From Methylophilales bacterium (GTDB lineage Bacteria; Pseudomonadota; Gammaproteobacteria; Burkholderiales; Methylophilaceae), in NCBI GenBank assembly GCA_021414145.1, contig JAIOOY010000077.1:1-38462 (forward strand): a stretch of DNA of 38,462 bases, in the 5' to 3' direction. A program made the translations under genes and the position numbers. The notes beneath the pieces were generated by a model, which had not been told where the DNA came from, did no database searches, and was given only the letters and a program-made list of their open reading frames with translations. Positions 1 to 38,462 of this stretch are shown in pieces. Numbering within the stretch: position 1 is the stretch's first letter; each line of letters opens with the position of its first letter.

Positions 1-576
1 CTGTGGGTGATCGACCCGCTGGATGGCACTACCAACTTCCTGCATGGGCTTCCGCAATACGCGGTCTCTATCGGGTTGATGCATCGTGGCGTGATGGATC
101 AGGCCGTGGTGTACGACCCAGCACGCAATGACCTTTTCACCGCCACCAAAGGCCGTGGCGCGTATTTGAACGACAAGCGTATCCGTGTCAGCAAGCGTAG
201 TCGCTTACAGGAATGCATCATCGGCACGGGCTTCCCGTTCCGCGATTTCTCTCACATGGATACCTATCTCGCCATGTTCAAAGGCATGGCGTTGAGCACT
301 TCCGGCATTCGCCGCCCCGGCGCTGCCGCGCTGGACTTGGCTTATGTTGCGGCTGGCTACTACGATGGTTTCTGGGAGATCGGCCTTTCCAAGTGGGATG
401 TCGCCGCTGGTGCGTTGCTGATTACCGAAGCTGGCGGACTAGTGGGAGATTTTGAAGGCAATGAAAGCTGGTTTGAGACCGGCAACATCGTCGGCGGCAA
501 CCCTAGGATTTTCGGCCAGATGTTGAAGGTGTTAGCGCCGCATTTGACGGATACGCTTAAGACAAAACAGGCTTAA
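1..576 (+). CDS. suhB: Inositol monophosphatase family protein, 3' part (5' end outside window)
   Basis: This is the C-terminal part of an IMPase-family phosphatase, open from base 1 with no in-window start (the GTG at 7 is internal). The first residues carry the metal-binding motif [12 protein letters not shown], whose two aspartates bind Mg2+ in the family. [15 protein letters not shown], the second metal and substrate motif, follows near residue 132. The 191 codons present against about 267 in E. coli SuhB imply that roughly 80 N-terminal residues are missing. The family hydrolyses myo-inositol phosphates, and SuhB also acts with NusA in rRNA antitermination. The TAA stop shares the palindrome TTAA (573-576) with the convergent mutM stop. 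The family call is firm; the name suhB rests on typical proteobacterial content. Confidence 0.9.
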
Positions 577-1385
577 CGCTGGCACTGCGGGCAGAAGAAG
601 GTCGAGCGCTGCCCCTGTTTGATGCTCTTGATGGCGGTGCCGCAGGTCTTGCAAGGCTCGCCAGTGCGACCATAGACAAAATACTCCTGCTGGAAATATC
701 CCGGGTTGCCATCTGCACCAAAAAAATCCCGCAGGCTGCTGCCCCCCGCCTCTATCGCGGCGGCGAGGGTGGCTTTGATTTCCTCTGCCAACCTTTGATA
801 GCGCACACGGCTTACTTTGTTGGCTGGGGTTTTAGGGTTGATGCCAGCGCGAAATAAGGATTCACTGGCGTAGATATTGCCCACCCCCACGACCAAATGA
901 CTATCCATGATGACAATTTTGATGGCAGCGCTGCGGCTGCGGGTTTGGGCAAACAGAAAATCGCCATCAAAACCCTGCTCTAGCGGCTCTACGCCTAGAC
1001 TTTGCAGCAGCTTGTGCTGCATCACATCACCTTCCAGCCACAACACGGCACCAAAGCGCCTTGGGTCACGTAAACGCATCACGCTGCCGTTTTGAAATAC
1101 CACGTCCAGATGGTCGTGTTTGGCGGGAGTTTCGTATTCGGGGAGCAAGGACAAGCGGCCGGACATACCCAGATGCAGCATCAGTGTGCCGCGTTCGCAG
1201 CGCACCAGAATGTATTTGGCACGACGGGTAAGTTCTATAAAACGCTGCCCGGTAAGCAAATCGGGAAGGTCTATTGGAATCGGCCAACGCAGGGAATGAT
1301 TGCGGACGGTCACCGAACTGACACGTTGATCAATTAAGGGCAACAGCCCGCGCCGCGTGGTCTCGACTTCGGGCAGTTCAGGCAT
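573..1385 (-). CDS. mutM: Formamidopyrimidine-DNA glycosylase (Fpg/MutM)
   Basis: Bifunctional base-excision repair enzyme that removes 8-oxoguanine and formamidopyrimidines and then nicks the abasic site by beta/delta elimination. The N-terminus [14 protein letters not shown] gives the catalytic Pro2 and Glu3, and Lys57 (RRAKYILVR) is the conserved phosphate-contacting lysine. A C-terminal zinc finger has Cys245, Cys248, Cys265 and Cys268 with the DNA-contacting Arg260. The length of 270 aa is normal for the family. It is the last gene of a minus-strand run, 17 bp after the DUF4340 gene, so it is probably co-transcribed with the ABC transporter genes. All family residues are present and the enzyme should be active. 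Confidence 0.97.
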
Positions 1386-1402
1386 GGCTTTTTACCAACC
1401 AC

Positions 1403-2290
1403 CTACTCCGTTTTGAAACCTACCGGAGGATTGAGAATAGTAAAACCCACGTCTTGCTGGAAGTGATATTGCTTTTGCTCGTCTTCACGCACCAGCAGCA
1501 ACTCTGGCGATTCTTGCATTTTGACCAATTTAATCACTTTGCCACCCTTGAGCTTGACCAGCACGAAAGGGTTGGGCTGACGGCTAGGCATGTATGGCTC
1601 TACCGAGTCGGCACGCAATTCTGCCCAGTTGACGAACCAGTCGTTCATTTCAGCCTGATTGGGATTGGGCATATATTTGCTGGCGGCGCTGACTTTCCAC
1701 TTGCCATCGTCGCTTCTGTCTACGTTAAGACTTGTACCTTCCCACTGTTCCAGCGCACCAAAATCAAAGCCTGCAATCACCTCGTCTTTAGCCAAAGGGT
1801 GCTTATCCATGAACTCCAAGGGCTGCACCGTAGCGCTTTCGCCATATTTGGAATCCAGGGTAAAGACTTGATTTTCATGCGCAACAAACTGCAGACCGCC
1901 AACCGGGTTGAACATACCGAAGGAGAAAGCCTTGTCGTCTGCCTTCACTATCATTTTCGGGTTATCCAGCCCGAACTGTGCAGCATCGGTGAGTGGCTGT
2001 TTTTCAGCACTGGTCGCCAGCGCGACAGATAACACCCGGCCAACGGACAATTCATCAGCGCGGCCTTGGTAAGGCTCTACCATCATCCAGCGGCCATTGA
2101 CCTTCTCGAACACGAGAGCCTTTTTGGCAGGAACTTCGATACGCAGGTGGGTGACGCTTCCAACATCAAAATTCGCGACGTTATAGTTTTGTTCTTGCTT
2201 CATCACTTCTGCCGGACGCTGATAGACATAAACGCCCAAGCCAGCAACGATAAGCAACAACAACAAATTCAATATCCAGCGTGACTTCAT
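1403..2290 (-). CDS. DUF4340 domain-containing membrane-anchored protein
   Basis: A 295-aa protein with one N-terminal membrane segment (about residues 5-24, LNLLLLLIVAGLGVYVYQ), followed by a soluble domain that should face the periplasm. The sequence resembles DUF4340 proteins, which have no established biochemical role but commonly sit beside GldG-like ABC transporter components. It starts 3 bp after the stop of the GldG-like gene, with AAGAGA upstream of the ATG, so the two are almost certainly co-translated. I infer that it is an accessory subunit of the transporter encoded upstream. The family assignment comes from architecture and context more than from any catalytic motif. Confidence 0.8.
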   Translation of the reverse strand: MKSRWILNLLLLLIVAGLGVYVYQRPAEVMKQEQNYNVANFDVGSVTHLRIEVPAKKALVFEKVNGRWMMVEPYQGRADELSVGRVLSVALATSAEKQPLTDAAQFGLDNPKMIVKADDKAFSFGMFNPVGGLQFVAHENQVFTLDSKYGESATVQPLEFMDKHPLAKDEVIAGFDFGALEQWEGTSLNVDRSDDGKWKVSAASKYMPNPNQAEMNDWFVNWAELRADSVEPYMPSRQPNPFVLVKLKGGKVIKLVKMQESPELLLVREDEQKQYHFQQDVGFTILNPPVGFKTE

Positions 2291-2293
2291 AAA

Positions 2294-3670
2294 TTATCTC
2301 TTGCGACGCTTTAACCAAATACTCAGCCCCGCAAACAACAAAGCCAATGGAAGAATAATCGCGGGGAAGCCACGTATCACCAGCCAGTTGGTGAACGGAC
2401 TGTTGTCAGGAATCTTCAGGTTGGTGTCCTTGAGCGGTCTGGGCTGGATGGTAATGAGCTTGTCGTCACCAGCTAGCCAGTTGATCATGTTCACGCCCAG
2501 ATCAAAGTTGCCTCCGCTGCTCAAGGCACGATTGGAGAGAAAGCCACCACCACCCACCACCACTACGCGCTGGGTCTTGCCTGGAGCCTCTTGCGTATCT
2601 GGGAACTTACGCTCCATCGCCACAGCGATGTTGATTGGGCCGCCTTTGTCCTGCTTATCATTGAACTCAATCTTGCCGTCCAGCTTGCCGGTTTCCAGCC
2701 AGCCAGTAGCCGCCACGTCTATCAATGGCGTGATGTTGAAGCCTACGTCACCCGCGGTGGAATTGATCTCGCGCGCCATAGGAAAAACGGTGCGCAAGTT
2801 AAAACGTAGCGTAATAGGATGCTCGGCATAGTGCGCGGAGAAGCCCAGCTTGTAGTCTCCTCCAGCCTGCGCTGCCGCTGGATCAACCACTATACCCGGG
2901 GAGAGCTGCAAGCCTAATTGGTCAGCGATAGGCTGTAAGCCGCGAAGTGGTTCTTGCTCCAACAGCCACAACAGATTGCCGCCGCGTGCGATGTAAGTCT
3001 TGATCTTGGCGACTTCACCCTCGGAAACATCAATCTGTGGTCCCGCAATCACCAGCATGGCACCTTGCTTAGGTACGCTTGGCTCCAGTACCAAATTAGG
3101 GTTGGAAAGTTTGAAGCCTCGACTTTCCAGCTCCTTACCAAAGTCGCCCAAGTCATACTCTTTCAAACCTATCAAGCTACGCTCGCCGTGACCTTCCAAA
3201 AACATGACGTTACGAGCTTCCGAGCGGGACAAATCTACCAGCACGTTGGCCATGTCCTGTTCATTGATGGGCGGCAACAGATGTTTGCTCTTTTTGTTGT
3301 ACTCTATGACAAACTCACCGTCGGCACGAATGCCCATATCCTGCGCCTGCTTAGGATTGGCGGCAGGGTTGACGAAAGTGATATGCAAGTCCGGCTTGGC
3401 ACGTTGGTAACGCGACACGAAATCCACAATAGCTTTACGGCGCGCCTCATCGGCACCAGCAAATACAGTCAAATTGACTTGACCTTTCATCTGCTTGAGT
3501 ACGTTGGTACTGCCTTCACTCAATGTGTTGCGTGCGCTCTGGGTAATGTCTTTGGCCACATGGAATTCGTAACTCAAGTAGCCAAGCAAGCCGACCAACG
3601 CCAAAAACAACACTACAAACATGCTGTTCTGCATGAACATTTGAAGACGTAATTTACTGTTAATTTTCAT
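2294..3670 (-). CDS. GldG-like ABC transporter auxiliary protein
   Basis: A 458-aa protein with an N-terminal membrane segment (about 15-37), a large extracytoplasmic domain and a C-terminal segment (about 430-452) ending in the basic tail LKRRKR. The start VAKDITQSARNTLS and the sentence-like motif VMFLEGHGERSL are typical of the GldG/ABC_transp_aux family. In Bacteroidetes GldG works with the ABC components GldA and GldF in gliding. In Proteobacteria the same triad is widespread in non-gliding species and its substrate is unknown. The gene sits 11 bp after the permease gene and 3 bp before the DUF4340 gene. I assign it as the periplasmic component of that transporter, not as a gliding gene. 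Confidence 0.87.
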   Translation of the reverse strand: MKINSKLRLQMFMQNSMFVVLFLALVGLLGYLSYEFHVAKDITQSARNTLSEGSTNVLKQMKGQVNLTVFAGADEARRKAIVDFVSRYQRAKPDLHITFVNPAANPKQAQDMGIRADGEFVIEYNKKSKHLLPPINEQDMANVLVDLSRSEARNVMFLEGHGERSLIGLKEYDLGDFGKELESRGFKLSNPNLVLEPSVPKQGAMLVIAGPQIDVSEGEVAKIKTYIARGGNLLWLLEQEPLRGLQPIADQLGLQLSPGIVVDPAAAQAGGDYKLGFSAHYAEHPITLRFNLRTVFPMAREINSTAGDVGFNITPLIDVAATGWLETGKLDGKIEFNDKQDKGGPINIAVAMERKFPDTQEAPGKTQRVVVVGGGGFLSNRALSSGGNFDLGVNMINWLAGDDKLITIQPRPLKDTNLKIPDNSPFTNWLVIRGFPAIILPLALLFAGLSIWLKRRKR

Positions 3671-3681
3671 GGTTTTAATAA

Positions 3682-4431
3682 TTATCCGCGTAACCGATCA
3701 GCATCCAAACGGCGCACGGTCAAAGTAAGGAATGTCAGCACAAACAAAAAGAAATAGGCCAGATCACGGGTATCAATAATGCCGTGGGAGAATGGCTCAA
3801 AATGACGCATCAGCGAGATTTTGTTGAACACGCTGGTAGGGTCGCCCGCCAAGTAAAAATCCATAGTCAACAGACCGAACAACACTACGAAAGTGATAAT
3901 TGCGGCGACGATAGGTTGTTGGGTTGAACCGGACACAAAAATACCCAAAGCCGAGAAACTGGCTACCAACAACCAGAGACCCAACATATTGGCTGCGATG
4001 TATCCGAAATCCACGGTCACCCAAAGATTCAAACTGCTCACCATGGCACCCGTCAAAACAATGCTGATGGTAAGGAAAGTGACCAAACCTATAAACTTGC
4101 CCAGCACAATTTCAGTGAGTGACAGCGGCGCACTGAACAAGAAGGTCAGGGTTTGATTCTTGCGTTCTTCGCTAATCAGGCGCATAGACAATAGCGGCAC
4201 AGCGAATAACATAACAAAAGAAGCCATGCTGAACACGTTGTTACCGATGAACTCGGTCGCCCCAAGGCGCTCTTCTGGGCGCACCATGCCAGACATGATC
4301 TTGTAGTATTTATCCACGCCTTCAAAAAATCCGAAATGGGCAAAAACAAGCTGTAACAGCGCCAAAATCACCCAGCCCATGGGTGAGGAGAACATACTGC
4401 GCAATTCTTTTCCGGCAACGGCGAATATCAT
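3682..4431 (-). CDS. ABC-2 type transporter permease (GldF/NosY-like)
   Basis: A 249-aa integral membrane protein with about six hydrophobic segments, beginning with MIFAVAGKELRSMFSSPMG. The cytoplasmic motif RLISEERKNQTLTFLFSAPL is the hallmark of ABC-2 permeases, where it couples to the ATPase. It starts 10 bp after the ATPase stop and is followed by the GldG-like gene. It should form the transmembrane pore with the ATPase encoded at 4442-5374. The direction is probably export or membrane remodelling, as is usual for ABC-2 systems, but the substrate cannot be read from the sequence. Confidence 0.92.
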   Translation of the reverse strand: MIFAVAGKELRSMFSSPMGWVILALLQLVFAHFGFFEGVDKYYKIMSGMVRPEERLGATEFIGNNVFSMASFVMLFAVPLLSMRLISEERKNQTLTFLFSAPLSLTEIVLGKFIGLVTFLTISIVLTGAMVSSLNLWVTVDFGYIAANMLGLWLLVASFSALGIFVSGSTQQPIVAAIITFVVLFGLLTMDFYLAGDPTSVFNKISLMRHFEPFSHGIIDTRDLAYFFLFVLTFLTLTVRRLDADRLRG

Positions 4432-4441
4432 GGTTTCTTCC

Positions 4442-5374
4442 TTACTGTGTAGCTTCTTGATAGGTCAGTTGCACGAATACTTCTTCTAGACTGGTTTGGT
4501 CTGGCGTGATCTGGTGCAAGCCCCATTTTTTCTTGACGGCAGTTTCCACGATGCGCTCGGCTGGGTTTTCGCCCACTGCGTATTGCACTCGCAGCAATCC
4601 ATCTTGCACAGCAGTCACGCTCACCACCCCGCTGATTTTCTCGATCTCATCCAAGCTTGGAGCGTTACTCAAACCCAGCAATAATTTGTTCCCTTGGCGT
4701 TGTTGCTTGAGTACGTCTATGCCACCGTTAAATACCAGCTGACCCTTGTGGATAATCTGCACGTGGTCACATACCATTTCCACTTCAGGCAGAATATGCG
4801 TGGACAGAATCACGCTGTGTTCGCCGCCCAGTTCTTTGATTAGCGCTCGGATATCACGAATCTGACTGGGATCCAAACCCACTGTTGGTTCATCCAGAAT
4901 CACCACCATAGGGTTGTGAATGATGGCTTGAGCAATACCCACGCGCTGCTGGTAGCCTTTGGAGAGGTTATCAATCAGGCGTCCGCTCATTTCGGTGAGG
5001 CCGGTACGCTGCTTGGCAATATCTACGGCTTTTTTGAGGTGCTTGCGCGTGACACCGTGCAATCTGCCCGCCAGTGCCAGCATTTCATCTACGGTGAGCT
5101 CTTTGTAAAGTGGTGGCTGCTCCGGCAAATAGCCAATAAGCGCCTTGGCCGCTTTTGGATTTTCAATGATGTCTATTCCGCAGATGTTGACGCTGCCGGC
5201 AGTCGGTGCCAAGTTGCCGGTGAGCATCTTCATGGTGGTGGATTTACCCGCGCCGTTGGGGCCCAAGAAGCCCAGTACTTCGCCTTTGTTCAGGCTAAAA
5301 CTTACGTCGCGCACCACAGTGTTGTTGCCATAGGTGCGAGTAAGCTCGCTGGCTTCGATAGTTACAGTTGTCAT
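4442..5374 (-). CDS. ABC transporter ATP-binding protein (GldA-like)
   Basis: Cytoplasmic ATPase of the transporter. Walker A GPNGAGKST lies at about residues 38-46, the signature region is NLSKGYQQRVGIAQ, and Walker B is VVILDEPTVGLDP. An H-loop follows in ILSTHILPEVE. A C-terminal extension of about 80 residues is typical of the CcmA/NatA-type ATPases that drive ABC-2 permeases. I chose the ATG at 5374; an in-frame TTG two codons upstream (5380) is possible, and neither has a strong ribosome binding site. It is the first gene of the five-gene minus-strand operon. Its promoter must lie between 5375 and the repeat element ending at 5461, or inside that element. Confidence 0.94.
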   Translation of the reverse strand: MTTVTIEASELTRTYGNNTVVRDVSFSLNKGEVLGFLGPNGAGKSTTMKMLTGNLAPTAGSVNICGIDIIENPKAAKALIGYLPEQPPLYKELTVDEMLALAGRLHGVTRKHLKKAVDIAKQRTGLTEMSGRLIDNLSKGYQQRVGIAQAIIHNPMVVILDEPTVGLDPSQIRDIRALIKELGGEHSVILSTHILPEVEMVCDHVQIIHKGQLVFNGGIDVLKQQRQGNKLLLGLSNAPSLDEIEKISGVVSVTAVQDGLLRVQYAVGENPAERIVETAVKKKWGLHQITPDQTSLEEVFVQLTYQEATQ

Positions 5375-5460
5375 AATCAATACAGACTAAATCTCAAGTT
5401 AAGAGGCGCTAAAAACTGCTGGTCTTGTAGCAAGTTACGCAGGGCGCATATACTATAGGT

Positions 5461-5729
5461 AACCTCTAATGAAGTCCACCATGAACCGCGTTGCTATGAA
5501 GAATGAGATGACCGCTAGGCGCACGTCGCAGGTCGTACTGGACGTACGAAGCCAAGACGTGCAACGCCGCGAGCGCTCATTCTTCATAGCAACCCTTCGG
5601 GACAAGGTTTTGCGGGCGATCTGCTGCGTCAGGCTCCTCATGAATGGAATAACCATTCATTTCGTCGCCTTCCTTGCGTCTCATCCCGCAAAGCCTTTGT
5701 CGCGGTCACGTTGGACTTCATTAGAGGTT
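5461..5729. repeat. 269-bp inverted-repeat element able to form a three-way junction
   Basis: This lies in the 409-bp gene-free stretch 5375-5783. The ends are perfect 18-bp inverted repeats (5461-5478 with 5712-5729). Pairing continues inward with one bulge and two mismatches to 5490/5701. Directly inside are two further hairpins. The first spans 5491-5592 and closes with a perfect 17-bp stem (5491-5507 with 5576-5592). The second spans 5601-5700 and closes with 5601-5616 against 5685-5700. It contains an inner 8-bp hairpin at 5640-5660 with loop AATAA. Open frames of 101 aa (plus) and 67 aa (minus) across it look non-coding. I see no transposase and no clear target duplication. A MITE-like or BIME-like element, or a structured RNA, is possible. 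Confidence 0.85.
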
Positions 5730-5783
5730 CCTGAACATTCTGCTTGCGCCACGGTCGAAGCTGCACACTCTTAGGAAATCCCG

Positions 5784-7466
5784 ATGAAAAAAACTCTTTC
5801 TATCCCGCTGATTTTGGCCGTTTTGTTATCTTCTACCAGCTTTTCAGCCTTTGCTGCCAGCGACAAAAAGGCCACTCCCGATGCAACACTGAGTGCCGAA
5901 TTCATTTTTAAGTTCCTAGTCGGTGAAATCGCCGGTCAGCGTGGCGATGTGAGTTCCGCCAGCGCGATACTCTACGACTTGGCGAAATCCACTGGCGATG
6001 CGCGTCTAGCCGAACGGGCCACCCGTGCCGCGCTGTATATTAAGCAAGGCCCGATGGCGCTGCAAGCGGCCACCCTGTGGGCAGAGCTAGATCCGAGCGC
6101 AGCAGAGCCGAAGCAAATCGTAACGCAATTACTACTAGCCTCGGGAAAACTGGCTGACCTGCGTCCGCAGTTACAAAAAATGCTGGCAGAAGAAACTAAT
6201 CGCGCCGCTGGATTTATGTACATTGCCGGGACCTTGTCTCGCAATCAAGATAAAGCGCAGACCTTGCAATTTATACAGGAATTAGCCAAGCCCTACCCGA
6301 ATCTGGCGGAGGCTCACTTTGCTGTGGCCCACGCTGCTTGGAGTGCGGGCAACGAGCAACTGGCCTTGAGTGAGCTCAAGGCCGCCGACAAGGCCAAACC
6401 CGGATGGGAGATCGGTGCCTTGTTACACGGGCAGATTCTGCAATCACGCCCCATAGAAGCGCTCCATTTTTATGAGACCTACCTCGTCACTTACCCCGCC
6501 AGCCTTGAGGTCAAACTAGCCTACGCCAAATTGCTGGTGAACGAAAAACAAATGGACGCAGCACGTCAGCAGTTTGAGCAACTACTGGAAGCCAAGCCAG
6601 AGAGTCCGGATATCCACGTCGCGATTGGGTTGTTGAGCGTGCAGGCGGAGGATTTGAGCAGCGCTGAGAACCACTTCAAACAGGCTTTGGAGTTGAATTA
6701 CAAGGATATCGATCAGATTCGCTTTTATTTGGCGCAAATTAGCGAACAGATGCAACAGGTTGAGGAATCCAAAAAATGGTATGAATCCATCAACCCAGAC
6801 AGTCGCTTCTACCTTGAAGGTCAGCTCAAAATGGCTGTGGGCGAGGCTAAAATGGGTCTTCTAGAAGATGCGCGGAATCGTCTACACAACATCCCTAACC
6901 TTAGCCCTGAGCAACAAGTGTTAGCCATTCAGACAGAGGCATCGTTGTTATCACAAGCCAATCGCCATGAAGAAGCATTCAACTTGCTGCAAAACGCCGT
7001 CGCCAATTACCCCAATAGCCCGGACATTGTGTACGACTACGCGATGGTATCTGAGCGCGTAAAGCGCTTTGACATCATGGAACATGAGCTGCGTAAACTG
7101 ATGTTAATGAAACCCGATTTTGCTCAAGCCTATAATGCCTTGGGTTACACCTTAGCCGAACGCAACGAGCGCTTGGACGAGGCGCAAAAACTTATTGAAA
7201 AAGCACTGGCGCTTACCCCCGATGATCACTTCATCTTGGATAGCATGGGCTGGGTGCATTACCGAATGGGCCGGTTAGATCAGGCGCTGGATTTCATCAG
7301 ACGTGCTTATGACAACCAGCCGGATCCAGAAATCGCTGCGCATCTGGGTGAAGTGTTATGGCAGCAAGGCAAACATGAGGAAGCTATCAGCACTTGGGAC
7401 GCAGCATTGCGCGACTATCCCGACAACGAAGTTCTCGTCAATACCGCGAAAAAATTCCATCCGTGA
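5784..7466 (+). CDS. Exported tetratricopeptide-repeat protein
   Basis: A 560-aa protein with an N-terminal signal peptide (charged MKKTLS, hydrophobic core to about residue 24, cleavage near AFA-AS), followed by TPR-like helical repeats through nearly its whole length. Clear TPR consensus runs include AYNALGYTLAERNERLDEAQ and ILDSMGWVHYRMGRLDQALD in the C-terminal third. It should be a periplasmic or outer-membrane-associated scaffold. Proteins of this type directly before lolB are common in Betaproteobacteria, but no precise function is known to me. AGGA lies 9 nt before the ATG. The stop overlaps the lolB start as TGATG, so the two genes are translationally coupled. Confidence 0.9.
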   Translation: MKKTLSIPLILAVLLSSTSFSAFAASDKKATPDATLSAEFIFKFLVGEIAGQRGDVSSASAILYDLAKSTGDARLAERATRAALYIKQGPMALQAATLWAELDPSAAEPKQIVTQLLLASGKLADLRPQLQKMLAEETNRAAGFMYIAGTLSRNQDKAQTLQFIQELAKPYPNLAEAHFAVAHAAWSAGNEQLALSELKAADKAKPGWEIGALLHGQILQSRPIEALHFYETYLVTYPASLEVKLAYAKLLVNEKQMDAARQQFEQLLEAKPESPDIHVAIGLLSVQAEDLSSAENHFKQALELNYKDIDQIRFYLAQISEQMQQVEESKKWYESINPDSRFYLEGQLKMAVGEAKMGLLEDARNRLHNIPNLSPEQQVLAIQTEASLLSQANRHEEAFNLLQNAVANYPNSPDIVYDYAMVSERVKRFDIMEHELRKLMLMKPDFAQAYNALGYTLAERNERLDEAQKLIEKALALTPDDHFILDSMGWVHYRMGRLDQALDFIRRAYDNQPDPEIAAHLGEVLWQQGKHEEAISTWDAALRDYPDNEVLVNTAKKFHP

Positions 7467-8083
7467 TGCGTTTATGTTGTGTGCTGTCAGCCTTGATTAT
7501 GGCTGGATGTAGCATCATGCCTGAACAACCAGTGATAGCCAAGCCTGTGGCTCCTATCACGCGTTATCACGAGCATCTCGCACAAATCAGTAACATTCAA
7601 GTTTTTGCCATGCAAGGACGTATCGCTATCCTCACTGAGAAAAAAGGTTTTTCTGGTTCCATCCATTGGCAGCACCACGTGAACGGCGACGACATTCAAT
7701 TTTTCTCGCCTTTGGGCACGCAGCTTGGCGCGCTAAGCCAAGGCGCTGATGGTGTAACGCTCACCACCGGCAAACAAAACAGCTTTCACGCCGACGATGC
7801 AGAAACGCTGACACAGCAATTACTAGGTTGGAGTCTTCCGATGCAAGGCCTTCCTAACTGGATGTTGGGCCGCCCCAACAATATCGAAACGGCCACCATG
7901 GCTTGGGATCAAGACGGTAAACTTACGCACCTTAGCGAACAAGGCTGGGATATTGAATATCCTCAGTACATGACTGCGGATGGATTTATGCTGCCGGAAA
8001 AAGTAGTGCTGAAAAGTGAGAAATTAGATTTGAAACTGGTCATCGAACAATGGCAAACCGGAACTAAGGAAAGCACCGAATAG
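7466..8083 (+). CDS. lolB: Outer membrane lipoprotein LolB
   Basis: LolB is the outer-membrane receptor that takes lipoproteins from LolA and inserts them in the outer membrane. The start ATG at 7466 overlaps the TPR gene stop (TGATG) and gives a 205-aa precursor with a short lipoprotein signal ending LIMAGC, so Cys15 would be the lipidated residue. A Met at the -3 lipobox position is slightly atypical. An upstream in-frame ATG at 7394 would bury the signal peptide and is rejected. The body matches LolB in length and in motifs such as MQGRIAI and GFSGSIHW. Its position just before ispE is the standard betaproteobacterial and gammaproteobacterial arrangement. Confidence 0.92.
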
Positions 8084-8084
8084 C

Positions 8085-8915
8085 ATGACTGCTTTTGCTT
8101 CTCCCGCCAAAATCAACCTATTCCTGCACATCACTGGCCGCCGCGCAGACGGCTACCATGAGTTGCAAAGCGTGTTTCGCTTGCTGGACTTCGGCGATAC
8201 CGTTCATATCGACGTACGTCAAGATGGCAAGATAAGGCGCACCCAAAATATAGTCGGTGTACCCGAAGAACATGACCTCACCATACGCGCTGCCAAGCTG
8301 TTGCAAGCCACCACTTGTTGCGCTTTGGGCGCTGACATCCACGTAGAAAAGCGCATTCCTATGGGTGGTGGTTTGGGTGGAGGCAGCTCCAACGCAGCCA
8401 CAGTGTTGCTGGCGCTGAATCGCTTGTGGAACGTAAATCTAAAGCGCACTGAGCTGTTGGCATTAGGCTTAAAATTGGGCGCAGATGTTCCAGTATTTGT
8501 CTTCGGCGAAAATGCTTGGGCAGAAGGAATCGGTGAACAACTACAGGCAATCGCGCTGAAACCGGCGCACTACGTGGTACTCACGCCACAGGTCAAGGTT
8601 TCCACCGCCGCCGTCTTCGCGCATCAGGATTTGACAAGAGACACGTTACCCGCCAAAATGTCGGCCTTTTGTGAAGGCTATGGCTGTAACGATTTGCAGC
8701 CTTTGGTGTGCCACCTTTATCCTGAAGTTGCCAATTGCCTAGACTGGTTGCGCCAGTTTGGTGATGCCAGAATGTCAGGATCGGGCGCAAGCGTGTTTGT
8801 AGCTGTTGACTCCCTGCAAACCGCGCAGCAAATACTGACAGCCAAGCCCGCAGGGTTTAGCGGGTTTGTAGCCAGTGGATTGGCGAAGCATCCGTTATAT
8901 AGTTTTGCCGACTGA
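8085..8915 (+). CDS. ispE: 4-diphosphocytidyl-2-C-methyl-D-erythritol kinase
   Basis: Fourth dedicated step of the MEP isoprenoid pathway: ATP-dependent phosphorylation of the 2-hydroxyl of 4-diphosphocytidyl-2-C-methylerythritol. The N-terminus [20 protein letters not shown] carries the conserved Lys9. The GHMP-kinase ATP loop [14 protein letters not shown] starts near residue 91, and LGADVPVF near residue 138 holds the catalytic aspartate. The GHMP motif 3 glycines appear in [10 protein letters not shown]. At 276 aa it is a normal length. It starts one base after the lolB stop, so translation is coupled, and a tRNA-Gln gene follows 18 bp downstream on the same strand. Confidence 0.97.
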
Positions 8916-8933
8916 ATGTAGTAAAAGTTAAAT

Positions 8934-9010
8934 TGGGGAGTCGCCAAGCTGGTTAAGGCACTGGGTTTTGATCCCAGCATTCGAAGGTTCGAATCCTTCC
9001 TCCCCAGCCA
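8934..9010 (+). tRNA. tRNA-Gln (anticodon TTG)
   Basis: A 77-nt cloverleaf with encoded CCA. The acceptor stem TGGGGAG pairs with CTCCCCA, and the D arm is GCCAAGCTGGTTAAGGC. The anticodon stem CTGGG/CCCAG encloses the loop TTTTGAT with anticodon TTG. The T arm is GAAGG-TTCGAAT-CCTTC. It lies 18 bp after ispE with no room for its own promoter, so it is probably processed from the lolB-ispE transcript. A strong terminator follows at 9019. A glutamine tRNA between ispE and prs is a conserved arrangement in Betaproteobacteria. Confidence 0.98.
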
Positions 9011-9018
9011 AATAATAA

Positions 9019-9059
9019 AAAAGCGTGTAGAGTCAAATAGCTACACGCTTTTGTTTTTT
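9019..9059 (+). terminator. Rho-independent terminator after tRNA-Gln
   Basis: A perfect 12-bp stem (9019-9030 with 9041-9052, core AAGCGTGTAG/CTACACGCTT) has a 10-nt loop and is followed by TTGTTTTTT. It should end the lolB-ispE-tRNA transcript and separate it from prs. Confidence 0.85.
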
Positions 9060-9084
9060 CACCTTTTTAGAAAGGAAGCGGCGC

Positions 9085-10035
9085 GTGGCTAAAGGCGAAA
9101 TCATGGTGTTCACTGGCAACGCCAACCCCACGCTGGCAGCCGAGGTGGTAGCACACCTAGGCATCCCTTTAGGTAAGGCCACCGTAGGCCGTTTTAGCGA
9201 CGGCGAGGTGATGATAGAAATATTGGAAAACGTGCGCGGTAAAGACGTTTTCGTGCTGCAATCTACCTGCGCTCCCAACAACGACACATTGATGGAAGTG
9301 CTGGTGATGGTAGATGCACTGCGCCGCTCCTCGGCTGGGCGTATCACCGCCGCGATTCCTTATCTCGGCTATGCGCGGCAAGACCGCCGTCCGCGTTCAG
9401 CGCGCGTGGCGATTACCGCCAAAGTGGTGGCTAATATGCTGACCTCGGTAGGTGTGGACAGATTATTGACGATGGATTTGCACTCCGACCAGATTCAAGG
9501 CTTTTTTGATATTCCGGTGGACAACATTTATGCGTCATCGGTGTTGCTGGATGATGTTACTAACCGCAACTACCCTGATGTAGTCGTGGTGTCACCCGAT
9601 GTTGGCGGCGTGGTTCGGGCCAGAGCGCTGGCCAAGCAACTGAGTTCCGACTTGGCGATTATAGACAAGCGTCGCCCCAAGCCCAACGAAGCCAAGGTTA
9701 TGAACATCATCGGTGAAGTTGAAGGCCGTACTTGTATCATCATGGATGACATGGTGGACACCGCCAACACCCTGTGCGAAGCGGCGTTAGCACTGAAAGA
9801 ACAGGGGGCCGCAAAGGTAGTGGCCTACTGTACACATCCGGTGTTGTCCGGCAAAGCGATTGAGCGCGTGAATGACTCCGCGCTGGATGAATTGGTGGTA
9901 ACAAACACCATTCCGCTAAATATGGAAGCTACTGGTTGCAAAAAGATACGCCAGCTTTCCGTGGGTAAATTGATGGCGGAAACCATACGCCGCATTAGCC
10001 ACGAGGATTCGGTCAGCTCGTTATTTATCGAGTAA
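9085..10035 (+). CDS. prs: Ribose-phosphate pyrophosphokinase (PRPP synthetase)
   Basis: Makes PRPP from ribose 5-phosphate and ATP, the shared precursor of purines, pyrimidines, histidine, tryptophan and NAD. The GTG start at 9085 has the ribosome binding site AAAGGAAG 7 nt upstream and gives the normal 316 aa with the family N-terminus [13 protein letters not shown]. Visible motifs are the metal and ATP region [20 protein letters not shown] near residue 131, the flexible-loop side [16 protein letters not shown], and the PRPP-binding loop DDMVDTANT near residue 221. It lies between the tRNA-Gln terminator and rplY, in the usual prs-rplY-pth order. Confidence 0.97.
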
Positions 10036-10125
10036 AAGAATTTTGCCTGATGGCGTAAAAGCTATTGGCAAATGCAGCAACCGTCTGGTCGCGGACGGGA
10101 TTATTAACTTCAAGAGGGCTTTACC

Positions 10126-10758
10126 ATGCAAATAGAAATTAACGCCAAAACGCGCGAACTAAAGGGCACCGGAGCGAGCCGCCGCCTACGTCGTGCTGGC
10201 AACGTACCAGGTATCGTCTATGGTGCCGGCAAAGATGCCGTGACTATTGAACTGAGCCACAAAGAATTGTTTCTACAATTCCGCCACGAAGCTTTTCACG
10301 CTTCTATTCTCTCGCTGAATCTGGATGGCAAGGCAGAACAAGTACTGCTGCGCGATTATCAAATGCACCCGGTGCGTACTGAAATCGCTCACATTGACTT
10401 TCAACGCGTGAGCCAAACCGAAAAAATCCATGTGAAAGTACCGTTCCACTTCACTAATGTAGAAACTTCACCAGGGGTCAAATTGAATGGTGGCATCGTC
10501 ATGCACATCATGACCGAAGCCGAAGTGAGCTGCTTACCTAAAGATCTGCCAGAATTCGTCGAGGTAGACATGGGTGAGATTGACGTAGGGCATTCTGTGC
10601 ATTTGGCGCAAATTAAGCTACCCAAGGGCGTTGAGTTTGTGAAGCTGGTCCACGGCGACGATGCCGCTGTGGCCTCCATCGCCAAACCACGCGGCGCATT
10701 GATAGAGGAAGAAGTAGCCGCTCCAGCAGCTGAGGCACCAGCCGCAGCTGCTGAGTAA
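10126..10758 (+). CDS. rplY: 50S ribosomal protein L25/general stress protein Ctc
   Basis: Binds 5S rRNA in the large subunit. The 210-aa protein is the long Ctc/TL5 form: an N-terminal L25 domain (about 1-95, starting MQIEINAKTRELKGTGASRR) plus a C-terminal beta domain. It ends in an Ala/Glu-rich tail (VAAPAAEAPAAAAE) and is much longer than the 94-aa E. coli L25. AGAGGG lies upstream of the ATG. The 90-bp leader after prs contains a short CCGTC/GACGG hairpin (10081-10098) without a T-tract. A strong terminator follows at 10782. Confidence 0.96.
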   Translation: MQIEINAKTRELKGTGASRRLRRAGNVPGIVYGAGKDAVTIELSHKELFLQFRHEAFHASILSLNLDGKAEQVLLRDYQMHPVRTEIAHIDFQRVSQTEKIHVKVPFHFTNVETSPGVKLNGGIVMHIMTEAEVSCLPKDLPEFVEVDMGEIDVGHSVHLAQIKLPKGVEFVKLVHGDDAAVASIAKPRGALIEEEVAAPAAEAPAAAAE

Positions 10759-10781
10759 TCCGCCAGCAGACTAGTTACAAT

Positions 10782-10819
10782 ACGCGCGTTCTGGGCAACC
10801 AGAGCGCGCGTTTTTGTTT
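10782..10819 (+). terminator. Rho-independent terminator between rplY and pth
   Basis: A 13-bp stem (10782-10794 with 10799-10811, one T-G wobble) is capped by the GNRA-type loop GCAA and followed by TTTTGTTT. It ends only 5 nt before the first possible pth start codon. Confidence 0.85.
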
Positions 10820-10824
10820 AAGAT

Positions 10825-11403
10825 ATGGGCATGGGAATACAACTAATTGTCGGTCTGGGTAATCCGGGCGCTGAGTACGAGGCCACCCGCCACAACGCTG
10901 GCTTTTGGTGGGTAGAATCCATCGCACGTGCCAACAATGTACAACTTTCCCAAGAAAGCAAATTCTTTGGTCGCGTGGCTCGACTAAAATCACCAGAAGT
11001 TTGGCTGCTCACTCCCAGTACCTTTATGAACGCCAGTGGACAATCTGTGGGCACATTGGCGCGGTTTTATCGCATCGCACCAGAAAGCATCCTCGTCGTC
11101 CATGACGAATTGGATTTAGAAACAGGAGTCGCCAAGCTGAAAAAAGGTGGTGGGCACGGCGGCCACAATGGCTTGAAAGACATTGCCGCACACTTAGGCA
11201 GCAACGATTTCTGGCGTTTGCGACTGGGTATAAGTCACCCTGGTGATGCCAAAGATGTGATCAATTACGTCCTACACAAGCCCTCACGCGAAGAATTTGT
11301 TTTAATAGACTCCGCCATAGAAAATACTGCCGGATTGTTACCGCTGCTGCTAGCAGGGGACTTTGAAACGGCTATGCTCAAGCTACATACCAAGGTAAAA
11401 TAA
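10825..11403 (+). CDS. pth: Peptidyl-tRNA hydrolase
   Basis: Releases the peptide from peptidyl-tRNAs that fall off the ribosome, recycling the tRNA. The N-terminus has [20 protein letters not shown], in which the histidine (23 from the first Met) is the catalytic base. Further motifs are [21 protein letters not shown] and [15 protein letters not shown]. At 192 aa it is a normal length. Either ATG at 10825 or ATG at 10831 may be used, and neither has a recognisable ribosome binding site because the rplY terminator T-tract occupies that space. Expression therefore needs readthrough with poor initiation, or a very short leader. Confidence 0.95.
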
Positions 11404-11431
11404 GCCCAATTTCTCAATTCAGGACACCATC

Positions 11432-11926
11432 ATGAGCGACCAAGACCAACCACACAGCGGCCTAAGCCTTGCAGAGAAGCTCCCCGTAGCATTCGTCATC
11501 ATCGTCATTGTCGCGGCGCTCTATCACCTCACCTTCGTGGCAGGGCCGATAGAAACCAAACCCGCTGCCAACGATGATGCCTCTGTCATGGCTCGAATTA
11601 AACCCGTTGCCGAGGTGGTCATCGCCGCGGTGCCTGCCGCAACTGGAGCCGCCCTCAGTGGCGAACAAGTTGTCACTCAAGGCTGTAGCGCTTGCCACGG
11701 CACTGGCGCACTGGGCTCACCAAAAATAGGGGATGCTGCAGCTTGGGCACCACGTATCGCGCAAGGTTATGAGACTTTGGTTAAACACGCCATTGCTGGT
11801 ATCCGCTCTATGCCGGCACGTGGTGGAAATGCCGCTTTGAGTGATGCCGAAGTAGCTGATGCGGTGGCCTATATGGCCAACAAAGCTGGCGCGAATTTCA
11901 AAGCCCCCGCAGCCAAAGCAAAGTAA
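11432..11926 (+). CDS. Membrane-anchored cytochrome c5-type monohaem protein
   Basis: A 164-aa protein with an N-terminal hydrophobic anchor (about 15-36, VAFVIIVIVAALYHLTFVAG), which should tether a periplasmic haem domain to the inner membrane. The haem motif is CSACH (Cys85, Cys88, His89). The likely methionine ligand is in IRSMPARGG near residue 127, followed by ALSDAEVADAVAYM, as in cytochrome c5 and the second domain of some oxidase-linked cytochromes. An Ala-rich segment links anchor and domain. It probably shuttles electrons in respiration. AGGA precedes the ATG. The gene lies between pth and apaH, a recurrent betaproteobacterial neighbourhood with no known functional link. Confidence 0.9.
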   Translation: MSDQDQPHSGLSLAEKLPVAFVIIVIVAALYHLTFVAGPIETKPAANDDASVMARIKPVAEVVIAAVPAATGAALSGEQVVTQGCSACHGTGALGSPKIGDAAAWAPRIAQGYETLVKHAIAGIRSMPARGGNAALSDAEVADAVAYMANKAGANFKAPAAKAK

Positions 11927-11945
11927 AGAATTTCAGGATTCCTGC

Positions 11946-12770
11946 ATGAACACCTACGCCATTGGTGACGTGCAGGGTTGTTTCACCACCTTTCTTAACC
12001 TGATAGACCACATATCCTTTAACCCTCAACAGGACAAGCTGTGGCTGGTAGGCGACCTCATCAATCGTGGCCCGGATTCGCTCAAGATGTTGCGCTGGGT
12101 GAAGGCACACCAAGATTCCATTGTCACCGTACTCGGCAACCACGATCTGCATGCAATCGCGGTGCATGAAGGGTTTGTCGCAAAACATCGTTTTGATACC
12201 CTAGATGAACTGCTGGCGGCACCCGATCACAATGAGTTATTTGATGGGCTGAGAAACCAGAAATTGGCTCACGCTGAAGACCATTACTTGATGGTTCACG
12301 CCGGGGTGTTGCCACAGTGGGATACTGCGCAAACCCTAGCACTGGCGAGAGAGGTGGAAACAGCTCTGCGTGCCCCCAATTATCGCGAGTTTCTAGCTAA
12401 CATGTACGGCAATCTTCCGAACACTTGGCATGATGACTTAGAAGGAATGGACAGGTTACGCGTCATCACCAATGCGTTGACTCGACTGAGAATATGCACC
12501 TCTATCGGTCAGATGGAGTTCAAGTTCAAGGGAGAAGTACAAGACATACCGACGGGCTACATGCCTTGGTTTGAAGTGGAAAATCGCAGAAGCCAAGACA
12601 ACCACATCATATTCGGCCATTGGTCGGCCTTGGGCTTAGTGTTGCGAGACAATCTGTCAGCTCTAGATACGGGCTGCCTGTGGGGAAATACGCTTACGGC
12701 CCTGCGCTTAGCTGACCGCCAGGTGTTTGCAGTGCCGCGCGCACCGGAAGACGCAATAGCTCTGCAATAG
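11946..12770 (+). CDS. apaH: Bis(5'-nucleosyl)-tetraphosphatase, symmetrical (ApaH)
   Basis: Hydrolyses Ap4A to two ADP and removes Np4 caps from RNA 5' ends. The ATG at 11946 gives MNTYAIGDVQGC at the very N-terminus, as in the family; a longer frame from 11859 would overlap the cytochrome gene and is not used. The calcineurin-type phosphoesterase motifs are GDVQGC, GDLINRGPDSL and GNHDLHA, and IIFGHWSALG follows further on. At 274 aa the length matches E. coli ApaH (280). The 3' end overlaps the convergent plsC gene by 77 bp. Confidence 0.95.
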   Translation: MNTYAIGDVQGCFTTFLNLIDHISFNPQQDKLWLVGDLINRGPDSLKMLRWVKAHQDSIVTVLGNHDLHAIAVHEGFVAKHRFDTLDELLAAPDHNELFDGLRNQKLAHAEDHYLMVHAGVLPQWDTAQTLALAREVETALRAPNYREFLANMYGNLPNTWHDDLEGMDRLRVITNALTRLRICTSIGQMEFKFKGEVQDIPTGYMPWFEVENRRSQDNHIIFGHWSALGLVLRDNLSALDTGCLWGNTLTALRLADRQVFAVPRAPEDAIALQ

Positions 12771-13500
12771 CGCTTTCAGCACGGCGCGCCAATACCCGTC
12801 TATCTTTGCCTTGTGTAGGGATTGGCAACAAAAATATCAATTCTGCCGTAATCTCTGGCTGCTTCACCATCGCCAACATGGATTCCCACAAAGTAATATC
12901 ACTCCAGTATGCGATGTCCACATTTACGCCACCATCTGGCAAGGGATAACGGAGTGCCATTGGTCGTATTAGCACCTCTGCATCCACCGCTGCCTGCAAT
13001 AGACTACTGCGAAACGGCACCATAAAACTGCCATCGGTAGTCGTGCCTTCGGGAAATACGCACAGCGAATCGCCATCTGCCAAAGCCTGTAATGCCGCGC
13101 CAGAAACTCGCAAAGTATCTTTGCGTTTGGCTCGCTCGATAAAAATGACTCCGCCTTTTTCCGACAACCAGCCGATGAGCGGCCAACTGCGAACTTCAGA
13201 CTTGGCCACAAAACGCGGCGAAAGCAGGGAGTTCACCAGCCATACATCCAGCCAAGAGATGTGGTTAGACATGAACATCGAGGGTGGCGTGCTTGTCAGT
13301 GGAACTGATCCAGACACTTGCAACTTCACATTGAGGATATTGAGGATGGTTTTTGACCAGCGCCTCACCAACTTATCACGCCGCTTACCCCGCAGAAAAG
13401 GTAGCCACACTGTCGCCAGCAGCATACCCCATAGCAAGTGAACGAGCAGACGTAGCAAACGCCAGACTTGGACTGGCTTAGAATTCAAAGCGACTTGCAA
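12694..13500 (-). CDS. 1-acyl-sn-glycerol-3-phosphate acyltransferase (PlsC family)
   Basis: Membrane acyltransferase that should convert lysophosphatidate to phosphatidate, or act on a related lysolipid. A hydrophobic segment at about 15-36 precedes the catalytic motif NHISWLD (Asn79, His80, Asp85). FVAKSEVRSWPLIGW and VFPEGTT are the glycerol-phosphate binding motifs. The only start that fits is TTG at 13500, directly after the stop of the preceding gene (TAATTG), so translation is probably coupled. The C-terminal tail (about 25 residues) is encoded antisense to the apaH end. It closes a four-gene minus-strand operon. Confidence 0.9.
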   Translation of the reverse strand: MQVALNSKPVQVWRLLRLLVHLLWGMLLATVWLPFLRGKRRDKLVRRWSKTILNILNVKLQVSGSVPLTSTPPSMFMSNHISWLDVWLVNSLLSPRFVAKSEVRSWPLIGWLSEKGGVIFIERAKRKDTLRVSGAALQALADGDSLCVFPEGTTTDGSFMVPFRSSLLQAAVDAEVLIRPMALRYPLPDGGVNVDIAYWSDITLWESMLAMVKQPEITAELIFLLPIPTQGKDRRVLARRAESAIAELLRLPVRAALQTPGGQLSAGP

Positions 13501-13953
13501 TTAGTGCGTAACTCTTGTGGTACCACCAGTTTCCAACAAACGCACACGATCTCCGGCATGGAACTGCTCATCGGCCTCTTGCACAATGGCGACCAGGCTA
13601 CCGTTATCCAGTTGCACTGTGATCTCCAAGCCATCTTTTTTAGTCAATTCTTCTTCCGCCATTTTGCCCGCCAATACTCCAGCTACTGCACCAATCACAG
13701 TAGCCAGATTTCTACCCTTACCTCCACCCACTGCGTTACCGGCAACACCCCCCACTACACCACCAGCCACGGCACCAACAGTGCCTTCTGTACCTTCAAT
13801 CTGCACCTGGCGCACGCTTTCTACTATGCCAGTTTTGACCACTTGTGCCTGACGTGTTTCGTCGCGCTTATACACGCTACCGGAATTGCTACTAGCGCAA
13901 CCCACTAGTGCCAAAGCCACGGCCAGAGCTACCCATATTTGTTTCAACTGCAT
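13501..13953 (-). CDS. Glycine-zipper 2TM-domain lipoprotein
   Basis: A 150-aa lipoprotein precursor starting at the ATG at 13953, with AGGAGA upstream. The signal peptide ends at LALVGC, and a Ser-rich spacer follows. The central glycine zipper (about residues 58-95) contains GAVAGGVVGGVAGNAVGGG and a second GAVAGVLAGKMAEE half. The C-terminal domain of about 50 residues is beta-rich (ITVQLDNGSLVAIVQ). SlyB and related outer-membrane lipoproteins have this layout. Their exact function is unclear, though SlyB family members stabilise the outer membrane under stress. A start at 14064 would hide the signal peptide. A distinct glycine-zipper protein lies at 17109-17726. Confidence 0.9.
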   Translation of the reverse strand: MQLKQIWVALAVALALVGCASSNSGSVYKRDETRQAQVVKTGIVESVRQVQIEGTEGTVGAVAGGVVGGVAGNAVGGGKGRNLATVIGAVAGVLAGKMAEEELTKKDGLEITVQLDNGSLVAIVQEADEQFHAGDRVRLLETGGTTRVTH

Positions 13954-13972
13954 GCCACTTCTCCTAAAAAAT

Positions 13973-14911
13973 TTACAGCGAAATAGTTTCGCCAAATGCA
14001 GATTGATACAGTGCCTTGATCTGTTCACGGCTCGGCTTGTGATTCTGCCCGCCGCGACTGGCAATCTTGATAGAACCCATCACACCAGCCAAGCGCCCAC
14101 ATTGCAACCAATCCCAACCTTTAGACATCCCATAGAGCAACCCGGCGCGATAAGCATCACCGCAACCGGTAGGGTCAACAATAGCTTCGGCTTTGACTAC
14201 GGGCACTTCAATACGTTTGCCATCCACATAAATATGCGAACCTTGTGACCCCAAAGTCACTATCAAAGCTTTTACCTTTGTTGCCAATTGTTCCAAATTA
14301 AGACCGGTTTTTTCCTGCATCAGTTGCGCTTCGTAGTCATTCAACGCCAGATAGTCTGCTTGATCTACAAATTGCAATAATTCTTCACCATTAAACATGG
14401 GTAAACCTTGGCCTGGGTCAAACATAAACGGGATACCCGCCTCTTGGAATTCTTTTGCGTGTTGGAACATACCATCACGACCGTCCGGCGCAATGATGCC
14501 CAGAGATACGTCTTTGCCACTTAGCACACTGTTTTTATGCGCAAAGTTCATCGCCCCTGGGTGAAAAGCAGTAATCTGATTGTTATCTCTATCGGTAGTA
14601 ATAAAAGCCTGCGCGGTAAAGCTACCCGGCACGTGGAAAATGTGATTGCTCAACAAACCATTGCGGCTCAGCCAGTCAGCATAGCTACCAAAATCGTCAC
14701 CCACGGTCGCCATAATGAGTGGCTTGCCATCCAGCAGATTGAGATTATAGGCAATATTACCTGCAGTCCCCCCGAACTCGCGACGCATATCCGGCACTAG
14801 AAAAGCCACATTAAGAATATGCAGCTTGTCCGGCAGAATGTGGTTCTTAAAGTGGTCGGGGAATGCCATGATGGTGTCGTAGGCAAGGGAACCGCAGATG
14901 AGGGTATTCAT
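13973..14911 (-). CDS. PfkB-family carbohydrate/nucleoside kinase
   Basis: A 312-aa ribokinase-fold kinase. The N-terminus MNTLICGSLAYDTIM and the substrate-side motif FGGTAGNIAYNLNLLDG are typical of the adenosine kinase-like branch common in Betaproteobacteria. The C-terminal motif VDPTGCGDAYRAGLLYG holds the catalytic aspartate (GCGD) and the anion hole. It transfers the ATP gamma-phosphate to a sugar or nucleoside. Adenosine is a plausible substrate from the family branch, but specificity cannot be settled from motifs. It follows the RpfE-type gene by 38 bp and precedes the glycine-zipper gene by 19 bp. Confidence 0.88.
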   Translation of the reverse strand: MNTLICGSLAYDTIMAFPDHFKNHILPDKLHILNVAFLVPDMRREFGGTAGNIAYNLNLLDGKPLIMATVGDDFGSYADWLSRNGLLSNHIFHVPGSFTAQAFITTDRDNNQITAFHPGAMNFAHKNSVLSGKDVSLGIIAPDGRDGMFQHAKEFQEAGIPFMFDPGQGLPMFNGEELLQFVDQADYLALNDYEAQLMQEKTGLNLEQLATKVKALIVTLGSQGSHIYVDGKRIEVPVVKAEAIVDPTGCGDAYRAGLLYGMSKGWDWLQCGRLAGVMGSIKIASRGGQNHKPSREQIKALYQSAFGETISL

Positions 14912-14949
14912 AAATTGTCCATTATTACAAAAAGTAGTGGAAGTATGCC

Positions 14950-15885
14950 TTAGCTAAGGGGAGTATTCAAATAGTCAGCTAACGGCTTAGTTCTGCGCCA
15001 AAGCTTCCATAAATCGCGACGTTTGATGCTGAAAACATGCACCTTGTCCTCTTCAGCTAGACACACCCTGACTCCATGAGTCTGCCCAGTTTGCAACGCA
15101 TGCAACACGTTTGCAAACCAGCGCTCCTCCAAAGCCTCCCAGCCAGATTGAGCATCCAGCACCACCAGTGTTGATTCAGCGCTGAGTTCCTTCCATGATG
15201 TTGGCAAAGGTTTTGCTCCCCGACCCGCCAAACTGGAAACAAATACATCTTCGCTCAGCACCGTGGCATAAGGAGAAATCGCTGTGGCCATCACCCCTCC
15301 ACCCCACAACCATAAGCTATTTGCCGTTAATTTCCCGGCATGTTCTCGCGCCTCGTTCACCGGGTGTGCATGCATTAACATCTGTAATTCATTGATGGCT
15401 CTTCGCCAAATCTTGGCATCACTCCCTAGCGGCATCAAGCCGCTTACATCACGCCTAAAAGCCTGTTCAAGCAGGGTTGTAGTGATTGCAGGCGGCTCTT
15501 TTAAGCGCAGATACCAGCGCTGCGGATGTGGCACAAAAAAATCCAACTCAGTAAAGTGTCTCGTCAAGCTTGACTTCAAAGCTTGTGCTTCATCCATGCT
15601 CAGATTGAGTGTATCTTCTGCCAGTGCAATCCTGTCGCGTGTGACTTGCAAATTGACCGGAGTCGCACAAAGCCAGTAAGCATCGGCAGTGTCTAAGCCA
15701 TCCTGCTTGGCTGCAAACGGTGCAATGGGGAAATCCTGCTGCTGTTTCACACCAAACGTGCGACAAGCCCACACATCAGCACCACCGCTAAAAGTGGCTC
15801 TTTTAGCCACTGCAAGTAAACGCTCTAATGCGGGTAAACGTGGTGCCGAGACTGAAGCATGGCGTAATAAAATATCAAGCTGCAA
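14950..15885 (-). CDS. RpfE-type regulatory protein (phosphoglycerate mutase-like)
   Basis: A 311-aa soluble protein resembling the family annotated as regulatory protein RpfE or distant cofactor-independent phosphoglycerate mutase-like proteins. Family-like stretches are ADAYWLCATPVNLQVTRDRI, PHPQRWYLRL and NSLWLWGGGVM. The conserved metal and serine motif of a true iPGM is not visible, so enzymatic activity is doubtful. The start is TTG at 15885; no ATG lies near. It heads a minus-strand operon with the PfkB kinase, the glycine-zipper lipoprotein and PlsC, and it is divergent from the SixA-like gene with about 50 bp between. The family match is from memory of its motifs. Confidence 0.72.
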   Translation of the reverse strand: MQLDILLRHASVSAPRLPALERLLAVAKRATFSGGADVWACRTFGVKQQQDFPIAPFAAKQDGLDTADAYWLCATPVNLQVTRDRIALAEDTLNLSMDEAQALKSSLTRHFTELDFFVPHPQRWYLRLKEPPAITTTLLEQAFRRDVSGLMPLGSDAKIWRRAINELQMLMHAHPVNEAREHAGKLTANSLWLWGGGVMATAISPYATVLSEDVFVSSLAGRGAKPLPTSWKELSAESTLVVLDAQSGWEALEERWFANVLHALQTGQTHGVRVCLAEEDKVHVFSIKRRDLWKLWRRTKPLADYLNTPLS

Positions 15886-15938
15886 AACAGTTCACTTTCA
15901 TGGCAAGATACCCCTCAACATTTACTTTCGAAATTATG

Positions 15939-16391
15939 ATGGAACTTATCCTCTGGCGTCACGCCGAAGCCGAAGACGGCATCCCCGACATGCAACGCGC
16001 ACTCACCGCAAAAGGCCATAAGCAAGCCAAGCACATGGCGGCTTGGCTGACAAAACACTTGGCTGCTGACACGCGCATTCTGGCCAGCCCGGCGCTCAGA
16101 ACGCAGCAAACCGCCTTAGCCCTGAGCGATCAGTTTATCACGCTTGAAGCATTGGCTCCGGGAGCCTCAGCACACTCCATATTAGATGCCGCTGAATGGC
16201 CTCGTTTTGGTGGCAGTGTGTTAATCGTAGGACATCAACCAACATTAGGAGAAGTAGCTGCTATCTTACTGGGAAGCGCATCTTCTTATCACAGCGTAAA
16301 AAAAGGGGCTGTGTGGTGGTTTCAAAATCGAAAACACGGTAATGTTGCGGAAACCATACTGAAAACCGTCATTAACCCTGAGCTGCTATAA
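15939..16391 (+). CDS. SixA-like phosphohistidine phosphatase (histidine phosphatase family)
   Basis: A 150-aa protein with the histidine-phosphatase motif LILWRHAEAEDG at the N-terminus (the RH nucleophile motif) and a second conserved histidine in LIVGHQPTLGEVAA. Size and motif order match SixA, which removes phosphate from histidine phosphotransfer proteins such as the nitrogen-related PTS protein NPr. The ATG at 15939 (or 15936, the preceding codon) matches SixA N-termini. The longer frame from 15828 would overlap the divergent gene. No good ribosome binding site is seen. It is 3 bp ahead of a ParA-family gene and probably co-transcribed with it. Confidence 0.88.
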   Translation: MELILWRHAEAEDGIPDMQRALTAKGHKQAKHMAAWLTKHLAADTRILASPALRTQQTALALSDQFITLEALAPGASAHSILDAAEWPRFGGSVLIVGHQPTLGEVAAILLGSASSYHSVKKGAVWWFQNRKHGNVAETILKTVINPELL

Positions 16392-16394
16392 ACG

Positions 16395-17018
16395 ATGAAA
16401 CACATCTTAGTCATCAACCCCAAAGGCGGCAGCGGCAAAACCACGTTAGCCACAAATCTCGCTGGCTACTTTGCTAGACAAGGTAAAAATGTGACGTTGG
16501 CTGACCTCGACCGCCAACAATCTTCTATAGACTGGTTGAAACGTCGCGCTAAAAACTTACCCAAGATCAAAGCACTAGATGCGCGCCGCCAAGAATTGAC
16601 CGAAAAACCTGACTGGCTCATCACCGACTCTCCTGCTGGACTGCGCAACGAAAGACTGACCGACGCTATCAAACAAGCGGATTGGGTAATCGTGCCGATA
16701 CAACCTTCCATATTGGATATGCGCGCTACGCGCGATTTTCTAGACGTGCTGGAAGAAGAAAAAGCTGTGCGCAAACAAAAAACGGCTGTTGCAGTGGTGG
16801 GAATGCGCATGAGCAACCAGACCCGCTCATCCGCCAGCTTACTGGAGTTTTTGCAAGAAACCGGGCTCCCAATGCCAGCTTGTCTTCGCAACGCCCAAAC
16901 TTATGTTACTGCGGTGGAACAAGGAATGAGCTTGTTTGATATGCGTCCGTCTCTGGTAAAAACCGATTTGCAACAATGGGGCCCATTGTTGGATTGGATA
17001 CAAAAAACCAATAACTAA
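16395..17018 (+). CDS. Orphan ParA-family ATPase
   Basis: A 207-aa deviant-Walker ATPase starting MKHILVINPKGGSGKTTLAT, with the signature lysine and the P-loop lysine both intact. The Walker A' aspartate is in LADLDRQQSS, and DWLITDSPAG is the Walker B region. Short ParA/MinD-like proteins form ATP-dependent dimers that position plasmids, chromosomes or protein clusters. There is no ParB-like partner or centromere-like repeat nearby. The only neighbour on the same strand is the SixA-like gene 3 bp upstream, so the cargo is unknown. A hairpin that may terminate transcription follows the stop. Confidence 0.9.
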   Translation: MKHILVINPKGGSGKTTLATNLAGYFARQGKNVTLADLDRQQSSIDWLKRRAKNLPKIKALDARRQELTEKPDWLITDSPAGLRNERLTDAIKQADWVIVPIQPSILDMRATRDFLDVLEEEKAVRKQKTAVAVVGMRMSNQTRSSASLLEFLQETGLPMPACLRNAQTYVTAVEQGMSLFDMRPSLVKTDLQQWGPLLDWIQKTNN

Positions 17019-17052
17019 AGCCACTTAATGCTCTGAAAAACATTAGTGGCTT
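17018..17052. terminator. Hairpin between convergent parA-like and glycine-zipper genes
   Basis: The arms 17018-17030 and 17041-17052 (AAGCCACTTAATG and CATTAGTGGCTT) form a 12-bp stem with one bulged T. The T-tracts lie some distance away on either strand, so termination efficiency is uncertain. Confidence 0.45.
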
Positions 17053-17108
17053 CAGTTAAGGCCTCGACTTTTTTATAAGATGCTGAGCAACCCCTTAACT
17101 ACACACCC

Positions 17109-17726
17109 TTAATTACCCCAGCCACCTCTACCACGACGATTGTCCCAGTCACGACCGTAATCACGGTAACTTGGCTCTAAATAGCTGGTTCTGCCAACGC
17201 CAATCTCCGGCGCTACCGTCACCCGCATGCGAATGGTCTCGCCCGGATCGTTGGGCATTACGGTGGTGTAGTCGCGTCCATTGTAGCGGTAGGTGACCAA
17301 GTATCCACGTGTCACCGTTTGCCAGCTATCCTCGCTATGGCAGCGCTCTATCGGGCGAGTACTGTAGCTGTTGTAACCATTATTACTATTGCCCAGTCTG
17401 TCGCCAACAATGGCTCCGGTAGCTGCACCTATGGCGGAAGTGACTATACGCCCTTTACCTTTGCCCACAGTGCCACCCAGTAATCCGCCGGCGATACCAC
17501 CGATGATAGAGCCACCTATGTTACGCTCGCCGGAGTTGTATGAAGATCCACTTTGTTCATATTCAGTGCGACATTCTTGATGTGGTACGTTGATGGTTTC
17601 TGTGCGCGGGTTAACCGAAATCACCTGCGCGGTTTCGTAATAAACTTCGTCAGCCGAGACCGACATCGCAGGTAGTGCAATTGCACCGGTCATTAGCAGC
17701 GCGGTGCTCAGTTTTGAAACTTTCAC
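17109..17726 (-). CDS. Exported glycine-zipper 2TM-domain protein
   Basis: A 205-aa secreted protein. The GTG start at 17726 has a strong AAGGAGAT ribosome binding site, and the frame upstream of it is not used. The signal peptide MKVSKLSTALLMTGAIALPA has likely cleavage at VSA-DE. The mature N-terminus contains VISVNPRTETINVPHQECR. A glycine zipper with two halves (IGGSIIGGIAGGLLGGTVG and IGAATGAIVGDRLG) follows, then a beta-rich domain with Arg/Tyr/Asp-rich low-complexity C-terminus (YRDYGRDWDNRRGRGG). Such proteins sit at the outer membrane or periplasm with undefined function. It differs from the lipoprotein at 13501-13953 by lacking a lipobox. Confidence 0.9.
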   Translation of the reverse strand: MKVSKLSTALLMTGAIALPAMSVSADEVYYETAQVISVNPRTETINVPHQECRTEYEQSGSSYNSGERNIGGSIIGGIAGGLLGGTVGKGKGRIVTSAIGAATGAIVGDRLGNSNNGYNSYSTRPIERCHSEDSWQTVTRGYLVTYRYNGRDYTTVMPNDPGETIRMRVTVAPEIGVGRTSYLEPSYRDYGRDWDNRRGRGGWGN

Positions 17727-17751
17727 GGTTATCTCCTTAATTAAATTAGCC

Positions 17752-17763
17752 GCCAATATTGGC
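17752..17763. promoter_or_regulatory. 12-bp perfect palindrome upstream of the glycine-zipper gene
   Basis: GCCAATATTGGC lies 13 bp upstream of the AAGGAGAT site of the minus-strand gene at 17109-17726. It could be an operator, or pair as a leader hairpin too tight to be stable. No known regulator is assigned. Confidence 0.35.
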
Positions 17764-17853
17764 AGTTACCGCATCAACGGGGGCCTCGTCATGGTCGTTG
17801 ACGCATTTACAAATACTTACATTTGCTCATTGATGTAAGGTTTGATTGAACTT

Positions 17854-17869
17854 TGTGACCAAGGTTACA
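17854..17869. promoter_or_regulatory. CRP-type binding site upstream of the pentapeptide gene
   Basis: TGTGACCAAGGTTACA matches the CRP consensus TGTGA-N6-TCACA at 9 of 10 specified bases. It lies 87 bp before the pentapeptide gene start at 17956, in the divergent intergenic region 17727-17955. The local Crp/Fnr gene at 18922-19584 has an REVVSR recognition helix compatible with such a site. Confidence 0.5.
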
Positions 17870-17955
17870 GACGAAACAGTTATGATTCGTTGAAATACGT
17901 TCCAGCACCCACCAGAGGTGAAAATTACAAAGCGCGACTTACACAGGAGATGAAG

Positions 17956-18921
17956 ATGCGTATTACCTTACCTTTTTTCGTATTACTCGTACTGTTCAGC
18001 ACTCATAATATGGCGGCAGAGGCCGATAAAAACTGCGCTTTCGGCATGGCGATGGGAGCAGAAGTGCCTACAGACTGCTCTGTAAATGAAGTGGTTGATG
18101 GCAAAAAACTGTGCTTTTCCAGCGAAGAATCCAAATCCATGTTTCTCGCTAACAAAAACGAAAACATGATGAAGATGCAGGACTTTCAAAAGAAAATGGC
18201 TCCTGTGGATACAGAAGCGATGAAAGAGAAAATAAGTACAGAACAAGCGCGCACTATGCTGAAAGAGGCTTCCGCTAACAACATCGTGGACTTCTCCGGC
18301 AAGGATTTAAGCTATCAAGACTTGAGCCACATGGATTTACGTTATGCCAAGTTTGTGGATACCAATCTGTTTGGCTCCGACCTGCGCGGCTCGGACTTCA
18401 CCGGTGCCGATATGCGTCAGGCTTATCTGAATCTAGCTCGGATCGAAGGCACCATTTTTAACGAGGCCAACCTCACCGATGCCATCATCTTCCAACCCAT
18501 TTTTGAAAAAAATCAGTTTAAGAATACGATTCTGGTCAATGCGCGCATGATAGGCACATTAGGTACCGTGGACATGAGTGGTGCTGACATCCGCAAAGGT
18601 CGTTTCGGACTCGACATTGGCAACCAGCCTATGGGCGCGATGCGCTTTGAAAGCGCAGGTGGAAAATTTGTCGGCACCAATTTTGAAGGTGCCGACATCA
18701 ACCGCTCAAAACTTCAGTTCTGTGATTTGACCGGTGCCAACCTGCGCAACACCAACCTGTTCCGCGCCGATTTCAGCAAAGCTGACCTGACCGGTGCTGA
18801 CTTGACCGGTGCTGACTTGGGTGAAGCCGTGTTTGACGGCACAATCATGAAAGACGTGAAGGGGCTAGAGTCGGTGAAGGGCTGGGATACAATTAAGGGG
18901 AAGTGCGAGGGGTGTAAATAG
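17956..18921 (+). CDS. Exported pentapeptide-repeat protein with N-terminal Cys-rich YHS-like segment
   Basis: A 321-aa protein. Of two close ATGs I chose 17956, because AGGAG sits 7 nt before it and directly abuts the other (17950). The signal peptide is MRITLPFFVLLVLFSTHNMA with cleavage near AA-EA. The mature N-terminus has Cys27, Cys41 and Cys53 in a segment (VVDGKKLCFSSEESKSMFLA) resembling YHS metal-binding domains. A long run of A(D/N)LXX pentapeptides forms a right-handed beta helix from about residue 118 to 305 (for example LTGADLTGADLGEA). The C-terminus ends CEGC. Function is unknown; export and paired cysteines suggest a periplasmic redox or metal role, by inference only. Confidence 0.88.
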   Translation: MRITLPFFVLLVLFSTHNMAAEADKNCAFGMAMGAEVPTDCSVNEVVDGKKLCFSSEESKSMFLANKNENMMKMQDFQKKMAPVDTEAMKEKISTEQARTMLKEASANNIVDFSGKDLSYQDLSHMDLRYAKFVDTNLFGSDLRGSDFTGADMRQAYLNLARIEGTIFNEANLTDAIIFQPIFEKNQFKNTILVNARMIGTLGTVDMSGADIRKGRFGLDIGNQPMGAMRFESAGGKFVGTNFEGADINRSKLQFCDLTGANLRNTNLFRADFSKADLTGADLTGADLGEAVFDGTIMKDVKGLESVKGWDTIKGKCEGCK

Positions 18922-19584
18922 TTAAACACTCGCTTGTGCTAGCAATGCGGCACGATCCAGCACCTCAATGCTGGCGCGCCCTAACTTCACCCACCCCTGA
19001 CGCTCAAATTCTTTCAGTTGGCGACTGACCACTTCACGCGCACTGCCGAGCTCATCCGCCAATCTTTGGTGAGTCGCTGTCACGCTGCCCTGCCCCTCTA
19101 TCAGTAAACCTGCCAAACGCGAGGCAATGCTATGAAATGCCACTTCATCCACTAACACGATCAAGTCGCTAATCAAGTCACCGTAGTTACTCAACACAAA
19201 GCGGCGAAACACTTCTGACTCCGCCATCAACTGATGAAAGGTTGCTGAGGGAACAATCACATCGCGAATAGGCTCTTCTACTACGGTAGAGGCGGGATAA
19301 TGGCTGCGACCTAATAAGCATGTGGTTGTCAGCACACAAGTGCCGCCCGCGCCGACACGATACAGCACAATTTCTCGCCCGGATTCGGAAATTTTGTACA
19401 CTCGTGAACGCCCAGCCAAGCGCATCACATATGCGTTGCAGGGTTCTGTCTCGCGATAACCTATGGTACCAACTGGCGCTTCTACGATGCGGGCATATTG
19501 CTTGAGCTTGGCTTTGGCGGGTTCATCAAGTTTCACCAAATCGGGGAAGCTAGCAAGCCAAGCTAAACTGGTATCTTGATCCAT
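18922..19584 (-). CDS. Crp/Fnr-family transcriptional regulator
   Basis: A 220-aa regulator with an N-terminal cyclic-nucleotide-binding-type beta roll (about 10-130), a dimerisation helix and a C-terminal HTH_crp domain (about 145-210). The recognition helix in LADELGSAREVVSRQLKEFE carries R-E-V-V-S-R. This matches the Arg180/Glu181/Arg185 pattern of CRP, not the V-E-T-I-S-R of FNR. The N-terminus lacks the cysteine cluster of oxygen-sensing FNR proteins; the cysteines seen (C-N-A-Y and the TCVLTTTC pair) are not in an FNR arrangement. It is 9 bp behind the DUF3095 gene and shares the last position of the minus-strand operon. Its stop abuts the pentapeptide stop. Confidence 0.93.
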   Translation of the reverse strand: MDQDTSLAWLASFPDLVKLDEPAKAKLKQYARIVEAPVGTIGYRETEPCNAYVMRLAGRSRVYKISESGREIVLYRVGAGGTCVLTTTCLLGRSHYPASTVVEEPIRDVIVPSATFHQLMAESEVFRRFVLSNYGDLISDLIVLVDEVAFHSIASRLAGLLIEGQGSVTATHQRLADELGSAREVVSRQLKEFERQGWVKLGRASIEVLDRAALLAQASV

Positions 19585-19593
19585 TGTTAATCC

Positions 19594-20781
19594 CTATATT
19601 GTTTTCATATTTGCCAACTGCGCCTTCAACCCGCGCGCCGCCAAGGCATAGCCACCGTCGCTACCATCCACAAAATGCATATGGTTGCCACTGTAGGACT
19701 GCACAATGCAGGTGACCAAGGCTTCTCGCGATTTGTTCATGCCATACACAAGCTTTCCGTCCTGATGCTCCTTATCCAACACTGCTTGTAAAGTGGTCGC
19801 TTGCGCCTCGCTACCATCCATCACCATGCGTAACATGCCGTCGAATTTGCGGAAATCGGAATTCTCGACCAGTTCGTCCCGATAACCGCTCCATTGAGTA
19901 GATTTCGTGTCTTTGTTGCGAGCGAATAGATACACTCCGGCGACATTTTGCAGCACCATTTTGGCCAAATATGCCAAGCGCTGCCACAAGGCAAACTGGC
20001 TGGCGCGCACTCGCCATTCGTGCATCAGCAAACGTGGATTAAATGTAAGTCGCATGACTTGGGCTTTAAGCGGGTGGTATTCCGTAACCTCACCATAAAT
20101 CTCTTGAATATCGGCGAGTACACGCTGATAGGTTGCCAAATTGGTTTCAACATCCGGCGACACCGCGCTCACCAACAAAGCCAGTTTGTGATCGTGAAAG
20201 CTAGGCACACCTTGCCAGCGGCATTCAAACCCTTCAAAACTGGCTTCCGCCAAGCCTTCGTGCTCATCAACCATCCGCACCCCTACGGCATTGGGCGTTT
20301 TAACACGCTTTTCGGCCTCTTCCCATCCACGCCCAGAAAATACAGGCTGAGTCACGTGGGGCGATAGACGCACTTTACCGACTTTGACCCAAAAACCTTG
20401 CGTGACTAAGTCACTTACCCTCACTAGGCCTACGCGCAATCCGAGTTCAAAACTTTCGCGTGATAACTGCTGTGCGCCGCGGAGGGCGATAATGACTTGC
20501 TCCACCAACACATCTGGAACAGCAAAGGTCGCGCCGTCTCCGCCAAATACAAAAGGCAACTCTAGACTGCGATTCACGTTGACCACAGCGGCTATACAGG
20601 CCACGCCGACCGTATTCACCTTTTTGTATGCCCCTGCTTCTATGGCCTTGGTAGACCCAATCAAATCGGCAATGACGATCCACCAGTCTTGCGGCACATC
20701 AACATGGGTGCGACTTTCCGTGGCTTCCGCAAAGGACAACATCACCGGGATATTGCGATAAAAATCGTTAGTTTCGCTCAT
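19594..20781 (-). CDS. DUF3095 family protein, nucleotidyl cyclase-like
   Basis: A 395-aa soluble protein. The first 100 residues resemble the class III nucleotide cyclase core. WWIVIADLIGSTKAIEAG carries Asp39 at the first metal position, and VFGGDGATFAV carries Asp82 at the second, with the usual IGST loop between. The remaining 300 residues are the family-specific DUF3095 part with no recognised domain. Cyclase activity has not been shown to my knowledge, and the residues that select ATP or GTP are not identifiable by eye. The gene is 15 bp behind the beta-CASP gene and 9 bp ahead of the Crp/Fnr gene. This suggests that the protein makes, or senses, a nucleotide read by that regulator. Confidence 0.83.
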   Translation of the reverse strand: MSETNDFYRNIPVMLSFAEATESRTHVDVPQDWWIVIADLIGSTKAIEAGAYKKVNTVGVACIAAVVNVNRSLELPFVFGGDGATFAVPDVLVEQVIIALRGAQQLSRESFELGLRVGLVRVSDLVTQGFWVKVGKVRLSPHVTQPVFSGRGWEEAEKRVKTPNAVGVRMVDEHEGLAEASFEGFECRWQGVPSFHDHKLALLVSAVSPDVETNLATYQRVLADIQEIYGEVTEYHPLKAQVMRLTFNPRLLMHEWRVRASQFALWQRLAYLAKMVLQNVAGVYLFARNKDTKSTQWSGYRDELVENSDFRKFDGMLRMVMDGSEAQATTLQAVLDKEHQDGKLVYGMNKSREALVTCIVQSYSGNHMHFVDGSDGGYALAARGLKAQLANMKTI

Positions 20782-20796
20782 GTTATGCAGACATCG

Positions 20797-22179
20797 CTAA
20801 ATAGAAACCGTTTCATTGGCCACAGCAACAGTAGCATTCCATCTCAACTGCTCTTGCACCACCTCGCTGAATTGCTGTGCGGTGGATGATTCGCCATGAA
20901 CGATGTAAGTATGTTTTGGAGCTTGCTTGAACTGGCCTAACCAATGCAGCAATCCAGCCTGATCGGCATGCGCCGAGAGCCCGCCTATAGTGTAGATGCT
21001 TGCGCGAACAGGGATTTCTCGACCAAAGATGGTGGCGCGGGTTACGCCATCTACCAGTCTGCGCCCCAGAGTACCCATAGCCTGAAACCCGGTGATAATG
21101 ACGCTACATTCTGATCGGCTAAGGTTATGGCGTAGATGGTGCTTTATACGCCCTGCATCACACATACCGCTGGCAGAGATGATGATGGCTCCGTGCTTGA
21201 TATCGTTGAGTGCGATGGATTCATTGGCATCCTGCACGAAGCGGATGTCTGGCATATCTTTCCGCCTTTCCTGTGCCCAGGCCAGCATATCTTTGGCTTC
21301 CTGATTGAACAGCTCGATATGACGCAGGGTGATCTCGGTCGCGGCTAAAGCCATAGGTGAATCCACATACACCTTGAGGTTGTGCAAGCGGCGTTGTCGC
21401 GTCAGTTTGAATAGAAGGTAAAGTATCTCTTGCGCACGACCCACTGTGAAAGCTGGCATGATGATGTTGCCCCCACGGTGCAAGGTCTTCTCTATGGCAG
21501 TGACAAACTCATCCAAAGTGTCGTCCAGATTCTTGTGCAGGCGGTTGCCATAGGTGGACTCAACCAACAACACATCGGCATCTTGCACCGGTGTTGGGTC
21601 ACGCAGGATCAGGCGCTGTGGTTGTCCCAGATCGCCCGAGAAGACAATCTTCTTGCCGCCCGCCCAGACTTCTATCACTGCCGAACCCAAAATGTGTCCC
21701 GCATCGACGAAGCGACATTTAACTTCGGGATGAGGATGTACATCAGTGTTGTAAGTCACGGCTTGCACCAGTTGCAACACATCATCCACATCAGCCAATT
21801 GATAGAGCGGCTGCATGAGCGTATGAGCGTGACGATGAGGGTGCTGCTCCGCCCATTCTGCTTCCTTGACCTGGATATGCGCACTATCGCGTAGCATTAC
21901 ATCCAGCAACTCGATAGTGGCTTGGGTCGTATAAACACTCCCCTTGAATCCCTTCATGCTAAGCCTAGGGAGTAGGCCAGAATGATCAATGTGCGCGTGG
22001 GTAAGCAACACAAAGTCAATAGTGGTAGGGTCGAAGGCTGGGAAGCTCTGGTTCTTCAGGTCAGCATCACGCCCACCTTGGAACATCCCGCAATCCACCA
22101 GAAAACGCACGTTTCCTGTATCCACTAAAAAACAGGACCCTGTGACCTCTCCCGCAGCACCACAGAATGTCAGTTGCAT
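20797..22179 (-). CDS. Metallo-beta-lactamase/beta-CASP RNA-processing nuclease
   Basis: A 460-aa protein of the MBL-fold/beta-CASP/RMMBL group that includes archaeal and eukaryotic CPSF73/Ysh1-like and bacterial RNA nucleases. The zinc motif THAHIDHSG is at residues 60-68 (His61, His63, Asp65, His66). Further zinc ligands are expected in FVDAGHILGSAVIEVW, GDLG and the C-terminal GGLSAHADQAGLLHW. The beta-CASP insertion includes DSPMALAATEI. The likely function is metal-dependent RNA cleavage in the cytoplasm, with unknown targets. It starts 3 bp after the M17 aminopeptidase stop, in a four-gene operon. Confidence 0.93.
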   Translation of the reverse strand: MQLTFCGAAGEVTGSCFLVDTGNVRFLVDCGMFQGGRDADLKNQSFPAFDPTTIDFVLLTHAHIDHSGLLPRLSMKGFKGSVYTTQATIELLDVMLRDSAHIQVKEAEWAEQHPHRHAHTLMQPLYQLADVDDVLQLVQAVTYNTDVHPHPEVKCRFVDAGHILGSAVIEVWAGGKKIVFSGDLGQPQRLILRDPTPVQDADVLLVESTYGNRLHKNLDDTLDEFVTAIEKTLHRGGNIIMPAFTVGRAQEILYLLFKLTRQRRLHNLKVYVDSPMALAATEITLRHIELFNQEAKDMLAWAQERRKDMPDIRFVQDANESIALNDIKHGAIIISASGMCDAGRIKHHLRHNLSRSECSVIITGFQAMGTLGRRLVDGVTRATIFGREIPVRASIYTIGGLSAHADQAGLLHWLGQFKQAPKHTYIVHGESSTAQQFSEVVQEQLRWNATVAVANETVSI

Positions 22180-22182
22180 AAG

Positions 22183-23652
22183 TTACCCGGAAACAATCTC
22201 TTTAATCAGATGCAAGCCAAAAGCAACGCCAAATCCAGTAACGTCGCTTGCAACTGCCCCAAGACCGCCCTTGCGGTTGCTGGAAGATAGATCCACGTGT
22301 AGCCAAGGGATGTCATGCTCAATAAACTTGTGTAAAAACCGCGCAGCCAGCACGTGGTCAGCCTCTGAGTCCAATGTGCATTGCTTGATGTCGGCGATTT
22401 TACTATCCAAATCTTCATCATAATCGGCATCAAAGGGAAAAGCGTTGACACGCTCGCCGGAGGCCGCTCCCGCGCCCATAGCCTTGCACAACAATTCAGG
22501 ACTGTTACCGAGAACACCACTGTATCTGTCGCCTAGTGCCACCGTCATGCTTCCGGTAAGCGTGGCAAATTCCATCATCAAATCAGGCTTCAAGCGCGAA
22601 GCCATGGTGAGCGTATCGGCCAACACCATACGTCCTTCGGCATCGGTGTGGACAATCTCAATCGTTGTGCCGTTGAGCGCGGTCACCACGTCATTCTGCT
22701 TATAGGCTTTAGGGCCTATATGGTTTTGCGCGATGGCCAGCCAGCAGTCTATTTTTACCGGAATTTTTGCCCCAGTGAGCGCTAACATGAGTCCCAATGC
22801 AACTGCAGAACCATTCATATCTTCATGCATGCCATTCATGTAGCGGGCAGGTTTGAGGTTGTGGCCTCCAGTATCAAAACATATCCCCTTACCTATCAAC
22901 GCTATGTTTTTCTTGGCAATCTTTGGGCTGTAACTGAGGTGGACAATAGCGGCATCTTCTGGCTCAGAGCCTTGTGCTACTGCCACAAACGCGCCTGCAC
23001 CCAACTTACGCAGCTTTTTCATATCGAATTCTTCGTGCTGCCAGCCTTGGTCTTTAGCCAGAGTTTTGATCTTTTCACGATAAATCCCGGGAGTAAGAAC
23101 ATTCGGCGGCAGCATAGTTAAACTGCGTGTGAGCGTGTTGCCTGCCACCAATGCACGAATGTCAGCGAAATCGTGTGCGGTATCCAGTCCAAATACATGA
23201 ATAGTTTTGAGTGGTTTATATGTATGTTTTTTCTTGCGGCTAGGTAAATCGGCATTGTTCACCAACGTCACAAAGAGTGCGGCTTCTAGGGCTTGTTGGC
23301 GTTGTTCTTGCTTGAGACATAAAGAAATCGTTAGATTTTCTGGATTTTCTTCCAGCAACGGTTTTAGCGCTTTACGCAAAACTGTGTGACGTTCAAAGGT
23401 GGAAAGGCTCTCATCCAGCACCATCCAAGAAGCTAAGCCGCCACCTGGTAAATCCGCCACCAAGGGTGATTTAGTGATTTCGTCATATTTAAGCTTACGA
23501 CGTTTAAGGCGTGCCTCAAATTCGGCATGCAGTGGCACTGATTTGGGGCGCGGATTGGATGCTAGGCTAGGCAGTATGAATAATATGTAGCTTTGCTTCG
23601 AGGCTTGCGACTCGGTAATATCCTTTTGATTTTGAATAATTTTTATGCTCAT
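22183..23652 (-). CDS. Leucyl aminopeptidase (peptidase family M17)
   Basis: A 489-aa cytoplasmic aminopeptidase, close to the 503 aa of E. coli PepA. The ATG at 23652 (MSIKIIQNQKD) is preceded by AGAAAG; the longer frame from 23721 enters the intergenic region and is not supported. The catalytic C-terminal domain holds the two-metal site: IGKGICFDTGGHNLKP (Lys and first Asp), MHEDMNGSA (second Asp) and the M17 signature HTDAEGRMVLADTL. It removes N-terminal residues from peptides using two divalent metals, in protein turnover. It heads the minus-strand operon and is divergent from the pyruvate dehydrogenase operon. It could be called PepA-like, but paralogues exist, so no symbol is given. 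Confidence 0.93.
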   Translation of the reverse strand: MSIKIIQNQKDITESQASKQSYILFILPSLASNPRPKSVPLHAEFEARLKRRKLKYDEITKSPLVADLPGGGLASWMVLDESLSTFERHTVLRKALKPLLEENPENLTISLCLKQEQRQQALEAALFVTLVNNADLPSRKKKHTYKPLKTIHVFGLDTAHDFADIRALVAGNTLTRSLTMLPPNVLTPGIYREKIKTLAKDQGWQHEEFDMKKLRKLGAGAFVAVAQGSEPEDAAIVHLSYSPKIAKKNIALIGKGICFDTGGHNLKPARYMNGMHEDMNGSAVALGLMLALTGAKIPVKIDCWLAIAQNHIGPKAYKQNDVVTALNGTTIEIVHTDAEGRMVLADTLTMASRLKPDLMMEFATLTGSMTVALGDRYSGVLGNSPELLCKAMGAGAASGERVNAFPFDADYDEDLDSKIADIKQCTLDSEADHVLAARFLHKFIEHDIPWLHVDLSSSNRKGGLGAVASDVTGFGVAFGLHLIKEIVSG

Positions 23653-23726
23653 ACTAGACTTTCTGAAAGCAGTTTCACCTTGACCAAAATAGCCAAAATG
23701 GCGATGATGACGTTTGCGCAATTCTG

Positions 23727-23762
23727 CAATTTTTAATAATGAGTATTAAAAATTGTTATAAA
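23727..23762 (+). promoter_or_regulatory. Operator-like dyad and probable -10 of the aceE promoter
   Basis: A perfect 12-bp inverted repeat CAATTTTTAATA / TATTAAAAATTG (23727-23738 and 23744-23755) with a 5-bp centre lies about 73 bp before aceE. It is followed immediately by TATAAA (23757-23762), a good -10 box. The dyad would cover the -35 position, as expected for a repressor operator. It does not match the PdhR consensus. Confidence 0.55.
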
Positions 23763-23827
23763 ATCTCGCCCGTCCAAAATGATTCGTTTTGATTATAGCA
23801 AGCCCCTCATTCTCAGGAGAGCATTAC

Positions 23828-26482
23828 ATGGCAGATTTGCCTGACACCGACCCACAAGAAACCCAGGAATGGCTGGATGCCATCGCCGCAGTACTGGAAC
23901 AAGAAGGCGCTGAACGCGCACACTTTCTGCTCGAAACCCTGATCGACAAGTCCCGTCGTTCTGGCGCTTACCTGCCTTTCAACGCCACTACGGCTTACCT
24001 GAATAGCATTCCGACACACTTGCAAGCCAAGTTACCCGGCAACCCCGACATGGAACGCCGCATCCGCGCCCTGATCCGCTGGAATGCGATCATGACGGTT
24101 TTGCGCGGCAATGAGAAATCCCCTGGTGTTGGTGGCCATATTGCCAGTTTCCAGTCTGCAGCAACCTTGTATGACGTGGGCTTCAACCATTTTTTCCGTG
24201 CAGCCAACGAGAATTTCGGCGGTGACTGTGTGTACTTCCAAGGTCATTCCTCACCGGGGGTATATGCCCGTGCCTTTTTGGAAGGCCGGATCACCGAAGA
24301 TCAAATGGCCAACTTTCGCCAGGAAACCGGTGGCAAAGGGCTCTCAAGCTATCCACACCCATGGCTGATGCCAGATTTCTGGCAATTCCCCACCGTATCT
24401 ATGGGGTTGGGGCCTCTTGCGGGCATTTATCAAGCGCGATTCCTAAAATACATCCATGACCGCGGCATCGCCGATACATCAGACCGCAAGGTATGGGTTT
24501 TCTGTGGCGATGGTGAAATGGACGAGCCTGAGTCATTAGGGGCGATCTCTCTCGCTTCGCGTGAAAAATTGGACAACCTGATTTTTGTCATCAATTGTAA
24601 CTTGCAGCGCCTTGACGGCCCGGTACGCGGCAACGGCAAGATCATCCAGGAACTGGAGGCCGACTTCCGTGGCTCCGGCTGGAACGTGCTGAAAGTTATC
24701 TGGGGTTCCTACTGGGATCCTCTTTTGGCCATGGACAAGGATGGTATCTTGCAAAAACGTATGGAAGAATGCGTAGACGGTGAATACCAGAACTTCAAGG
24801 CCAAGGGCGGCGCTTATACGCGCGAACACTTCTTTGGCAAGTACCCTGAATTGAAAGAAATGGTTGCTGCCATGTCCGATGCGGATATCTGGCGCCTGAA
24901 CCGGGGCGGTCACGATCCGCATAAGGTCTATGCCGCTTACCATGCCGCCGTAAATCACAAGGGGCAACCAACCGTAGTCTTGGCCAAGACGGTCAAGGGT
25001 TATGGTATGGGTGAAGCCGGTGAAGGCCAGAACACCACTCACCAGCAAAAAAGCATGGATATCGAGTCGCTGAAGAAATTCCGTGACCGTTTTGATCTGC
25101 CGATCACCGATGCGCAAGTGGAAAACCTGTCATTCTACAAACCCGCACCGGATTCCCCGGAAATGCAGTACATGAACGAACGCCGCGCCAGCTTGGGTGG
25201 CTACATGCCCAAGCGTCGCCGCAAAGGCAACGAACTGGTGGTACCCGAACTATCTGCCTTCGACAATATGCTGGTTGCGACGGGGGATCGTGAAATCTCC
25301 ACCACCATGGCATTCGTGCGCATCCTCTCCACACTGGTTCGCGATAAACAGATTGGCAAGTACGTGGTGCCTATCGTGCCTGATGAAGCGCGTACCTTCG
25401 GTATGGAAGGCATGTTCCGTCAGCTCGGTATCTATTCGTCTGTGGGTCAGCTATACGAGCCACAAGACGCCGATCAGGTGATGTTCTACAAGGAATCCAA
25501 GGATGGTCAGATTCTGGAGGAAGGCATCAATGAAGCCGGATCATTCTCCAGCTGGATAGCCGCAGCGACTTCATACAGTGTCACCGGTGTGCAGATGATT
25601 CCGTTCTATATTTTCTACTCGATGTTCGGTTTCCAACGCATTGGAGACTTGGCTTGGGCAGCAGGCGACAGCCGCGCCCGCGGATTTCTGCTTGGCGCTA
25701 CCGCAGGCCGTACCACACTGAATGGCGAAGGCTTGCAGCATGAAGATGGTCATAGCCACTTGATGTCGGCCACCATTCCCAATTGCGTCTCCTACGACCC
25801 GACCTTTGCTTACGAGTTGGCCGTGATCATCCAGGAAGGTCTGCGTCGCATGGTGCAGAACCAGGAGGATGTGTACTACTACATCACCCTGATGAATGAA
25901 AACTACAGCCACCCGGAAATGCCCAAGGGGGCGGAAGAAGGCATCCTCAAAGGAATTTACCCCTTCAGCAAGTCCAAGGTCAAAGGCCATAAGGTGCAAT
26001 TGATGGGTAGCGGTGTGATCCTGCGCGAAGTCATCGCAGCCGCCGAACTGCTGGATAAGGATTGGGGGGTATCTGCCGACATCTGGAGCGTAACCAGCTT
26101 TACTGAACTGCGCCGCGAAGGTCTGGATATAGAGCGTTGGAACCTGCTCAACCCGGACAAGAAACAAAAGGAAACCTATGTAGGCAAAGCGTTGAGCAAG
26201 ACTGAAGGTCCGGTTATTGCCTCGACCGACTACATGAAGTCGTTCGCCGACCAGATCCGCAACTTCATCCCACAGCGCTACGTTGTGCTAGGTACCGATG
26301 GGTTTGGTCGCTCTGATTCACGCGAGGCTCTGCGTAACTTCTTTGAAGTTGATCGTTATCATGTTGTATTGGCCGCACTCAAGGCGCTGGCGGATGATGG
26401 CAAGTTGCCCTCAAGCAAAGCGGCAGAAGCCATCAAGAAATACAGCATCAACATCAGCCGACCCAACCCGATGAGCGTTTAA
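23828..26482 (+). CDS. aceE: Pyruvate dehydrogenase E1 component (homodimeric type)
   Basis: Thiamine diphosphate-dependent decarboxylase of the pyruvate dehydrogenase complex; it feeds acetyl groups to the lipoyl arms of AceF. The ATG at 23828 has an AGGAGA site 8 nt upstream, and the 884-aa length matches E. coli AceE (887). The ThDP motif runs from GDGEMDEPESLGAI (near residue 227) to FVINCNLQRLDGPV. EGLQHEDGHSHL is a conserved homodimeric-E1 motif in the pyrimidine-domain half, and the C-terminal domain begins KSKVKGHKVQLMGSG. It is first in an operon with aceF 16 bp behind. Confidence 0.98.
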   Translation: MADLPDTDPQETQEWLDAIAAVLEQEGAERAHFLLETLIDKSRRSGAYLPFNATTAYLNSIPTHLQAKLPGNPDMERRIRALIRWNAIMTVLRGNEKSPGVGGHIASFQSAATLYDVGFNHFFRAANENFGGDCVYFQGHSSPGVYARAFLEGRITEDQMANFRQETGGKGLSSYPHPWLMPDFWQFPTVSMGLGPLAGIYQARFLKYIHDRGIADTSDRKVWVFCGDGEMDEPESLGAISLASREKLDNLIFVINCNLQRLDGPVRGNGKIIQELEADFRGSGWNVLKVIWGSYWDPLLAMDKDGILQKRMEECVDGEYQNFKAKGGAYTREHFFGKYPELKEMVAAMSDADIWRLNRGGHDPHKVYAAYHAAVNHKGQPTVVLAKTVKGYGMGEAGEGQNTTHQQKSMDIESLKKFRDRFDLPITDAQVENLSFYKPAPDSPEMQYMNERRASLGGYMPKRRRKGNELVVPELSAFDNMLVATGDREISTTMAFVRILSTLVRDKQIGKYVVPIVPDEARTFGMEGMFRQLGIYSSVGQLYEPQDADQVMFYKESKDGQILEEGINEAGSFSSWIAAATSYSVTGVQMIPFYIFYSMFGFQRIGDLAWAAGDSRARGFLLGATAGRTTLNGEGLQHEDGHSHLMSATIPNCVSYDPTFAYELAVIIQEGLRRMVQNQEDVYYYITLMNENYSHPEMPKGAEEGILKGIYPFSKSKVKGHKVQLMGSGVILREVIAAAELLDKDWGVSADIWSVTSFTELRREGLDIERWNLLNPDKKQKETYVGKALSKTEGPVIASTDYMKSFADQIRNFIPQRYVVLGTDGFGRSDSREALRNFFEVDRYHVVLAALKALADDGKLPSSKAAEAIKKYSINISRPNPMSV

Positions 26483-26498
26483 TTCAGGAGACGAAAAA

Positions 26499-27848
26499 AT
26501 GGCAATAAAAGAAGTTATCGTCCCCGATATTGGCAACTTTGACAGCGTGGACGTCATTGAAGTGCTGGTGAAACCAGGCGACAATGTCGCCAAGGATGAC
26601 TCTCTTATCACGCTGGAATCCGACAAGGCTTCCATGGATATCCCTGCCCCTTTTGGGGGCATCGTGACTGAAGTCAGCATCAAGGTCGGCGACAAGGCAG
26701 CTCAAGGAACATTGATCCTCAAGCTGGACACCGCAACTGAGGCTTCATCCCCTGCCGAGAAACCCGCTCCACAGCCTAGCGTGGCACCTGTGGTTTCCAG
26801 CGTGAAAGTGGATGAAAAGCCTGTCGCCATCCCGGAGCCAAGCCGGCCCGTGGCTGAACCACCCAAGGTGATACAACCGCAAGCCACTCCCAACCCAGTG
26901 GCGGCAAGTACAACCACAAGTGTCGGCAAGCTCTCTCATGCCAGCCCATCGGTGCGCAAATTTGCCCGTGAGCTTGGGGTGAATCTGGCGTTGGTCAAAG
27001 GTAGCGGGCCAAAAAGCCGTATCCTGCAAAACGATGTGCAGGCCTTCGTCAAAGGTGAGCTGGCCAAGCCGCGTACCGAGAACATGGGAACCGGCATCGC
27101 CAGCTTATCCAGCCTGCCTATGCCAGTCATAGACTTCAGCCAATTTGGTGCAACTGAAACCAAGCCGTTGTCGCGTATCAAAAAACTTTCCGGAGCCAAT
27201 TTGCATCGCAACTGGGTCACAGCACCTCACGTCACACAGTTTGATGAGGCCGACATTACCGATTTGGAAGACTTCCGCAAGTCCATGGTGGCCGATGCGG
27301 AAAAACGTGGCGTCAAACTTACGCTGCTGGCTTTCCTGATGAAGGCAGTCATCAATGCCTTGCGTACCTACCCCAACTTCAATGCATCGCTGTCATCAGA
27401 TGGCGATAGCCTGATCTTGAAGCAGTATTACCATGTGGGCTTCGCTTGCGACACACCGGATGGCCTCGTCGTGCCAGTGGTCAGGGACGTCAACCAGAAG
27501 GACGTGATGGATATTGCCCGCGACCTAGCTGAGCTGTCATCGAAAGCTCGCGAACGCAAACTCAAGATCGAGGAAATGCAGGGCGGGTGCTTTACCATTT
27601 CCAGTTTGGGCGGCATAGGCGGCACCATGTTCACGCCTATCATCAACTGCCCGGAAGTGGCTATCCTTGGCGTCTCGCGCTCTTCCATGCAACCGGTGTT
27701 TGATCCGAAAACCAAGAGTTTTGAGCCGCGCCTGATACTGCCATTGTCCCTGTCATACGACCACCGCGTGGTTGATGGTGCTGATGGCGCACGCTTCACC
27801 AGCCACTTGCGCATGATGTTGTCTGACGTGCGTCGTTTATTGCTGTAA
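26499..27848 (+). CDS. aceF: Dihydrolipoamide acetyltransferase, E2 (one lipoyl domain)
   Basis: E2 core of the pyruvate dehydrogenase complex; it transfers the acetyl group from lipoamide to CoA. Domain order is one lipoyl domain (about 1-76, lipoylated Lys43 in LESDKASMDIP), a Pro/Ala/Val-rich linker (80-145), a peripheral-subunit-binding domain (about 147-183, SPSVRKFARELGV) and the catalytic domain. The active site SYDHRVVDGADG contains His422 and Asp426. The 449-aa length with one lipoyl domain contrasts with the three of E. coli AceF. The next gene, lpdA, carries a further very similar lipoyl domain. Lipoylation will need LipA/LipB, not in this window. Confidence 0.98.
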   Translation: MAIKEVIVPDIGNFDSVDVIEVLVKPGDNVAKDDSLITLESDKASMDIPAPFGGIVTEVSIKVGDKAAQGTLILKLDTATEASSPAEKPAPQPSVAPVVSSVKVDEKPVAIPEPSRPVAEPPKVIQPQATPNPVAASTTTSVGKLSHASPSVRKFARELGVNLALVKGSGPKSRILQNDVQAFVKGELAKPRTENMGTGIASLSSLPMPVIDFSQFGATETKPLSRIKKLSGANLHRNWVTAPHVTQFDEADITDLEDFRKSMVADAEKRGVKLTLLAFLMKAVINALRTYPNFNASLSSDGDSLILKQYYHVGFACDTPDGLVVPVVRDVNQKDVMDIARDLAELSSKARERKLKIEEMQGGCFTISSLGGIGGTMFTPIINCPEVAILGVSRSSMQPVFDPKTKSFEPRLILPLSLSYDHRVVDGADGARFTSHLRMMLSDVRRLLL

Positions 27849-27859
27849 CAGGAACTAAC

Positions 27860-29617
27860 ATGAGCAATATTGTTGAAATTTCAGTGCCGGACATCGGCAA
27901 TTTTGATTCTGTAGATATCATCGAAGTCCACATCAAGCCAGGCGACAGCATTGCCATTGATGACTCGTTGATTACGCTGGAGTCCGATAAGGCTTCCATG
28001 GACATTCCTGCCTCCCATGCAGGCACCGTCAAGGAAGTCAAAGTCAAGGTCGGTGACAAGGTCGCCAAGGGCTCCCTCATCCTGCTTCTGGATGTTGCGG
28101 AGAAGGCATCCCATGCAGCACCCGCTCCAACATCTGCAACAGTGGTAGAGCAATTCGCTCCAGCGAAAGTTGCCCCTGTAGGTCTAAGCGAAACCGGCAG
28201 AAATGATATTTCTACGGAAGTGCTGGTATTGGGCGCAGGCCCTGGAGGGTATACCGCTGCCTTCCGCGCCGCAGATCTAGGCAAAAAAGTGGTGTTAGTA
28301 GAACGTTATCCAGCACTGGGGGGCGTGTGCCTGAATGTAGGATGCATCCCTTCTAAAGCCTTGCTACATGCGGCTAAGGTGATTACCGAGTCCGAAGAAA
28401 TGGCGGCGCATGGTATCAATTTTGGGCGTCCGGTGATTGCACTCTCAAAACTGCGCGACTGGAAAGAAAACGACGTGGTCGCCAAGCTCACTGGCGGCTT
28501 GGTACAACTCGCCAAACAGCGTAATGTCACCGTGGTGCAAGGTGTAGGGACATTCATCAGCCCCCATCAAATCACCGTGACAACAGCAGACGGGAAGGTG
28601 ACCACGATCGGGTTCGAACATGTCATTATTGCCGCCGGTTCACAAGCCACCACATTCCCCGGAGCACCAGATGATGAGCGCATCATGGACTCTACCGGCG
28701 CATTAGCCTTGGCAGACATACCGAAACGCATGCTGGTCATCGGAGGCGGCATTATCGGCTTGGAAATGGGCACCGTCTATGACGCTCTTGGCTCCAAAGT
28801 GAGTATCGTGGAATTCATGGATGGATTGATTTCCGGATGCGACCGTGACTTGATACGCCCCCTGCAGAAACGCATGGAAAAACGTTTCGAAAGCATCATG
28901 CTGAGCACCAAGGTATCTTCGATGGAAGCCAAGAAAGACGGAATCCATGTAGCTTTTGATGGTGCTAATGCCCCCAAGGAACCCCAGGTCTATGACCGTG
29001 TACTGGTCTCCATCGGGCGTCGCCCCAATGGCAAGAATATCGGCGCCGAAAATGCAGGTGTCGCTGTTGACGATCGTGGCTTTATTGCCGTAGATAAACA
29101 GATGCGTACTAACGTACCTCACATCTTTGCCATCGGCGATATCGTCGGTCAACCGATGCTGGCACACAAGGCCACTCATGAAGGCAAAGTAGCGGCGGAA
29201 GTCATTGCCGGCCACAAGGTTGAGTTCCAGGCGCTAACCATCCCTTCCGTTGCCTATACTGACCCGGAAGTCGCGTGGGCCGGAATATCCGAGACTGAAG
29301 CCAAGGAAAAAGGTATAGAGATTGAGAAAGCTTCATTCCCATGGGCTGCCAGTGGACGTGCGCTCTCCATAGCACGTACCGAAGGTCTGACCAAGCTTAT
29401 TTTCGATAAGGAGACCAAGCGTGTGATTGGTGTAGGTATCACTGGCACCAATGCGGGAGAACTCCTTGCAGAAGCCGTACTAGCGATTGAAATGGGCGCT
29501 GATGCGGAAGATATTGCGCTCACTATTCATTCACATCCCACCCTCTCGGAAACGGTGGCATTTGCTGCGGAGATGGCAGAAGGTACAATTACCGACTTAT
29601 TCATCCGAAAAAGATAG
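27860..29617 (+). CDS. lpdA: Dihydrolipoamide dehydrogenase, E3, with N-terminal lipoyl domain
   Basis: FAD enzyme that reoxidises dihydrolipoamide with NAD+. At 585 aa it is about 110 residues longer than the usual E3, because residues 1-78 form a lipoyl domain (lipoyl Lys44 in LESDKASMDIP) joined by an Ala/Pro-rich linker. The E3 part has the FAD fold VLVLGAGPGGYTAAFRAADL, the redox disulfide GGVCLNVGC (Cys157, Cys162), the NAD motif VIGGGIIGLEMG, TNVPHIFAIGDI for FAD, and the catalytic His559/Glu564 in HSHPTLSET. It starts 11 bp after aceF. The lipoyl domain is strikingly similar to that of AceF. Lipoyl-E3 fusions are known in several Betaproteobacteria and Neisseria. Confidence 0.98.
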   Translation: MSNIVEISVPDIGNFDSVDIIEVHIKPGDSIAIDDSLITLESDKASMDIPASHAGTVKEVKVKVGDKVAKGSLILLLDVAEKASHAAPAPTSATVVEQFAPAKVAPVGLSETGRNDISTEVLVLGAGPGGYTAAFRAADLGKKVVLVERYPALGGVCLNVGCIPSKALLHAAKVITESEEMAAHGINFGRPVIALSKLRDWKENDVVAKLTGGLVQLAKQRNVTVVQGVGTFISPHQITVTTADGKVTTIGFEHVIIAAGSQATTFPGAPDDERIMDSTGALALADIPKRMLVIGGGIIGLEMGTVYDALGSKVSIVEFMDGLISGCDRDLIRPLQKRMEKRFESIMLSTKVSSMEAKKDGIHVAFDGANAPKEPQVYDRVLVSIGRRPNGKNIGAENAGVAVDDRGFIAVDKQMRTNVPHIFAIGDIVGQPMLAHKATHEGKVAAEVIAGHKVEFQALTIPSVAYTDPEVAWAGISETEAKEKGIEIEKASFPWAASGRALSIARTEGLTKLIFDKETKRVIGVGITGTNAGELLAEAVLAIEMGADAEDIALTIHSHPTLSETVAFAAEMAEGTITDLFIRKR

Positions 29618-29619
29618 CT

Positions 29620-30996
29620 GTGCTTCTACAACCTTTGCTTGCGGCATTAGCCGCGCGCTTTCCCCCAGAACGTCTGTTCACCGATCCGGTGGATTGTTAC
29701 GCTTATGCCTATGACAACTCCAAGCGCTTTCATCCGCCAGCAGCGGTAGTGTTCCCACTTAATCAAGATGAGGTTCAAGCTATTGTCGCATTGTGCAATG
29801 AATACCAAGTTCCACTTACTCCGCGTGGTCGTGGCACAGGTACTGCGGGTGGAAGTACCCCAGAACAAGGCGGTGTCGCGCTTTCATTGGAACGCATGAA
29901 TAAAATCATCAAAATTGATCCAGCAAACCGTATGGCTGTTGTAGAGCCGGGCGTGCTGAATCAAGACTTACAGAATGCCATCAAAGAACATGGATTCTTC
30001 TGGCCACCAGATCCTTCCAGCGCGCCGTATTGCACCATAGGCGGCAACATCGCCACCTGCGCTGCGGGACCTCATGCGGTGAAATATGGTGTGACGCGCG
30101 ACCATGTACTAGGCTTGAAAGCCATCACCGGCAACGGTGAAGCAATCAAAACGGGCTGTAACACGACTAAAGGGGTAGTAGGCTACGACTTAACACGCTT
30201 GATCATCGGCTCAGAAGGCACACTGGCCATTGTCACCGAAGCAACACTAAAACTCACACCCCTTCCTCACGCCACGGCTGGGATTACCGCGCAATTTAAA
30301 GATACGACTAGTTGCGCTCATGCGATTGCAGCAATTATGGCCCAGCCTTTCGTGCCAAGTGCACTGGAGTTTCTGGACAACGGAGCTCTCAATCTGATCC
30401 GTAATCGCCATGCCGGCATGTTGCCTGAAGCGGCACGGGCGTTTTTGATGATAGAGGTAGATGGCGCCGAAACTGAACTGCCCCCAGCAGTTGCCGCCAT
30501 TATCAAAGCTTGCCAAATAGAGGGTTTGATAGATGCGAGCCCGGCACACGACACCCAAGCTTTATGGGCCGCGCGCAAAGCGTTATCGCCATTGTTACGT
30601 GATATTGCCCCTAAAAAAATCAATGAGGATATTGCCGTGCCGGTATCGCGCTTGCCGGAATTACTGCAAGGCTTGGAAGCACTTTCAGCAAGATACCAAA
30701 TAGCCAACGTCAATTTTGGGCATGCAGGCAACGGCAATATCCATGTCAATTTGTTGGTAAACCCAGATAACCCAGAAGAAATGGCGCGTGCCGAGCAATG
30801 TTTGGATGAAGTATTTAGCTTGGTACTGGGCCTAGACGGCACACTCTCTGGAGAACACGGTGTTGGAAGCGCCAAGCGCCCTTATGTTGATCGTGAAATT
30901 GATGCCCCTACCATAAAATTAATGAAAAAAATAAAGACAACTTTCGATTCTAGGAATATACTTAATCCGGGCAAGTTGTTTCCAGAAAAAAATTAA
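29620..30996 (+). CDS. FAD-binding oxidase, GlcD/D-lactate dehydrogenase family
   Basis: A 458-aa flavoprotein of the FAD_binding_4 (PCMH) type. The FAD motif region is PRGRGTGTAGGSTPEQGG (about 68-85), with IGGNIATCAAGPHAVKYG and GSEGTLAIVTEATLKLT. The C-terminal cap carries NFGHAGNGNIHVNLLVNP and the near-terminal SGEHGVGSAKRPYV. The family oxidises D-2-hydroxyacids such as glycolate, D-lactate and 2-hydroxyglutarate. The start is GTG at 29620, 2 bp after the lpdA stop, so translation is coupled with the pyruvate dehydrogenase operon. D-lactate oxidation to pyruvate would fit that context, but the substrate is not provable from motifs. No GlcE/GlcF genes follow. Confidence 0.9.
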   Translation: MLLQPLLAALAARFPPERLFTDPVDCYAYAYDNSKRFHPPAAVVFPLNQDEVQAIVALCNEYQVPLTPRGRGTGTAGGSTPEQGGVALSLERMNKIIKIDPANRMAVVEPGVLNQDLQNAIKEHGFFWPPDPSSAPYCTIGGNIATCAAGPHAVKYGVTRDHVLGLKAITGNGEAIKTGCNTTKGVVGYDLTRLIIGSEGTLAIVTEATLKLTPLPHATAGITAQFKDTTSCAHAIAAIMAQPFVPSALEFLDNGALNLIRNRHAGMLPEAARAFLMIEVDGAETELPPAVAAIIKACQIEGLIDASPAHDTQALWAARKALSPLLRDIAPKKINEDIAVPVSRLPELLQGLEALSARYQIANVNFGHAGNGNIHVNLLVNPDNPEEMARAEQCLDEVFSLVLGLDGTLSGEHGVGSAKRPYVDREIDAPTIKLMKKIKTTFDSRNILNPGKLFPEKN

Positions 30997-31007
30997 CTAA
31001 AATTAAT

Positions 31008-31034
31008 TAAAGTTTTGGCTACTATTGCCGCTAA
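31008..31034 (+). promoter_or_regulatory. Sigma-28 (FliA) promoter of flgM
   Basis: TAAAGTTT (31008-31015), an 11-bp spacer and GCCGCTAA (31027-31034) match the FliA consensus TAAAGTTT-N11-GCCGATAA at 15 of 16 positions. It lies 39 bp before flgM. Confidence 0.9.
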
Positions 31035-31073
31035 CAAGCCTGTGTGGAACAGCTTGAAGCAACGGAGTACATC

Positions 31074-31370
31074 ATGAAAATCGACAGTTCTTTAGTAGGT
31101 GCCGTACCAACCGCAACTAGCGGTTCGACTCCTCGCGCCGAGAAAGAGGTGCCACAAAAGAATAGCAGCAGCACTGTCAGCCTGTCTGAAGCATCGGCAC
31201 GCATCCAAGCAGTAGAGGCCAGCGCGCACGAATCTTCCGGATTTAATGCCGCTAAAGTAGCCGCCATACGACAAGCAATTGCGGAAGGCACCTTCCGTAT
31301 CAATCCCAACATGATCGCTAGAAAACTACTGGCTTCTGCTCAAGACTTGGCTCAGTCTCAAGGCGCTTAA
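31074..31370 (+). CDS. flgM: Anti-sigma-28 factor FlgM
   Basis: A 98-aa protein that binds and inactivates FliA until the flagellar hook is complete and it is exported through the flagellar secretion channel. The N-terminal half is hydrophilic and unstructured (Ser/Ala/Glu-rich). The C-terminal sigma-binding part contains FNAAKVAAIRQAIAEGTFRI and NPNMIARKLLASA, typical of the family. The ATG at 31074 has CGGAG upstream; a start at 31044 would extend into the leader. The gene has its own near-consensus FliA promoter, so FliA activates its inhibitor. flgN follows, starting 1 bp after the flgM stop. Confidence 0.93.
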   Translation: MKIDSSLVGAVPTATSGSTPRAEKEVPQKNSSSTVSLSEASARIQAVEASAHESSGFNAAKVAAIRQAIAEGTFRINPNMIARKLLASAQDLAQSQGA

Positions 31371-31371
31371 T

Positions 31372-31863
31372 TTGGCAGACTCTGCTGTTGTAACCGCACA
31401 AATTGCTGAAAACTTGGCGGTTGAGATTCTTGAATTTGAAGCATTCAAAAAGCTATTACTCGCCGAACAAGAGTCTCTGATTGTAGGGGACACCTCTAGC
31501 CTTACGGAAATTACCGAAAAAAAGTCACTACATATTGCCAAGTTGGATAGCTTGGCGGCAGAGCGCCTGAAGCGTATCCAATCTCTAGGCTTCAAACCTG
31601 ACCGAGAAGGTGTCGCGCAATGGGCCGAAAGCACTGACGCTGCAGCAAATAGACTATGGAAATCTTTACTAGTTCTAGGCAACGACATTCAAGCAACCAA
31701 TACTCTTAACGGTAAACTCATCAACACGCGTTTGCAGTACACACAACAAACCATGTCCGCCTTGCTGGCTGCGGTGAATCAGGCAGAGTTGTATGGCCCC
31801 TCTGGTCAGCGTGAAGGTACTCCCCAAAGCAGTAACGCCCGCGGCATAATAGGCAAGGCCTGA
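31372..31863 (+). CDS. flgN: Flagellar export chaperone FlgN
   Basis: A 163-aa, mainly helical protein. Translation starts at TTG (31372), 1 bp after the flgM stop, so it is coupled. FlgN chaperones the hook-filament junction proteins FlgK and FlgL for export. The assignment rests on position after flgM, size, and FlgN-like features: the N-terminal helix with LLLAEQESLIVGD and the C-terminal LGNDIQATNTLNGKLINTRL with QYTQQTMSALLAA. A strong bidirectional terminator follows at 31874. The family is divergent, so confidence is below that of flgM. Confidence 0.87.
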   Translation: MADSAVVTAQIAENLAVEILEFEAFKKLLLAEQESLIVGDTSSLTEITEKKSLHIAKLDSLAAERLKRIQSLGFKPDREGVAQWAESTDAAANRLWKSLLVLGNDIQATNTLNGKLINTRLQYTQQTMSALLAAVNQAELYGPSGQREGTPQSSNARGIIGKA

Positions 31864-31873
31864 GATGTGAGCA

Positions 31874-31913
31874 GGCATAAAAAAACCGGCCTATCTGCCG
31901 GTTTTTTTATGCC
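31874..31913. terminator. Bidirectional terminator between flgN and motD
   Basis: A perfect 17-bp stem (31874-31890 with 31897-31913) has a GC-rich core ACCGGC/GCCGGT, a 6-nt loop and an A-tract on one side with a T-tract on the other. It can end transcription from both convergent operons. Confidence 0.92.
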
Positions 31914-31924
31914 CTATCTCTAGG

Positions 31925-32776
31925 CTAGTGCTTAGTTGATGTTGCTGGAATCGCTGAAGATATTGCCTCTGCAGCAGGCCTAATATCAGGGGCAAGGTGG
32001 CCACTTCCTTGCACACCAGTTCGATTTGCACCAGTTTCCGCCAGTATCATGATTGTCACACGACGATTTCGCGCACGGCCTTCAGGGGTATCATTGCTCT
32101 CTACGGAACGCTTGTCGGCATAGCCCACCGCCACCATGCGCTCCCCCGCCACGCCATTGGTTTCAAACAAGCGAATCACACTACTAGCGCGCGCCGAGGA
32201 CAACTCCCAATTGGAAGGAAACACCGAAGAACGTATCGGCTGGTTATCGGTATGACCTTCAATCTGTATCTGATGGTTATCGGCTGCGACCACTTTGGCC
32301 ACCGCGCTCAACGCCTCGACTGATTCCTTGTGTAAATCCGCCTTGGCAGTATCAAACAACACACTGGCATTGATTTCAATGGAAATACCATGAATGGTCT
32401 CTGTTACTTGTACCTTGCCTTCTTTTTCCAAGGATTCCAATGCCTCTTGAACACTCTTGGCCACCGCCTGCAAATTTTCACGCTGCTGCTGTTTCTTTAT
32501 TTCTTCAGCTTGCGCAACCTGCGGCTTTTGTGGGGCTATGGTTACTGTAGTCAACCCCATAGAAGCACTGTGAGGTTTAGGATTGTTTTTTGGACTGGGC
32601 TCATAGTCAAATGCTGCTTGCAGTGACTCTGCAAGCGCTGTAGCTTTAGTAATATCCAATTTCGACATTGCAAACAGCACCACGAACACAGCAAAAAGCA
32701 AGGTGATGAAGTCGGCGTAAGATACCAACCACCGCTCATGATTTTCGTGTTCTTCGTGTTTTTGTTTGCGCGCCAT
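31925..32776 (-). CDS. motD: Flagellar motor stator protein MotD (MotB family)
   Basis: A 283-aa stator subunit with a basic cytoplasmic N-terminus, one membrane helix (about 18-40) containing the proton-binding aspartate in SYADFITLLFAVFVVLFA, a plug-like segment, and a C-terminal OmpA-like peptidoglycan-binding domain with IEGHTDNQPIRSS and NWELSSARASSV. The linker (about 45-110) is Pro/Gln-rich. The context behind fliA and motC marks it as MotD of the MotCD pair rather than a canonical MotB. It starts 19 bp after motC. The C-terminal 25 residues are Ala/Ser/Pro-rich and probably disordered. Confidence 0.93.
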   Translation of the reverse strand: MARKQKHEEHENHERWLVSYADFITLLFAVFVVLFAMSKLDITKATALAESLQAAFDYEPSPKNNPKPHSASMGLTTVTIAPQKPQVAQAEEIKKQQQRENLQAVAKSVQEALESLEKEGKVQVTETIHGISIEINASVLFDTAKADLHKESVEALSAVAKVVAADNHQIQIEGHTDNQPIRSSVFPSNWELSSARASSVIRLFETNGVAGERMVAVGYADKRSVESNDTPEGRARNRRVTIMILAETGANRTGVQGSGHLAPDIRPAAEAISSAIPATSTKH

Positions 32777-32795
32777 GATGTGAACTCAGGTTTAA

Positions 32796-33566
32796 TTAAG
32801 CGATAAAGCCACGCAGACGAGTTTCAATCAGGCGCGGATTGTCACCATTAGCTACCGACACCAAACCCTCTACCACCATAGCGCGTTTCACCATTTCACG
32901 CGCTATCACTGATTTGATTTTATTGGAAAAAGGCAAGAAAAACAGGTTGGCAGCGCCCACGCCATATAGAGTTGCCACAAAGGCCACCGCAATACCAGTA
33001 CCTAATGAGGAAATATCAACACCGCCCTCTGCAGACAAGCCCCCCATCACGTGGATCAAACCCATCACCGCACCTAAAATCCCAATAGTCGGCGAGTAAC
33101 CGCCCGCCGACTCCCAGACTCGTGCGGCTTGACGATGATGCTCATCATAGGAATCCATCTCTACCTCCATCATTTCACGCAGTTTTTCTGGCTCCGCACC
33201 GTCCACCAGCATTTGCAAGCCTTTACGCATGAAAGGATCGTTCATTTCTTCAATCAACGGTTCCAGCGACAACAAACCTCCGCGCCTTGCGGTATTACCC
33301 CAACCCACTACTTGCTCAATAACACTCTCCAGCGCGACGCTTGGGGTCATGAACACCCATTTCAGCAAACGAACCCCTAAAAAGAAAATGGGTGTTGGGT
33401 ACTGAATAAGGCACGCGCCTATTGTTCCACCAAATACGATGATGAAAGCAGCAAGCTGCATCAAGGTGCCAGCATGCCCGCCCTCTAAAGCCTGTCCACC
33501 AAGGATGGCGCCAAATGCCATAAAAACGCCAATAAGTGTAGTTGTATCTAAGCGAGAATTATTCAT
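32796..33566 (-). CDS. motC: Flagellar motor stator protein MotC (MotA family)
   Basis: A 256-aa inner-membrane protein that forms the proton channel with MotD. Four membrane helices are visible: two near the N-terminus (TTTLIGVFMAFGAILGG and LMQLAAFIIVFGGTIGACLI) and two near 150-205. The large cytoplasmic loop contains the rotor-contacting region MRKGLQMLVDGAEPEKLREM. The conserved proline is in GGYSPTIGILGAVMGLIHVM. The start lies 2 bp after the fliA stop, so translation is coupled. Family is certain; the MotC name follows from the fliA-motC-motD order. Confidence 0.94.
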   Translation of the reverse strand: MNNSRLDTTTLIGVFMAFGAILGGQALEGGHAGTLMQLAAFIIVFGGTIGACLIQYPTPIFFLGVRLLKWVFMTPSVALESVIEQVVGWGNTARRGGLLSLEPLIEEMNDPFMRKGLQMLVDGAEPEKLREMMEVEMDSYDEHHRQAARVWESAGGYSPTIGILGAVMGLIHVMGGLSAEGGVDISSLGTGIAVAFVATLYGVGAANLFFLPFSNKIKSVIAREMVKRAMVVEGLVSVANGDNPRLIETRLRGFIA

Positions 33567-33568
33567 AT

Positions 33569-34282
33569 TTATTGTCCAATCCAGTCTTTAAGCACAGCAC
33601 GTAATCGCATGATAGCCTGAGAATGTATCTGGCACACGCGAGATTCAGAAACGCCCAGCACCGCCCCAGCCTCCTTGAGATTAAGATCCTCTTGATAGTA
33701 CATGGCCATCACCATCCTTTCACGTTCCGGCAACAACTCGATAGCTTCCGCCAAAGCTTGCTGCATTCCCTCATCCTGCAAAATCTGCAAAATTCCAGGA
33801 CGACCATCGGTAATATTGAGCTCTATTGGCTCATCACCTTCATGCTGGAAGTCCTCATAGTACACCAGTTGATGCCCGCGCGCATCTGCCAGCATGGCTT
33901 GATACTCTTGTAAGGCAAGCCCCAACTGCTGGGCTATTTCAAATTCTGTAGGCGCCAATCCCAACTGCTGCTGCAACAAAGAAATGGCACGCTCAATATC
34001 ACGCGCATTTTTACGCACTGAACGCGGCACCCAGTCAATCTCTCGCAGCTCATCCAGCATCGCCCCACGTATACGCTGCGAAGCGTAGGTTTCAAACTGC
34101 GCCCCCTGAGTTTCGTCAAAATGATTAAGCGCGTCAAGCAGCCCCATCATTCCCGCTTGCACCAAATCATCAACCTGCACACTGGCTGGCAACCTAGCCG
34201 CCAACTGGTAGGCAATTCGCTTTACCAGCAAAGAGTATTCGTCTACCGAACGCTCTATGACCAAGCGAATAGTTGCCGTCAT
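33569..34282 (-). CDS. fliA: RNA polymerase sigma factor FliA (sigma-28)
   Basis: A 237-aa flagellar sigma factor that directs late flagellar and chemotaxis genes. The region 2 core is VDDLVQAGMMGLLDALNHFD with QFETYASQRIRGAMLDELRE. Region 3 follows with DWVPRSVRKNARDIERAI, and region 4 contains LPERERMVMAMYYQEDLNLK and the helix GVSESRVCQIHSQAIMRLRA. It lies 4 bp behind flhG and 2 bp ahead of motC. A near-consensus FliA promoter precedes flgM at 31008, so both partners of the FliA-FlgM loop are encoded here. Confidence 0.97.
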   Translation of the reverse strand: MTATIRLVIERSVDEYSLLVKRIAYQLAARLPASVQVDDLVQAGMMGLLDALNHFDETQGAQFETYASQRIRGAMLDELREIDWVPRSVRKNARDIERAISLLQQQLGLAPTEFEIAQQLGLALQEYQAMLADARGHQLVYYEDFQHEGDEPIELNITDGRPGILQILQDEGMQQALAEAIELLPERERMVMAMYYQEDLNLKEAGAVLGVSESRVCQIHSQAIMRLRAVLKDWIGQ

Positions 34283-34286
34283 TAGC

Positions 34287-35090
34287 TCAAACTGCCGTCA
34301 GGTTGCTGCCCGTAGCACTTAACAGACGACACATAAAAGCATCAAAACGATTACTATCATTTTGCAACGGCCAGTGCATCATGTCTACTGCGAACATTTC
34401 CAATGTGCGTGCCGCTTTGAGACGATTGGTAGGTAATACGCAAGCAAAATCCGGTTTTAATTCCAAATATCTGTCGCAGACCGCGGTGAGCTTGTGAAAC
34501 AAAAACTTCGCTTTTGCTTCGTTGCCCCCACGGAACATCATCATAAAATGCCTATCATCATCCATACGGTTAAGCGTTTTCATGTGCCTATAAGCCTCGG
34601 TAATGCCATGATCGCTCTCATCGCACAGTACTATTACCTCAGTCGCCGCCAGCGCAAAACCTAAGCCATGACGCTGTAAGTCTGAAGCGGCGTGAATAAT
34701 GACACAATCAAACCCTACCACTAAAGCATGAAAAGTGTCCAAAAGCTGTATGCGCGCTGCCTCGAGATTTCGCCCCAAGTGTTCGGTATCAGCTGGCATC
34801 AAGGCCACTCCGGCCACAGATACTATCACCTCATCCAAGGCTTTTTTGCCACGCAACACGTCTCCCACATCCCAACCCAAGGGTTGTTCCAGCAAAGGAT
34901 GTGACGTTGTCGCACACAAGGCCTCATCCACCAGCAACACTTTCCTGTCTTGATCTACCAGAGACATTGCCAGCGCCGTCGCCACACTTTGGCTTTGACT
35001 CCCGACTAGCGCAACAACACGTACCGCCTCCGCTGCAAACAATTGACGCAGGCCAGTGGCTTGATCTGTGTTGGCTGATGTCTTAGCCAA
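34287..35090 (-). CDS. flhG: FlhG/FleN-like MinD-type protein with degenerate P-loop
   Basis: A 267-aa SIMIBI ATPase homologue next to flhF, the usual place of FlhG, which limits flagellar number and stimulates the FlhF GTPase. The N-terminal activator motif DQATGLRQL (residues 9-17) is intact. The P-loop position reads LVGSQSQSVAT (29-38), with neither the deviant-Walker signature lysine nor the catalytic lysine. The rest of the fold resembles MinD, with VLLVDEAL at 51-58 in the Walker A' position. ATP binding is therefore doubtful. I chose the TTG at 35090 because GGGAG lies 5 nt upstream and it overlaps the flhF stop by 8 bp; a GTG at 35117 is the alternative. Confidence 0.82.
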   Translation of the reverse strand: MAKTSANTDQATGLRQLFAAEAVRVVALVGSQSQSVATALAMSLVDQDRKVLLVDEALCATTSHPLLEQPLGWDVGDVLRGKKALDEVIVSVAGVALMPADTEHLGRNLEAARIQLLDTFHALVVGFDCVIIHAASDLQRHGLGFALAATEVIVLCDESDHGITEAYRHMKTLNRMDDDRHFMMMFRGGNEAKAKFLFHKLTAVCDRYLELKPDFACVLPTNRLKAARTLEMFAVDMMHWPLQNDSNRFDAFMCRLLSATGSNLTAV

Positions 35091-36462
35091 ACAAGTCTCC
35101 CGTTCCCGCCCAATCACCCTGCATCACCATTTCGTCTTGACTGATTTGCATAGCGCCTGTGGACTGGCCTTTGAAGGCGCGATCTACCAAATATGTAGAA
35201 TTAGCGGTACGAATATCTTCTGGCACGCGCTGGCCATTAGTCACGTAGTGTAGTTTCAGTCCATGACGGATGAGACAATCAATCGCCGGTGCCAATGACA
35301 CCGATTCGTCCACCTTTGTCAAAATACAGCCGTCCAAGCCCACGCCCTGATGGGCACGCACGATATCATCCAAAGTCACTCCCTGCGCGGTGGCGGGCAG
35401 TATCAACTGACGTTTGACCTGACGATTATCTCCACAGAGGAATTTGATTTGTTCGGGAATGTTGCGATCACGCTGACTCATGCCCACGGTGTCTATCAAT
35501 ACCAAATGGCTGCGCTGTAATTCGGCCAGTGTAGAATCAAGCTCAGCATCCTCCTTCACAGCAAACACTGGCACATTCAGAATACGGCCATAAATACGCA
35601 GCTGTTCGTGCGCTCCGATTCGGTAACTATCCGTGGACAGCAGAGCAATATTGGAGGCCCCGAAACGCAACACCGCGTGTGCCGCCAGCTTGGCCACGGT
35701 GGTAGTCTTACCTACGCCGGTTGGGCCCACCAAGGCCACGATACCGCCACGCTCGATGACATCGGCTCCCGATTCATCTACACGCAGATTATGTGCTATA
35801 GCCTTTTTCAGCCACATCACGCCTTTTTCAAAATCCATACCGTCGGGCAAAGCATCCACCAACTTGCGCGATAAGGCTGGGCTAAACCCCGCACCAAAAA
35901 GCACACGCAACAACTCGGCTTTAATCGGGTCGCGCCGCGCTAACTCACCCCAGGCAAAACCTGAAAGCTGACCTTCCAACAGACTACGCAAATGCTTGAG
36001 CTCAAAAGCCATGCCCGCCATAGTGGAACTCAACTCTGGCACTTGTTCTATATCTTCTTGCGGATCTGGTTGCACTTCCCATCGTGGCATTCTTGGCGGC
36101 GGGGCTTCTTGCGCAATGGTGGAGCGTGACTTCTTGCGGGGTTCTTTTTCCAGCGCCTCAGTAGCAGCGGCTATGGTTTTCTTCAGAGACGGTGGTGGAG
36201 TCGAAGCAGCATCTTTGTGATTCAAGATCGCCGCAATCGCTTCAGAACCAAATGCTGAAGCAGCGGTGACCTTGCCAGCAGTTGGGCTGACGGCTGGTTT
36301 AGGATAGGTCAGCGCGTCCATCTCGTCACCGGCAACAGCAGTAATCTCAACGCCATCGGCCACTTTACGGTTGGATAGAATCAGCGCATCGCCGCCCAGC
36401 GCATCGCGCACTTGTTGCATCGCGTCACGAGAATTCGATCCGTAAAATTTCTGGACATTCAT
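35083..36462 (-). CDS. flhF: Flagellar biosynthesis SRP-type GTPase FlhF
   Basis: A 459-aa GTPase that fixes the site of polar flagellar assembly. The N-terminal B domain starts MNVQKFYGSNSRDAMQQVRD, followed by a Pro/Lys-rich linker (about 80-150). The NG domain has P-loop VALVGPTGVGKTTTVAKL (near 245), LLSTDSYRIGAHEQL, VLIDTVGMSQRD and the specificity motif LTKVDESVSLAPAI. The ATG at 36462 is preceded by GAAAG; the frame starting at 36489 has no support. It heads the flhF-flhG-fliA-motC-motD operon. A 173-bp gap to the MCP gene stop must contain its promoter; I see no clear sigma-54 site there. Confidence 0.96.
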   Translation of the reverse strand: MNVQKFYGSNSRDAMQQVRDALGGDALILSNRKVADGVEITAVAGDEMDALTYPKPAVSPTAGKVTAASAFGSEAIAAILNHKDAASTPPPSLKKTIAAATEALEKEPRKKSRSTIAQEAPPPRMPRWEVQPDPQEDIEQVPELSSTMAGMAFELKHLRSLLEGQLSGFAWGELARRDPIKAELLRVLFGAGFSPALSRKLVDALPDGMDFEKGVMWLKKAIAHNLRVDESGADVIERGGIVALVGPTGVGKTTTVAKLAAHAVLRFGASNIALLSTDSYRIGAHEQLRIYGRILNVPVFAVKEDAELDSTLAELQRSHLVLIDTVGMSQRDRNIPEQIKFLCGDNRQVKRQLILPATAQGVTLDDIVRAHQGVGLDGCILTKVDESVSLAPAIDCLIRHGLKLHYVTNGQRVPEDIRTANSTYLVDRAFKGQSTGAMQISQDEMVMQGDWAGTGDLFG

Positions 36463-36635
36463 ATCAATTTTCTTTCCCAAAACGCGCAAACGCGCGCGCC
36501 AATTAGCGCTTAATGGTTAAGTCTATCACGGGGAAAGTTACGAAATAAAGTGAAAATAAAACAAAACTTACAATATTGCGAATTATCAGCATCAAAATGC
36601 CAGAAACATCACCACATCAAGTCAGACGATATAGT

Positions 36636-38240
36636 TCAGAATCGAATTTGGGCAATCTGATTTCGCAAATCCGAGGCCAGAGTGGCAAGTTCTACGGTCA
36701 TGCTTTTCAGCTTACTCACATGCCCGCCAGTAGCCATGGAGCCTTGCTCCATTTCGCTCACCAAATTACGAATTGACTGCACTTCTGCTTGGTGATCACG
36801 CGTGACATGATCAATTTCAGTATTCACATCAAAAATATGAGCTGCCGCCTCTTGAATCGCTTGTAGACTGTCTTCTGCCTGATGGGCAACCATTACGCTG
36901 GCATTAGCATGAAGATGTGCTTGCTTCATTGACTCTGTGGCGCTATGCGCAACCATTCTCAATTTAGCCATAATCTTATCAATTTCAGTAGTGGCGTTGC
37001 TCGTACTTTGCGATAATTTCCTTACTTCATCTGCCACTACCGCAAAACCTCGCCCTGCCTCACCTGCCCGTGCCGCTTCAATAGCAGCATTAAGAGCCAA
37101 TAAGTTGGTTTGGTCTGCAATATCACGAATAATATTGAGCACATTGCCAACCTCTCGAGAATCCTCTTCGAGCTGGTTAATCACAACAGCACTTGCTTCC
37201 ACTTGCCCTGCCAGCTCTGAAATCGAATTGCGGTTACTCAACACCACCTCTCGCCCCTGCTGTGAAGCCTGAGCCGAATTTCCGGCTTGTACAGCGGCCA
37301 ATCCAGCCTTATCCGCAATCACCGCCACTTTCGCTGCAATTTCATTCGCACCAGCATCTATCGCCTGAATCTGTCCGTTCTGATTAAGAACCGCCATCCG
37401 AGTTGAGTCAGCTACATCCGACAACGCACCGGAAGTCTGTCCGAGCGCAATGGCAGTACGATCCAAGGTTTTAGCAAGCTGCTGAAATTCGGACAGAAGG
37501 TTGTTGACCGCATTACTGATGTCACCGATTTCATCTGTACTTTGGTGCTTTAGCCTCCGAGTCAAATCGCGCGAAGAGGCGATCTCCACAAGGGTAGCAC
37601 TGATACTCTTGAGCGGATTAGCAACACTGCGAACCGCAAAATAAGCCATCATGACCACGCCCAACAAAATCAACACTGTCAGCACGATGCTCACATGCAT
37701 GAGCTGATCCACCAACACGCCAGAAGCTTTTGCTTGTTCTAGTGTTTTATCGGTACCCGCTCCGACAAGTTTGTCTAGCGAACTGCCGATATTGTCAGCC
37801 GCAGTTCCAAACTGCGCCAAAATAGTTCTGGCATTATCCCAATCCACTTCCGATTGCGCCATTGCCGCCGAGAATCTAACCACCAGCGCCTGTTGCTGCT
37901 CTATCATTTGCTTCAGACTGGCCTCACTAGCAAGAAACTCCGGCAACTTTCTAGCAGCATCTAGTTTGGCCTGCATATCTGCCAAATCCTCACGGCGACG
38001 TTTATCGAAAGCTGCACGATCGGTCGTTGCATAAAGCTCGTACATATGCGCTTTCTGGCTTTGCAAATTACTTTTCAAGCCGGTCACGGCAATTAATCCT
38101 GGAAGCTGCTCATCCGCCAGCGTTAGTGTCGTTGCTCCGATTCTTCCACCGTTAAGAAGAGTCAGCGCAGCAAATGCTAACAACAGAATAAATCCTGCCA
38201 GATAGCCAGCAAGTATTTTTTGCGTAATGTTGAGCTTCAT
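36636..38240 (-). CDS. Methyl-accepting chemotaxis protein
   Basis: A 534-aa chemoreceptor. The first helix (about 10-32) and the second (about 187-208, [20 protein letters not shown]) flank a periplasmic, mainly helical domain of the four-helix-bundle type. A HAMP domain follows ([20 protein letters not shown]), then a long cytoplasmic coiled coil with the signalling tip containing [20 protein letters not shown] and [20 protein letters not shown]. No C-terminal CheR-binding pentapeptide is present. The ATG at 38240 has AAGGTGG 6 nt upstream; a GTG at 38249 is the alternative. It starts 18 bp behind the HD-GYP gene and is probably co-transcribed with it. The ligand is unknown. Confidence 0.95.
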
Positions 38241-38258
38241 CAAATCCACCTTATATTG

Positions 38259-38462
38259 TTAAACGTGTTTCAACCTATCGTAGATTTCCATCATCCTCGG
38301 TAACGCCCGGAACATGGCAGCGATCACTTCCGGATCAAAATGCTTGCCAGCATCTGCTTGCATAGCCTCCAAGGCCTTTTCCACCGGCCAAGCATCTTTG
38401 TAAGGACGTTTAGAAGTGAGCGCATCGAATACGTCTGCTGCCGCGATAATGCGCGCTGAAAG
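38259..38462 (-). CDS. HD-GYP domain protein, C-terminal end (5' part outside window)
   Basis: Sixty-seven C-terminal residues in frame with the window edge. The motif AADVFDALTSKRPYKDAW, followed by HFDPEVIAAMF, is the end of an HD-GYP domain, the catalytic domain of one class of cyclic di-GMP phosphodiesterases. The metal-binding HD and GYP motifs lie upstream, outside the window, so activity cannot be judged. The stop is TAA at 38259-38261. It lies 18 bp before the MCP start on the same strand, which suggests a two-gene signalling operon. Confidence 0.9.
   Translation of the reverse strand, partial: LSARIIAAADVFDALTSKRPYKDAWPVEKALEAMQADAGKHFDPEVIAAMFRALPRMMEIYDRLKHV

Follow-up and report, generated by a model that had tools for sequence, protein, structure and literature searches.

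Between the divergent genes for an ABC ATPase (4442-5380, minus strand) and a TPR protein (5784-7466, plus strand), the 38,462-nt stretch of Methylophilales bacterium DNA analysed here (the window) contains a gene-less palindromic segment, and the question raised by this locus is what kind of element it represents. An earlier note had described a 269-bp inverted repeat at 5461-5729, folding as a precise three-way junction, and had listed a non-autonomous mobile element, a BIME-like extragenic repeat and a structured RNA among the candidate explanations. The analysis points with high confidence to the first of these, a gene-less type II MITE inserted at YTAR and folded as a covarying branched palindrome, with an IS5-family transposase presumably acting in trans. 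At the sequence level, this reading draws on the scatter of copies over genomes, the duplicated targets, the sites found empty in relatives, the ends held in common with IS5-family elements and the conservation of branched pairing.

The window copy and its predicted fold

The element described earlier is real, and comparison with relatives extends it by two bases at either end (to 5459 and 5731). Over their full length these 273 bases can be aligned with 31 further, diverged copies, and their predicted fold is a contiguous three-way junction, as had been claimed. The locus comprises the following features:

5459-5731, plus strand: whole element (probable MITE copy), hairpin 1 followed by hairpin 2; from the alignment with diverged copies, limits by comparison.
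5459-5490, plus strand: left outer arm and terminal inverted repeat, beginning GTAACCTCTAATGAAGTCC... (GGAACC in other copies); from fold, arm pairing and alignment.
5490-5593, plus strand: hairpin 1, with an 18-bp perfect closing stem (5490-5507 with 5576-5593); from fold and covariation.
5591-5600, plus strand: linker, a CCC-TTC-GGG mini hairpin; from the fold, CCC...GGG being retained in most aligned copies.
5600-5700, plus strand: hairpin 2, stem of the type CTTTGCGGGCG... / ...CATCCCGCAAAG; from fold and covariation, with a related hairpin in a 160-bp element of genome G031.
5700-5731, plus strand: right outer arm and terminal inverted repeat; from fold, arm pairing and alignment.
5446-5457, plus strand: GCATATACTATA block immediately preceding the point of insertion and shared, as a conserved feature, with G001, G002 and G025; it includes a possible -10 sequence, TATACT (5449-5454).

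The near-complete pairing ascribed to the outer arms was borne out, as 5461-5484 and 5706-5729 are 92% complementary and the outermost 18 pairs are unbroken in the fold. The closing stem of hairpin 1 pairs perfectly, as stated, over 18 bp rather than 17, and the 8-nt linker is present, with a very small hairpin, CCC-N-GGG, predicted in it. The doubt that such pairing could arise by chance was upheld when both strands were folded, the MFE being -139.3 kcal/mol for the plus strand (z -10.93) and -147.7 kcal/mol for the minus strand (z -12.21), with 0 of 200 shuffles as good in either case. The 101-aa ORF in the window had no match in Pfam.

Copies, insertion sites and a candidate transposase

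The earlier observation that the window holds no second copy extends to its own genome (G000; 1.45 Mb, 72% complete), where the window copy is the only full one found. Two full copies and a remnant at the orthologous site are present in G002, a genome of the same genus, and pieces of the element lie on 16 contigs of G024, from another genus of the same family. The single contig of G214 carries 14 copies (11 uninterrupted and 3 interrupted), and G194 has at least 20 near-full places. In a survey of the order (E 1e-5 or better), relatives were found in 24 of 399 sampled genomes, the own genome included, spread over 13 families and 15 of 159 genera; most matches were about 67-77% identical, and, with two candidates scored per genome, the survey gives no copy numbers. 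The earlier note had suggested a search of relatives and had taken a lone copy as evidence against its proposal; relatives hold many copies.

A scan of genome contigs with the linker pattern gave 55 matches in 52 stretches, the records including Nitrosospira sp. Nsp14, Nitrosovibrio tenuis Nv1, Thiobacillus, Gallionellaceae and Sulfuricellaceae, as well as one assigned to Wenzhouxiangella by its record label alone. Terminal arms were found in 43 of the 55 matches, three of these 43 being dismissed as false, and were not found in 4 of 28 order copies. No plasmid matched the window copy, and a Comamonas plasmid showed one 59-nt match to another copy (L094); phages queried with L105 and IMG/VR scanned with the linker pattern gave no matches.

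The sequences bordering the copies carry signs of transposition. Flanking 4-mers were identical at 27 of 76 sites (shuffled mean 7.0, maximum 16 in 1000 shuffles), and YTAR stood on both sides at 35 of 76. Because the element ends had been picked with some weight on equal flanks, the count was repeated with the ends placed without regard to flanking sequence. This blind count gave identity at 22 of 78 sites (shuffled mean 5.6, maximum 15 in 1000 shuffles) and YTAR on both sides at 29 of 78. The target type is a 4-bp duplication of YTAR (CTAA, TTAG, TTAA, CTAG). The excess of identical flanks is clear, and the majority of non-identical flanks (49 of 76 in the first count, 56 of 78 in the blind count) is expected of old copies; no target duplication was found at the window copy. 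An empty site, which the earlier note had proposed seeking in related strains, is present in both G001 and G025, where it follows the GCATATACTATA block also seen immediately before the element in the window. At the orthologous site of G002 about 26 nt of the element are left, and the lost part has TGAAC at both borders, which suggests a slippage deletion.

Isolated ends were also observed. Solo 18-bp ends with no partner end nearby occur in G024 at C7:1548, C173:8236, C184:4105, C128:13563 and C6:876, often preceded by CTAA, TTAA or similar; one is located just upstream of what we take to be an RNase PH-like gene, and another coincides with the start of a presumably helix-turn-helix-like gene. 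At G000:C65:15900-15945 and G002:C12:11985-12030 two ends in tail-to-tail arrangement, with TTTAG or CTAG at the centre, form a 30-bp palindrome (AATCAGAGGTTCCCTAGGGAACCTCTGATT in G002) that is conserved between both species.

The position of the copies relative to genes bears on a different explanation, in which the element would be a host-domesticated regulatory or terminator repeat of the BIME/REP kind and not a transposon. Compared with naive ORF calls, 47 of 60 sites lie between ORFs, 12 within one and 1 at an edge, and the 47 divide into 21 between genes of the same direction, 15 convergent and 11 divergent; the predominance of inter-ORF sites, the convergent sites among them and the location of the window copy, with the conserved TATACT block on one side and the start of the TPR gene on the other, would suit such a repeat. 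The earlier note had also considered that the element may insulate or drive the transcription of its neighbours; a consensus scan of 5340-5800 returned no promoter and no terminator. TATACT at 5449-5454 may be the promoter of the TPR gene, in which case the element forms the 5' leader of that gene, and the window copy is probably an old copy with this placement. Still, the element has 4-bp target duplications of its own, 12 of the 60 sites fall within ORF calls, all three gene arrangements occur and the sister genome G002 retains only the remnant of about 26 nt at this site, which together make this explanation very improbable. The BIME-like option of the earlier note does not suit a single unit of 270 bp flanked by such duplications.

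The mobile-element reading is strengthened by the ends of the element, which recur in IS5-family insertion sequences. Full-length IS5-family IS with 4-bp duplications in G244 and G064 have ends identical to those of the local element at 18 and 16 of 18 bases, respectively, and matching ends were found beside transposase pieces in G257 (18/18), G410 (16/18) and G072 (16/18), the G072 IS end agreeing at 18/18 with the elements of its genus-mate G194. The agreement with the local element is 12/18 only in G024 and G061; among the seven genomes with GG-type ends, five thus share 16-18 of 18 bases and two share 12, and the observed sum for own-genome pairing of IS and element was reached or exceeded by 16 of 5040 permutations. 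In G127 an IS matched the local element at 7/18, and a search with the G127 end pattern found its own element alone and no IS with that end. The proteins L178 and L174 score 323.7 and 344.3 bits against the NCBIfam IS5-family model NF033581 (cut-off 140), and the IS5-family transposases also match Pfam DDE_Tnp_1 and DUF772. Relatives of this transposase were not found in 19 of 27 genomes, including G000, G002, G194 and G214, although G194 and G214 are rich in copies of the element, and a PF01609 search of G000, G002 and G031 returned none. A G024 transposase picked up through Pfam (L072, which we take to be IS1182-like) was rejected as partner, since its inverted repeats differ from those of the element.

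As is characteristic of MITEs, the element is short, non-coding and multicopy, is bounded by terminal inverted repeats whose sequence recurs in an IS, duplicates its target and is missing from the corresponding site in some relatives. Its dispersed copies, 4-bp duplications, empty sites and ends in common with IS5-family elements favour the non-autonomous mobile element among the options of the earlier note. We infer that an IS5-family transposase moves it; the enzyme would bind and cut the element ends in trans, and insertion at YTAR would give rise to the 4-bp duplication.

Paired arms across lineages

From 68 copies collected, 40 remained under 90% identity and 32 (259-280 bp) were aligned, six being left out by length and RL135 (288 bp) and RL145 (different ends, GAGTCTATTTCGG...) by name. 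L145 (Nitrosomonadales NC_groundwater_72, about 1100-1400), a 270-bp relative outside the alignment, has a quite different end, GAGTCTATTTCGGTAGG. The alignment spans 291 columns with a mean column identity of 73%, and a structure of 89 pairs was built from Watson-Crick complementarity alone. Standard pairs occupy 92.3% of 2807 cells (shuffled 79.7%), two-sided change occurs at 69 of the 89 pairs (shuffled 34.1) and in 339 cells (shuffled 84.7), and the covariation score is 0.365 (shuffled 0.132), with 0 of 500 shuffles reaching the observed value in each case; slid controls were 36-41% paired. Both kinds of control overstate the contrast, since one alignment of related sequences served to derive the structure as well as to score it, yet the margin is still large. 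Pairing is found in 96.3% of the cells of helix 1, the outer arm. Both arms are replaced in each lineage (e.g. GGAACCTCTGATTAAGTC, GGAAGCCCTGAACAAGTC, GGAACCACTGATTTATTC, GAGCGTGTTCACAATCTC in G127 and CAGGCTGTTGAAGAACCC in G065), and the fold is kept although the element ends vary between lineages. The compensatory changes that the earlier note had proposed looking for are hence abundant, and its second argument against the proposal, loss of pairing without compensation, does not apply.

Strong covariation and a fold that is very stable on both strands would also follow if the element were transcribed and its three-way junction were an RNA fold under selection. G·T and A·C mismatches were counted on a strand-neutral structure at four thresholds, giving G·T:A·C ratios of 67:108 (loosest), 68:92, 56:70 and 36:43 (strictest), against 76:58, 67:33, 48:28 and 35:18 under the same procedure for RNase P RNA, taken from 22 of these genomes, this control being taken in place of tRNA, for which there were 3 tRNAs only. 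G·T never exceeds A·C, unlike in RNase P, and the plus strand consequently bears no RNA signature. The A·C excess, 108 to 67 at the loosest threshold, would correspond to minus-strand G·U pairs, but this tilt is weak and belongs to the loose thresholds, the strictest favouring no strand (p 0.50). Rfam yielded two chance-level matches below gathering for the window region and none for 14 loci, and the copies lie beside genes in either orientation. A selected RNA fold is therefore unlikely; the structured-RNA option finds no support on the plus strand and keeps a small probability on the minus strand. For RNA-discovery pipelines, the family is a caution that mobile DNA can yield covariation this strong.

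Alternatively, the pairing could be a matter of mutation bias alone, with template switching between the long inverted-repeat arms transferring changes and no selection involved. L138, L144, L165 and L120 share a 32-nt insert on the 5' arm of hairpin 1. In L163 and L108 (identified by k-mers), as well as in L139, L142 and L173 (by eye), the mirror position on the 3' arm holds the reverse complement of this insert, suggesting transfer of sequence between the arms. Compensatory change in RNA genes has been attributed to template switching (PMC8794818). Among the copies looked at, none had the insert in both arms' versions. Arm-to-arm copying should, however, erase internal loops, and some of these are unpaired yet conserved (e.g. 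CAAGG opposite GACGCAG). In addition, the ratio of two-sided to one-sided changes among 11 copies of G214 is 6:4 for shared changes and 3:28 for private ones (p 0.003), as would be seen if copies with broken pairs rarely had descendants; the same pattern could also arise if older changes had longer to be copied. The G194 copies (0:1 shared, 4:9 private) do not repeat it, and pooling of both genomes gives p 0.014 for events that are not independent. A purely mutational origin is accordingly a serious contender that falls somewhat short of an even chance, and selection and template switching are possible causes of the maintained pairing, alone or together.

Returning to the type II MITE, its inside is a conserved branched palindrome (outer arm, two hairpins and CCC-N-GGG linker) whose arms change together. 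Most likely they do so because the folded DNA, as a cruciform or single strand, matters for propagation, helped by arm-to-arm template switching. A more far-reaching version is offered tentatively and is itself rather doubtful: selfish DNA that depends for its propagation on a conserved DNA three-way junction and keeps this shape up by its own arm-to-arm copying, its core passing between IS5 end types and growing by palindromes taken into the hairpin tips. Should selection act on the pairing as DNA, the family would offer a naturally occurring collection of sequences, rich in covariation, from which to study DNA secondary structure, as well as data on the survival of long palindromes in bacteria.

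Relation to known elements

Several variants of the architecture were observed. G031 contains 160-bp single-hairpin MITEs with GGAACCTCTGAA ends (L088-L090; C7:65029-65188, C41:11282-11442 and C42:14630-14790). These share with the window element the ends and a hairpin resembling hairpin 2 (CGGGCGGTCTGC...CATCCCG), but are without hairpin 1 and form no junction; they are possibly a simpler sister family. Extra palindromes are found in hairpin tips or arms in G024 on C96 (L076, 371 bp), C165 (L075, 501 bp) and C15 (L026), L170 carries two related palindromic inserts, and nested palindromic modules with related sequences occur in the tips of hairpins 1 and 2.

No description of this element family was found in the literature, of which subscription papers were poorly covered. 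REP/BIME sequences bear a Y1-type signature. Unlike these, the element is a single unit of 270 bp, makes target duplications of its own and has a DDE-type signature, and the 20-40 bp units in alternating arrays by which REP/BIME are recognised are not seen. It has in common with them (PMC2817692, PMC3733652) an extragenic location, palindromic sequence and many copies per genome. With IS5-family IS (NF033581) the element shares the end sequences and a YTAR-type 4-bp duplication, whereas these IS are about 1.2 kb long and encode a DDE transposase, and the element is gene-less and different inside.

The closest likeness is to type II MITEs of prokaryotes, e.g. Chunjie and QMITE, which in the accessible part of the review PMC10969869 are short and gene-less, with terminal inverted repeats, target duplications and stable stem-loop folds, and have ends in common with an IS and insides unrelated to it; all of these properties recur here. 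The same part of that review holds no case of a homologous, covarying three-way junction across 13 families whose ends follow the local IS. Since the ends track the IS in this way, ideas on how type II MITEs arise can be put to the test, and what is new relative to the known systems is an IS5-linked type II MITE family with an unusual covarying three-way junction.
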